Source: a virus | DNA length: 43,599 bases | Reading direction: 5' to 3' (one strand) | IMG/VR virus record: IMGVR_UViG_3300026116_000058 | Span: 1 to 43,599 of that record | Part shown: positions 1 to 43,599 of the stretch, one piece after another | Layout of the letters: the number at the start of each line of letters is the position of its first letter | How positions within the stretch are numbered: position 1 is the stretch's first letter | Made by a program: the position numbers and the translations under genes | The notes under the pieces: generated by a model | Database searches by the model: none | Told to the model about the DNA's origin: nothing | What the model saw: the letters and a program-made list of their open reading frames with translations, nothing else

Positions 1-28
1 GGTCGGTCCAACTACGACAGAGGGGCAT
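1..28 (-). CDS. 5' end of junction-spanning winged-helix-like gene (first 9 codons)
   Basis: If the sequence is circular, this is the start of the gene whose remainder lies at 43599-43286. An ATG at 28-26 follows a GGAG Shine-Dalgarno with 7-base spacing, and begins 14 bases after the stop of the HNH gene upstream. Reading continues across base 1 into 43599 in frame. The two pieces total 342 bases, exactly 114 codons. The product starts MPLCRSWTDRFTC. Confidence 0.6.
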
Positions 29-42
29 GAGGAGGCTCCGTG

Positions 43-438
43 TCAGATATTCGGTTGAACGTGAATATGAGTCGGGATGCGGCCGTGCGGAAACACCACG
101 TCGGCCACACGCTGAGACATGACGAAACGTATCGGCTTACGAGCGTCGAAGTCCTCTGACCCGTCTGCCATCTCGTCTTGAATTTCGCGGACTTGGAGCA
201 GCCGATGACATGCGCCAGTCGGCGGTACGCACGCGAGAAAACTGTTCTTCAGTGACACGAGGCCACCGGCTCCGCGGCGCTTTCGCTCATGCACTTCGAT
301 GGCACCCTTCCGCAGACAGACGTTGCAGCGGAAACCGTGGTAGACGCGAACCTCGTGCCGACTGGCGCGGTCGTCTCGGAGTTCTTGTTTGGCCGTTTGG
401 ACCTTCTCGACGGCACGCGGGAGCGGCTTCGGAAACAT
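43..438 (-). CDS. HNH endonuclease
   Basis: 131 residues with an HNH/Zn-type layout: C38-x2-C41, then H50-E51 where the first HNH histidine sits, a GAGG loop, N65, and C70 with the closing C77-H78 pair. This matches small phage HNH nucleases, which nick or cut DNA using a metal held by the beta-beta-alpha fold. The start chosen is the ATG at 438, which overlaps the upstream stop as TGATG and so suggests translational coupling; the frame is open further upstream but lies inside the previous gene. It sits at the end of the recombination block. Its target is unknown: it could be a homing-type nuclease or a recombination or packaging nuclease. Confidence 0.75.
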   Translation of the reverse strand: MFPKPLPRAVEKVQTAKQELRDDRASRHEVRVYHGFRCNVCLRKGAIEVHERKRRGAGGLVSLKNSFLACVPPTGACHRLLQVREIQDEMADGSEDFDARKPIRFVMSQRVADVVFPHGRIPTHIHVQPNI

Positions 439-803
439 CACGACACCCTCCGGAGCGAGCGCCAGCCTGGATCGGGCTGTGGAATCAGCACAGGCGATGG
501 CAACTCTGCGGCCCACTTCCGTGCCACGTCGATCAACTGCGTCATTTGCTTCGTGCTCAGATCCCGAATCGACAATCGCCGTGAGCGCCACTTGCCTGTC
601 CGCTTCGACTTCCACCGACGACTGCGCGGCAGATCCGCCAGCTTCCACAATTCGCGCTTCAAATCCTCGTGTGTCGATTCGCGATCATCGCCGGTGTATT
701 CCGCGACCATCGGCACAATGACCGCCCACCAAAAGGCGCGTTGAAGGTCACTCAGCTTCTTCGTGTCTGAGAGTGGCTGACCACAGGCCGCACAGGTCGG
801 CAT
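438..803 (-). CDS. Conserved phage early protein with N-terminal CxxC
   Basis: 121 residues. The start MPTCAACGQPL gives one C-x2-C pair, possibly half of a metal site. The central part (RAFWWAVIVPMVAEYTG) and the later STKQMTQLIDVARKWAAEL followed by PDP resemble a small protein often found in phage recombination regions, in architecture similar to NinB-like proteins (aromatic core, then a short STxxM helix). That resemblance is from memory and weak, so no function is assigned. The gene begins right after the 53-residue membrane protein (TAGATG) and ends overlapping the HNH start, so the three are almost certainly co-translated. Confidence 0.7.
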   Translation of the reverse strand: MPTCAACGQPLSDTKKLSDLQRAFWWAVIVPMVAEYTGDDRESTHEDLKRELWKLADLPRSRRWKSKRTGKWRSRRLSIRDLSTKQMTQLIDVARKWAAELPSPVLIPQPDPGWRSLRRVS

Positions 804-965
804 CTACCTGCTCTGGTCCGTAGTGAGCTTCGCGTAACACTCAAGCCCAATGGCAACGAGCAACGTGCCCAGAAACCACTGCCACCAGATCGGGTTCTGT
901 TCAAGCACATGGCATCCGGAGCGCACCAGTAGCCACGCTAGGAGCATCCATGCGAATCGCTTCAT
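804..965 (-). CDS. Small membrane protein, 53 aa
   Basis: Too short for most gene callers, but well placed: its ATG (965-963) overlaps the exonuclease stop as ATGA and its TAG abuts the next ATG. The product has a hydrophobic N-terminus (about residues 3-15) and a second segment around residues 27-42 (WWQWFLGTLLVAIGL), with a short polar tail. It is probably a one- or two-pass inner membrane protein. Function unknown; coupling to the exonuclease may be only positional. Confidence 0.6.
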   Translation of the reverse strand: MKRFAWMLLAWLLVRSGCHVLEQNPIWWQWFLGTLLVAIGLECYAKLTTDQSR

Positions 966-1606
966 GCCGCAGGCTCCATCAGTCGCCGCATCTCGTTGAC
1001 ATCGCGCTCGACTTCATTGAGAAACAGCGACAGCGCCAACTCGTAGCTGGCGAGCTGCGCCCCATCGCGGTTCACGCGCACCACGAACAACTGCAACGCC
1101 GGAGGAAAGCGCGGGTCATACGACACGAAATCGCACCACTGCGCGTTGGTGACGAGCAGGTTGTGGACGATCTGCGGCAGATGTTCCGAGGGCACCACAC
1201 CGGCCTTGAGGTACTTCAGGTGGGTGGCGCTCTTGGGGCACTTCAATTCCACCAGGCCAGTGAAGTCGTCTACGTCCCCATCCAACGAGCAGCCGATCAT
1301 GCGATCCGAGCAGGCGAGAAAGCCGGTGCGACGGACCATCACGCCTTGCTGCGCTTCGTACGCCGCGAAGGCGTTGGCTTCCTGATCAATGCCCCACTGC
1401 ATCGCGGCGTTGACGAACGTGTCGTCTTGCGGCTGGCCGGTGAGGCGTTCGGTGGTCAACTGGAGCCGGTAGTCGCGCCGTGCCGCCGCTTCCCCGCTCT
1501 TGATGGTGGCGAGCACGTCAGAAGCCCGTGAGCCGGTCACACGGCCCACGCGGGCCAGCTTCCACTCATCGCTGCGCTGGTCGGCGTTGATGATGGTGAA
1601 GGTCAT
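962..1606 (-). CDS. YqaJ-family viral recombinase / exonuclease
   Basis: 214 residues with the PD-(D/E)xK nuclease layout of the YqaJ/lambda-exo family. An N-terminal RSDEWKLARVGRVTGSRA segment is followed by E76, the acidic D109 in SLDGD, the E120-x-K122 catalytic pair in LVELKCPK, and Q145 in LPQIVHNL. Such enzymes resect one strand of linear double-stranded DNA 5' to 3', making single strands for the annealing protein. The ATG at 1606 overlaps the Erf stop as ATGA, giving a coupled annealase-exonuclease pair. The frame extends further upstream, but that part lies inside erf and lacks family features. All expected catalytic residues are visible, so it should be active. Confidence 0.9.
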   Translation of the reverse strand: MTFTIINADQRSDEWKLARVGRVTGSRASDVLATIKSGEAAARRDYRLQLTTERLTGQPQDDTFVNAAMQWGIDQEANAFAAYEAQQGVMVRRTGFLACSDRMIGCSLDGDVDDFTGLVELKCPKSATHLKYLKAGVVPSEHLPQIVHNLLVTNAQWCDFVSYDPRFPPALQLFVVRVNRDGAQLASYELALSLFLNEVERDVNEMRRLMEPAA

Positions 1607-2361
1607 GACTTCACCGCCTGCGCCTTGGCCTTGAGGTTGTCCCACGTCGGCGTGCCGGTGAGCCGGCGCCGCAACTCAGGGGTCAGGTCGTTGAAGGCTT
1701 TTGAGAGGGCTGCCCACCCTGACTGCGCGGTGATTTCCAGATCCACCAGCCAGGATTCATCCGCGCTCAACGGGTCACCCTTCGCCGGCTGGACGGCCGC
1801 GCGGTTGCCGTCGTCATCGTCCTCTCCCACCGCCACGTTGAAGATCATCTTGAGCAGGTAGCGCATCCCGTAGGACATGGCGGAGCCGGTGGCGTGTGTC
1901 TTGGTCATCACGTCGCCGCCCTTCGCGCCCTTCCCATCGGCCGGCATGTCGCACTTGTAGGTGCGGGCATGGCCGGCCGTGTGGGAGACATAGCAGAGCA
2001 ATCGGATCGTGTCGGGGGCGATGGGTTCGCCCGTGTCGAAGCTGAGGGCAAAGCCGTGTGTGGTGTAGATCGGCCGGAGCTTCGAGTCCAACTTCGCGTA
2101 ACTGGCGTAGCGACTGCGGGTCTGCGGGTTCTCCGCATCGGCCGAGATCGGCCGCATCTCGGTCTGCGCCTCACTCATGGCGGCATTGAAGGCCGTTTCC
2201 GCCTTCCGCGCTTCTCCGCGCTCCCACAGGGCCATCAGGCGCTCGATCTTCTCGACCGACGCATTCGGATCGACCGCGAGGCGCTGAAACAGGCTCAGGC
2301 TGTCGCCCTGCGGTTCCTCAATCGCCGGGATGAGGCTGACTTGCTTGATGGCGGTGGTCAT
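1603..2361 (-). CDS. erf: ERF-family single-strand DNA annealing protein
   Basis: 252 residues. The ERF core is clear: AETAFNAAMSEAQTEM (54-69), SYAKLDSKLRPIYTTHGF (87-104) and GSAMSYGMRYLLKMIF (159-174), followed by an acidic DDDDGN run. ERF proteins, first described in P22, form rings that anneal complementary single strands and help circularise or recombine phage genomes. It is coupled by overlap to the exonuclease downstream and to a 138-residue unknown upstream (ATG at 2361 overlapping the previous stop). The C-terminal third is polar and probably the variable partner-binding tail. A P22-type Erf fits the P22-like virion genes. Confidence 0.92.
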   Translation of the reverse strand: MTTAIKQVSLIPAIEEPQGDSLSLFQRLAVDPNASVEKIERLMALWERGEARKAETAFNAAMSEAQTEMRPISADAENPQTRSRYASYAKLDSKLRPIYTTHGFALSFDTGEPIAPDTIRLLCYVSHTAGHARTYKCDMPADGKGAKGGDVMTKTHATGSAMSYGMRYLLKMIFNVAVGEDDDDGNRAAVQPAKGDPLSADESWLVDLEITAQSGWAALSKAFNDLTPELRRRLTGTPTWDNLKAKAQAVKS

Positions 2362-2774
2362 GACACCCTCGTTTCCGGCTCGAGCTCGGCCCGGCGTGGA
2401 TGTCCAGGCGGCAACGGCTCAGAAATCCCGCGCTCGGCCAAGAGGAACGCCCCCACCGCGTGTCCCACAATCTCGGAGATCCGCTCGTCGGTGGGACCGC
2501 ACACCGACTCCACGGCGGTATAGGCACGACCAAGGCGCGTCTGCACGTCCGTTTCGATCACCCCGCGCGTGTAGGCGCCAATCGCGGCGTACACCCACTG
2601 GTTGACCGTGTTCTGGTCCCGGCGAATCAGCGCTGAGTAGTCCTTGTGCAAAAGGGATTTGGCGACTTCTTCTCTTGCGCGAAGAATCGCTTGTCGCCGG
2701 AGATCGGGGTCGGTCACGGGGTGGATCTCCAGCCGTGGAGTCAGCTCCAATCGCGCTACACTCAATCCAGACAT
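2358..2774 (-). CDS. Hypothetical early protein, 138 aa
   Basis: Not recognised. Preceded by a strong AAAGGAG Shine-Dalgarno 7 bases from the ATG, and overlapping the erf start by 4 bases. The protein is mainly helical, with an acidic-basic pattern, a central segment rich in aromatic and small residues (VNQWVYAAIGAYTRG), and a proline-rich tail. No cysteines pair up and no membrane segment is seen. Its position directly before erf and the exonuclease suggests a recombination accessory role; this is inference from position only. Confidence 0.7.
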   Translation of the reverse strand: MSGLSVARLELTPRLEIHPVTDPDLRRQAILRAREEVAKSLLHKDYSALIRRDQNTVNQWVYAAIGAYTRGVIETDVQTRLGRAYTAVESVCGPTDERISEIVGHAVGAFLLAERGISEPLPPGHPRRAELEPETRVS

Positions 2775-2806
2775 CGCGTACTCCTTTCAGACTTGCGCGG
2801 TGTTGA

Positions 2807-2840
2807 GGGCCGGTGGCCTGTTGCTCGCAGGCGCCGGCCC
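2807..2840. other. GC-rich hairpin between early genes
   Basis: Arms 2807-2820 and 2828-2840 pair over about 12 base pairs with one bulged base and a 7-base loop. On the + strand the stem is followed by a T-rich run (GTTTCTATTT), which looks like an intrinsic terminator against antisense transcription. On the - strand, the direction of the genes, there is no U-tract. It lies 5 bases after the stop of the 62-residue gene, so it could also stabilise that transcript's 3' end. Confidence 0.5.
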
Positions 2841-2844
2841 GTTT

Positions 2845-3033
2845 CTATTTCTGCTCGACCAATTCCTCTACCGCAACTGGCTGGCGCTTCTCGTTGCAGG
2901 CGGAGCAGATGCGCCCGAGGCCGGTCTGCTTCCAGTCGTCATCCAGCTGGTCGCCGCATTCGACGCAGCGTCCCTTGGGCTGTTCGCCGCGATACTGGCG
3001 CTCCAAGTCCGGCTCGTAGTTGAAGAAGCCCAT
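2845..3033 (-). CDS. Small zinc-ribbon protein, 62 aa
   Basis: Contains two C-x2-C knuckles, CVEC and CSAC, about 18 residues apart, which is the spacing of a zinc ribbon, inside an otherwise charged sequence. GGAG lies 7 bases upstream of the ATG. Proteins of this kind bind nucleic acid or act as small adaptors, but no specific family is identified. It is one of at least six short CxxC proteins in the leftward early operon. Confidence 0.7.
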   Translation of the reverse strand: MGFFNYEPDLERQYRGEQPKGRCVECGDQLDDDWKQTGLGRICSACNEKRQPVAVEELVEQK

Positions 3034-3043
3034 CGCTCAACTC

Positions 3044-3310
3044 CTACGCGGCTTCAGAGCCGCCGCGTGGTTTGAACTGGAGGACAAAACCGCGATGCCT
3101 TTGGAGCTTGCGCCGCAGTTGAAACACACGAGCGTTAAGCGCCCACTGTTCAGCGAAGGGGACATCCACTGATGGCGGCACAGCCATCGCGTCAGCCTCG
3201 TGCCCCAACCAGTCCGAGGGCGGGTCGAGCCGACTGCCGCCACAGGCGATCCAGCCAAGGACCACCGCCCCCATCCCAAGGGCGACTCCGGTTGCGACCC
3301 AGCCAGCCAT
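3044..3310 (-). CDS. Hypothetical protein with N-terminal membrane segment, 88 aa
   Basis: Begins with a hydrophobic stretch (residues 2-23, MAGWVATGVALGMGAVVLGW then IACGG) that could be a membrane anchor or a lipoprotein signal, since the cysteine at about residue 23 follows small and hydrophobic residues. The rest is polar with a basic cluster. It ends 10 bases before the next ATG. Not recognised. Coding is supported mainly by its fit between neighbours. Confidence 0.5.
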   Translation of the reverse strand: MAGWVATGVALGMGAVVLGWIACGGSRLDPPSDWLGHEADAMAVPPSVDVPFAEQWALNARVFQLRRKLQRHRGFVLQFKPRGGSEAA

Positions 3311-3341
3311 GTGTCCTCCGCGCCGAAATAGATCGGCATCG

Positions 3342-3524
3342 CTACTCTCCGTAGACTTCTGCCAAATGCCGTTCGAACTTCTCCGGGTCGATCAGGATGG
3401 TTCGCCCGACGCGCAGCACCCCTTTGATCCCCCGATGCCGCTTCAGCCATTCGTAGAAGGCATTGGTGGACTTGTGCCGATAGCGTGCGGCCGCTTCGGA
3501 GGCGGTGAGGTACTGCGGCTTCAT
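3342..3524 (-). CDS. Excisionase-like helix-turn-helix DNA-binding protein, 60 aa
   Basis: 60 residues with the pattern of the HTH_17/MerR-like excisionase fold: YLTASEAAARY (helix-turn-helix first helices), KSTNAFYEWLKRHRG, then GRTILIDPEKFERHL, the usual wing and closing helix. AGGAG lies 9 bases upstream of the ATG at 3524. In a phage carrying a tyrosine integrase, such a protein placed in the lytic operon is the natural candidate for the recombination directionality factor (Xis). It could instead be a small transcription regulator. No second excisionase candidate is seen. Confidence 0.7.
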   Translation of the reverse strand: MKPQYLTASEAAARYRHKSTNAFYEWLKRHRGIKGVLRVGRTILIDPEKFERHLAEVYGE

Positions 3525-3526
3525 CG

Positions 3527-3640
3527 CTACCGGCTCCTGAGCGACACGACACAGGCCGCGATGCACACCGGGGCCATCAACAGCAACAGCAGTTGCAGTG
3601 TGGGATCCATCGGCACGGCGATCTGAAGCAAAGCGAACAT
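3527..3640 (-). CDS. Small membrane protein, 37 aa
   Basis: A strong AAGGAG lies 8 bases before the ATG at 3640, and the TAG comes 2 bases before the next ATG. The product is dominated by one hydrophobic helix (LQLLLLLMAPVCIAACVV) with a short basic tail (SLRSR), so it is a one-pass inner membrane peptide, C-terminus likely inside. Function unknown. Two similar peptides occur nearby (3954-4076 and 804-965). Confidence 0.6.
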   Translation of the reverse strand: MFALLQIAVPMDPTLQLLLLLMAPVCIAACVVSLRSR

Positions 3641-3652
3641 GGTGGTGGCTCC

Positions 3653-3940
3653 TTAGAAGCGCTGGATACAGAGCGCGGTGCCCATGCGGTCGTGCTCATA
3701 GAGCATCGCGTGGCCAGACGGGCAAACCGTTTTCTCGACAAGCGGCGAGCCGCCCATGCCACCGACGATCTGCCTCGTCTCGAACGAGATCGCGCGGGTC
3801 TGTGGATGAACAACGCGCTCCTGGTATTCCGTCATGACCGTCAGGCCGTCATCGCCTCGCCGTGCCGCCTCGATCAATTCCGGCCATGGGCGCTTGCACG
3901 CGCTTGCCATTACCGCTTTTGGGACGATGACCACTTCCAT
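3653..3940 (-). CDS. Hypothetical early protein, 95 aa
   Basis: AAAGGAG sits 8 bases before the ATG. The sequence is mixed alpha/beta with two separated cysteines, in CPSGHAML and near the C-terminus (ALCIQRF). No family is recognised. It shares the same ribosome-binding-site arrangement as the membrane peptides on both sides, suggesting one transcript with independently initiated small genes. Confidence 0.65.
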   Translation of the reverse strand: MEVVIVPKAVMASACKRPWPELIEAARRGDDGLTVMTEYQERVVHPQTRAISFETRQIVGGMGGSPLVEKTVCPSGHAMLYEHDRMGTALCIQRF

Positions 3941-3953
3941 GTGTGTGGCTCCT

Positions 3954-4076
3954 TTAGCCCATGCAGTAAACGCGACAGGCCAGCGGCGACTTGAACGGAC
4001 AGATGCACGGGACGATGATCGCGACGAGCAGCGCGAACGTAGCGGCGATCAGAACCCCGACGAGAATCGTTCTCAT
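3954..4076 (-). CDS. Small membrane peptide, 40 aa
   Basis: The ATG at 4076 follows AAGGAG by 7 bases and overlaps the previous stop. It has one membrane helix (residues 3-23, TILVGVLIAATFALLVAIIV) followed by a cysteine-rich short tail with four cysteines within 17 residues, which could form disulfides in the periplasm. The function is not known. A longer upstream frame is open but lies inside the previous gene. Confidence 0.6.
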   Translation of the reverse strand: MRTILVGVLIAATFALLVAIIVPCICPFKSPLACRVYCMG

Positions 4077-4381
4077 GCGATCTCCTTTTTGCCTTCCAAG
4101 GCGTTGATCCGACGGTCGTGTTCCTGCACCTTTTCTTCGAGCGGGTCGCGCGGCACACCCAACGTCGCGCAGAGTTGCGAGAGCACCGTGGGGCCGAGCA
4201 GATAGAGCGCCGCGACGCACTCAGCCCACTGCCCATTCAATTTGCGAGAGAACCGAGGCGCATCCATGCCGACCTTGTGCGCGGCGGCCGAGTGCTTCCA
4301 GCCCGCATAGGCGATGGAACGCCTCAGCGCGTCGTTCGCTTTGGCGAACACTTCGGGATCGATCGCCATGCCAGGGAACAT
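4073..4381 (-). CDS. CII-like helix-turn-helix regulator, 102 aa
   Basis: Starts at the ATG 4381 with GGGAG 7 bases upstream. Residues about 22-50 (SIAYAGWKHSAAAHKVGM ... FSRKLNGQW) have the order helix, turn, recognition helix of small phage activators, followed by a hydrophobic helix and a charged C-terminal coiled segment (LEEKVQEHDRRINALEGKK) that could mediate oligomerisation. Size and position, second in the lytic operon after a Cro-like gene, recall lambda CII. That parallel is inference; it could equally be a replication or repression protein. Confidence 0.6.
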   Translation of the reverse strand: MFPGMAIDPEVFAKANDALRRSIAYAGWKHSAAAHKVGMDAPRFSRKLNGQWAECVAALYLLGPTVLSQLCATLGVPRDPLEEKVQEHDRRINALEGKKEIA

Positions 4382-4446
4382 TAGGGTTCTCCCGCACAAC
4401 CGATTTGCGTCGAATTGTCCGGCTGAGCTTTGGCAGACTGCTCGGC

Positions 4447-4626
4447 ATGGACATCGAAGTCGCCAATCAAGATGTCAATCAGACGGCTCGTCAGATCACC
4501 GAGATCCGACGCGGCATGCAGGCGGTCGAGATGCAATGGCGGGCGCTGGAGCGTCAGCGGATCGCCTACGAGATCGCCCGACTCCGCTTGCAGGTGCTGA
4601 CCGAGGAGGCGCGACATGGCGGTTAA
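4447..4626 (+). CDS. Small coiled-coil protein, antisense to the early operon
   Basis: A + strand frame in the 241-base gap between the CII-like and Cro-like genes, with its 3' end overlapping the Cro-like gene by 4 bases. The 59-residue product is strongly amphipathic and charged (IRRGMQAVEMQWRALERQR), a credible coiled coil, and third positions are GC-rich as in neighbouring genes. The start at 4447 lacks a good Shine-Dalgarno. The opposite-strand frame over the same bases looks like a shadow. Possibly a cargo gene or antisense regulator; moderate support only. Confidence 0.5.
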   Translation: MDIEVANQDVNQTARQITEIRRGMQAVEMQWRALERQRIAYEIARLRLQVLTEEARHGG

Positions 4627-4847
4627 GCCGCCTCTCCGATCGTGGCCTCAGCGACGACTTCCAATGAGAGGCCCGCGGCCTTGGCGAGCTGCACCGCCAG
4701 CGGGAACGACGGGATGCGCTGGCCCCGGAGCAGCATCGAGATGTAGGACGGCTGCACGCTCAAGGCGCGTGCGGTTTCCAGTTGGGTGCCATAGCGGGCG
4801 TCCAGCGCCGCCTTCAGCCGGTGCCTCGCGCGTTCGTTGCGGTTCAT
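4623..4847 (-). CDS. Cro-like helix-turn-helix repressor, 74 aa
   Basis: A 74-residue single-domain Cro/C1-type HTH protein: TQLETARALSVQPSYISMLL (21-40) contains helices 2 and 3, followed by RGQRIPSFPLAVQLAKAAGL, the usual helices 4-5. It has no dimerisation tail, so it fits Cro better than CI. It is the first gene of the long leftward operon. The promoter at 4884-4856 puts the transcript start at about 4849, 0-3 bases before the ATG at 4847, and no Shine-Dalgarno is present, so the message is probably leaderless. A palindrome over the -10 box suggests self-repression. Confidence 0.8.
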   Translation of the reverse strand: MNRNERARHRLKAALDARYGTQLETARALSVQPSYISMLLRGQRIPSFPLAVQLAKAAGLSLEVVAEATIGEAA

Positions 4848-4854
4848 GAAACGA

Positions 4855-4864
4855 GACTATAGTC
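4855..4864. promoter_or_regulatory. Operator-like palindrome over the -10 box
   Basis: GACTATAGTC is a perfect 10-base palindrome covering the -10 hexamer of the leftward promoter, so a bound repressor would block polymerase. A second small inverted repeat, CACA-3-TGTG at 4886-4896, lies just upstream of the -35 box. The two differ in sequence and may serve the two divergent regulators. Confidence 0.5.
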
Positions 4865-4884
4865 ACAACAAATGAACGTGTCAA
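4856..4884 (-). promoter_or_regulatory. Sigma-70-type leftward early promoter
   Basis: On the - strand TTGACA (4884-4879) and TATAGT (4861-4856) are separated by exactly 17 bases: a perfect -35 box and a -10 box with one mismatch. The predicted transcription start (about 4849) falls at the Cro-like start codon. It should drive the whole leftward lytic operon, as PR does in lambdoid phages. Confidence 0.8.
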
Positions 4885-4942
4885 GCACAAAGTGTGAATT
4901 CTCTTGGAGGCCATCTACGGGGGGCTTTACCGTGGTGCCCGG

Positions 4943-5455
4943 ATGGGCCAGCCCACACTCAGCGACGAGCAGCGAGAACGGCTCAGGGCAGCCGTGCGCC
5001 TCGCCCTAGATCGCGGCTGGAGTCAGCTGGGATTGGCTCGATTTGCTGGGTTGACCGTCAGTAGCGCGATCAGCAATGTCATTCGGGACGGGGCCACCGC
5101 CGGCACAACCCCGGCCGTCTTTCAGGCGATTCTCAAGGCGTCTCGGCAGACACCGCCGCCGGAATTTGCACGGAAACGACGACGGACCCCGGCCGGATCG
5201 ACGCCAACTGATACACCAAACCGCCCCAGGCCTCTTGCGCCGCCCGCGTCCTTTTCCGACACTCCACTCACGAACGATGGGGCGCGGGAGGATGCAATGA
5301 TTACAGAGCGGAATCGGGCGGTCATACTGCGGTTGATTGGGCTGATTGAGGGAATTCCTCGCGACCGGCATCAGGACTTCGCGGATGAAGTCGATCAGCT
5401 CGCGAAGAAGTGGCGGCGCAAATCCTCCGGCCGGAGGGCGGTTCATGAAACCTAG
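4943..5455 (+). CDS. CI-like regulator with N-terminal helix-turn-helix
   Basis: 170 residues from the ATG at 4943; TTG at 4904 in the same frame is an alternative. Residues about 25-50 (GWSQLGLARFAGLTVSSAIS) form a helix-turn-helix of the XRE type, followed by a proline/arginine-rich linker (70-110) and a helical C-terminal segment (118-160) that could dimerise. It is divergent from the Cro-like gene and directly ahead of the integrase, the position of a lysogeny repressor. It lacks an S24 protease-type domain, so induction would not follow the LexA/CI autocleavage route. A role as repressor is inferred. Confidence 0.65.
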   Translation: MGQPTLSDEQRERLRAAVRLALDRGWSQLGLARFAGLTVSSAISNVIRDGATAGTTPAVFQAILKASRQTPPPEFARKRRRTPAGSTPTDTPNRPRPLAPPASFSDTPLTNDGAREDAMITERNRAVILRLIGLIEGIPRDRHQDFADEVDQLAKKWRRKSSGRRAVHET

Positions 5456-5497
5456 TGCCGTTGCGGCGCATGTCTTGGCCTTTCCCCGCTAACGGGC

Positions 5498-6529
5498 ATG
5501 GGCCTTTATACCAGGGACGACACCCCCTACTGGTGGATGTACCTCGAACCCACCGGAGAACGCCGATCGACCAAGAAACTGGTTCACGCGGGCATTTATA
5601 GCAAGCGCAACAAGCAACTCGCGGAGGCGATGTATCACGAGGCGATGACGAAGCTGGGGGAACGGGCGACCCCAGCCATCGCTTTCAAGGTCTACGCGAA
5701 GTGGTATCTTGAGAATCGGACGCCATTGAAGCGCGGCTTTGAGCGCGAGAAGATCACCATCGCCCGATTCGTGGCGTCTTTCGGCTCCATGCCGCTCACG
5801 GACGTAGACCGCCCCAAGGTCTATGAGTGGATTGCGGCGCGGCTGAAAGGGCGTCCAAAGCCGAGCGTGGCGACGGTCAACCGAGAGATCGACGTGCTGA
5901 AGCAAATCCTCGCCTCAGCGGTCCCCAAATATCTCCCCGCCTCCCCATTGCTCATGATGCCCCGCCTACGCGCTCAGCGAGGCGAGGCGCCCCGACCGAC
6001 CGCCGTCCTCACCATCGCGCAGGAGAACAAGTTACTCGCCGTCTTAGAGCCTCCAGACAAGGCACTGGTGCTCGTGGCGCTATGCACCCTGTTCCGATTG
6101 GGGGATGTCCTCGATCTGCGCTGGGCGGATGTCCATGGGACATGGATCGAAGCGCTGGATACCAAGACCGGGGCGCATGTGAAAGTACCCCTTGCCAAAC
6201 GCGCCCGAGAAGCGCTGAATGAGTTGAAGCCGCCGGCGAATGCGATCTACCTGTTCACGGCACGCCGGGAAGGCACGCCAGCCAAACGACGCAATCGGAT
6301 CAAGTTGATGCTGAAGTACGCCTGTCAGCGCGCGAAGATTCCCTACGGGCGCAAAAAGGGCGGCATCACCTTCCACTCATTGCGCCATACTGGAGCGACA
6401 CGCATGTTAGCCGCCGGGGTGGATCCTCGCACGGTGCAGGAGATTGGCGGCTGGGCGAATCTCTCGCAGGTCATGCGGTATACCCATCCGACTGAAAGCG
6501 CCAAGCGACGAGCGGTGGAGCAGATATGA
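5498..6529 (+). CDS. int: Tyrosine-family integrase
   Basis: 343 residues. The N-terminal part (1-60) carries a short beta-rich arm-binding-like segment, residues 63-150 a SAM-like core-binding domain, and 170-343 the catalytic domain. Catalytic residues visible: R200 (FRLGDVLDLRW), K223, H293 and R296 (HSLRHTGATRML), W319 in place of the second histidine (a common substitution), and nucleophile Y328 (MRYTHPT). It recombines attP with a bacterial attachment site. The tRNA-Ala 3' fragment 220 bases downstream is the evident attP core, and the excisionase-like gene at 3524-3342 is its likely partner. Its stop overlaps the next start as ATGA. Confidence 0.95.
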   Translation: MGLYTRDDTPYWWMYLEPTGERRSTKKLVHAGIYSKRNKQLAEAMYHEAMTKLGERATPAIAFKVYAKWYLENRTPLKRGFEREKITIARFVASFGSMPLTDVDRPKVYEWIAARLKGRPKPSVATVNREIDVLKQILASAVPKYLPASPLLMMPRLRAQRGEAPRPTAVLTIAQENKLLAVLEPPDKALVLVALCTLFRLGDVLDLRWADVHGTWIEALDTKTGAHVKVPLAKRAREALNELKPPANAIYLFTARREGTPAKRRNRIKLMLKYACQRAKIPYGRKKGGITFHSLRHTGATRMLAAGVDPRTVQEIGGWANLSQVMRYTHPTESAKRRAVEQI

Positions 6530-6702
6530 GCATCTGGGAACGTCACACCGGCTGGTGCATCATCGCGATCAATCTGGCGGTGTTTGCGGTGGGGTTCACC
6601 CTCGCAACGCTGTACCCGATTCCGGCTCGCTTCACATTTGCCTGTGCCTGCGGAATGACCGTGAACATCTTGGGGATGGCGTGGACTGCGATCCGCTCGT
6701 GA
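6526..6702 (+). CDS. Small two-helix membrane protein, 58 aa
   Basis: The ATG at 6526 overlaps the integrase stop (ATGA), so it is translationally coupled. The product has two hydrophobic helices (about residues 11-30 and 37-55) joined by a short proline-containing turn, with charged ends, as expected for an inner membrane hairpin. It lies between int and attP, so on integration it stays next to the left or right prophage end. Possible superinfection exclusion protein; function not shown. Confidence 0.65.
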   Translation: MSIWERHTGWCIIAINLAVFAVGFTLATLYPIPARFTFACACGMTVNILGMAWTAIRS

Positions 6703-6715
6703 TCGCTCACACCCT

Positions 6716-6927
6716 ATTCACATTTTATTCACAGTCATAGAGGACGTTCTGCGTTCGCAACGCAGAGGTCGGGAGTTCGAGCCTCCTGCCGTCCACCATA
6801 ATGAAAACGCGGCTCGATCGAGGCGGTTTCGTCGGCGCTTCGCTCCGTAATATGCCATTCACAGCGCCGCGATTTTCCCCACATTTCTCCAGCGACGTGA
6901 ATGGGATTCCACACGTCCTATTCACAG
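6716..6927. repeat. ATTCACA(G) direct repeats around attP
   Basis: Four same-orientation copies: ATTCACA at 6716-6722, then ATTCACAG at 6727-6734, 6857-6864 and 6920-6927, with a degenerate relative near 6905. Two lie upstream and two downstream of the tRNA fragment. Their spacing on both sides of the core is what is expected of arm-type integrase binding sites in lambda-like attP regions. No function is proved. Confidence 0.6.
6749..6798 (+). other. attP: attP core: 3' half of a tRNA-Ala(CGC) gene
   Basis: These 50 bases fold as the anticodon arm, variable loop, T arm and acceptor 3' strand of a tRNA. The anticodon stem CTGCG/CGCAG encloses loop TTCGCAA (anticodon CGC, alanine). The T stem GGGAG/CTCCT encloses TTCGAGC, and the end is GCCGTCC-A-CCA. 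Position 70 is U and the discriminator is A, both alanine identity features. The 5' half is absent, so this is not a working tRNA. Phages that integrate at the 3' end of tRNA genes carry such a copy to restore the gene. The core may begin a few bases earlier. Confidence 0.88.
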
Positions 6928-6946
6928 CGGTAGACTGAGGCCACTG

Positions 6947-7078
6947 ATGGAGCTCGCATGGGACTTCATCCAGACCGAACTGTGGCGACACCCCTACATT
7001 TGCGCCGTAGTCGTGTGCAGTTTCGGGTACCTGATCGCGTCCGTCGTGGTCGGGTGCTACGGCTTGATTCGCCGGTAG
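6947..7078 (+). CDS. Small single-pass membrane protein, 43 aa
   Basis: ATG at 6947; the product has a polar aromatic N-terminus (MELAWDFIQTELWRHPY) and one membrane helix (about residues 18-40) ending in RR. The orientation is probably C-terminus inside. It sits 20 bases after the last ATTCACAG repeat, on the other side of attP from the integrase, so in a prophage it would lie at the opposite end. No good Shine-Dalgarno is seen. Possibly a lysogeny cargo gene; function unknown. Confidence 0.5.
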   Translation: MELAWDFIQTELWRHPYICAVVVCSFGYLIASVVVGCYGLIRR

Positions 7079-7165
7079 CCAATTCGATACAGCCCTGATG
7101 CGATTTCGCTCCCGCTTCGCCTATCACCCGTAGTAGCGTATTCGGCCAGCAAGGGAGAACTGTCT

Positions 7166-8512
7166 ATGCGCTCTGAACGTGGCGCGATTCTGGTCCAAGT
7201 CTCCGTGGCGATGGTTGGCCTGTTGGCCTTCGGCGCGTTCGTGACGGACTACGGCGTGCTGTGGGTCTCACGACGGCAGGCGCAGAATGCGGCCGATGCG
7301 GCGGCACTGGCTGGCGCGATCCAATGGCTGCACGATCCAGACTTCGACCACGCGCGAGCCGCCGCGAAAGCCGTTGGCGAGACCAACAAGATTTTCGGAG
7401 TCGCCCCGACGATCAACCAGGGCAGCGGCGATAGCGTAGACGAAACGGAAGACATCAGTTTTCCGCTGTGCCCTCCCGGTGAAGGCGAAGGCACGAAGGC
7501 ATGTATCCGGGTCAATGTCTACAGGAACGAAAACGCCCACGACGGCGTAGCCGCGGATCCACTTCCAACCTTCTTCGGTGGCCTGTTCGGGATGACCATG
7601 CAGGGCGTGAAGGCCACGGCGACGGCGCAGCTCTCCTCTGGCGACGAGATTACATGCCTGTTGCCGTTCGCGGTGATGGACCGCTGGTCAGACTCCTACG
7701 ACGACAATGTGCCGCCACTCGGATCGCCAGACTACTATCCATGGGATCACATTCTCTCTCCGGGCACGGATGGCTGGTCGTACAACGACGACTATCAGCC
7801 GACGAATGGCGACACGTACGTCGGCCCCTACACAGGGAATACCGGCTTCACCGGATGGCAGCTCGATCGCGACTACGGCAAACAGTTCATCCTGAAAGAC
7901 GGCAACGGCCCAGGCGGGGGCCCGAACCAGTTCTCGTCTGGCTGGTTCAGCGAGATCGACCTGCCAAACAGTACTGGGTCAAATGCCTATTCGGACAATA
8001 TTAAAGGCTGCAACCAGCAGCCTGTCGGCATCGCCAAAGAGGATCAAGTCTGCGACGCGGTAGACGAGAAAAAGGGCTGTATGAGCGTCAAGACGGGCGG
8101 GTCCGTTGGCCCGACCGTGAAGCACGGCATCGAGGTCGTGTACGACTACGATCCTGCCGCGCACTGGGATGCTGCCGCCCAAGGCCCAGACGGGCATATG
8201 GGAGCCGTCGTCGGCGGGGATGGAATGGACTCGAAGCGGATCCGGCCGCTCGTCGTGTTGGATATTGCGGACTACATGGCGCAGGGCTGCTCTGGCACCG
8301 GCTGTATCGGGAAGGTCGCGAACATTCTCGGCTTCTTCCTCGAAGGCGTGTGCGGCGATCCAGGCTACATTCCGACGATGGACGCAGGCATGTCCTGCTC
8401 GAACGGTGACGTGGTCGGCCGACTCGTGGAGATTCCCGGATCGTCAGCACAGGGTGGAGGGACCGTCGAAACGCCCGCGTCGTTTGTGAGGGTGGTACGA
8501 CTGGTGCGGTAA
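7166..8512 (+). CDS. TadE/TadG-like pilus-assembly family protein (cargo)
   Basis: 448 residues, GGGAGA 8 bases before the ATG. The N-terminus (RGAILVQVSVAMVGLLAFGA, then FVTDYGVLWVSRRQAQNAAD) matches the TadE/G-like domain: a short basic leader, one membrane helix, then the conserved RRQAQNAADAAALAGA helix. The remaining about 390 residues are exported, with paired cysteines and Gly/Asp/Asn-rich beta segments. In bacteria such minor pseudopilins build Tad (Flp) pili. Here it lies alone beyond attP, convergent with the leftward operon, with no other tad genes. It may alter host pili and block other phages, or be a captured host gene. The family call is good; the role is inference. Confidence 0.8.
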   Translation: MRSERGAILVQVSVAMVGLLAFGAFVTDYGVLWVSRRQAQNAADAAALAGAIQWLHDPDFDHARAAAKAVGETNKIFGVAPTINQGSGDSVDETEDISFPLCPPGEGEGTKACIRVNVYRNENAHDGVAADPLPTFFGGLFGMTMQGVKATATAQLSSGDEITCLLPFAVMDRWSDSYDDNVPPLGSPDYYPWDHILSPGTDGWSYNDDYQPTNGDTYVGPYTGNTGFTGWQLDRDYGKQFILKDGNGPGGGPNQFSSGWFSEIDLPNSTGSNAYSDNIKGCNQQPVGIAKEDQVCDAVDEKKGCMSVKTGGSVGPTVKHGIEVVYDYDPAAHWDAAAQGPDGHMGAVVGGDGMDSKRIRPLVVLDIADYMAQGCSGTGCIGKVANILGFFLEGVCGDPGYIPTMDAGMSCSNGDVVGRLVEIPGSSAQGGGTVETPASFVRVVRLVR

Positions 8513-8590
8513 TCAGAGGGCGAGTCAGCCAGTAGCCAACCCAGCGGGGCACCGGGAAGTCCTGGCGCTACCGCCAACTCGACCCTCTGA
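8513..8590. terminator. Inverted repeat between convergent genes, probable bidirectional terminator
   Basis: TCAGAGGGCGAGT (8513-8525) pairs with ACTCGACCCTCTGA (8577-8590) over 13 base pairs with one bulge, enclosing about 50 GC-rich bases with further pairing. It begins one base after the TadG-like stop and ends 10 bases before the stop of the leftward gene. There is no T-tract, so termination would need Rho or the stem alone. Confidence 0.5.
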
Positions 8591-8599
8591 ACTTGGCGA

Positions 8600-8815
8600 C
8601 TAGGGCTGAACCGTGCCGTCCGCGATGCCCTGGTTGCGCTGTTCGCGTGCCGCCGCTTCCTGCATGTTCTGCAACAGCGTGGCGCGATCGTGTTCGATGC
8701 CACTGTCGGTGAGCGCCTGACTGATCCGAGCGATGGCCGCTTCCCCGCCCGCGATGATCTGCGGGGCATAGCCAGCGAACCACTGAATGAGCGTGGCGAC
8801 TGAAATCGCACCCAT
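8600..8815 (-). CDS. Hypothetical protein, 71 aa, end of leftward operon
   Basis: Last gene of the leftward series. It has an N-terminal hydrophobic/amphipathic segment (SVATLIQWFAGYAPQIIAGG) and then a charged helical tail rich in Gln and Ala. The ATG overlaps the stop of the lipoprotein gene (TAATG). It could be a small membrane-associated protein. Not recognised. Confidence 0.65.
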   Translation of the reverse strand: MGAISVATLIQWFAGYAPQIIAGGEAAIARISQALTDSGIEHDRATLLQNMQEAAAREQRNQGIADGTVQP

Positions 8816-9222
8816 TACTTGCCTCCTGCGTTGACCGCCGCCGTGACCTTCGCCTTCGCCGCATCAGTCGGCAGGGCATCCACGATGGTCTGAATCGCCT
8901 TCGTGATCTGGACGAGCAACGCCGCGTAATCGGGCCTCGCACCAGTGCTCGGCTCCCAGTCATGGATGACCTTCTGCGCGGTCCCGTCGTCCTGATACGC
9001 CTTCACCAGCAGCGGAGCCAGCTCGCGGCGCTGCTCGACCGTCGTACACTTCAGCGGCGGCACGGGCGCGGTGGGCTTGCCGCAGATGGTCGAGTCGAGC
9101 GTGTCTTCTGCGAACTTCAGGCTTTCGTGAGCGCCTGTCGCGGAGACGGTGGCAATGTGGTATTGCTTCGGCCCACACGCGGTGAGTAGGACGAGCGCGA
9201 GTAGGGGGACGTAACGCTTCAT
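8815..9222 (-). CDS. Predicted lipoprotein, 135 aa
   Basis: From the ATG at 9222: MKRYVPLLALVLLTACG is a textbook lipoprotein signal, lipobox LTAC with C16 as the lipidated residue. The mature part is helical, with one later Cys pair and an alanine/lysine-rich C-terminus. The longer upstream frame is rejected because the signal peptide fixes the start, and this ATG overlaps the previous stop as ATGA. It would sit in the inner or outer membrane facing the periplasm. It might be an outer-membrane spanin in a lysis role, or an envelope cargo protein. Confidence 0.8.
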   Translation of the reverse strand: MKRYVPLLALVLLTACGPKQYHIATVSATGAHESLKFAEDTLDSTICGKPTAPVPPLKCTTVEQRRELAPLLVKAYQDDGTAQKVIHDWEPSTGARPDYAALLVQITKAIQTIVDALPTDAAKAKVTAAVNAGGK

Positions 9223-9545
9223 GGTTGCTCCTTGTCTGGGTCTACCGGACGGCCGGGATTCGTGGGCGGAATCGGGATGACCTTCGATCCGATCTGCACC
9301 ACGCGCTCGGTCGGCTCCGGGTCGGTGCTGCGCGTGCCGAGCGCTGGATCCCGCGCGGCGTTGGTGACACTGGCCCGCAGAAAGCCCAGCGTGCTCACGG
9401 CAAAGCCGATGGTGGTCGCCGGCGTGAACAAACTTGGCACCTGTCCCCACTGCGTCGAGGCCGTGATCCCCACGGCGGTAATCGCGCCGAGCAGGAAGAT
9501 CCCGAAGTTCATCCAGTGGTCGAAGGTCCAATAGCGGAACGGCAT
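9219..9545 (-). CDS. Membrane protein, 108 aa
   Basis: Starts at the ATG 9545, preceded by AGGTGA. Two hydrophobic segments (about residues 13-30, FGIFLLGAITAVGITAS, and 43-62, TTIGFAVSTLGFLRA) are followed by a proline-rich, charged tail (DPEPTERVV, PPTNPGRPVDPDKEQP), likely cytoplasmic. Size and topology resemble holin-like proteins. It lies between a small two-helix protein and a lipoprotein. It is not similar to a named holin family by eye. Confidence 0.65.
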   Translation of the reverse strand: MPFRYWTFDHWMNFGIFLLGAITAVGITASTQWGQVPSLFTPATTIGFAVSTLGFLRASVTNAARDPALGTRSTDPEPTERVVQIGSKVIPIPPTNPGRPVDPDKEQP

Positions 9546-9549
9546 CACG

Positions 9550-9738
9550 TCACCTGAGACTGATGTGCGGGAAGCCGCTATAGCCCACCTGCCCGAGTAG
9601 CCAGAGCAGCCCGAGCAGACCAAGGACCAACAGCACGACGGTGTTGATCGGCTCCGGCAACCCCAGCATGGGCAAGAGCAGTTTGACGATGTAGATCACG
9701 ACGACGAGCACGACAAACGCAATCAGAAGTCCGATCAT
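9550..9738 (-). CDS. Small two-helix membrane protein, holin-like, 62 aa
   Basis: Starts at the ATG 9738 with a strong GAGAGGAA upstream; the longer frame has no such site. It is nearly all hydrophobic: MIGLLIAFVVLVVVIYIVK, then LPMLGLPEPINT as the turn, then VVLLVLGLLGLLWLLG. The pattern matches small membrane proteins annotated as Thivi_2564-like in phages and bacteria (from memory). It may be a holin or a membrane cargo protein. Confidence 0.65.
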   Translation of the reverse strand: MIGLLIAFVVLVVVIYIVKLLLPMLGLPEPINTVVLLVLGLLGLLWLLGQVGYSGFPHISLR

Positions 9739-9776
9739 GGGGTTCCTCTCAAGCATCCGAGATTCGATCGCCTGTG

Positions 9777-11024
9777 TCACCTCCGCCAGAGCCAGGGCGC
9801 ATCAACCGCGATCCAGCCAGGCTCCGGCGCCGCTGGCGCATTCGGGCGAATCCTGACCATGGTGAAGCCGACCACGTACGTCCGGAGTCCGTCGCCATCG
9901 ATGCGACGATAGGCACCGCGATTCGTGTCGCCGGGGAAGGCGTTCAAGCCGCGCAGAGCCGCCGCGATGACCGGCGATTCCTGCGCGGTCGGCAGTTGGG
10001 CAAACTTGCCGGTTTCGCTGTGCAGCGTGCAGCCCGCACCAAACTGCACGCCAGTGGCGCAGTACGCCTCATAATCGGCCGGCGCGACGAGTCCGGCCTT
10101 CTGTGGCTCTCCAAGTACGCACGGGACAGCCTTCTTGCCAAGCTGCGGTGCGTCAGACGCCCCATGCGTGATGTCCAGACAATCGTGTCCGCGTCGAGCC
10201 CATTCCGCATCGCGTTTGGTATGGGGCGAGATGTACGACCCGAACCACGTTGATCCGTTCGCGTCATAGAAGCCCGAGTCGTAGACGAAGCCTGAGGTAT
10301 CCGCATCGGCCTTGAGCACATGCGTGTCGTAGGGCGGATTACCGGGGCCGTTCTGCTCCGCTGGTTCGTTGCCGAGACGCACCAGCAGGTTGGAGGCGTC
10401 CGATAGGCGCACCGCGGCGAGCGAGGCAAGCGTGGCCGTGGCCTGCTGCAGTCGGTTCGGAAAGGCTTTCGGCGACGACGTGAGCAGGGAGAGCTCGACG
10501 TACCAGCCCTTCGCGTTCATCGCCTTCACAAACGCGACCACCCTGTCAGGACTCGGCGCGTCCCATGCCTGCGATCCCCACGCCATCGGCTCGGTGTAGA
10601 GAAACACATACAGCGTGTTGAACCCGGCATAGGCGTCAAGGAATGGCTGGATGTTCTCGCCCTTCGCCCAGCGGTCCATGAGCTGAAAGGCGGTGACACC
10701 CTTCAGCACCCACGGCTGGCCGGCGACGCGGAAGATCGTGCCGTCTACGGTGATCGGTGGCAGTGGACGGAACGAGTGGAGCACGATGTACTCCGGCGAC
10801 GTGCGGATCCACGCGATCAGGTCGTCCTTCGTCTTGCCGCCACGCGCCTGGTTGATGCAGCCCTCAAGGCCGCCAGGATCGGGCTGGCGTTCGAGCTCTG
10901 AGACATACACCGACGTGCAGGTCACGGTGAATTCGGCGGTACGATCCGGCTGCGGAGGTTGCGGATGGGGGACCGGCCCACAGGCGACGTAGAGCAGTCC
11001 CAATGCGAGGATCCAGCGTCTCAT
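9777..11024 (-). CDS. Exported glycoside hydrolase-like (clan GH-A) protein with DUF4214-like head
   Basis: 415 residues. Residues 1-15 are a lipoprotein-type signal ending in VAC15. Residues 36-82 (SELERQPDPGGLEGCINQ ... IRTSPEYI) resemble a DUF4214 repeat, often found in surface proteins. From residue 92 a TIM-barrel-like part begins with the beta-sandwich lead-in (GQPWVLKGVT), then VRLGNEP (acid/base E220) and VLGEPQK (nucleophile E306). Both catalytic glutamates expected of clan GH-A enzymes are present, so an active glycosidase is plausible. The substrate is unknown. It could trim surface glycans of the lysogen, or be a virion depolymerase. Overlaps the previous stop (ATGA). Confidence 0.7.
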   Translation of the reverse strand: MRRWILALGLLYVACGPVPHPQPPQPDRTAEFTVTCTSVYVSELERQPDPGGLEGCINQARGGKTKDDLIAWIRTSPEYIVLHSFRPLPPITVDGTIFRVAGQPWVLKGVTAFQLMDRWAKGENIQPFLDAYAGFNTLYVFLYTEPMAWGSQAWDAPSPDRVVAFVKAMNAKGWYVELSLLTSSPKAFPNRLQQATATLASLAAVRLSDASNLLVRLGNEPAEQNGPGNPPYDTHVLKADADTSGFVYDSGFYDANGSTWFGSYISPHTKRDAEWARRGHDCLDITHGASDAPQLGKKAVPCVLGEPQKAGLVAPADYEAYCATGVQFGAGCTLHSETGKFAQLPTAQESPVIAAALRGLNAFPGDTNRGAYRRIDGDGLRTYVVGFTMVRIRPNAPAAPEPGWIAVDAPWLWRR

Positions 11025-11320
11025 AGCACCTTTCTCACCGCGCCGGTCGTGTCGTGGCCGGCCGCATTCGTCTGGGTCACATGGATGATCCCCGCGGGAT
11101 CGATCTCAATCGCCCCGGACGTGCCGTTCTGGTTGTCCCAGGTCATGTGCCACGTCACGCCTTTGATGAACAGGCCATCGAAGCGCGTGACCTTGATCTT
11201 CGGCGGCACAATGACCGGCGGTGGTGGTGTCGGCATAAAGTTCACCAATGGCAGTGTTTCAGGCGCACCCCAGACCAGATGGCCCGATGCCGTACTCCCG
11301 CGGCGACCTGTCACACTCAT
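11021..11320 (-). CDS. Hypothetical protein with proline-rich segment, 99 aa
   Basis: Beta-rich, with a central TPPPPVIVPPK linker and a C-terminal part with a repeated hydrophobic-polar pattern (FIKGVTWHMTWDNQNG, AIEIDPAGIIHVTQT). Its stop overlaps the start of the glycosidase-like gene and it begins 7 bases after the exported 417-residue protein's stop, which also ends in a TPPPPP linker region. The three genes look like a unit. Not recognised. Confidence 0.6.
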   Translation of the reverse strand: MSVTGRRGSTASGHLVWGAPETLPLVNFMPTPPPPVIVPPKIKVTRFDGLFIKGVTWHMTWDNQNGTSGAIEIDPAGIIHVTQTNAAGHDTTGAVRKVL

Positions 11321-11327
11321 CGCGACC

Positions 11328-12581
11328 CTACTGTTTCACTGCGGTCGCCGTGCAGTCCGGCTTCACCGTCATCAGGAACGTGAAACCAAGCGCCGGCACG
11401 TTGAACGTCCCTCCGGGGCCACAGGGCGGCGGTGGAGGAGTCGGATAGATACATGGGAGCGGCCCCCCGTTGTTCGTCGCGGTCGGGTCCGTGCAGAGTT
11501 GCGGCGGTGGGGTTCCGCCTGGATCAGCGACCACATCGAACGCGATCAGTGTCTTGAGAAGGACATTCGGCGCGATGGTCCCACCGTCATGCCCGATGAT
11601 GGGGGCGGTACCGGTCGGCTGGACCCACGCGAACAGCAGCTTGTGTGTCTTCGCGGGATAGCCCATCGGTGCCGTAGACGCCGCGAGCACCCACGGATCA
11701 ATGACATCCTGGTTGAATGTGCCGCCGGTCGCCGCATTCGCCTTGAACGTGAGCGGCTTTCCAGCCAGCCCCATGTGTAGATCTGGATCAAGGTCCAGCT
11801 CATAAGACCCAGTCGGCAAGGCATGGTCGTAGCCGTAGGCGTAGCTGAAGTTTTCGATCGTCACCGCCTTCGTGATCGGCGTCAGCAGCGGGAGGAGCTT
11901 GCGAAACTCCACCAACTGAATCCCGTAGACGTTATTGACTGTGCTGCTGTGCGACGAGACGTTCTGGCACTTACCAGAGACGGCAATTCCGGCCTCATTG
12001 AGTGGCGCTTCGGGTTGCGTCAGGTCAATCGTCGAGTAGTATGACGTCGTGTTCGTTACGTCCAGTTGGTCCTTGTTCGTGTAGATCGTCCGGACGTTGA
12101 CGAGCACAGAGAACCATCCATGTTTCGGGAGACAGACGCCCAGTCCTTTGTTTGGGTCGAACGTCATTGTGCCCGTGGCGGTGACGAGGCCGTTGGGATC
12201 GCCGACCAGGGGCAGCGGCTTATCGAGCGAGATGCCGATGGACTGTTGGCCACAAGGTCCGGCGAACAGTGCCCAGACGTCGGTGATCTTCCCCGCGGTG
12301 TGGAATAGCTTGATCGGCACCGACACCGTGATCGGGCCTTTGAGTTCCGCGTAGATCGGCGCCTTCACGGCCACATGGGTGTGCGCCATGTCGTGCGTGA
12401 GCGTGTTGGGCGGGTCTATGGCAGGCGAGCCGTCACCTGGCACCCAATGGCATTGCGCGTCGATCGCAGGCCACTCGGCTGGGCTGGCATACGCAGACTT
12501 GCCCGGATAGTTGTGGATCGGCTGGGCCGAGGCGAGCGCTGGGCACAGCAACAGGAGGACGAGGAGGACCAGTCGGCGCAC
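11328..12581 (-). CDS. Secreted protein, 417 aa, unknown
   Basis: GTG start at 12581. Residues 1-19 form a Sec signal peptide (MRRLVLLVLLLLCPALASA) with a good ALASA-Q cleavage site. The mature part is beta-rich, with many Thr/Pro/Gly residues and eight or so cysteines in the mature chain that may form disulfides, and ends in a TPPPPPCGPG linker and a short beta domain. No family is recognised. It is the first gene after the structured gap at 12582-12738 and heads the exported-protein block. It may be a surface or periplasmic cargo protein. Confidence 0.7.
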   Translation of the reverse strand: MRRLVLLVLLLLCPALASAQPIHNYPGKSAYASPAEWPAIDAQCHWVPGDGSPAIDPPNTLTHDMAHTHVAVKAPIYAELKGPITVSVPIKLFHTAGKITDVWALFAGPCGQQSIGISLDKPLPLVGDPNGLVTATGTMTFDPNKGLGVCLPKHGWFSVLVNVRTIYTNKDQLDVTNTTSYYSTIDLTQPEAPLNEAGIAVSGKCQNVSSHSSTVNNVYGIQLVEFRKLLPLLTPITKAVTIENFSYAYGYDHALPTGSYELDLDPDLHMGLAGKPLTFKANAATGGTFNQDVIDPWVLAASTAPMGYPAKTHKLLFAWVQPTGTAPIIGHDGGTIAPNVLLKTLIAFDVVADPGGTPPPQLCTDPTATNNGGPLPCIYPTPPPPPCGPGGTFNVPALGFTFLMTVKPDCTATAVKQ

Positions 12582-12638
12582 GAGGCACTACCCATCTCGT
12601 GACCGCGCCGACCACGCGGGGATTGCCGACCTACTGAA

Positions 12639-12698
12639 CGCGCCGCACTCGCTCCGGTCGGTTGGAGCCCTTCGGGTGGCCTACCCTAGTGCGGCGCG
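12639..12698. repeat. 11-bp perfect inverted repeat with internal hairpins
   Basis: CGCGCCGCACT (12639-12649) and AGTGCGGCGCG (12688-12698) are perfect inverted repeats. The 38 bases between hold GCTCC/GGAGC (12651-12668) and a small CC-TTC-GG hairpin, so an RNA from either strand could fold as a branched structure. There is no U-tract. It lies in the gap before the secreted-protein gene and could be an RNA processing or regulatory element. Confidence 0.55.
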
Positions 12699-12700
12699 GA

Positions 12701-12735
12701 GTGCTAAGTGCTAAGTGTCAAGTGACAAGTGCTAC
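12701..12735. repeat. Five tandem 7-base units
   Basis: Five contiguous heptamers: GTGCTAA, GTGCTAA, GTGTCAA, GTGACAA, GTGCTAC. GTG and its phase are fully kept while the other four bases vary. They begin 2 bases after the inverted repeat. On the - strand the third unit contains TTGACA, but no -10 box lies at a proper distance. This could be an array of protein-binding sites. Confidence 0.6.
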
Positions 12736-12738
12736 AAT

Positions 12739-12825
12739 TCATTCGGCGACTGCGGCGTGGATGTAGACACGCCCCGTATACGCGACGCGAGTTGACGTGC
12801 CGTGCGGCTCAGGCCGGTTTACCAC
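12739..12825 (-). CDS. Possible micro-ORF, 28 aa
   Basis: In the 357-base gap between the lysis-type cassette and the secreted-protein gene. GTG at 12825 with GGAG 9 bases upstream. The product VVNRPEPHGTSTRVAYTGRV continues for 8 residues and has a plausible beta pattern. Weak support; the rest of the gap (12826-12938) shows no gene. Confidence 0.3.
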   Translation of the reverse strand: MVNRPEPHGTSTRVAYTGRVYIHAAVAE

Positions 12826-12938
12826 GGCTAAGGACTCCACCCTACGCGGTGAGCCTCGACGGAGCGCGTGGGTAGCATCCGCCTGAAGCGATGCACGGGC
12901 CAGACGTGGAGCCGGGTCAGAACCGGCCAGCCGCCACT

Positions 12939-13385
12939 TCACGGATTCCTCACTTCCAGATAGACGCGATCGCCTTCTCGCGCGCAGTCTTCGATCCGTT
13001 GCTGCACGAAGCCGAGCGCGGCGCGTGAGTTCAGGACGTTCGTCCCGTCGCAGTCGAAGCCAACCAAGACGCAGCCTTCGGTGTCGCCTGGTCCATTGCC
13101 GGCATGGATGCGGATGCCAGAGAAGCCCGGCACATGCAGCAGTTCCGGTAGCACCTTCCCGCCGAAGCGCGGCGAGTGGCTGAGGATGATCTGATAGGTG
13201 CCTTCCGGGATGGCGGTTTGCCCTGGTACCTTCCACTCGGACACCGACACACCCGGTCGCTCGCGGATCACGTCTTCACAGGTCCAGCACCAGCGATCCG
13301 AATACACTGCCTCCGCGAGTTCTTGGCTGAGTTCGCCAATCGTGGAACTCGGGCCTGACGGATGCCGCTGAAGTCGGAGCTTCAT
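12939..13385 (-). CDS. DUF5675-family protein, possible cell-wall enzyme
   Basis: 148 residues from the ATG at 13385, which overlaps the previous stop (ATGA). The pattern matches DUF5675 as remembered: TCEDVIRERPG, PGQTAIPEGTYQIILSHSPR, then LLHVPGFSGIRIHAGN and DTEGCVLVG. The conserved H94 and C105 (IRIH ... TEGC) recall the H-x-S/T-x-G-C active site of L,D-transpeptidase (YkuD) domains, so a peptidoglycan-acting Cys enzyme is possible. It follows two coiled-coil membrane proteins of holin type, and no ordinary endolysin is seen in the genome, making it the leading lysin candidate. Function is inference; the family call is fairly firm. Confidence 0.75.
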   Translation of the reverse strand: MKLRLQRHPSGPSSTIGELSQELAEAVYSDRWCWTCEDVIRERPGVSVSEWKVPGQTAIPEGTYQIILSHSPRFGGKVLPELLHVPGFSGIRIHAGNGPGDTEGCVLVGFDCDGTNVLNSRAALGFVQQRIEDCAREGDRVYLEVRNP

Positions 13386-13588
13386 CGCTTTGCCCGCTGC
13401 TTTTTCAACGCCTGAATTTCTGCGAGCGCATGGGCGAGATTTGCTTTGACTTCCGTCAGATTGCTGTTCACCAGCACATGGATCTGATCCGATTTCTTCG
13501 ACAGACTGCGCCAGCCAGCCAACGCAGCAATCGTCGGCGCAATGGAGGCCACCAGCGCCACAGCGATGGATGCGGCGGTCGCGTCCAT
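13382..13588 (-). CDS. Small membrane/coiled-coil protein, holin-like, 68 aa
   Basis: N-terminal membrane helix (residues 4-25, AASIAVALVASIAPTIAALAG) followed by a basic turn and a coiled coil (DQIHVLVNSNLTEVKANLAH, then ALAEIQALKKQ). Starts at 13588 sharing a base with the upstream stop and overlaps the DUF5675 start. The arrangement N-membrane plus coil, next to a coil plus C-membrane protein, is typical of phage lysis or membrane-anchored cassettes. Confidence 0.65.
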   Translation of the reverse strand: MDATAASIAVALVASIAPTIAALAGWRSLSKKSDQIHVLVNSNLTEVKANLAHALAEIQALKKQRAKR

Positions 13589-13929
13589 CAGTGCGCGCCC
13601 AACAGACGATGCAGGAGTTCCAAAATGACGGCCCCGGTTCCTGCGCCGAGGGATAACGTAATCGCCACGCGTTTGCGCGATGGGTGTGGAACCACATCCG
13701 GCAGCATGATCGCCTTGACCAACACTTCCAACGCGCCGATCCGTTCGTGATGCGCCGATTCGCGCTTCTCCAACGCCCCCACGCGGCCGTTTTGCTTTTC
13801 CAAGCGCTCGATGATCCCGTTCAGTCCGCGCAGCATCTCTTGACGGAGCGTTTCGATGTTCCTGAGCAGTTCATCGCGCACGTAGTCAGGCATGTCAGTG
13901 GCGTCGGGGAGGAAGGCAAAGCCCAGCAT
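13588..13929 (-). CDS. Coiled-coil protein with C-terminal membrane helix, XhlA-like
   Basis: 113 residues. A long coiled coil (NIETLRQEMLRGLNGIIERL then EKQNGRVGALEKR) is followed by a basic patch and a C-terminal hydrophobic helix (VAITLSLGAGTGAVILELL). The same order occurs in XhlA-type proteins that work with holins. It begins 5 bases after the tail-fibre stop. A second in-frame ATG at 13893 has no better site. Lysis role inferred from architecture and position. Confidence 0.6.
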   Translation of the reverse strand: MLGFAFLPDATDMPDYVRDELLRNIETLRQEMLRGLNGIIERLEKQNGRVGALEKRESAHHERIGALEVLVKAIMLPDVVPHPSRKRVAITLSLGAGTGAVILELLHRLLGAH

Positions 13930-13934
13930 CGTTC

Positions 13935-14576
13935 TTATGTCGTGCTACCGATGCTGACGAGCCAAGTGCTGTCGCCATCGCTATCGCAATCCGCTACCTT
14001 GCCAGCAGCGAGCGTGAGCGTGGCGTTGCCGTTGATCAGATCTGCACCCGCAGCGGTGAGGGTCGCGGCATTGGCGCTGAAGTTGTAAATCTTGAGTGGG
14101 AGTCCATTCCCACCGGCCGTGCTACTCCGTGTCGTGGCAGCTGGAAACTGAATCGCGCCAGCGCCAGAGGCGAGCGCAATGGTGACGGAGTTGTCTGACG
14201 AAAGTATTGCGTAGGGCAATGTGACGCCCTTCGCCCCCTCCGCCTGCACGTTGCCGTAACTTGCGGCGAAGATTTGACCGGGGTTGCCCACCCCGAGCCG
14301 GGAGTACAGTTCAGCCGTGGGCGTCAGTGGGACCGGATCCGCAGCGGGGCAGACAAACAGGTCATAGAGCGTCGGCAGCAGGAAGATCGTCGCGAAGCCC
14401 GACGTGTCCAGCACGATCGGGTTGGTGTTCGCGCTGTCGCCGTTCACATCTTCATAGGTCGCCAAGGGGGTACTGGTCCCGGCGACGTAGCTGTAGATCA
14501 ACCCGGAGGCCAGTGGCACCCCATCCAGATCGAAGAATTGGCCCGGAAACTGGAGCAGACTGAGCGCAATCGACAT
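13935..14576 (-). CDS. Tail fibre protein, 213 aa
   Basis: The N-terminal half has the motif of many phage fibre and tailspike heads: GQFFDLDGVPLASGLIYSYV, AGTSTPLATYEDVNGDSANT, NPIVLDTSGFATIF. The C-terminal half is a beta-rich repeat with many small residues and a GD-containing end (DSDGDSTWLV), typical of trimeric fibre shafts. It is short for a fibre, so it is probably an adaptor or a capping appendage. It lies after the ejection-protein genes and before the lysis-type cassette, as in other P22-like phages where the tailspike is the last virion gene. Confidence 0.75.
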   Translation of the reverse strand: MSIALSLLQFPGQFFDLDGVPLASGLIYSYVAGTSTPLATYEDVNGDSANTNPIVLDTSGFATIFLLPTLYDLFVCPAADPVPLTPTAELYSRLGVGNPGQIFAASYGNVQAEGAKGVTLPYAILSSDNSVTIALASGAGAIQFPAATTRSSTAGGNGLPLKIYNFSANAATLTAAGADLINGNATLTLAAGKVADCDSDGDSTWLVSIGSTT

Positions 14577-14595
14577 GTGTTAGCCTATGTGTCCC

Positions 14596-14766
14596 ATGCT
14601 GGTGCTTGAAATCGCTGGCGGCGGCGTCCTGCTGTTGGTCGGCATCTGGGGCTTCCTGTTTTTCCTCGATGTCATCGATGGCTGGACCTCGAAGATCACG
14701 GACGAGGAGGCGCGTCGTCGGGCGCATCTGACGTTTCTGGGGAAATGGCCCCCAACGCAGCCCTGA
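14596..14766 (+). CDS. Possible antisense small membrane protein, 56 aa
   Basis: A + strand frame in the 119-base gap between two leftward genes, overlapping the 3' end of the ejection-protein gene by 71 bases. The product has one membrane helix (residues 8-25, GGGVLLLVGIWGFLFFLD) and a charged tail (TSKITDEEARRRAH), and third positions are GC-rich. No clear Shine-Dalgarno. It could be a real counter-oriented cargo peptide or chance; no promoter is seen. Confidence 0.35.
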   Translation: MLVLEIAGGGVLLLVGIWGFLFFLDVIDGWTSKITDEEARRRAHLTFLGKWPPTQP

Positions 14767-15931
14767 GCAGTTGCGGCGACACTCGCGCGGCCGTGGCTGC
14801 TGAATTAAACATGCCCCGCGCCAACAGCGACTTCGCCGCCGCACTCCGATCGATCACCGCCGCAAGAAACGTCGTCGGGTTGTGCGTCACCCACGCCAAT
14901 CCGATCGGATCGTGATTCCCCGACAGCGCAATCCGCTTCCCCACCGCATCCAGCGAGGCCATCAAGCGCGTGTCTCGCGCGTTCATGTCCTTGATCTGTG
15001 GCGCTTCTGCCTCGATTTCTTCCTTGAGCCCGCGGGCGAGCGCCTTCTGCGCTTCGACTTGCCCTGACGATAGTTCGCCGTACTTGCTGCCAATCTGCTG
15101 ATACGTACCGACCTTCATCGCCTGCGCTTCTGGCAAGGTCAGATTGCCCGGCATCGTCGGATGGTTCATGAACCGCTGCACGGTCTGACCAACCGCCCGA
15201 AGATCCTTCGACGGATCCACCTGCTCACTCAGGCGCTGTGCGGTCTGCAATGTGCGAGCGGCGACGTTCTTCTTGTCCACCACGGCGCTGTCACCGAGCA
15301 AGCGCTGGAGCAGCGCATCACGATTCGACAGCGCATCCTTGATCTCCTGGTTGTTCTGTGAGAAGAGCTTCGTGAGCTTCTTGAAGCCGCCCTCCGTGAC
15401 GCTGATCCCTTCATCCAGCATGGACTTGGCCAGTTGCTGGCCGGTGATGCCGTATTCCTTCAGCGTGGACATGCCCGGCTTGAGCGCGGTTTGCATCAAC
15501 CAGGGCGCCGCCTTCCCCATCGCCGCCCCGAAGCCGCCCCCAAGCGCCTCGGCGCCGCCCTGGATGGCGCCTTGTGTCGCCACGCCTGCCGCATCAGGCT
15601 GTTCACCGCTGACGGCCTGACGTGCCGCCTCCCCGGCCGCGCCACTGAGCGCTGCGCCAGCAATGACCGGAATGAGCCCAGCGCCGCCAGTCGCCGCGCC
15701 CCCGATGGCGCCGGCGATCAGCGGGAGATTTTCTTTCTTCAGCAACGGTAGCGGGCTGGCCTCGTAGGCGGCGGACTTCAGCCGATCCCAGGTCGAAGGT
15801 TCGCTCGCGACCTGCGATGTTCCGCCACCGCCGGTCGAATTGAGCGCGGCCGAGATTTCCGCATCCGTCGCATCGGGCGGAAATTCATGCACCACGCCAT
15901 CAGGCGTCTGGACTCGACGCGGGTCGGCCAT
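14696..15931 (-). CDS. Ejection (pilot) protein, gp16-like position
   Basis: 411 residues. The N-terminus carries VQTPDGVVHEFPPDATDAEI, a motif common at the start of internal virion proteins. Residues about 65-115 are Gly/Ala-rich and hydrophobic (LIAGAIGGAATGGAGLIPVI), suited to crossing or making a membrane channel. Residues 150-340 are helical and charged. In P22 order this is the last of three ejection proteins that leave the virion with the DNA and form the trans-envelope conduit. The start overlaps the previous stop (TAATG). Assignment rests on motif, composition and order. Confidence 0.7.
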   Translation of the reverse strand: MADPRRVQTPDGVVHEFPPDATDAEISAALNSTGGGGTSQVASEPSTWDRLKSAAYEASPLPLLKKENLPLIAGAIGGAATGGAGLIPVIAGAALSGAAGEAARQAVSGEQPDAAGVATQGAIQGGAEALGGGFGAAMGKAAPWLMQTALKPGMSTLKEYGITGQQLAKSMLDEGISVTEGGFKKLTKLFSQNNQEIKDALSNRDALLQRLLGDSAVVDKKNVAARTLQTAQRLSEQVDPSKDLRAVGQTVQRFMNHPTMPGNLTLPEAQAMKVGTYQQIGSKYGELSSGQVEAQKALARGLKEEIEAEAPQIKDMNARDTRLMASLDAVGKRIALSGNHDPIGLAWVTHNPTTFLAAVIDRSAAAKSLLARGMFNSAATAARVSPQLLRAALGAISPETSDAPDDAPPRP

Positions 15932-17478
15932 TACTGCGGTACCAGCTTTCCGGAGGCGTCACGCTTCCATTGCTGCACCTTGCCGCCGGCGGGGGCCTGT
16001 GGCGCGGCAGCGGGCTGCGGCTGGCCACCCATGCGCTCGTTGATGTGATCGATGGTGGCACCATAGCCATCCATCGTCAGTTGCATCTCTTTCCGCATCA
16101 ACTGCGTTTGCTTGGCGAGCGTGCCCTTGCTGAAGCTGGCTGACAGCAGCGTCGCGGCTTCTCGGCGTGCGGCGTCTGTCGAACCTTGCGCGGATCCAGT
16201 CCCGCCGCTCATGATCTTGGCGTATTCGCTCGTCGCGGTCTGAATGGCGTTCAGCAGCATCGTCGCGTCTGGATCGCCTTCGATCTTCGTCTTGCCAGCG
16301 AGAATGGCTTGGTTCAGCAGCGGAATGCGCGTTCGGTTCACCTTGGACGACAGGCTGTCCACAATGTCCAGTTGCGCGAGCGCCTTCTGCTCATAGGCCG
16401 AGGCCGCGTCAGACATCGATTGCATCTTGCTCAGGGACTTCCCATCCGCGGCGTAGGAGGCTTGACGCTGGATCGCGGCGACTGGACTCTGCCCGATCAG
16501 CCGCGCCTGTTCCGCCGCCTTGTTGATGATGGCGGCGCGAGCCGGGCCGTTGCCCATGCCCATCGTCGGCATCTTGCCGGTCAGCCGGAACTGTGTCGCG
16601 GCGTAGTCCACCCCTTCAGATGTCAGCGCTCCGCTCCCACCACCAGCCTGCGCCGTGGATACCCGTACGATGGTCCCGGCTTCCTTGAACCCGCGATGGA
16701 TCTGCTCAATGTCCTTTTGCGAGGGTTCCTGACCAGGGTGATCGCGCTTCCACGCTTTGATGGCTTCGATCTCCGCGCCTTGCGTTTTGTCTTCTTGCGG
16801 CTTCTGCTGGGCTGTGATGTAGGCTTGGGCACTCGCCTGATCCGGGAAGTACTGCCCCAGCGATCCCAGCCCGGCCTGTTTCACGAGTCCATCCGCAATC
16901 GTGCGCTTCTGCGGTGTGTCGGCCCCGGCATAGAGGGTGGCCACCGACTCGCGGGCCTTCCCATCCACCAAGAGCTGTGCGGCTTTCTGCTGCGTATCCA
17001 CGAACTGATCCGCGCTCTGCCCCATGCGGATCAATCCATCACGGAGATCGTCGCTGTAGGGCCGACGCACATAGGGAGTGAGCTGGGGCGCCATCTTCGT
17101 GATCGCCCCACTTACGTCCTGCCAGTTGTCGGCATTCGCGCCTTGCAGGAGTGACAGCCCCTGATTGAGTTGCGCCTTGCCGACTTCCAGATCCTTCAGG
17201 TGCGCTTGTGCCCCGGCCGTCCGCGCTTGGCCGATCTGCTCGGCGAGCTTCTGCGCCTGCATCGGAAACTCGCGGCCCATCTCAGTGACGAGGCGATCTG
17301 GATCGTCGCCGTACTGCTGCGCGAGCTGGTGCAGGCGCTGTTGCGCGGCCATGTCCTGTTGGGCCTGCTGCGCTTGCGCCTGACGGACTTTGATGATCGC
17401 GGCGTTGTCCAACATCCCCTGATAATCCACAGGGGCCGGAGGCCGCGCGGCGAGGATGGCTGAGGGGTCCAGAGGCAT
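15931..17478 (-). CDS. Internal virion / ejection protein, 515 aa
   Basis: Gln/Ala-rich N-terminal coiled coil (IIKVRQAQAQQAQQDMAAQQ) followed by long helical segments and a C-terminal helical domain with many Lys and Gln, then a PQPAAAPQAPAGG linker and a short basic end. No membrane helix or enzyme motif. Location between the gp20-like and gp16-like proteins suggests a DNA-ejection component. It starts 4 bases after the stop of the preceding gene. Exact family not recognised. Confidence 0.65.
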   Translation of the reverse strand: MPLDPSAILAARPPAPVDYQGMLDNAAIIKVRQAQAQQAQQDMAAQQRLHQLAQQYGDDPDRLVTEMGREFPMQAQKLAEQIGQARTAGAQAHLKDLEVGKAQLNQGLSLLQGANADNWQDVSGAITKMAPQLTPYVRRPYSDDLRDGLIRMGQSADQFVDTQQKAAQLLVDGKARESVATLYAGADTPQKRTIADGLVKQAGLGSLGQYFPDQASAQAYITAQQKPQEDKTQGAEIEAIKAWKRDHPGQEPSQKDIEQIHRGFKEAGTIVRVSTAQAGGGSGALTSEGVDYAATQFRLTGKMPTMGMGNGPARAAIINKAAEQARLIGQSPVAAIQRQASYAADGKSLSKMQSMSDAASAYEQKALAQLDIVDSLSSKVNRTRIPLLNQAILAGKTKIEGDPDATMLLNAIQTATSEYAKIMSGGTGSAQGSTDAARREAATLLSASFSKGTLAKQTQLMRKEMQLTMDGYGATIDHINERMGGQPQPAAAPQAPAGGKVQQWKRDASGKLVPQ

Positions 17479-17482
17479 CGCG

Positions 17483-18637
17483 TTAGCCGTTCTGCACGGG
17501 AATAGTGTTCACGCCGTAGCCATTCACGCCCATCGGGTTGTAGCCGTTCGGTGCGGCCTGATAGGGATTCTGCGCGTTGAGATACGACGACGCGCCGATC
17601 TGGCCGATGTTGTTGATCGCGCTGCCCCAGAGGTTGCCCTGCGCGGTGCTGCCGGCCGCATTCGCATTGCCGATGCCAGCGAGTGTGTTGCTCGCGGAGT
17701 TCGCATAACCTGACGCTGCGTTGCCAGTCATCGCCGCCGCGTTCTCTCCCAAGCCCGCGAGGTTGAACAGGTTCCCTACTTGGCGCTGATAGGCGGGTCC
17801 TGCGACGGAGTTGCCGATGTAGCCGCCCAGTTCCTTCAGGAGCCCTCCTGACAGCAGCGTGCCTTTCGCCGCCGCGCTGTGCTGAATCGCGCGCATCGCT
17901 TCATCGAAATCGAACTTGTAGCCGGGCGTGTCCTGAATGATCTTCGTCGGATCGCCACCCGCGCCCATCAGGCTCCCCGCGAGTCCTGCGCCTGCGCCGA
18001 TAGTCCCGAGTGAGCCGCCGGAGCCTGCCGTGGAGTTCGCTGGGTCGCTCAACCACTGCCAGTTGGCATCGCCCGCCGGCAACACGTCGAAGCCTTGCCC
18101 GTTGGCGCTCACCCAATCGCCGGCCCGCTGTCCCCCGTTCGTCCAGTTCTGCCCCGGATACTTCTGGTTCAGGTAATTCGTCACCTGATCCATAACCTGT
18201 GGGTTGCCACGGAACTGCTGCGGGCTGATGCCGAGTTCTTGTGCGGCTTGCATGAACTCGGACTGGTAGTCACCGCCTGACTGTGGCTGCACACCGCCCA
18301 ACTGACCGCCAGTCACGCCGGTGTTGCCACCACCGCCCTGTAGCGTCTGATAGGGACCGAAATCGCCCGGCTGGAGTTGACTGGCGTCGGTGTAGGGCTG
18401 TCCAGTCCGCGGATTGATAAGCGGCGGACCAGCCACCACTGCGGAACCAGTAATCGGCCCCTGCTGATAGGGCTGCGGCTGTGTCTGAATGCGCGGATCG
18501 GCACTCGTAATCGCCGGAGGCGCGTAGAATCCAGGCGCGGTGATCGACCCGTCAGGCGCATACGTCGCGCCGCCGAGTTGACCACCTGTCACGCCGGTAT
18601 TCGTCGCAGTCGGAAACTGCGTGAAGAAGCTACCCAT
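17483..18637 (-). CDS. DNA transfer / ejection protein, Gly-Asn rich, 384 aa
   Basis: The start is placed at the ATG 18637 (MGSFFTQFPTATNTG). A longer frame exists but lies in the upstream gene, and 8 bases overlap is normal here. The C-terminal half has a strong family pattern of podovirus DNA transfer proteins: PGYKFDFDEAMRAIQHSAAA, KGTLLSGGLLKELGGYIGN, then LFNLAGLGENAAAMTGNAA and repeated GNANAAG. The N-terminal half is low complexity (Gly, Gln, Pro, Tyr) and holds two copies of NTGVTGGQLGG. It probably sits in the mature capsid and enters the cell with the DNA. Confidence 0.75.
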   Translation of the reverse strand: MGSFFTQFPTATNTGVTGGQLGGATYAPDGSITAPGFYAPPAITSADPRIQTQPQPYQQGPITGSAVVAGPPLINPRTGQPYTDASQLQPGDFGPYQTLQGGGGNTGVTGGQLGGVQPQSGGDYQSEFMQAAQELGISPQQFRGNPQVMDQVTNYLNQKYPGQNWTNGGQRAGDWVSANGQGFDVLPAGDANWQWLSDPANSTAGSGGSLGTIGAGAGLAGSLMGAGGDPTKIIQDTPGYKFDFDEAMRAIQHSAAAKGTLLSGGLLKELGGYIGNSVAGPAYQRQVGNLFNLAGLGENAAAMTGNAASGYANSASNTLAGIGNANAAGSTAQGNLWGSAINNIGQIGASSYLNAQNPYQAAPNGYNPMGVNGYGVNTIPVQNG

Positions 18638-19229
18638 TGGCTGGCCCCAAGACTTTACCGGTCGGATCTTCCTTCTGCGCCTGTGCAACCTGATTCGCAG
18701 GAATCATGTAGACCGTCCCATCCGAATGCTGAAACTTCAGCGTAGGGATGGGTGAGCTGTGCGGCGCGTAACCCGTCGCCGTGTTGTTCGCGAACCCCCC
18801 TGGATCACCCAAGGTGTTCGTGCCGGGGACCTGTCCCGCATATCCGCCGTTCTTCGACGGATCCGAGATCGCGCCCATCTGCATCGGATAGTTGGCCGAC
18901 GAATCGCGCGTCAGGCCATCGCTCTGGCCACCCCCGCCCATCAGGCTCCCAGCCATACTCGCGCCTTGACCGATGGTCCCCAGCGCTCCCGCATTCAGCC
19001 CGAGCAGGTTCATCAGGCCGTTGGGGGATCCGAGCGCTTCGGTGCCCGCATTGCGGTACGGGGCGAGATCGCCGCGCGTCGTGTTGTAGATGTCCTTCTG
19101 CAACGCGAGCGATTGCTGACCCGCCTCGGTTTCAGCCTGGGTGGCTTTGCTGGCGGCGTGCGATCCGATCGCGGCGCCTCCAATGGAGCCTGCGCCCGCG
19201 ATGATGCCGCCGACTACGGCTGCTGGCAT
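18630..19229 (-). CDS. gp7-like virion protein with N-terminal hydrophobic segment, 199 aa
   Basis: The start at 19229 is fixed by GAGAGGAA 7 bases upstream; the longer frame (from 19253) has no such site. The N-terminus (MPAAVVGGIIAGAGSIGGAA, then IGSHAASKATQAETEAG) is typical of podovirus DNA-ejection proteins such as P22 gp7: a Gly-rich membrane-active helix, then Ala/Gln helix (LQKDIYNTTRGDLAPYRNAG). It shares LGTIGxGAxxAGSLMGxGG with its neighbour. Its C-terminus (TLKFQHSDGTVYMIPANQV) is a small beta unit. First of the ejection-protein set. Confidence 0.75.
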   Translation of the reverse strand: MPAAVVGGIIAGAGSIGGAAIGSHAASKATQAETEAGQQSLALQKDIYNTTRGDLAPYRNAGTEALGSPNGLMNLLGLNAGALGTIGQGASMAGSLMGGGGQSDGLTRDSSANYPMQMGAISDPSKNGGYAGQVPGTNTLGDPGGFANNTATGYAPHSSPIPTLKFQHSDGTVYMIPANQVAQAQKEDPTGKVLGPANG

Positions 19230-19609
19230 GATGCGTTCCTCTCCGGTGTCCACGAATAGAACTGCGCGCCCACAGGACTCGCGCCGAGATGTGCGAGCAA
19301 CCCCGCGACATGCGTATCCCCATCCGCCGCCGCTGTCAGCACGGTCGGAATGCCTTGCGCTTTCAACAGGGCCCGCATCCCTTGCAACAGCCGCCGTCCG
19401 ACCGCGCCGCCCTTCTGGTGATGCGGATCAATCGCGATGCCTTCCAGGTGCGGCAGTCCCACCAGTGCCCACTGGCCGACGATCTGCCCTTCATCGGTTT
19501 CAACCACCAGCACTTTGCAATCGTCCTCGGTATGGGTCGCGAGGATCGCGCACAGGGGTGTCCCCGAGAGGCGATCCCATTCGCGCTGGGGCAGGAGCCG
19601 TGTCGTCAT
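19214..19609 (-). CDS. GNAT-family N-acetyltransferase
   Basis: 131 residues with the GNAT core: beta strand and motif A HLEGIAIDPHHQKGGAVG (54-71) where QKGGAVG is the acetyl-CoA pyrophosphate loop, followed by RRLLQGMRALLKAQG and the motif B region (DTHVAGLLAHLGA). Such enzymes move an acetyl group to an amine; here the substrate is unknown. It lies inside the virion operon, 16 bases overlapping the gp7-like gene, so it is made at virion-assembly time. It might acetylate virion proteins or host surface or defence molecules. The truncated length suggests a single GNAT domain only. Confidence 0.85.
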   Translation of the reverse strand: MTTRLLPQREWDRLSGTPLCAILATHTEDDCKVLVVETDEGQIVGQWALVGLPHLEGIAIDPHHQKGGAVGRRLLQGMRALLKAQGIPTVLTAAADGDTHVAGLLAHLGASPVGAQFYSWTPERNASCQQP

Positions 19610-19612
19610 GAC

Positions 19613-20314
19613 CTAACTGAACTCCCAGATCACAAGCACGCCGTTTCCACCCGCCCCGCCCGCCGTGGCTGCGCCACCATTCAACGTCAAGCCACCCGAC
19701 CCGCCGCACCCATAGCGGCCCCCAGTTACGCCTGTGTTTTGGGCAATTCGCTGTAGCGCCTGCCCGCCAAAAGGCCCGGCCGCGCCATAGCCTGAACTCC
19801 CGACCGTGCCAGAAGGACAATACGCATCGCCGCCCGCGTTGCCATCAAACGCAAGGTCGCCCGTGCAACTCGCCGCTGCTCCACCCACCCCACCAAGCGC
19901 AAACAATGGCGTTGTCGTGGCCGCCATCCCCGCGCCACCGACGCCGCCCTTTGCCACCACGGTTGTCGTGTTGAAGGTCGTATCGTTGCCGTTATTGCCT
20001 GGGTTATTTCCTGCCGTGCCTGCCGTGCCTCCTGCTCCGACCGAGACCGTCACCGGACTCGCCGGGAGCGTCGTCAGGAAACTCTCCACGTAACACCCAG
20101 ATCCTCCACCCCCGCCCCCAGCCGCAGATACCGCCGCCGTTGCCCCGCCTCCACCGGCCCCTCCCGCGCCAAGCGCCATCACCAGCAGCGCCCGCGTGCC
20201 GGACGGATAGGTATAGCTCGTCGTGCCTTGGAGGATCACCTGTTGTGAGGTATAGGCATATCCGGCAGGTCGCCCAGCGACGGGGGTGCCGTCAGCGTTA
20301 TAGATCTGCTGCAT
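19613..20314 (-). CDS. Glycine-rich tail adhesin A, 233 aa
   Basis: Start at the ATG 20314, with GGGAG 8 bases upstream and TAATG overlap with the upstream paralogue. Very Gly/Ala-rich (LGAGGAGGGGATAAVSAAGG) with a C-terminal end GGAGGNGVLVIWEFS. The design (short N-terminal beta part, long polyglycine region, aromatic end) resembles glycine-rich fibre-tip adhesins such as those on some T-even phages, which bind receptors through loops between polyglycine helices. It is paralogous to the next gene. Likely receptor binding; which of the two is dominant is unknown. Confidence 0.7.
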   Translation of the reverse strand: MQQIYNADGTPVAGRPAGYAYTSQQVILQGTTSYTYPSGTRALLVMALGAGGAGGGGATAAVSAAGGGGGGSGCYVESFLTTLPASPVTVSVGAGGTAGTAGNNPGNNGNDTTFNTTTVVAKGGVGGAGMAATTTPLFALGGVGGAAASCTGDLAFDGNAGGDAYCPSGTVGSSGYGAAGPFGGQALQRIAQNTGVTGGRYGCGGSGGLTLNGGAATAGGAGGNGVLVIWEFS

Positions 20315-21015
20315 TAGTAAAACTCCCACACAACGATCACGCCGTTTCCACCGGCCCCCCCGGTGCCAGCCCCGCCCGCGTTGATACTGAATCCTCCAGA
20401 TCCGCCTGCGCCATACTTTCCACCAGCGGCGCCGGTGCCTTGCGTCGTTCGTCCGGCAGGCCCCCCTCCAAATGGCCCGTTTCCACCACGCCCGTTAATT
20501 GCCACCGTGCCCGACACGCGATGGAGCACAACCGAACTATTCCCACTCCCAAAATAGTCCGCTGCTCCTAGGTTTGTGCTCTGCCCTTGGCCGCCTAATC
20601 CAAACACTTCTGAGGTGCCAGTTCCAAGTGATGCACCAGTAGCAGCGTTGTTCATCGTCATATAGTTAAACCCGTTGGCATCTGCGAACGACGTGGCTAT
20701 ACCTGAGGCTCCCGCGACGCCTCCCGCACCTACGGTCGCAGTGAAGATCACATTTGAGGACGTGGCAATAGGCACGGTCACCATGTACACGCTTCCAGCC
20801 CCACCGCAGCCCAGAGCGATTTGCGCGGCAGACGAATTCACCGAACTCGATCCGCCGCCGCCCCCACCGATGCCCTCGACAATCAACACGCGACAGCCAA
20901 CCGGCGTCGTATAGGTGTTCGCTCCGGTCGCCGTGATCACGGTGCGCGACCCTAACAGTGCCCCCGTCATCTGCAGCTGAATCAGCACGCCGCTGCGGTT
21001 CATCAACCACTGCAC
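20314..21015 (-). CDS. Glycine-rich tail adhesin B, 233 aa
   Basis: Same length and plan as its downstream neighbour: a short N-terminal beta region, polyglycine stretch (GIGGGGGGSSSVNSS), and the nearly identical end GGAGGNGVIVVWEFY. The loops between glycine runs differ strongly, as expected for receptor-binding variants. It starts 1 base from the 110-residue accessory gene's stop. Probably a tail-tip adhesin. A tandem duplication followed by divergence explains the pair. Confidence 0.7.
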   Translation of the reverse strand: MQWLMNRSGVLIQLQMTGALLGSRTVITATGANTYTTPVGCRVLIVEGIGGGGGGSSSVNSSAAQIALGCGGAGSVYMVTVPIATSSNVIFTATVGAGGVAGASGIATSFADANGFNYMTMNNAATGASLGTGTSEVFGLGGQGQSTNLGAADYFGSGNSSVVLHRVSGTVAINGRGGNGPFGGGPAGRTTQGTGAAGGKYGAGGSGGFSINAGGAGTGGAGGNGVIVVWEFY

Positions 21016-21348
21016 TTAGCTGACCTCATCGCCCCATATCGTGACCGTCACCTTCGTGGCGACACTCGCGCCACCGGCGATGGTCTGCCCCGTTTCAAGC
21101 ATCAGCGGTTTCTCGAGGCCCCACGTCCAGTACCCGCCGGATGCCGGCAGGCTGATGACGTCGCTCGTGATCCGATTGGCGGCTGCCGTGCCCCCGATAC
21201 ACAGGCCGAACGTGCGCACTGAGGTATCCGTGTTGACCGCCGTCATGCCGGCCACGAGCCAGCTCCGTCCAGTCGGCACGGTCGCCAGCGTAGCGACGGT
21301 GTTTCCGAGTTGGCCCTGGTAGAGCACCTTGTACGCTTGGACAGACAT
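21016..21348 (-). CDS. Tail accessory protein, 110 aa
   Basis: Small all-beta protein with an end typical of phage fibre accessory proteins (KPLMLETGQTIAGGASVATK and VTVTIWGDEV). It resembles the 112-residue protein on the far side of the collagen-like fibre (22453-22791) in size and strand order. Probably a fibre-attachment or virion surface subunit. Confidence 0.6.
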   Translation of the reverse strand: MSVQAYKVLYQGQLGNTVATLATVPTGRSWLVAGMTAVNTDTSVRTFGLCIGGTAAANRITSDVISLPASGGYWTWGLEKPLMLETGQTIAGGASVATKVTVTIWGDEVS

Positions 21349-21351
21349 CCC

Positions 21352-22443
21352 TTATCCGTTCGCGATCACGAAGTCCTCACCGACCCCGCCGCCACCTTGG
21401 TTGATCAGCACGAAGCCACTCTCCCCATCCTCACCATCCGAGCCTGGAGGGCCGACACCCGCCGGGCCCGTGGCTCCTGTCGCTCCCGCGGCGCCTTGGG
21501 CTCCCGCTGGTCCAGGCGGACCAAATGCGCCGGGTTCGCCTTCGTCACCGTCATAGCCGGGTGGACCGATTTGGCCAGTGGCTCCCGTGGGACCAGTGGC
21601 GCCGGCTGGGCCGGTCGCGCCGACCATGCCAGGCGGGCCCATCGGCCCCTCGTCGCCGTCGTTCCCCGCGCCGGGAGGCCCTGACGGACCCACAGGCCCC
21701 ATCGCGCCGGTGGCCCCCTGTGGCCCTGTCGCACCGGCGGGCCCTGGGATGCCTGGTTCTCCATCCTCACCATCAAGGGCAAGTGGTCCGATTGGTCCCG
21801 GTGCCCCAGCTGCGCCGGTCGCCCCGGTGAGTCCTTGCGGACCTGTGGGGCCGAGCAGTCCAGGCTCCCCGTCCGCGCCGTCTTGCCCTGGAGGTCCAAT
21901 CGGTCCTGCAACGCCGGTCGGCCCCTGTGGGCCCGGAGGTCCGCCAGCCGGTCCCGGTGGTCCCGGAGGGCCTTCCGGTCCCTCGGGCCCCTCTGGGCCG
22001 TCCATGCCGAGCGATCCCGGCGGGCCGGCGGGTCCTTGTGGACCCACCGCGCCCGTGGGTCCGGTCCCCAATACCGCGCCGGTCGTGTCCAGCACGCGGA
22101 AGCCTTCGCCATCCGTGTACTGGAGCGTGTAGCCGACCGAGAGAATGACCGTGATCAGCGCGCGTGGCGTGCCCGACGTATCGAGTTGGATCGTGACCGT
22201 CGCCGCGGCCGTATCGCTGTTGCGAACCGTGAGCAGCTTGACTTGATGCTGCGTGGCACTGTCCGCGGGCGATGGCACGAGCGTGACCGGCGTAGCGCCG
22301 CTCGTCAGTCCGTCCGTCTCGACCGACGAGAAGATCGTCTCGTTGAGTACGACGTAGCTTGAGACGAATGGCAACTGACTGGTGGTTACGCCACCAGCCA
22401 GCACCACTTGCAGCGTCTTCGTCGTCGCGTCGAGAATGATCAC
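21352..22443 (-). CDS. Collagen-like tail fibre, 363 aa
   Basis: Residues about 1-125 are a beta-rich N-terminal (attachment) domain. Residues about 126-345 are Gly-X-Y repeats ([16 protein letters not shown] and onward), which form a trimeric collagen triple helix. The repeat is broken at intervals by acidic units ([32 protein letters not shown]). The last 20 residues ([19 protein letters not shown]) form a cap. Such fibres extend from the tail to touch the host. GC-rich coding of Gly and Pro explains the long mirror frame on the other strand. Confidence 0.85.
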
Positions 22444-22452
22444 GCGCGTTGA

Positions 22453-22791
22453 CTACGGCGTGACGAGCTGTTCGCCTTCAACGACGATGGTCAGCGAGCT
22501 CGACGCACTGGCGAGTCCAGAGAGGAAGTCCGTAGACTTCATGACCAGCGCGCCGTAGTAGTCATAGGAGCTGTTCGCGGCCACTGAGTAGCCCTTGAAC
22601 AGTTCCGTGCCGGCCGACGATCCACCCGTGGCGCCCACGTAGAGCGTGAACGTGACCGCGCCCGCCGTGACGTTGGCGATGTGAATGTGCCGGATCACGA
22701 GATACATCGTGGACGCGGGCGGCGTGTAGATGTCCGCTGCGGCGTTCGCCAGAAAGGCCGGGCCGGCAATGCGCTTGAGGGTACCTGCCAT
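22453..22791 (-). CDS. Tail accessory protein, 112 aa
   Basis: Beta-rich with the pattern IAGPAFLANAAADIYTPPAS, then MYLVIRHIHIANVTAGAVTF and a Ser/Ala-rich end, of a type seen next to phage fibre genes and thought to form small fibre-associated subunits. It is flanked by the propeller-like tail protein and the collagen-like fibre. Function is inferred from context. Confidence 0.6.
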   Translation of the reverse strand: MAGTLKRIAGPAFLANAAADIYTPPASTMYLVIRHIHIANVTAGAVTFTLYVGATGGSSAGTELFKGYSVAANSSYDYYGALVMKSTDFLSGLASASSSLTIVVEGEQLVTP

Positions 22792-22805
22792 GACGTGTCG
22801 TCTCC

Positions 22806-24023
22806 TTAGATGCGAAGCGAAGCAATTGCATAGACCCGAGCGACCGCATCAGGGGCCAGGGCCGGATAGGGGACCGAGAGTGGAATCAAGTTCTGTCCGT
22901 TGAGCACCGTCAGTCCCGTCGTGGTTCCGGTGCCTCCATTCGGGGGCTGCAGGACGCCCGACGCTCCCGAGACGTTCGGCCCAGCACCTGCCGCATTCAT
23001 CCCGCGCTGCAAGGCACTCAGCCACACCTGATCGATGCGGTTCCCTGAGTTCGGCTGAATCAGCGGCTGATGCTGCACCGTCTGCAAGCTGATGACAGAG
23101 GTCTGCCCTTCCACGGCCCCTGTCGGGAACGCAGCGCCACTGAGGGCCGACTGCGGCGTGATGACCAGCGACCCACCAGAAGTGGTCCCGGTGGAGTTTG
23201 TCGCGTTGCTGATCGTCAGATCGATGAGTCGCAGGTCGGTCGGCGCTTCGCCCGTCGTCACACTCCAGCCGACGCGCACGGTGCCAGCCGAGAGCGACAC
23301 CGCGTCAGGGCCGAACAGATTCGGAGATGTCGCCAGCACGAAGCCGTTACTGGACATGGCCGGGCGAATCGTCAGTTTCGTCGCGGTGAGCTCCACCACA
23401 TAGAGCACGCCAGAAATCTCGATCGGCACCATGCCTGCCACGACTTCATCGGTGCGTGGGGCAAAGGGCTGAAGGACGCCCGTGACGATACTGCGGATAT
23501 GCCATTCGCCCGTGGTGTTGCGATTGGTAATGACCCCGCTTTTCGCGCGAATCCCGCTGAAGGTCTGGACCGCGATCGTGGCGAGCTTGGCCCCGGACGA
23601 GGCATAGGACACGATGCCGTTGTCCGCCGAGGCGAGTTGCACCACGACTAGACGGCCGTCCTCATCGACGTCGCCCAATCCGGCCTGAGGCAATCGCGCA
23701 AGGATGTTGGAGCGCACCCCCTTAAGTGCCCCACCAGAGAGAAACGCGGCCCACTTGCTGTTCCCCGCCGCGAACGCTTGCGCCGCATCCGTCACGCCGG
23801 AGGGCGTCGGATCGAGCACACTGAGGGTATCCGTCGAGACGACGTACTGTGCGAGGAAGTTGCCACCCCCGCTATCGAATTGCCCGCCGAGGGTGTCGTC
23901 ATCCAACCAGCCCCAGCCGCCGCCCAGTCCCCCGATGAGGGCGGGAGGCACGACGCCATTGATGGAGATCGCCGTGGATCCGATGCCCATCACGGCCTTG
24001 CCGGTGAGTGGAGAGAGGCGCAT
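22806..24023 (-). CDS. Propeller-like tail protein, 405 aa
   Basis: Start at the ATG 24023 overlapping the preceding stop (TAATG); the longer frame is rejected. Repeated units of four short strands with Gly/Asp turns (SKWAAFLSGG, DEDGRLVVVQLASADNG, GEWHIRSIVTG, VRVGWSV) suggest a beta-propeller. The C-terminal part holds NRIDQVWLSALQRGMN and a GTGTTTGLTVLNGQNLIPL end typical of fibre domains. It follows the LamG protein and probably belongs to the same tail assembly. Not recognised by family. Confidence 0.6.
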   Translation of the reverse strand: MRLSPLTGKAVMGIGSTAISINGVVPPALIGGLGGGWGWLDDDTLGGQFDSGGGNFLAQYVVSTDTLSVLDPTPSGVTDAAQAFAAGNSKWAAFLSGGALKGVRSNILARLPQAGLGDVDEDGRLVVVQLASADNGIVSYASSGAKLATIAVQTFSGIRAKSGVITNRNTTGEWHIRSIVTGVLQPFAPRTDEVVAGMVPIEISGVLYVVELTATKLTIRPAMSSNGFVLATSPNLFGPDAVSLSAGTVRVGWSVTTGEAPTDLRLIDLTISNATNSTGTTSGGSLVITPQSALSGAAFPTGAVEGQTSVISLQTVQHQPLIQPNSGNRIDQVWLSALQRGMNAAGAGPNVSGASGVLQPPNGGTGTTTGLTVLNGQNLIPLSVPYPALAPDAVARVYAIASLRI

Positions 24024-26323
24024 TAGCTCGTCCCCTTCTGGACTTGCGTGTAGGCCGAGAGCACCGCCCACTTCACCGGGTCACTCATCGCGATCTTCCA
24101 CACGCGATCCCGTGAGCGGCCGAGCATCCGCCAGATGGCGCGGGCGGTGTACTGCCCCTGTCGCCCGGCACTCACCCAGTGCTCATTGCTCCACGTATGC
24201 CCGCCATCGTCGGACCACTGGAGCATCACCTGGGGATCCGAGCCTTGGCCCTCACTCAGTCCGACGCCCGTCTCCAGATCGAGTTGCAGCATCGAGAAGA
24301 ATTGCCAAAACTGCTCCTGGCTCAGATGCGGAAAGATGCGCTCGCGGCGAATCAGGTAGTTCTGCGGCGTCGATGGCGTGACACCGACCGAGGTATGGAT
24401 CCACATCGGGCACGAGAAGGACGGCCCGAAGCGTGCGGTGGGTGTCGCGGACGCTGCGGCGGCATATACCCCGCGCTCGTACTGCGCCACCGTAAAGTCG
24501 GATGCAAAGCTGCCATCGGCAATGACGACGTTCAGGTATCGGTTCGTGCCGTCAATGTGGCCGCCGGCATCTTGTGGATAGATCCAGACCCAGAATGAGG
24601 CTGGATCATCAAGTGCCCGACACATGCGGTTGACCGCCATGGTCGAACTCCCGACATGGAACGTATTCAGCACTGCACCTGCGGTGGAATACTGAAGCAC
24701 GTAACTATCACGCACTGCCGTGATCTTCTTGTAGGCGACCACAATCGTGTCGTCCGACAGCACGAGGATGTCTTGCATCACGTTGTAGTTAGCCACGCCA
24801 GCCACTAGATCTGCCAAGGCCACATCGTTAACAAGATCCCACCGCTGGACCGAAACATTCGCCGCTCCGGTCACGGCGTAATACAGAATCGACTCATCGG
24901 AGTTAACCGCCATGCCAAGGTTGAACTGTGTTGTGGCTGGATGTGAGATCGTCCATGTCGTTGGCCCGAAACTTCCATCCATGTTGACCTTGACCACGGT
25001 CGAGTGGGTCGTGTCAGCCCCTTTCGCGGCAACAAACCATCCGCCCAAAGGGCTGGTGTAGATGTGTCTCACCTCATCGTGGAAGCTAACCGGATATGCA
25101 ATCGTGTTGACGAGCGTGAAGTCGGCATCCCAAATCTGCAAGCCAACCGGATCGAGGTTGAAGTCAACCGCATCCGCCAGCACGAGCCCATCTGGCTGAA
25201 TGTCGGCGGACTCCCCAGCCGAGAACACCTTGTGTCGCTTGACGGCCCCAGAGGAGGACTGCAACGCCACCACGGGAAACCCGAAGGTTTCATCGTTCAC
25301 CATCACGTCGCCGCGCGTGATGGTCTGCGTCGGTTGCGCCACGGCCGAAAAGGTCATATCTGCCGTCGCCGCCACGTCAAGGCCGGCGTTAATCACCTCG
25401 AAGAAGTATTGCGTGCTTGGTGTGATCGGCACCGAATAGGGGACGTTTGTAACGGTGTCGCCAATATCTACGATGTCATCGAGTTCGTTCAGCGCCGTGG
25501 CGGTCCCGTACCAGATTTTCACTGAGGGCTTATTCGGGCTGGCGAGACTCGTAAACGCCCATGTCCCAATGACGACATCTCCAGCCACTGCGGTGTACGT
25601 GAACCAGACATGAGGATTGAGACTCGTGCTTGGCGTGATCTTCTGCGTGACGCTGAAGGGCAGTGTAATGACCGTCGCCGTCGTTGCCGCCGCATTCGGC
25701 ACCAATGACGGACCAGCCACGAAAGATCCGGAGCCGATCTGCGTCCAGTCATGCCCAGCCCCGCTATCGTCCAACAGGTCTGAGACGAGCGGGCAATCCA
25801 TGTAAAGCCCAGTGGTTAGAACGGCCACAGTGCTCGCCATCTCTATGCGGATCTGGGCTTGGGTCAACGCAGCAGTCCACTGACGGCAATACGCTAGATC
25901 GATATTCCCGCCACTCAGCGAGTCGCCGCCGAGCACGTCTGTGACGGTAGTCAGCCCAGAAAGATCGAGCGCAAACGTCGCTACACTGGTGCCGTTCACG
26001 AACAACGTTTGAGTAGTGCCGCTCGTCGTCCACGCAAAATGCGACCATGTATTCGCGGTCTGTGGTGGTCCGAAATCATCATCCGTCCCGGCCGGCACTG
26101 ACAATGCGAGGTCATTCCCGTCCGTGTTCAAGAACACGCCCCCAAACTGCGTATAGGTGGCAGGCGTGTTATTCAGCGAGGCCATGGGCGTGTTGTAGTT
26201 CGCAGGGCCCACCGGCACCACCACCTGGCGAACCCAGGCCATCCACGTCCGACTACCAGCAGTCGGTAACAGCGCCGTGGTGCGCTGGAGATAGTCGGCG
26301 TTCGTCGCGAGATGGACGGCCAT
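24023..26323 (-). CDS. Tail protein: LamG and propeller domains fused to a gp10-like C-terminus
   Basis: 766 residues. About 1-210 match a LamG/concanavalin-like domain (TWMAWVRQVVVPVG, NTWSHFAWTTSGTTQTLFVN, IDLAYCRQWTAALTQAQI). Residues 215-640 look like a fibronectin-like unit plus a beta-propeller. Residues 656-766 (YLIRRERIFPHLSQEQF, MLQLDLETGVG, LQWSDDGGHTWSNEHWV, LGRSRDRVWKIAMSDPVKW) match the C-terminus of P22 gp10-like tail hub proteins. The upstream 381-residue protein has the matching N-terminal part. So a gp10-like gene appears split, with LamG sugar-binding material inserted. It probably sits at the tail hub and contacts host glycans. Confidence 0.75.
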   Translation of the reverse strand: MAVHLATNADYLQRTTALLPTAGSRTWMAWVRQVVVPVGPANYNTPMASLNNTPATYTQFGGVFLNTDGNDLALSVPAGTDDDFGPPQTANTWSHFAWTTSGTTQTLFVNGTSVATFALDLSGLTTVTDVLGGDSLSGGNIDLAYCRQWTAALTQAQIRIEMASTVAVLTTGLYMDCPLVSDLLDDSGAGHDWTQIGSGSFVAGPSLVPNAAATTATVITLPFSVTQKITPSTSLNPHVWFTYTAVAGDVVIGTWAFTSLASPNKPSVKIWYGTATALNELDDIVDIGDTVTNVPYSVPITPSTQYFFEVINAGLDVAATADMTFSAVAQPTQTITRGDVMVNDETFGFPVVALQSSSGAVKRHKVFSAGESADIQPDGLVLADAVDFNLDPVGLQIWDADFTLVNTIAYPVSFHDEVRHIYTSPLGGWFVAAKGADTTHSTVVKVNMDGSFGPTTWTISHPATTQFNLGMAVNSDESILYYAVTGAANVSVQRWDLVNDVALADLVAGVANYNVMQDILVLSDDTIVVAYKKITAVRDSYVLQYSTAGAVLNTFHVGSSTMAVNRMCRALDDPASFWVWIYPQDAGGHIDGTNRYLNVVIADGSFASDFTVAQYERGVYAAAASATPTARFGPSFSCPMWIHTSVGVTPSTPQNYLIRRERIFPHLSQEQFWQFFSMLQLDLETGVGLSEGQGSDPQVMLQWSDDGGHTWSNEHWVSAGRQGQYTARAIWRMLGRSRDRVWKIAMSDPVKWAVLSAYTQVQKGTS

Positions 26324-26437
26324 CTACCGGATCGCCTCGATTGCGGAGATGATCGGCTGCACGAGGATCCACCGCGCGAGCAGCAACGCGATGCCGCCCG
26401 CAATCGCCCAGCGCATCCAATACTGAAACGGAGTCAT
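26324..26437 (-). CDS. Small membrane peptide within the split gp10 region, 37 aa
   Basis: ATG at 26437 gives MTPFQYWMRWAIAGGIALLL followed by a short basic and hydrophobic end; one membrane helix. A GTG at 26458 in the same frame overlaps the upstream stop and may be the true start (44 residues). The TAG lies directly before the LamG protein's ATG. A membrane peptide between two halves of a tail protein is odd; it might be remnant DNA of the insertion or a gene brought in with it. Confidence 0.45.
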   Translation of the reverse strand: MTPFQYWMRWAIAGGIALLLARWILVQPIISAIEAIR

Positions 26438-26454
26438 GGAAGTAATCGGCCCAC

Positions 26455-27600
26455 TCACGCCGCCACCGTGCCCGCATTCACGATGAGCAGGTCTTGCAAT
26501 TGATTCAGCGATTGCCGATACACCGTCGCGCTCTGCCGATCCCCAACTAGATGCAGGCCGAAGCCGTAGGCATGGCACCGCCCAACATGCGGACGCCAGA
26601 ACCGAATGGTCGGATCCCACAGTGCGCGTTCATGCCAGAGGCCCGTGCTCACATCGAACACAGGCGAGGTGGGCAAGGTCGGGAAGTACATCTGATAGAA
26701 CGCGTGCCCGGATTCCTGCCACGTCCAGCCGATGACATTCGCGCCGGTCAGCGCGGTTTCCATGTACGTCTGCATCCCGAAGGTCGAGATGATCTGCGGG
26801 GTGTAGCCATTCAACTTCACGACCTGCATCGCGCCTTGCGCGTCCTGTGCCTGGTAATACAGCGTGTTGTCCAACTGCACGACCGAGAACGGCGACAAGA
26901 CACCGTGCTCTACCAGCGTCTGCGGCATCGGCTGAAACGGAATGTTGGAATCCCCGGTATCGACGTAGGGCAAGGAATGCTGCGAGCCGAACACCCAGAG
27001 CACTTCGTGACTGACCGCAATCGCTTGGACGTTGTCCGAGAACTTCGACACCTCGAACACGTCCAAGATGTCCCAACTCGTCCCGTCCAGCAGGGCCGAG
27101 AGGAACAACTGCCGACTATCTCCCTTCATCACGATGAAGTAGTCATCGAGAAACACTCCCATCCGCGCCGGGGTGAGGAAGTTCACCGACGAGATATGGG
27201 ACAGCGTGTTGGTCGTCAGATCGAGGATGTAGAGCAACCCGCCAGACGTGATGAGGATCTGATTGCCGGCCGTGCCGTTGCTGGAGAACGTGACCGGGTT
27301 GTCATCGACCGCCAGATCCAAGGGGTAGGCTGAGACGTTCCCTGACGCGAAGATTTCGCAGAGGAAGTTGCCCCCCACGGCCCACACGCGGCCGTCCTGC
27401 GCGAAGATGCCGCGCACGGGTCCAGCGCTCAAGGTGGCGAAGGGCGCGAGTCCAGCGGTCCCATAGAGCGCCCCTTGCGCGTTCTTGGGGGTCGCGCCTC
27501 CATCAGGTATTTCTGGATAGAGGTTGATAGTGCGCTCTAGATCCTGATTCCGACTCCGCGCCGGCCAGCTCGGGCCGACCACGTTGGGGATCGTCGCCAT
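26455..27600 (-). CDS. gp10-like tail hub protein, N-terminal part
   Basis: 381 residues matching the N-terminal about 380 of P22 gp10-like (packaged DNA stabilisation/tail hub) proteins: MATIPNVVGPSWPARSRNQD, then INLYPEIPDGGA, LYGTAGLAPFATLSAGPVRG, GNQILITSGGLLYILDLTTN, VLWVFGSQHSLPYVDTGDSN, and RCHAYGFGLHLVGDR. The usual C-terminal about 110 residues are missing here and appear at the end of the 766-residue protein downstream. In P22 gp10 sits below gp4 and holds the DNA in. The two parts would have to assemble together. Starts sharing a base with the gp4-like stop. Confidence 0.85.
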   Translation of the reverse strand: MATIPNVVGPSWPARSRNQDLERTINLYPEIPDGGATPKNAQGALYGTAGLAPFATLSAGPVRGIFAQDGRVWAVGGNFLCEIFASGNVSAYPLDLAVDDNPVTFSSNGTAGNQILITSGGLLYILDLTTNTLSHISSVNFLTPARMGVFLDDYFIVMKGDSRQLFLSALLDGTSWDILDVFEVSKFSDNVQAIAVSHEVLWVFGSQHSLPYVDTGDSNIPFQPMPQTLVEHGVLSPFSVVQLDNTLYYQAQDAQGAMQVVKLNGYTPQIISTFGMQTYMETALTGANVIGWTWQESGHAFYQMYFPTLPTSPVFDVSTGLWHERALWDPTIRFWRPHVGRCHAYGFGLHLVGDRQSATVYRQSLNQLQDLLIVNAGTVAA

Positions 27601-28328
27601 CAGGGCTGATCCGAATTGATGTTGTAGGCGTACTTGCCGGTCTGCTGGACCATGCCGAGGTCAAAGCCCAGGTCGTTGCTCTGGTAGTTCGCCCGCTTGA
27701 GATCTCCCAGCGAGTCCACCGCCAGCATATTGAGATCCGGTGTGATCGGTCGCCCGAGCGCGAGGGCAATCTCCCGACACAGATTGAACGTGATCGCCCG
27801 CTCATAGCCCGGCGTGAGCTTGACGCTGGCGCTCAGGTCAAACTGCGCGATCGCCGCGGGGATGTAGAGGACGAGCGTCAGATCCTGCGTGGGAATCTGC
27901 CAGACGGTGATCGTGGCGAGTCCCCCGTCATTGCCGTTGTTGTAGTAGATCGACGCGATGAGCGGACCTGTCTGTTCCTTGATCGACTGCGCCTGATACT
28001 GGAGATCCGTCAGGACTGGAATGCCGATTTCCACCGGCGGCGAGCTGCCAGGGACCAAATACCCCGCGCCGTCGATGAAGATCGGCCGGGCGCGGTTGAA
28101 GTCACCTCCGATGCCGATGGTGTAGTTCTGCACCCCGTTCAGCAGCGATTCAGTGACGCGCTCGGTCTGGTAGATCGTCTGCCGAAGGATCCCCCAACTA
28201 TCGATCATCGAGTTGAGGCGCTTGAGACAGAAGTCGCCCAAGCCGGGTTCGACCGACTCGCCGGGCGACAGCGAGCCGAGCATCATCAGCGAGGTGGTGA
28301 CGATCTGTCGCCCGGTCGTGGTGATCAC
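27600..28328 (-). CDS. P22 gp4-like head completion / tail accessory factor
   Basis: 242 residues with the gp4-like pattern: N-terminal TTGRQIVTTSLMMLGSLSPG, CLKRLNSMIDSWGILRQTIY, then a beta-rich middle (LIASIYYNNGNDGGLATITV), and ELALALGRP-type helix near the end (LCREIALALGRPITPDL). In P22, twelve copies of gp4 attach to the portal to begin the tail. It precedes the gp10-like gene as in P22. Confidence 0.85.
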   Translation of the reverse strand: MITTTGRQIVTTSLMMLGSLSPGESVEPGLGDFCLKRLNSMIDSWGILRQTIYQTERVTESLLNGVQNYTIGIGGDFNRARPIFIDGAGYLVPGSSPPVEIGIPVLTDLQYQAQSIKEQTGPLIASIYYNNGNDGGLATITVWQIPTQDLTLVLYIPAAIAQFDLSASVKLTPGYERAITFNLCREIALALGRPITPDLNMLAVDSLGDLKRANYQSNDLGFDLGMVQQTGKYAYNINSDQP

Positions 28329-28332
28329 GGGC

Positions 28333-28620
28333 CTAGACGGTCCAGAGCGCTTCGATCAGCGTGGCCGTGGTGGTCGTGCTGTTCACCCGGATCGTCTTGA
28401 TGGGCAGAATCTCCCCAGCCACCGCCGTAAAGTTCTGCGTGGTGCCGTCCTCAAGCACGGCCACGACGATCCCGGCGCCCCCGACATACAGCGCCTCATA
28501 GGCCGTCGCGCGCGCGACCGTGCCCGCCAAGGCGGACTGTGTCGTGCCGTCCGTGTTCACCGTGTCGCTCTTCGTGACCGAGACGGCCCGGTTGTAGGGC
28601 ATCTGTTGGGCTTGAGCCAT
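28333..28620 (-). CDS. Spike-base-like virion protein, 95 aa
   Basis: The core (EALYVGGAGIVVAVLEDG, TQNFTAVAGEILPIKTIRVN, STTTTATLIEALW) matches the RCAP_Rcc01079-type spike base protein seen in gene transfer agents and many phages: a small beta protein placed at capsid spikes. It starts 3 bases after the neighbouring stop and lies between the head and tail genes, consistent with a capsid or tail-joint ornament. Confidence 0.75.
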   Translation of the reverse strand: MAQAQQMPYNRAVSVTKSDTVNTDGTTQSALAGTVARATAYEALYVGGAGIVVAVLEDGTTQNFTAVAGEILPIKTIRVNSTTTTATLIEALWTV

Positions 28621-28623
28621 CGG

Positions 28624-29079
28624 TTACTCTCCCGAGACCGTGACCGGCTGCACCTTCTTGGGCCGACCGCCCCGGCGCTGCACCGGCTGCACATCGACCA
28701 CATGCTCGTGCGTGGCGTCAGACGCCTCGCGGTATTCGCGCTGGGCCTTCTCGCTCATCCGCGCGACGTGATGCGCGACATTGGCGGCCTCGTCCGCCCA
28801 CGCCTTTTGCTTGGCTTCATAGGCGTCAAGCGCCTGCTGGGGGCCGTCGATCCAGCCATCGGCTTCCGCGATCCGCTGTTCATATTCGTTCTGCACGGTC
28901 TTCTGGCAGGACTGTGCGAACGCCGGATCGTGGGGATCGTCAATCGCGGCACGTCCCTGGATCTCGCGGGCGCGATAGAGCATCCGGGGATACGGATGCA
29001 GCGCCGGGTTGTAGTTCGGCTGTTCCCACTTCGCCAGTTCGATCCCGAGCGCACTTTCCGGATTGATGACGACGCCCAT
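28624..29079 (-). CDS. Hypothetical virion-operon protein, 151 aa
   Basis: Start at the ATG 29079 with AGGAG 5 bases before; a GTG two codons earlier has no room for a ribosome site. Helical and charged: NYNPALHPYPRMLYRAREIQ, a middle coiled segment (NEYEQRIAEADGWIDG), and a basic C-terminus (RRGGRPKKVQPVTV). It is the first gene after the capsid terminator. Not recognised. Its basic tail suggests nucleic-acid or head contact. Confidence 0.65.
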   Translation of the reverse strand: MGVVINPESALGIELAKWEQPNYNPALHPYPRMLYRAREIQGRAAIDDPHDPAFAQSCQKTVQNEYEQRIAEADGWIDGPQQALDAYEAKQKAWADEAANVAHHVARMSEKAQREYREASDATHEHVVDVQPVQRRGGRPKKVQPVTVSGE

Positions 29080-29090
29080 GCTCACTCCTG

Positions 29091-29123
29091 AGAAAACGAC
29101 GGGGCGGATCGGCCCGCCCCGTC
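29091..29123 (-). terminator. Intrinsic terminator after the capsid genes
   Basis: A perfect 10-base-pair GC stem, GACGGGGCGG (29098-29107) with CCGCCCCGTC (29114-29123), with a 6-base loop. Read leftward (- strand) it is followed by GTTTTCT. It lies after the decoration gene and before the next gene's ribosome site, so it should cut transcription to the tail genes or need antitermination. The clearest terminator in the window. Confidence 0.85.
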
Positions 29124-29134
29124 TATGGACCGTG

Positions 29135-29767
29135 TTACGACGCCGTCACCGTAATATTGGTGAGCGTGCCTGCGAGCACGGACGGCAGCGGCACCCAGAT
29201 GGCGTTGACGGCAATCACCGCCACGCACTGCTGCCCGCCCGCGGCGAAGGTCAGCACATCGAGGTTGGCGCCGCCGTTGCCCAGGCCCGCCGTGTAGGTC
29301 ACGGTGTGCGCGGCCTTGCCGTTGCCGACGATGTACAGAATGTCGCCATCCTGCGTCTTGTCGGGGTTCGCCAGGGTCATCGCCAACGCATTCGTGCCGT
29401 TGATGATGGCCACCGCATCACTGCCCGACGTGGGGAGCGCGATCGCCCCGGCCGCCGTGTAGGACGCGATGGTTCGGGCCCGCTGCGCCTGCTGCTGAAT
29501 CTCCGGCCCGCCCGGCACGGCGATCGCGAAATCGCTGGCCAAGCCGACCGTGACGTTGGCGGTGACGGGATGCGCCGTCGTGGTCGTGCCGTTCAACCCG
29601 CGGAGCACCGAAATGGTCGTTCCGGAGACGTACGAGTTGACGACGCGAAGCATTTCCTGATCGATCTGGACAAACGATCCGGCCGCGAAGCCCGTCGCAG
29701 ACGCCACCGTGATGGTGGTATCCCCAACGGCAACCGCCGAACTGAGGGTCGTGGTGGTCAGTGCCAT
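29135..29767 (-). CDS. Capsid decoration / head protein, 210 aa
   Basis: N-terminal part (TTTTLSSAVAVGDTTITVAS, ATGFAAGSFVQIDQEMLRVV) is a small beta-tulip or beta-clip pattern common in proteins next to phage coat genes. The remaining part is a second beta domain with small residues (YIVGNGKAAHTVTYTAG). It follows the coat gene by 16 bases and ends at the terminator, as expected for a protein needed in hundreds of copies. Probable capsid decoration; family known from memory only. Confidence 0.65.
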   Translation of the reverse strand: MALTTTTLSSAVAVGDTTITVASATGFAAGSFVQIDQEMLRVVNSYVSGTTISVLRGLNGTTTTAHPVTANVTVGLASDFAIAVPGGPEIQQQAQRARTIASYTAAGAIALPTSGSDAVAIINGTNALAMTLANPDKTQDGDILYIVGNGKAAHTVTYTAGLGNGGANLDVLTFAAGGQQCVAVIAVNAIWVPLPSVLAGTLTNITVTAS

Positions 29768-29783
29768 GATGCGGTGGCCTCCT

Positions 29784-31016
29784 TTAGCCGAATACGCGGC
29801 ACGCGAGCCGCGCCTGGACGGTGGCCGCGCCGATCAGGATGTCCAACCGGCTCGGGTTCTGGTCCGTGCCGATCTGATACTGCTCGACCATCCGGATGCT
29901 GAGTCCGAGGGCCTTACTGCGGACGGTGGTGGACTCGGCGCCGGCACCCGGCTTGATGAGATCCGCCATCACGAAGGCGAAGGCATCCGGGTGGTAGACG
30001 AAGCCCTGTGGGCTGACCGTGGTCGAGTAGGCGTAGGTCGCGCCCGTCGATCCGATCAGGTTGATGATCGCGTTCGCCGCCGGTGAGTTGCTGACCGTCT
30101 GCAGCGCGCCGCTCGTGATGATCGAGGGCGAGATCGGCAACGTCGCCATCGCACCCGTGACGTCGGAGGTATCCGCCGTCACCACGAACTGCTGCAACCG
30201 CCCCGTGCTCTGGTAGCTCAGGGGGTTCACGCTGTAGACGCCGGCGAGCGTGAGAATGTCGCCCTTCTTCAGCGTGCTGGCACCCGAGGCCCACCCCGTC
30301 GTGCTGATGGTCGAGCCCGTCTGTCCTGCGCCGCTCACAATCGGCGTCGAGGACGTAAACGTGCCCGTGGTATGCAGCGGACGGTTCGGATCCTGATACC
30401 ACTCATCGATCCCGAGCTGGTTGCGGCCGAACATCCCGTTCTTGTAGTTCTCCGAGATGACCGCCGTGGGATTGAACAGCGTGGTCGAGGCGTTCGCGAT
30501 CGTCTGCATCGCTAGCGGATCCAGCATGGCGACCCGGCCATCCATCGGCGTGGCGGTGTCGGTCAGCTTCGTGCCGGCCTGGAGAAACGTGAGCGTCGCG
30601 CTGGGGGTCGTGCCCGGGGAGCCGACCGCATTCCACACGTCTCGATACACCGCCTGGAAGGCGAGCACATCGGCGGCATTGGCGAGGACTTCGCCGGCCG
30701 GGTTGACGTAGCGGGTGCGGATGTTGTCAAGCTCGGTCGTCGCCTGCTGCGACGAGTAGCCGAACGCGACGTTCTTCTGATTCGTCAGGGTGATGGGCAC
30801 CGTCTGGTCGTAGAGCGCCTGGAGCTGGAGCGCCTGACCATCGGTGGCGACGAATCGCTGCGGGAGACGGGCCTGGACGGTGTTACCGACCTTGGCGCCC
30901 GCCTGCACGTACTGATCATCGTACGTGCGATTGACGTTCGCGATGAACTTGATGTTGTTGATGAACCCCCGAGCGACTTCCTTAGTCACCCAGGTGGGGG
31001 TTGCCAGTGTGTTCAT
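29784..31016 (-). CDS. Major coat protein, P22 gp5-like
   Basis: 410 residues matching P22-type coat proteins: the start TPTWVTKEVARGFINNIKFI and DDQYVQAGAKVGNTVQARLP, then PVAFGY-like motif (QKNVAFGYSSQQATTELDNI), GRVAMLDPLAMQTIANA, and the C-terminal RSKALGLSIRMVEQYQIGTD and RLDILIGAATVQARLACRV. It forms the icosahedral shell on the HK97 fold with an inserted domain. It follows the scaffold gene and precedes decoration, in P22 order. Length (P22 gp5 is 430) is right. Confidence 0.92.
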   Translation of the reverse strand: MNTLATPTWVTKEVARGFINNIKFIANVNRTYDDQYVQAGAKVGNTVQARLPQRFVATDGQALQLQALYDQTVPITLTNQKNVAFGYSSQQATTELDNIRTRYVNPAGEVLANAADVLAFQAVYRDVWNAVGSPGTTPSATLTFLQAGTKLTDTATPMDGRVAMLDPLAMQTIANASTTLFNPTAVISENYKNGMFGRNQLGIDEWYQDPNRPLHTTGTFTSSTPIVSGAGQTGSTISTTGWASGASTLKKGDILTLAGVYSVNPLSYQSTGRLQQFVVTADTSDVTGAMATLPISPSIITSGALQTVSNSPAANAIINLIGSTGATYAYSTTVSPQGFVYHPDAFAFVMADLIKPGAGAESTTVRSKALGLSIRMVEQYQIGTDQNPSRLDILIGAATVQARLACRVFG

Positions 31017-31025
31017 GTCTGCGCC

Positions 31026-31904
31026 TCAGCGCAGACGGCCTCGTTCCTTGAGATCCTTCCGATTCATGGCCCGGACGTATTCGGGACCAAAGTCCAGATC
31101 CTCGGGAGACGACTCCGTCGCTTGAACCGAGCTGCTCTGTACCGGCGAGATAGGAGCAGGCTTCGGGACCACGGGAGTCGCTTGGACCTGGCCGGGCACG
31201 GTCTCCAAGCGGGCTTCGAGTTTGCCGATCTGTTTCGCCAGCGCCGTTCCACGGAGTGCCACAAGACTGCGGTACTCCTCCGGGTGCTGGATGAGGTGGT
31301 AACAGAGCTGCGGACCCATTTCAGAGTCCAAGAGCGCCTGTTCCACATCCGGGGTGGTGGCGAGCGATCGGCCCCTCGCCATCACGGTGTCAAAGTCTGC
31401 GAACTTCTTGCGCGCCTCCACGGTGCGCGACTGCCAGACCTGTTGCCGCTGTTGCACCGCCAGTTGCTGCGCGAAGGCTTTCTGTTCCTGTCGCGCCGCC
31501 CAGCGGCCTGACGCTTTCGTGAAGGCCAGATACGGATCCGCCTCCCCGAGAAACTGATCGAGCACCGGCTCCGGGTCTGAGGGGTCCACATGCGGGACCG
31601 TGGGCGCCGGGGCCACTGTGCGCGCCGCCAACTGCGACTCGAGCTCGACGGCGCGGAGTTCAGCGGCTTCCTTCTCGGCCTTCAGTCGGCCGATCTTGCT
31701 GCCGTAGGTCTCCTTCTGCCTGACCGGTTTCTCCGGTTCAGGTTCAGGAGCCGGAGCCGCGGCCGGCGTCTCCTCGTCCTCAGGTGCCTCGCTCTCAAGC
31801 GTCGGCTCCTCTACCGGGGCCGCAACCACCGCCTCCTGACTGGCGATGGGGGCCTGTCCGGTCGTTTCGACGGTGAAATCGTCGGCCACGGCTATCTCGG
31901 CCAT
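31026..31904 (-). CDS. Scaffolding protein
   Basis: 292 residues with the composition of a scaffold: acidic N-terminus with many Glu, Ala and Pro (APEDEETPAAAPAPEPEPEK), a helical coiled middle (KIGRLKAEKEAAELRAVELE), and a basic C-terminal coat-binding end (DLKERGRLR). Position between portal and coat is that of P22 gp8. It would guide procapsid assembly and then leave. No protease gene is present, so it is probably released whole, as in P22. Confidence 0.8.
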   Translation of the reverse strand: MAEIAVADDFTVETTGQAPIASQEAVVAAPVEEPTLESEAPEDEETPAAAPAPEPEPEKPVRQKETYGSKIGRLKAEKEAAELRAVELESQLAARTVAPAPTVPHVDPSDPEPVLDQFLGEADPYLAFTKASGRWAARQEQKAFAQQLAVQQRQQVWQSRTVEARKKFADFDTVMARGRSLATTPDVEQALLDSEMGPQLCYHLIQHPEEYRSLVALRGTALAKQIGKLEARLETVPGQVQATPVVPKPAPISPVQSSSVQATESSPEDLDFGPEYVRAMNRKDLKERGRLR

Positions 31905-31935
31905 GTCACTTTACCACGATGAGAACTTCGCGTCA

Positions 31936-34197
31936 TCAAGCGCCAGACTCCTGGGGAGGTTGGAGGGCCGCTTGCTGCGCCTGTTGCGTCAGCGCCTGGT
32001 CCCCTTGCTGTTGGCCTTGCTCCAAGGTGTTGCGGTGATCCACACCCGCCATCGCGGCTTCGTGCGCCATGGTGGTCGCCTGTTGGATGCGCTCGGACTC
32101 GAAGCCAATCTGCTGCTCGATCAGCTTCATGCCGCCTTGAATCGACGCATCGGCTCGTGACGCGTCGATGGTCGCTTGCGTCTTCAGCAGGTCCGCGGCG
32201 ATCTTCCAGAGTTGGATCTTCTGGTCAGAGGTCACGTCCATCTGCTTCAGCGCCACTTGCTGATTGGCCTTGACGGTGTCGGTTTCGATGATCTTCGTCT
32301 TGGCCTGCAACTCCTGCGTGAGCACCTGAATGATCTGCTGCGCCTTCTGCGCTTCCTGTTGGAGTGCGGCCAGTTGTCGCTCGGGATCATCTGGCGAGTC
32401 TTGCAGGTTCGGCGGCAGCATCTTCTTCAGGCGATCCGCGATCTGTTTGGCCCCCGGGAAGTCCATATCCGCGACCCAGAGATCCGCGACGATGGAGGCG
32501 AGCTGCGGCGCCGCTTCCAGCAACTGCCCCATCGCATCGGCGCCTTCCTCGCGGCGGGTCGTGTGCGACTTGCCCACGGTCGGCACGATGGTGTATTCGC
32601 CCTTCGACAGATCGATGACCTTCGCGCCCTGCGTGCCCGGCGCCACAGGGACCGGCTGCTGGCCCTGATTGATGAAGGGCGCATTCAGCATCAGCGAGCC
32701 ACGCTGATCGTCCTGCCCGATCGTCGCCACGATCCGTCCGGGCCGGTCATAGACCTTCGGGATGAGGTCGCGGAGCACCTTGCCCTCGTACGCCATGCTG
32801 ACGTGCGCGAGGTTGTCGAGATAGCCGCCGGTGCCGATGTCCGCTTGCTTCTGGAGTGCGAGGATGGCCTTCCCTGACCGATCCGAAGGGTTCAGGTTTC
32901 CGAGGGACGGGTCGAAGATGCCGGTCGTGGCCTTAATGTCCCCGTCCGCTTCATGCGCGGCCAGCGTGATCGCCTGGATGGCTGGTTCCACCGCCTGACG
33001 CGTCGGGGGAGGCAGCGCCGAGCCTGACCCATCGCGCACCATCTTGATCGGCAGCATCGAGAAGTTGCGCGTGTTGGATTGGTTCCACACGTCCTCGAAG
33101 CCTTCGATCGTCTCGACGTAGCCGACCCACGGCGCTCTGGGGGCGAGTCCGACCGCTTCGATCTGCGCGTTCCGCATGTAGATGTAAGACCGGCACGCGC
33201 CTCTCGACTGGCGCACGATGCCTTCCCAGCGCCGCTCTCCGTTCAGGTTGTACTCATCCCCGACGACGGGAATGACCGGGATGTACTTCCCGAGCCAGTC
33301 CTGTTCTTCGAGAATCTCGATCGCGTTGAGCTTGCACCACTGCACGCGCGGCTGGCGCACCTTGCGGGTGACGGGCTTGCCGTCTTTCCCGGCCACCGGC
33401 GTGACGCCATGCGGCAGTCCTGTGCCGTTGTAGCCCTTGCCGTCTGAGCCTTGAATCAGCTCGACCGTGTCATACTCGAAGTAGAAGTACTCAGCAATCT
33501 GGACGCGCCGGCCTTCGTCGGTGCCGTCCGTCGTCGCCCAATCCGAATACTGCGTCACCAGATCCGAAAAGTCCGCATCGTCCAGATCCGCGAGGGCGGA
33601 CTTCCCGAACTGGCGCTGGTACTCGGGCAGCGACAGCCATTGCGTGATGAACAAGAACTGCCCATCGGACCAATCGGGTTCTTCGGCAAATGGATCCGGG
33701 TAGACGCTGGCTTGATTTAGGATGCGCTTGTAGACGAGATCGAGGTCGAAGTCGCCATCGTTCGCATACTCGTAGAGGATGCGGTACCAGCCGAGTCCTG
33801 CCGTGACGGCCCGCTTGAACGCCCAGTTGCGGGCAATCTGCGCGCGGGAGTCGTTCTGGATGGCTCTGGCGATGTCCTCGTAGGCGTCGGCCACATCTCG
33901 AGAGGCGCCATCGCCCTTCGGCGCAAAGGTCAGCGCGAGTCTGGCTTGACGTGCTTGGTTCTCGACCTGCTGGAGAGGCTGTCGGAGTTTGTTGAACTCC
34001 TCACAGGGCCGAGCGGGGATGGGCGGCATGTTGCCCACGACTTGCCCACCCTGCCGCTGCGCCTTGATGTCATCGGGCCACTGTTCCCCCACGGCGAACT
34101 TGACATCATCCAGCTCACGTTGACGTTGCTTGGAAAAGACGGACGAGCTGACCTTGAAGCGATCGAGTGCGGTGCGATGGGTGGACTTCGTGGCCAT
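31936..34197 (-). CDS. Portal protein, P22 gp1-like
   Basis: 753 residues, near the P22 portal's 725. P22-type features: KQRQRELDDVKFAVGEQWPD, a PAIQAITLAAHEADGDIKAT-like barrel or crown segment, ILALQKQADIGTGGYLDNLA, and a long C-terminal coiled region (ALQQEAQKAQQIIQVLTQEL) rich in Gln and Ala forming the barrel. Twelve copies form the DNA entry ring and bind the terminase and gp4. It is overlapped at its start by the 53-residue gene. Strong call. Confidence 0.92.
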   Translation of the reverse strand: MATKSTHRTALDRFKVSSSVFSKQRQRELDDVKFAVGEQWPDDIKAQRQGGQVVGNMPPIPARPCEEFNKLRQPLQQVENQARQARLALTFAPKGDGASRDVADAYEDIARAIQNDSRAQIARNWAFKRAVTAGLGWYRILYEYANDGDFDLDLVYKRILNQASVYPDPFAEEPDWSDGQFLFITQWLSLPEYQRQFGKSALADLDDADFSDLVTQYSDWATTDGTDEGRRVQIAEYFYFEYDTVELIQGSDGKGYNGTGLPHGVTPVAGKDGKPVTRKVRQPRVQWCKLNAIEILEEQDWLGKYIPVIPVVGDEYNLNGERRWEGIVRQSRGACRSYIYMRNAQIEAVGLAPRAPWVGYVETIEGFEDVWNQSNTRNFSMLPIKMVRDGSGSALPPPTRQAVEPAIQAITLAAHEADGDIKATTGIFDPSLGNLNPSDRSGKAILALQKQADIGTGGYLDNLAHVSMAYEGKVLRDLIPKVYDRPGRIVATIGQDDQRGSLMLNAPFINQGQQPVPVAPGTQGAKVIDLSKGEYTIVPTVGKSHTTRREEGADAMGQLLEAAPQLASIVADLWVADMDFPGAKQIADRLKKMLPPNLQDSPDDPERQLAALQQEAQKAQQIIQVLTQELQAKTKIIETDTVKANQQVALKQMDVTSDQKIQLWKIAADLLKTQATIDASRADASIQGGMKLIEQQIGFESERIQQATTMAHEAAMAGVDHRNTLEQGQQQGDQALTQQAQQAALQPPQESGA

Positions 34198-34358
34198 CAG
34201 GCGTCCACCCGCTCAGCCTTCAATCGCACAGCCGTCAACATGGGTCGCAGATACCGCTCGCAGAAGTCTTTGAAGCCGAGCGTATCCATATCCTCATCGG
34301 GGATCGCCACGACCACACGCCCACCCTTACCGGCGGGATTGACGAGGGTCAGATCCAT
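34197..34358 (-). CDS. Small hypothetical protein, 53 aa
   Basis: MDLTLVNPAGKGGRVVVAIP then DEDMDTLGFKDFCERYLRPM gives a clear beta-then-helix pattern, and its stop overlaps the portal start (TGATG), so it is coupled to portal. A TTG in the same frame a few codons earlier is possible. Not recognised. It could be a DNA-binding or regulatory peptide, or a short portal partner. Confidence 0.55.
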   Translation of the reverse strand: MDLTLVNPAGKGGRVVVAIPDEDMDTLGFKDFCERYLRPMLTAVRLKAERVDA

Positions 34359-34368
34359 CGTCCAGCCG

Positions 34369-34446
34369 TCAGCCAATTACGCGCTCCCCGTCAACCGGCC
34401 TCCAGAGGATGGCGTCAACGACCACTGGGCGCTTCCGATACTGCAC
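34369..34446 (-). CDS. Truncated 'YRKxPVVVxA' family micro-gene, 25 aa
   Basis: GTG at 34446 starts VQYRKRPVVVDAILWRPVDG and a stop follows 5 residues later. The opening matches a widespread phage protein whose N-terminus reads M-K-Y-R-K-K-P-V-V-V-E-A, normally about 100 residues. Here only the first 25 remain, so it is likely a remnant of a replaced gene, or a genuine short form. Confidence 0.4.
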   Translation of the reverse strand: MQYRKRPVVVDAILWRPVDGERVIG

Positions 34447-34448
34447 TG

Positions 34449-34661
34449 TTACTTGACCTTCTTCGGATGCAAGAACGTTCCAAGGTTGCGATGCGGATGC
34501 TGGGCGGCCACATGCGTCGGTTTGCCCTTCATCGCGCCAGAGGCGAAGTCATGCAACTGGCCCAAGGACATCGAGGCACGCACCTTCTGCGCCATCGGGA
34601 AGGACGCGCCATGCTCGGCCGCGCCCATCAATCGCTGTTGCGCCTTGCTCTTGGCCGGCAT
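34449..34661 (-). CDS. DUF3008-like small basic protein, 70 aa
   Basis: Starts MPAKSKAQQRLMGAAEHGAS, the recognised start of the MPAKSKAQQR family (DUF3008-like) of short phage and bacterial proteins. Then a His- and Lys-rich C-terminus (HPHRNLGTFLHPKKVK). It lies between terminase and portal. Basic composition suggests contact with DNA or with packaging proteins. Function unknown. Confidence 0.7.
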   Translation of the reverse strand: MPAKSKAQQRLMGAAEHGASFPMAQKVRASMSLGQLHDFASGAMKGKPTHVAAQHPHRNLGTFLHPKKVK

Positions 34662-34663
34662 CG

Positions 34664-34972
34664 CTACACCGCCGGCGGAAACTTCCCCGCCGCGGCCGTC
34701 AACGCATCGGCCTGCGCCTTCGCCGTCGCCTGGATGTCCTTGATCGACGCTTCGATCTCGGTCAGGTCGGTCGGGTTCTGCTGCACGAGCGCCAACAGCG
34801 CATCCACGTCTGCGGAGAGGTCCGCTGCCGCCGTAGCCGCGACCGCCTGACTCGCCTTTATGTCGGCGAGTTCTTCCTTGATGTCATTGAGCTGCGACAT
34901 GATCCATGCTCCTTGTAGAAAGACCGGCACCACCGCGAGGACGATGCCGAGAACCCACATCAACCCATCCAC
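34664..34972 (-). CDS. Membrane-anchored coiled-coil protein, 102 aa
   Basis: An N-terminal membrane helix (residues 3-24, GLMWVLGIVLAVVPVFLQG) is followed by a long Ala-rich coiled coil (DIKEELADIKASQAVAATAA, then ADLSADVDALLALVQQ). It overlaps the large terminase end by 13 bases. The layout is like small holin-like or spanin-like proteins, but it sits in the packaging block. Not recognised. Confidence 0.6.
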   Translation of the reverse strand: MDGLMWVLGIVLAVVPVFLQGAWIMSQLNDIKEELADIKASQAVAATAAADLSADVDALLALVQQNPTDLTEIEASIKDIQATAKAQADALTAAAGKFPPAV

Positions 34973-36255
34973 GCCGTCTGTGACTGCCGCACGGTCGAAT
35001 ACCGTGTGACGGACTTCTCCCGCGGTGTCTGCTGGCGTGTCGCCAGATACCGAAACGCATCGGCCCCATGACTCGCCCAGTCATGCACCGGAATGGCCTT
35101 GAACTCGTTCAAGCGCGTGTTGTAGTCCCGCCGATAGTGCTGCAACGCTTCGAGGCCCGCCTTACAGCGATTGGCGTCGAACCAACAGCGAGGCATCAGC
35201 ATCCGAGCGGCATGGATGCCGTCCTCAAGGGGGATGTTCGGCGCGACCTGGAAGTTGATGCCGAGCGACTGCGCCGTCTCGAGCCTGGAGCGCCCTGAGC
35301 CAAGCTCGCGCACTTGAATGTCATGCGGGGCCCAGTGCGTGCCGTAGGTGTAGCCCTTGTCCTTCAGCACCTTGGCGTAATGCGGCAGTCCTTCGCCAGA
35401 GGCTTCGTAATAATCGACTAGTCGCACTTCCCCGCCGCGCGTGCTCTGGCTGAACCAGATGGCCGTGGAATCGCCCACGCCGAGATCCCAATCGGTATCC
35501 ACGGGCAGTACGGGGTCGATCGGGACAGCGCCCACGCGAGACTCCGCACGCGCGGCCTGGAGTTCCTTGGTGAAGATGGCGCCTTTGACCGCCGCTTCGA
35601 AGCTGCACTCGTATTCCTGATCATACTCATCGGCCGTCATGTCCTTTCGGGCGGCGTCGAGTTCTGACGGCTCGATGATGCGGGTCTCGGAGGCTTTGTG
35701 GCAGGCGTAGAACCAGCCGGGATCGCGCTGGGCTTGCTGAATCACGTCGTAGAACTGGTTCTTCCCGGCAGGCGTCCCCAGAAACCACGCCCAGCCTTGT
35801 CGATCAGACAGAGCGGGGCGAACAACCTCCGTAAAGATTCTCGGCGGCTGGAGTCCGTATTCGTCAAATACGACTCCATCGAAGTAGAGTCCGCGGAGGC
35901 TGTCCGGGTTGTCGGCTCCAAATAATCGAACTTGCCCACCATTCGGATAGCTGATGGTAAGTTCTGAGACTCTTGGTGTGACATTGGGCAGGTTGCTGGA
36001 ATAGTGAATCAGGTAATCCCACGCGATGCTTTTCGCTTGGGTATACGTCGGCGCGATGAAGGCGAACCGAGGACGTTCCTTCTGACACTCTAGGGCAGCG
36101 AACTGGAGATGGTTGAGCGCCAGAACCGTCTTCCCGAAGCGCCGATGACAGACGACAGCCCCGAAGCGGTGATCTTCGATGGCTCTATGTATCGAGGCGT
36201 GCAGCGGCATTCTGGGCTTGTAGAGCGACTGGATACGGACGGTCTGGCCGGTCAC
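34960..36255 (-). CDS. Terminase large subunit
   Basis: 431 residues, GTG start. ATPase: Walker A CHRRFGKT (36-43), Walker B GVVFDEY (127-133) with catalytic E132, coupling motif GTPAGKNQFY (160-169). Nuclease: acidic D255/D257 in VDTDWDLG and D399 in HGADAFRY. This is the P22/T4-like headful packaging motor that cuts and pumps DNA into the procapsid. Small and large terminase are separated by one small gene. A headful mechanism would produce circularly permuted virion DNA, which agrees with a contig that closes on itself. Confidence 0.93.
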   Translation of the reverse strand: MTGQTVRIQSLYKPRMPLHASIHRAIEDHRFGAVVCHRRFGKTVLALNHLQFAALECQKERPRFAFIAPTYTQAKSIAWDYLIHYSSNLPNVTPRVSELTISYPNGGQVRLFGADNPDSLRGLYFDGVVFDEYGLQPPRIFTEVVRPALSDRQGWAWFLGTPAGKNQFYDVIQQAQRDPGWFYACHKASETRIIEPSELDAARKDMTADEYDQEYECSFEAAVKGAIFTKELQAARAESRVGAVPIDPVLPVDTDWDLGVGDSTAIWFSQSTRGGEVRLVDYYEASGEGLPHYAKVLKDKGYTYGTHWAPHDIQVRELGSGRSRLETAQSLGINFQVAPNIPLEDGIHAARMLMPRCWFDANRCKAGLEALQHYRRDYNTRLNEFKAIPVHDWASHGADAFRYLATRQQTPREKSVTRYSTVRQSQTAWMG

Positions 36256-36256
36256 T

Positions 36257-36493
36257 CTACTTCACCCAATCGCCGTATTCGTCATCGAAGCGCACAATTT
36301 TATTGACGCGACTGTCGTTGTCGTCAACGACGTAGACGTGACTCCACGCATCGCGTTGGGCGTCATAGTCATAGCCACCTTCAGGACCGAAGAACTCAGT
36401 GACGTTCTCCCTTAAGCCAGCCCGCAGGCGCTCCCAATACGTTCGGCCAACGAACCGCATCGCAAACACCCTACGCCGCGTCGTAGTCTGCAT
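36257..36493 (-). CDS. Hypothetical protein between terminase genes, 78 aa
   Basis: The N-terminal third is basic (TTTRRRVFAMRFVGRTYWER) and the rest is acidic with aromatic residues (YDYDAQRDAWSHVYVVDDND). Begins at the base where the upstream small-terminase stop lies (36493) and ends 1 base before the large terminase. Not recognised. Its place suggests a packaging accessory. Confidence 0.65.
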   Translation of the reverse strand: MQTTTRRRVFAMRFVGRTYWERLRAGLRENVTEFFGPEGGYDYDAQRDAWSHVYVVDDNDSRVNKIVRFDDEYGDWVK

Positions 36494-36891
36494 TACCAGC
36501 CCTTCGCAATCTCAATGACCAACTTGCCGGTCACGGCAACGGCCTGTTCCTGCTGGCGGGGCTTGTCGAGGAACTGATCCATCAGATACGCATACGCATG
36601 GCTGCTGGGGTCTTTCTCCCAGATTTCGATGACTTCCTCGTCCACGTTCAACTTGCCCGCCAGCTTTTCACTGACCCGCAAGAACTTGCCGGATTTCTTG
36701 TCCCGGACCACGAGATAGCGAATGCCCTTGGCGTTGCTGATCTGCGCGGCGTGGAGGTCGTTGACGTGGGCCTTGAGGTAGTCTCGGAAGGCTTCGCGTT
36801 CGATCTCCTGCTTCTCGGCCCGCTGGAGGGTGCTGTTGTTCTTGCGCCCCTTCGGTCGGCCTGAGCCGTCGCGCTTGCCCCCCTTAGGCAT
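36493..36891 (-). CDS. Terminase small subunit (putative)
   Basis: 132 residues. Starts with GGKRDGSGRPKGRKN, the Gly/Lys/Arg-rich N-terminal arm seen in many small terminases of P22-like phages, followed by helices (EREAFRDYLKAHVNDLHAAQ) and a beta hairpin (IRYLVVRDKKSGKFLRVSEK), then a Gln-rich helical oligomerisation end. It lies upstream of the large subunit. It would recognise the pac site, perhaps within itself as in P22. Family call is from composition and position. Confidence 0.7.
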   Translation of the reverse strand: MPKGGKRDGSGRPKGRKNNSTLQRAEKQEIEREAFRDYLKAHVNDLHAAQISNAKGIRYLVVRDKKSGKFLRVSEKLAGKLNVDEEVIEIWEKDPSSHAYAYLMDQFLDKPRQQEQAVAVTGKLVIEIAKGW

Positions 36892-36909
36892 ATCGAGAAA
36901 TCAGAAGAA

Positions 36910-37179
36910 TCAATTGGCGACCACGCCAGCGCGGAGCATGGCGACCCACAACCCCAAGGTGCAGAGGATGAGCGCCATGGCCATGGTCTGCACGAGCGCG
37001 GTCAGCGGCCACGTTGAGGGCTTGCCAGCCTTGAGCCACGGACAGTCAGTCTTCGCGTGAGCCTGGCTGGCTGCGATGTCTTGCGGAGTGTCCTGAGCAA
37101 TGCGCTCGAACCCACAGGCGCCGCAGGACCAATAGCGCTGGCCATCCCGGAGGCTGATGGCGACAGGGTGATAGTCCAT
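36910..37179 (-). CDS. Zinc-knuckle and membrane protein, 89 aa
   Basis: The N-terminal half has a C-x2-C (SCGAC) and a later C (TDC) with His near, a possible zinc knuckle; the C-terminal half holds a membrane helix (VQTMAMALILCTLGLWVAML). It would be a membrane-anchored zinc protein. Lies at the boundary between early microgenes and terminase. Not recognised. Confidence 0.6.
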   Translation of the reverse strand: MDYHPVAISLRDGQRYWSCGACGFERIAQDTPQDIAASQAHAKTDCPWLKAGKPSTWPLTALVQTMAMALILCTLGLWVAMLRAGVVAN

Positions 37180-37182
37180 CGG

Positions 37183-37455
37183 CTAGTTGCTCAACCCCCA
37201 GCGACGTTCAGTCCCACAATCGATGCAGGCGTAGAGATCCGCTCGGCCGGCGGGCGTCAGATGGCTCCGCACATAGCGATGCTCGGTGTGCTGCAAGGCT
37301 CTGAGCGCATTGAGGATGTGGGCTGGGATCGCGCAGACGACCTGGTTGGCCGCGAACTGGCCATAACCAGCCGTGGGCGTCACGTAACTGTCCGCGAGCG
37401 AGGTCAGTTCGGAGATCTGCGGATTGCAGCGGCCTTCACACAGCAACTGGACCAT
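37183..37455 (-). CDS. Small CxxC protein, 90 aa
   Basis: C-terminal YACIDCGTERRWG has a zinc-knuckle-like CIDCG, and C10 (EGRC) could help. The middle is helical (HILNALRALQHTEHRYV). First gene after the 183-base gap 37456-37638, in which no clear promoter was found. Unknown function. Confidence 0.55.
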   Translation of the reverse strand: MVQLLCEGRCNPQISELTSLADSYVTPTAGYGQFAANQVVCAIPAHILNALRALQHTEHRYVRSHLTPAGRADLYACIDCGTERRWGLSN

Positions 37456-37613
37456 GTAGATCCAGCGTCCAAGTTTAGATTTCTGGCGTCAACAGGTTTT
37501 CCAGATACTCTCAGCGTCCTGTCGTTGGATCAGCAGGAGGGGGAGGGAGAGGCATCCAGCCCGGCTAGTCCTCGCCTCCTTGTCAGGCTCCCAGGGCGGG
37601 CCTCTCCTGTCTC

Positions 37614-37885
37614 TGGTCGGTCACTGGGCTAACCTCGATTAGACGCATTCGTTCGGATGTCGGTCGCAATAATCAGCGAACGAAATGAGGCGCTGAAGTT
37701 CGGCCGTTGAGTTGGGAAGCGCCAACGATTCAGAAGCGACTACCCTTCGACCAAACGGCGTCAAGACAGCCACTCGTGTGTTGAAAATCTTCACTACTCG
37801 ACAGGCCGGGGCGTCCTCGCCGTAGGTCCAGTAGATGGCGTAATCTCCGACTTCTAGAGCACGGCATGGTTGGTCGGTCACTGGG
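37614..37885. repeat. 15-bp direct repeat flanking an early gene
   Basis: TGGTCGGTCACTGGG occurs at 37614-37628 (in the gap) and 37871-37885 (at the start of the 80-residue gene). Read leftward both give GTG ACC GAC CA, a start codon plus MTDQ. The copy in the gap opens a frame of only 13 codons. It looks like a leftover gene head after recombination between early microgenes. Confidence 0.55.
37639..37881 (-). CDS. Hypothetical protein, 80 aa
   Basis: GTG start at 37881 overlapping the preceding stop (GTGA). A small beta-rich protein: EVGDYAIYWTYGEDAPACRV, IFNTRVAVLTPFGRRVVA, then a C-terminal helix with Cys (LISFADYCDRHPNECV). Its first bases lie within the 15-bp repeat. The KOW-like beta pattern may bind nucleic acid; unproven. 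Confidence 0.6.
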   Translation of the reverse strand: MTDQPCRALEVGDYAIYWTYGEDAPACRVVKIFNTRVAVLTPFGRRVVASESLALPNSTAELQRLISFADYCDRHPNECV

Positions 37886-38516
37886 GATCTCCGAGGGCGG
37901 CAGACAGGCCGCAGGTGCAGTCAGGGCGATTGACCGCCATGATGAATGGCTGGGCCTCCTGCCATTTCGCTATGCGGCAGTCTGCCTTGTGCCTTCCGTA
38001 GTCCTTCAACGCCTGCTCGGCTGTGGCCAGCTTGTCGCGCAATTGCAGCATCTCCACGGTGGCGGCTACGGACTGGTCATACTGGCGTTCTTCGCTGGCC
38101 TTGGCTTCGTCTCGTTCCTGTTCGGCTGTGGCGAGACGGGCGGAGAGGGCTTCATCGCTGCCCCGCCTTGCGTCGTCATAACCGGCCATGATGGCGTTGC
38201 AGAACCACGACAGCGCCCACCCTTCATCGGGAAAGCCGGTGGCGCGGCAGAAGGCGTTCGCCCACTTGCTGCCGTCCATCGTCTGATGCAGCGCAGACGC
38301 TTCCTCGTCGCTGATTGGCTGGCGCGGGTTCATCTTCTCTCCCTCCTGCCTCACTCGGGCTTCGGCGTCGGCAAGGGCGGCAGCGATCAGCGTTTCGGCG
38401 TTCTCGCGCCAATAGCAAGTGGTGCAGCCTGGATAGGGTTGCTCGTGCCAGCCGCATTGAATATTCGGCGTAGCGGCGAGCCGTTCCGCGATCTCGCGGG
38501 CGGTGGAGTCAGCCAT
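37878..38516 (-). CDS. Hypothetical coiled-coil early protein, 212 aa
   Basis: The start is set at 38516 by GGAGG 6 bases upstream, which lies inside the preceding micro-ORF; a longer frame to 38567 is open. The middle has CxxC (TTCYW...) and the second half has two coiled-coil segments (ARLATAEQERDEAKASEERQ, LQLRDKLATAEQALKDYGRH). The end has a Cys pair (CTCGL). Proteins of this mosaic type are often found in variable early regions of phages. Unknown function. Confidence 0.6.
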   Translation of the reverse strand: MADSTAREIAERLAATPNIQCGWHEQPYPGCTTCYWRENAETLIAAALADAEARVRQEGEKMNPRQPISDEEASALHQTMDGSKWANAFCRATGFPDEGWALSWFCNAIMAGYDDARRGSDEALSARLATAEQERDEAKASEERQYDQSVAATVEMLQLRDKLATAEQALKDYGRHKADCRIAKWQEAQPFIMAVNRPDCTCGLSAALGDPQ

Positions 38517-38623
38517 CACTTCCTCCGTCGCCAACCGAAGTTCGGCTTCAGGATTGGGCAGTGCCACAGAAACGCGAGCACGGCCACGCAGATCACAAGT
38601 ACCAGCCAGTCACTTGCGGGCAT
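38516..38623 (-). CDS. Single-pass membrane micro-ORF, 35 aa
   Basis: From the ATG 38623: MPASDWLVLVICVAVLAFLW then a short basic tail ending RRRK. Its TGA overlaps the next ATG (TGATG), and its last codons carry the GGAGG that serves the next gene, so translation of the two should be linked. It begins 12 bases after the preceding stop. No good Shine-Dalgarno of its own. Confidence 0.5.
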   Translation of the reverse strand: MPASDWLVLVICVAVLAFLWHCPILKPNFGWRRRK

Positions 38624-38634
38624 CGGTGCGAATG

Positions 38635-39201
38635 TCACTTGTCTGCCTCCGCGCCTGCCTGTAAGCCAAGTCGGCCGAGTATCTCCAGCGCTAACGCGCG
38701 TGCTACTGATGCCGTCAGGAACGTCTCGCGCGCCGCGAGCAACGTGATCTCGCCATCTCGATCAGGTCCGTCCACCACGACGATGCAGGGCACGATACGC
38801 TGTGTCTCCGAAAACATGTTGTCCTCCACGCACCGCGCTTCCCCAACTTCAACTTCGCCACGAGTTCCGGCCTCCGTAGCCTTTCCGTGGAGCACTACTT
38901 CAGCAAGCCGAAATCCGCAGGTATCCTCGTGATCTTTGCCGGGCACGCCGGGCTTACGAAGCACGCCGGAATCGCAGAAACAACATCCATGAGGTTCGCG
39001 CCAGATTGCTTGAAGCGCCGCTATTGCTTGGTCGGCCTCCAGTTGCGCCTCGCGCTTCGCGTCGGCCAAGGCTGCGGAGACGACAGGTGTCCACTCCGCT
39101 ATAAGGCTGCCCTCGTCTAACCTGCCTTCGACGCGACACAACGTGCGAGCGATCTGCTCCGCGAGCGCCGTGGCGCGGGGGTCTGGGATTGGAGGGGTCA
39201 T
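38635..39201 (-). CDS. Hypothetical early protein with zinc-type cysteines, 188 aa
   Basis: N-terminal helices (ATALAEQIARTLCRVEGRLD, LADAKREAQLEADQAIAALQ) lead to a Cys cluster GCCFCDSG ... DTCGF, a likely metal site. The C-terminal half is alpha/beta (IVPCIVVVDGPDRDGEITLL, SVARALALEILGRLG). No known family. The stop overlaps nothing; its start is 4 bases inside the next gene's stop. Confidence 0.6.
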   Translation of the reverse strand: MTPPIPDPRATALAEQIARTLCRVEGRLDEGSLIAEWTPVVSAALADAKREAQLEADQAIAALQAIWREPHGCCFCDSGVLRKPGVPGKDHEDTCGFRLAEVVLHGKATEAGTRGEVEVGEARCVEDNMFSETQRIVPCIVVVDGPDRDGEITLLAARETFLTASVARALALEILGRLGLQAGAEADK

Positions 39202-39425
39202 CGGCGGACTCTCCGCGCGTATTGCACGCCAGCGATAAACACGCCGACGCGGTAGAGCAGCATCGACGTATCGCGCAGATGCTTCCCGTGAAACGTCCTG
39301 CCGTCAGTCAACGCCGCTGCCGCCTGAAGGATGCGCGCCTTCGTGGTCACTTCGTCCAGCAGCGTCGCTATACCCTGTTCGACGCGCTTGGGCTTTCCGC
39401 TGCTCTGCCGCTTTGAACGTGCCAC
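39198..39425 (-). CDS. Hypothetical basic protein, 75 aa
   Basis: GTG start with GGAG 7 bases before it. A basic N-terminus (ARSKRQSSGKPKR) and two helices (VEQGIATLLDEVTTKARILQ, DTSMLLYRVGVFIAGVQYAR). Its 5' part overlaps another short frame at 39304-39510. The basic start suggests DNA or RNA contact. Unknown. Confidence 0.6.
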   Translation of the reverse strand: MARSKRQSSGKPKRVEQGIATLLDEVTTKARILQAAAALTDGRTFHGKHLRDTSMLLYRVGVFIAGVQYARRVRR

Positions 39426-39510
39426 GATGCTGCTCCAGTTCAGCCAACAGGCCGAGAATCACGTTTCGGATCTGCCACGCTCTAAGAAGTGGCCGGTAGT
39501 CGTCCAGCAT
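39304..39510 (-). CDS. Overlapping hypothetical protein, 68 aa
   Basis: The ATG at 39510 overlaps the preceding stop (TGATG). The first 35 residues (MLDDYRPLLRAWQIRNVILG, LLAELEQHRGTFKAA) look protein-like, while the rest overlaps the 75-residue gene in another frame and is low complexity. It is the only frame covering 39426-39509. It may be a real short gene whose C-terminal half is tolerated overlap. Confidence 0.4.
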   Translation of the reverse strand: MLDDYRPLLRAWQIRNVILGLLAELEQHRGTFKAAEQRKAQARRTGYSDAAGRSDHEGAHPSGGSGVD

Positions 39511-39830
39511 CACGGCTTGTCTGTCTCCTTCTCCTGCGAGGGGCCGTGGGCGGCGAGGGCGGCGAGCAAGTTTTCCTCCGCTTCAGCCATAGCCATGCTT
39601 CTCGCGAACGACGACGGCGCGCATGAATGCAACGTGGTCGCCCACTTCTCGGCCGCTTGGATAACCGGTAATATGGCTTCCATTTGTTTGCGCACATCAA
39701 CTACATCAGTCAGCGTGAACCGTTCCATGTTCGGCACCGTGACCGCCGCATGACGCCCTGTTCTCATTCGACGCTCAAGCTCCATCAACATTGGAACGAG
39801 CTTCTCCAGCAACTTCTCACTCAGGCTCAT
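39510..39830 (-). CDS. MSLSE-family early microgene A, 106 aa
   Basis: Starts MSLSEKLLEKLVPMLMELER then a helix-rich body (DVVDVRKQMEAILPVIQAAE, MAMAEAEENLLAALAAHG). Its first bases lie in a 36-base repeat shared with the next gene's head, and the Shine-Dalgarno is inside the preceding gene's tail. Unknown function; all-helical, probably oligomeric. First of three head-sharing genes. Confidence 0.55.
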   Translation of the reverse strand: MSLSEKLLEKLVPMLMELERRMRTGRHAAVTVPNMERFTLTDVVDVRKQMEAILPVIQAAEKWATTLHSCAPSSFARSMAMAEAEENLLAALAAHGPSQEKETDKP

Positions 39831-39855
39831 AGCCGATCTCCTCCAGACGCCGGAG
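39820..39855. repeat. 36-bp gene-junction repeat, copy 1
   Basis: Copy 1 matches copy 2 at 40089-40124 at 35 of 36 positions. On the - strand it reads CCGGCGTCTGGAGGAGATCGG and onward, which encodes the end of one gene (PASGGDR), the GGAGGA ribosome site and the start of the next (MSLS). It is thus a complete gene boundary in repeat form. Confidence 0.75.
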
Positions 39856-40099
39856 CCAGCGCCTTCAGCAGCGCTGCATCTGCCGCATCCCGTCCTCGTT
39901 CATCGGCCACAGCGTGGTCATACGCCTGTTGGCTGGTTGGTGATGCGATGTTCTCGGCGGTGTGGGCGAGATACCACGCCTCGGCGGCTTCGAGGATGGC
40001 GGCGGCTTCACGTAGCAAGGCAATGGTCGAAGTGCCGATGCCGTAGTTGCCGCGCTCGCCCTTGTCGGCTTCTGCCTTCAATCGCTGGCTCAGGCTCAT
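39827..40099 (-). CDS. MSLSQ-family early microgene B, 90 aa
   Basis: Starts at the ATG 40099 (MSLSQRLKAEADKGERGNYG), ends ...LAPASGGDRL. Middle helices (TIALLREAAAILEAAEAWYL) and a charged loop (VADERGRDAADAALLKAL). Both ends lie in the 36-base junction repeats, so the gene can be swapped as a unit by homologous recombination. Shine-Dalgarno GGAGGA is inside the previous gene. Unknown function. Confidence 0.6.
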   Translation of the reverse strand: MSLSQRLKAEADKGERGNYGIGTSTIALLREAAAILEAAEAWYLAHTAENIASPTSQQAYDHAVADERGRDAADAALLKALAPASGGDRL

Positions 40100-40124
40100 G
40101 GCCGATCTCCTCCAGACGCCGGAG
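40089..40124. repeat. 36-bp gene-junction repeat, copy 2
   Basis: Second copy of the boundary repeat, joining microgenes C and B; identical to copy 1 except one base (A/G after the ATG complement). It lies 269 bases from copy 1, which is exactly the length of one microgene, as expected for cassette duplication or exchange. Confidence 0.75.
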
Positions 40125-40440
40125 AGGCAGTAAGGAAGTCCAGCGCCGTAGTCATCGCGGCCTCTACCTCTTCGGCTGCCGTGCATTCCGCGAACGCTTC
40201 GCGGCGGCATCGCGCTAGAGCCTCTCGCAACTGCTCGGCGTGCTGCTGGCAGGCCTTCTGAAGTGCAGGGATGTCCACCGCCAGTATCGCGGCCTTGCGG
40301 GCTTTCGTGATAGTGGCGCGTTCCTGTTGAGCGCGACGAATGTCCACCAATGGCCGTGACAGGGACGGCCGCGGGTCTACGCGACTTTTAGTGGCTTTCT
40401 GCCATCGCTCCACCAGTTCAAGCAACTCGCTTAGGCTCAT
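40096..40440 (-). CDS. MSLSE-family early microgene C, 114 aa
   Basis: Starts at the ATG 40440 (MSLSELLELVERWQKATKSR) and ends ...TASPASGGDRP. The middle is helical with a Cys/His/Arg rich part (LQKACQQHAEQLREALARCR). Third gene with the shared MSLS head; its upstream junction differs from the 36-base repeat, so it is at the end of the cassette row. Unknown function. Confidence 0.6.
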   Translation of the reverse strand: MSLSELLELVERWQKATKSRVDPRPSLSRPLVDIRRAQQERATITKARKAAILAVDIPALQKACQQHAEQLREALARCRREAFAECTAAEEVEAAMTTALDFLTASPASGGDRP

Positions 40441-40622
40441 CTCATGCCTCGCTTTATCTGGTAGCGTGGAAGAGTCTTTCGTTTCTCGGCCCATTGCTTA
40501 GATGTGATCTGGACGCACTTCACCTGACAGAGCACTTCCGCGAGGTCAGTGGTCAACCGTTCTGCCAGCCAGTCCCCTAGACTCGGCGCCCATTTACCGT
40601 TGCGCGTGAATCCTTCGCTCAC
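40437..40622 (-). CDS. Hypothetical early protein, 61 aa
   Basis: GTG start with AAGGA 8 bases upstream. A small basic/amphipathic protein with KCVQITSKQWAEKRK, ending RYQIKRGMR. It overlaps the next start. No family recognised; the basic end suggests nucleic-acid binding. Confidence 0.5.
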   Translation of the reverse strand: MSEGFTRNGKWAPSLGDWLAERLTTDLAEVLCQVKCVQITSKQWAEKRKTLPRYQIKRGMR

Positions 40623-40656
40623 TTGTTGCGTCCTTCCTCAGTGAGACACCAGAGAG

Positions 40657-40941
40657 TCACAGCGTCACCTGATATTCCCAAATGCCTTTGGTGGAGTACC
40701 GCCGTCGCCGTTCCACCCGATAGGCTCCGAAGCGCGGTTTTCGGAGATCCCGCAAGCGTGCCGAGATGCCAGCCTCGCTCCCCCCAACCAGCGCCTGAAT
40801 CTCACTCAGAGTGCGCCAGTGCCCATCCAACATCAGTGCTTTCACTTTGGTGAACTGCCCCGCTAACCGCTCCTGATCCAGTGACGGATCAAAACTCTCT
40901 CCATCGAACGTCAACGGGAGATCAAGCAGGGAGGGCTGCAT
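40657..40941 (-). CDS. Winged-helix DNA-binding protein, 94 aa
   Basis: The middle and C-terminal part (FTKVKALMLDGHWRTLSEIQ, ALVGGSEAGISARLRDLRKP, FGAYRVERRR) form a winged helix: helix, helix-turn-helix with the GISARLRDLRK recognition helix, then a beta wing (VERRRRYSTKGIWEYQ). Such small proteins appear near phage replication or modification genes. It follows the methyltransferase by 3 bases. It may regulate this operon. Confidence 0.7.
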   Translation of the reverse strand: MQPSLLDLPLTFDGESFDPSLDQERLAGQFTKVKALMLDGHWRTLSEIQALVGGSEAGISARLRDLRKPRFGAYRVERRRRYSTKGIWEYQVTL

Positions 40942-40944
40942 CGA

Positions 40945-41718
40945 CTAACTAGCTGACTCCATCAGCCTTCGTCCGATCCATTCTGGGATGTCTGGCACGA
41001 CGGAGTTTCCGAGGGCGCAACAGCGGTCCACGCTCTCGGATACCCCATGAGCCGTTCGATCCATTCGGGATTGATCTCGCCACCAGTTCTCAGCCACTCG
41101 CGGATCAACTCCGGGCACCATCTCAACGAGCTCCCGATGTTCGCGCCGCTCGGTCGTTTCCCGGTCATCTGCTTCCGGTAGCACGTAAGCGCGTCCTTGT
41201 CGCGTGTCAGTCCCCCACGGAACTCGCCCATGCTGCGGTCGGGCGTAGGCAAGTAACCAAACCCTGTCGCGGATATGGGGCGCACCAAAGGACGCCGCTG
41301 GTAGACAATCCCATTCCGCATCGAACCCGCCCTGGGCCAGGTCGGACAGAACTTCGTCCATTCCTCGGCCCCTGGTAAGTAGGGCTTCGACGTTTTCCAC
41401 GAGAACGTAATCGGGTCGAATCTGGCAAACGATGCGGGCGAACTCAGGCCATAGCCATCGTTTATCGGCTCTCCCGAGTTTGAGTCCCGCCGAAGATACA
41501 GGCTGGCAGGGGAATCCTCCGCAGATGAGATCGACTCGCTCAAGGTTGTGCGCTCCTACTTCTCGAACGTCCTCAAACTTCGGGACATCAGGCCAGTGCT
41601 TCGACAACACGCGACGGCAGAACGGATCGATTTCCACCTGCCACTTACAGGTCATCCCGACTCGCTCCAAGCCGAGATCGAAACCACCAATACCGGCAAA
41701 CAGCGACCCAAACGTCAC
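40945..41718 (-). CDS. dcm: C5-cytosine DNA methyltransferase
   Basis: 257 residues, GTG start with GGGAG 6 bases before it. Motif I FAGIGGFDLGLE (7-18), catalytic motif IV GGFPCQPVS with C71, motif VI ENV (108-110), motif VIII HIRDRVWLLAY (148-158), and motif X GNSVVP (237-242). The target-recognition part (160-215) is very short (about 55 residues), so the enzyme is a minimal single-chain one. It methylates cytosine to 5-methylcytosine at an unknown short site, probably to resist host restriction. A second frame (40962-41543) lies wholly inside this gene. No cognate restriction enzyme is seen. Confidence 0.93.
   Translation of the reverse strand: MTFGSLFAGIGGFDLGLERVGMTCKWQVEIDPFCRRVLSKHWPDVPKFEDVREVGAHNLERVDLICGGFPCQPVSSAGLKLGRADKRWLWPEFARIVCQIRPDYVLVENVEALLTRGRGMDEVLSDLAQGGFDAEWDCLPAASFGAPHIRDRVWLLAYARPQHGRVPWGTDTRQGRAYVLPEADDRETTERREHRELVEMVPGVDPRVAENWWRDQSRMDRTAHGVSESVDRCCALGNSVVPDIPEWIGRRLMESAS
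40962..41543 (-). CDS. Dual-coded protein inside the methyltransferase gene (LNPxWxExLMGxP family)
   Basis: A 193-codon frame, +1 relative to the methyltransferase, from a TTG at 41543. It has features of a widespread phage protein family as remembered: AEDSPASL at the start, FARFDPITFSWKTSK, TWPRAGSMRNGIVYQ, GFGYLPTPDRS, and the C-terminal hallmark GGEINPEWIERLMGYPRAWT. All these are encoded by the same bases that encode methyltransferase motifs IV, VI, VIII and X. Either both proteins are made, or this frame is a mirror of conserved DNA that has been repeatedly annotated. Function unknown; a methyltransferase partner is possible. Confidence 0.5.
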   Translation of the reverse strand: MSESISSAEDSPASLYLRRDSNSGEPINDGYGLSSPASFARFDPITFSWKTSKPYLPGAEEWTKFCPTWPRAGSMRNGIVYQRRPLVRPISATGFGYLPTPDRSMGEFRGGLTRDKDALTCYRKQMTGKRPSGANIGSSLRWCPELIREWLRTGGEINPEWIERLMGYPRAWTAVAPSETPSCQTSQNGSDEG

Positions 41719-41957
41719 GCGACGCTCCCAAGCCCGATGTAGCGATACTTCGCGCGTTGATACCCAGCCATGTAGCCGCGCACATACAGTCGGCGCTCAC
41801 GGCGGTTCAGACCGGTGAAGCGCGGATCCTTGCCCTCCAAGAGCCGCGCCGAGCGCCGTCGTTCACGCAAGGTCGCCCCACACGACCGGCCGCACGTCTC
41901 GGCCTTGTCTGCCCGCTTCTGCGGCTTCAGGCGACGACAGATGAGGCACGTCCTCAC
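41715..41957 (-). CDS. Small zinc-finger basic protein, 80 aa
   Basis: Starts at the GTG 41957, whose bases overlap the preceding stop (GTGA); a far longer frame exists but runs inside the previous gene. Cys4 pattern: CLIC (x2) and CGRSC (x3) about 15 residues apart, then an Arg/Tyr-rich helix (NRRERRLYVRGYMAGYQRAK). A zinc-finger nucleic-acid-binding protein is likely. It overlaps the methyltransferase start. Not a known family. Confidence 0.6.
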   Translation of the reverse strand: MRTCLICRRLKPQKRADKAETCGRSCGATLRERRRSARLLEGKDPRFTGLNRRERRLYVRGYMAGYQRAKYRYIGLGSVA

Positions 41958-42175
41958 TTGCCCGCCCGCTCCTTCGCTCGTGCCACCAGCACGGCATCCA
42001 CAGCCTTCCGCACGGACTCTGAGTCGTAGTCCAGATTGCAGCGAGCACAGCGCGTCTTCACGGCTTCTTCGATGTCTCCCTGTTCGATGTCTGGCCGCTG
42101 CAAGTGCTCGTTGAACTGCAACTCCCCGCGTGCCAGGACACACAACAGCGCGTGTGAGGGCGTGTTATCTACCAT
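41954..42175 (-). CDS. Hypothetical protein with CxxC, 73 aa
   Basis: Helical, acidic in the middle (IEQGDIEEAVKTRCARCNLD), with a C-x2-C and a C-terminal helix (SVRKAVDAVLVARAKERAGK). One zinc knuckle needs a partner or a dimer. It overlaps the HNH gene's end and the next start. Unknown. Confidence 0.55.
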   Translation of the reverse strand: MVDNTPSHALLCVLARGELQFNEHLQRPDIEQGDIEEAVKTRCARCNLDYDSESVRKAVDAVLVARAKERAGK

Positions 42176-42837
42176 CTGATCGCCCCACCAGTCGGATGCA
42201 CATCCTTGAACTGCGCAATCTGTTCGCGTAGCCGGTCCTCATGCGCTGCTTGGGCCACCGCTGGGCCGGGCATCCCGCGCACGCACGCCAGCGCTCCGAG
42301 ACGGCTCAAGATGTCTCGCGCCTCCGACTGACTGAAGGTTCGCGCGTCGGCTCTCCGGTCATCGCGTGGAACCGCCCGTGGGCGTGGCTTCAACTCCAAC
42401 CCGCACACTCCGAGGGCAGCGGCGATACGACCAGGGTGAACCGGAATCTTGTGCGAGACGCAGAGCACCTTGATCGCATCCGACAGATCGCCAATATCGG
42501 CTATTGGATTCGCCGTGATGGCCGCTCTCGCGAGCGCGATGTAGACGCCGTAACTGGTCTTGTCAGGGTGCTCGCGATGCTCGGCTTGGTGGCAACTCAC
42601 ACAGAGCACGTCCAGATCCTGATCCCACTCCGACCCCAGCCGCTCGTACGTCCGATGATGCACCTGAAGATTCCGCCCCGAGTCGCACCGAGAGCACCGA
42701 TACGACGCACGGGCCAATGCGCGATTCCGCTGCGTTCGCCATTGAGGAGATTTCAGATAGGCCAAATAATCGGGCGCGTTTTCGCGTCCGGCACTAACTG
42801 GTTGGTATACATCAGGCGAGTGCAGAGGCTTGTTCAC
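42169..42837 (-). CDS. HNH endonuclease
   Basis: 222 residues from the GTG at 42837; the frame is open to 43035, but the extra part overlaps the previous gene and looks non-coding. The HNH module (residues 24-87): YLAYLKSPQWRTQRNRAL, C48-x2-C51, H60-H61 (LQVHHRTY), D76 (DLDVL), C79-x2-C82 and H83. The rest is an alpha-helical tail with Arg/Lys. It lies between the replication-type protein and zinc-finger genes. Possible roles: homing, DNA processing or host DNA cleavage. Start uncertain. Confidence 0.75.
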   Translation of the reverse strand: MNKPLHSPDVYQPVSAGRENAPDYLAYLKSPQWRTQRNRALARASYRCSRCDSGRNLQVHHRTYERLGSEWDQDLDVLCVSCHQAEHREHPDKTSYGVYIALARAAITANPIADIGDLSDAIKVLCVSHKIPVHPGRIAAALGVCGLELKPRPRAVPRDDRRADARTFSQSEARDILSRLGALACVRGMPGPAVAQAAHEDRLREQIAQFKDVHPTGGAIRW

Positions 42838-42869
42838 TGGATAACCCCGGTACGTTCTCTGTTCCCTGC

Positions 42870-43289
42870 TTACTGCTCTCTGAGGATTGGATTTCCGTTT
42901 TTGCCGTTCACGAGTTCCGTCAAGGCATCGCGTGGTTTCCCGTTTGGCAAACCCGAAATGGCGTTTTGCCAAGACTTCTTTTGGTGGATGCCATTCGGCG
43001 GATTCCACCGAAACCAGCTTTGGATCCAGAGCCATTGACTGCCCTCATCGAAGGTCCAATCGAAGGCTGCCAGGATCGTGCTCATGCGCTTCTTGACTTG
43101 CACTGTGCTGATCCCAAGATCCTCAGCGGCGAGCGCCGGCGAGAAGCGATAGCAGCCGATCAGGTTCGTCTGAGGGCCAGTCACGAGATAGAGCGCCAAC
43201 ACCTTCTCGCCCTCACTGAGCGCCCTGAAGGCGGGATGGCGCCACAGATGCTGGTACACGCGTCGGTAGATGTCTCGCTCCGGCTTCAC
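42870..43289 (-). CDS. Replication-initiation-like winged-helix protein, 139 aa
   Basis: N-terminal part (RRVYQHLWRHPAFRALSEGE, KVLALYLVTGPQTNLIGCYR) and FSPALAAEDLGISTVQVKKR resemble the winged-helix half of phage replisome organiser (DnaD-like) proteins, which bind the origin and load helicase. The C-terminal part is basic and Asn/Lys rich (ELVNGKNGNPILREQ). No helicase, primase or polymerase gene is seen elsewhere, so this phage probably uses the host replisome. The origin was not identified. Confidence 0.6.
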   Translation of the reverse strand: MKPERDIYRRVYQHLWRHPAFRALSEGEKVLALYLVTGPQTNLIGCYRFSPALAAEDLGISTVQVKKRMSTILAAFDWTFDEGSQWLWIQSWFRWNPPNGIHQKKSWQNAISGLPNGKPRDALTELVNGKNGNPILREQ

Positions 43290-43599
43290 GAATCACGCCT
43301 CCGGCGGTAGTGCCAGCACTGATGGGGTTGGGAGCCTTCACCCGCTCTCGGGTTCGGCAACTTCTCGGCCAGCGCCAGTCCGCGACTCGCCAGCGAGATC
43401 AGCCGATCCCTGGTGCGTGTGAAGCGCTCTCCCGATTGCAGCGACAGAGCTGCGACGGTCTGTGGCGTGTCCGTCAAGCGCTCGAGTAACGCGAGCGTGC
43501 GATCAGAGACGTGCGGCTGTGTGACGGGGGCTGGCCGGCGATGCTGATCCTGCATCTGTTTCAGAATCGCGCCGTTGAGCACCACGTCACAGGTGAAGC
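43286..43599 (-). CDS. Winged-helix-like protein, main part of junction-spanning gene
   Basis: Runs off the right edge of the window. If circular, it starts at base 28 of the window, giving 113 residues in total. Within the window an internal GTG (43585) or ATG (43555) is possible but neither has a ribosome site. The body (DRTLALLERLTDTPQTVAAL, SGERFTRTRDRLISLASRGL, WHYRRRRDS) has the helix-turn-helix spacing and wing of a winged helix. It overlaps the next gene by 4 bases. Probably a transcription or replication accessory DNA-binding protein. Confidence 0.6.
   Translation of the reverse strand, partial: FTCDVVLNGAILKQMQDQHRRPAPVTQPHVSDRTLALLERLTDTPQTVAALSLQSGERFTRTRDRLISLASRGLALAEKLPNPRAGEGSQPHQCWHYRRRRDS

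Follow-up and report, generated by a model that had tools for sequence, protein, structure and literature searches.

In tails of the P22 and T7 types, the gp10 or nozzle ring gates the DNA channel and belongs to the conserved core, while tail fibres and spikes combine a conserved N-terminal anchor with an exchangeable distal module. In P22 virions, gp10 is a hexamer located between adaptor and needle. P22 gp10, the needle head of Pam1 and the stabilization protein of Pan3 are each a single chain of 442-472 residues. T7 gp12 is likewise one chain with a propeller and a platform and, according to the accessible part of PMC6702177, its platform includes three N-terminal strands and a peripheral domain, the fibre dock, connects the end of the propeller with the platform. 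In the SU10 nozzle protein gp17, a single chain of ~910 residues with large nozzle domains between blades 2 and 3, both chain ends enter or leave the platform beta-sandwich and a fibre-dock loop is found at blade 1, as described in the accessible part of PMC9509320.

The stretch of viral DNA analysed here (the window, 43,599 nucleotides) differs from these single-chain proteins in that the gp10-like parts are distributed over two chains with an added module. This two-chain form of a known hub is genuine and conserved, and its second chain is exchangeable. No earlier report of a two-chain gp10 was found in the literature searched, which covered subscription papers poorly and included the accessible parts of PMC6702177, PMC10386132, PMC9509320 and PMC9382816.

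The two genes and the folds of their products

The original prediction was that a P22 gp10-like gene is split in this locus, with the C-terminal end of the hub at the end of a second, larger protein. Both open reading frames were confirmed from the sequence at the predicted positions on the minus strand (Table 1), and they are transcribed in the order chain 1, membrane peptide, chain 2. P22-like coat (PF11651, 123 bits) and portal (PF16510, 446 bits) genes lie upstream of chain 1, and the locus is therefore a P22-type structural module, resembling P22 also in its neighbourhood. Elsewhere in the window, a tail-fibre-like collagen-repeat protein of 363 aa (21352-22443), two neighbouring glycine-rich proteins that are similar by eye (19613-20329 and 20314-21015) and a match to phrog_598 (DNA ejection; 17483-18688) were observed, while tRNA and Rfam searches of the window gave no match.

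Table 1. Positions of the two hub genes of the window, their parts and the peptide between them
Feature	Position (strand)	Length or residues	Description or basis
Chain 1	26455..27600 (-)	381 aa	gp10-like hub without the C-terminal ~105 residues
N-terminal segment of chain 1	27466..27600 (-)		lower confidence in the lone-chain model; analogy to T7 gp12 and the SU10 nozzle; covariation with the C part
Beta-propeller of chain 1	26503..27468 (-)	~45-366	model strands 44-364; propeller fold matches
Predicted membrane peptide	26324..26458 (-)	44 aa	between chains 1 and 2; read from sequence
Chain 2	24023..26323 (-)	766 aa	putative display module and gp10 C part
LamG-like domain of chain 2	25850..26302 (-)	8-158	PF13385 (Laminin_G_3), E 1.6e-07
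Beta-propeller of chain 2	24389..25315 (-)	~337-645	YWTD/NHL propeller matches, Z ~20-21
gp10 C part of chain 2	24026..24352 (-)	658-766	phrog_578 match and sequence alignments; includes the Asp-box SDDGGHTW

A membrane peptide had been placed between the two genes, which is retained, with a length of 37 residues, which is not. Its GTG start at 26458 overlaps the chain 1 stop, and a similar ORF of 41 aa (L266, 3700-3825) has the same MSGP...MT start, so that 44 residues are more likely; its TAG abuts the ATG of chain 2. Small predicted membrane peptides directly before chain 2 were seen in the window, in L266 and in L311 (2451-2546).

The two chains cover the profile phrog_578 (P22 gp10, head closure Hc3; 486 columns) in a complementary way, chain 1 matching columns 8-360 (E 4.8e-58) and residues 658-765 of chain 2 matching columns 369-473 (E 2.2e-22). 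Only eight columns separate the two matches, which indicates a break at a single point. The single-chain form of this family (~470 residues) is replaced in the window by two ORFs with a third between them. The expected gp10 likeness of each part was thus recovered with phrog_578 but not with PF11134 (Phage_stabilise): a Pfam scan of chain 1 gave no family at E ≤ 1, and PF11134 was absent from the Pfam matches listed for chain 2. Another profile, phrog_19101, was considered as a family specific to the split form and dropped, because its matches include the C end of intact gp10.

The model of chain 1, built from a 62-row alignment (mean pLDDT 89.8, pTM 0.89), superposes on residues 2-374 of the 471 of P22 gp10 (8eap_D; Z 35.3, 349 aligned, rmsd 2.4), and similarly on Pan3 (2-334 of 445, Z 36.7), Pam1 (1-330 of 442, Z 33.5) and Sf6 (2-373 of 471, Z 32.3). 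The fold of the SU10 nozzle is also matched (Z 23), while T7 gp12 was not among the 50 fold matches listed. Chain 1 lacks an equivalent of the final ~97 residues of P22 gp10 in this superposition; it has no full-length alignment to the family and stops short as anticipated. The less certain parts of the model are the first 40 and the last 12 residues, with block means of 58-87 in the N-terminal segment.

The model of chain 2 (19 rows, mean pLDDT 77.7, pTM 0.58) consists, in order, of a LamG-like domain, a middle beta domain, a propeller, a weak linker (~647-659) and a stranded C part, in agreement with the predicted LamG domain and propeller ahead of the gp10 end. The LamG-like domain is matched by Laminin_G_3 with 32 bits against a cut-off of 27.6 and by the fold of the LamG region of PAPP-A (Z ~20). 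The fold search of chain 2 covered mainly residues 249-646, and the likeness of the C part to gp10 C-termini is by sequence, including alignments to Pan3 353-438 and Pam1 353-434. The LamG and propeller folds of the model are no more than compatible with the sugar binding that had been proposed, and several relatives have other modules.

Distribution, gene spacing and phylogeny of the split

Relatives were collected by seven scans of viral_contigs, one scan of genome_contigs (62 loci) and searches of named phages; alignments were needed, as a single-protein scan of viral_contigs with the 766-aa protein gave no match. The 382 sequences gathered include 73 duplicates of another's N-part DNA. In the de-duplicated set, and among the matches listed, at least 242 loci have both parts in one ORF, which supplies the unsplit relatives that had been sought, and 43 have them in different ORFs. 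Three of the latter (L229, L235 and L172), first sorted as split, are frame-broken inside an in-frame insertion, leaving 40 true splits, window included. This number contains L295, in which the C part, at the end of the contig, is out of frame; the covariation and identity counts omit this locus. The remaining loci comprise 9 in which chain 1 is closed and the locus lacks a C part, 8 with an incomplete N part, 4 open at a contig end and 3 with a C part only. Since one scan was aimed at the split clade, the split and intact counts are not a sample of nature. The 62 loci of the genome_contigs scan held no true split, and all five of the named-phage loci examined have both parts in one ORF. One further locus, L216, was set aside because its gp10 is fused to an extra piece that we take to be a terminase end.

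In all 40 split loci, the chain 1 stop is located 5 to 13 residues past the last profile column. The split is thus the same junction across a lineage of uncultured short-tailed phages rather than a peculiarity of the window phage. Added modules are also found on the gp10 scaffold of one-ORF genes, whose insertion, however, interrupts either a C-part loop or the N part and is not at the propeller exit. The former are the in-frame insertion forms (733-740 residues) of the Gluconacetobacter loci L227, L230-L233, L236, L241 and L242, and also L228 and L238. An additional 87-296 residues within the N part, around profile columns 55-125 (possibly the site of the T7/SU10 nozzle domains), are found in the intact genes of L022, L025, L027, L031, L036, L052, L097, L125, L195 and L240.

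The start of the second gene overlaps the stop of the first by one or four bases in 21 of the 40 split loci. The distance between chains 1 and 2 is 0-3 bases in 6, 49-131 in 3 (window included) and >150 in 10, where L298 and L303 were measured to the long second chain and L295 to its frame-broken end. With L295 excluded, nine loci have gaps of 388 to 3824 bases, in which other genes may lie. In L266 (3434-3703) and L004 (4109-4354), the end of chain 1 is overlapped by small ORFs of 81-89 aa that contain CxxC and the motif GRLLCGxHFYG.

We have also considered that a programmed frameshift or readthrough joins the two ORFs, such that the virion would have one long gp10 with an internal module. 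The overlapping stop and start codons would permit this, and intact gp10 proteins with long in-frame insertions do exist (734-740 residues, Gluconacetobacter loci), in a different loop. However, a slippery X XXY YYZ heptamer, in frame and within the last 75 bases before the stop, was found in none of the 21 overlapping loci, the nine loci with long gaps and the intervening gene of the window do not fit such a fusion, and the extra C-part chains described below cannot all be fused to one chain 1. We consider this explanation very improbable. An assembly or sequencing error, or a broken gene, is improbable to the point that we give it almost no weight: frame-broken loci do occur (L229, L235, L172 and L295), but the relatives contradict such an origin, with the break recurring at one position in 40 loci on many contigs, coupled start codons and low dN/dS.

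Whole records were searched for 17 split-type loci and one intact control (L294). Each has one N part, that of the control in two pieces in one frame, and a C part is present in 17 of the 18, the exception being L301, a 25.9-kb fragment. With a single N part per record, the 17 split-type records gave no sign of an intact gp10 in addition to the split pair.

An IQ-TREE phylogeny of 94 rows (34 split, 5 with chain 1 closed, 54 of the 171 intact rows and Pam1 as the intact outgroup, with 14 long-branch intact rows excluded by name) needs one change of the split label. The split branch is supported by 93 bootstrap/48 SH-aLRT, is found in 94% of 200 bootstrap trees, and is nested within intact clades of 99/98 and 100/99 support. 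Because of this nesting, and because Pam1, P22 and Sf6 are intact, the split form is the derived one. One change also suffices on a FastTree phylogeny of 212 rows, where the branch is weakly supported (62); the support of the split branch is thus uneven.

As to hosts, the search covered 396 genomes from the phylum to which the Acidobacteria MAG behind L202 belongs. Three match and one of them (G212) is of the split type, with a chain 1 of 372 aa, a gene of 353 aa and a second chain of 188 aa. The contig, of 60.7 kb, is phage-like in the parts read, which leaves room for a binning error and makes the host link weak. The same record holds an ORF of >3,800 codons, open at the locus end (L398, 8469-20003, reverse complement).

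Module exchange and the probable pairing of the two chains

The second chains range from a near-naked C part (L272, 161 aa) to 872 aa. Some contain LamG and many are without any Pfam family, and among 39 loci the modules have no detectable similarity in 354 of 741 pairs. Many C parts are preceded by Pro-rich or Ser/Pro-rich linkers. Modules are swapped between near-identical hubs: L284 and L292 are 95% identical in chain 1 and 89% in the C part, and L313 and L314 90% and 85%, respectively, with unrelated modules in both pairs. The original view of a 2-kb insertion that split one gene must accordingly be revised, as the tree and the module swaps point not to a recent, single event but to a clade-wide architecture with a freely exchanged module. 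The C part is under selection, with dN/dS of 0.113 in L268/L269 (chain 1 0.083, module 0.306) and 0.08 in L290/L302 (chain 1 0.015, module 0.117). The correlation of N-part and C-part distances is 0.667 in split loci versus 0.907 in intact ones, which points to a looser link between the parts than within a single gene.

Four of the 40 split loci (L275, L287, L298 and L303) have two C-part chains, an arrangement not found among the at least 242 one-ORF loci, frame-broken ones aside. The second such chain of L275 (11940-13748) has a very long Ser/Pro repeat stalk, and one of the two in L287 is almost bare. These genes suggest a mixture of decorated and bare second chains. The C part might then be a general plug, where any protein ending in it would complete the platform sheet of chain 1 and several kinds of second chain would be present per virion in a mixed hexamer carrying different host-contact modules, a possibility that we put forward tentatively and hold to be rather less probable than its opposite.

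Covariation between the N-terminal segment and the C part was calculated from 215 paired rows, 39 of them split (Meff 144). The pair N38-C26, mostly K-D, ranks second among all covarying pairs, and N27-C96 (L-I or W-W) ranks twentieth. Among variable columns, the top 50 contain 4 pairs between N1-45 and C versus 2.0 expected, and 2 between N46+ and C versus 14.3 expected. For N1-45 the numbers become 5 versus 4.0 in the top 100 and 9 versus 8.0 in the top 200. This modest excess, which fades beyond the top 50, is consistent with, but no proof of, the N-terminal segment touching the C part.

These results bear on a further alternative, in which a functional hub needs only chain 1, and chain 2 is an independent tail fibre that uses the old C part as a clip. 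Chain 1 does fold confidently by itself, with an apparently complete propeller, and the C part can be duplicated or up to 3.8 kb distant. On the other hand, a lone chain 1 would leave the final ~97 residues of P22 gp10 unmatched, its N-terminal segment is among the least certain parts of the model and covaries with the C part, and near-naked C-part chains, such as those of L272 and L287, would be needless for a mere fibre. We therefore regard this alternative as unlikely.

The proposed hub and its implications

The two-chain hub of the original prediction is well supported by the complementary profile coverage, the fold of chain 1, the 40 split loci and the 17 split-type records without an intact gp10. 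We consider it probable that the two genes encode one subunit of a P22 gp10-type hub (nozzle), with a module that contacts the host and is exchanged through recombination independently of the hub parts, which remain together. We infer that chains 1 and 2 assemble physically and that the module binds the receptor.

With the break at the propeller exit, the two sides of the platform should be divided between the chains. Chain 1 would supply the N-terminal platform segment and the entire beta-propeller, with the C-terminal platform segment coming from the end of chain 2, and the chains would be joined through a shared platform beta-sandwich. The module, located at the propeller exit ahead of the C part, would occupy the place of the T7 gp12 fibre dock; the latter, however, holds a separate fibre and is not itself an exchangeable module. 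Each second chain that is incorporated would anchor its module on the exterior of the hub, where it most likely touches the host surface, and recombination would exchange the module with the hub parts remaining together. In comparison to tail fibres and spikes, the anchor here is C-terminal and would itself be a structural piece of the hub.

Such an architecture is easily missed, because annotation pipelines would report a truncated gp10 for chain 1 and an unknown LamG protein for chain 2. The split offers a natural point for studying platform assembly. Exchange of the second chain probably lets these phages change their bacteria-facing surface with the hub unaltered. If the proposal is true, it would explain how surface modules change without tail-fibre anchors, and the exchangeable second chain would couple host contact directly to the DNA gate.
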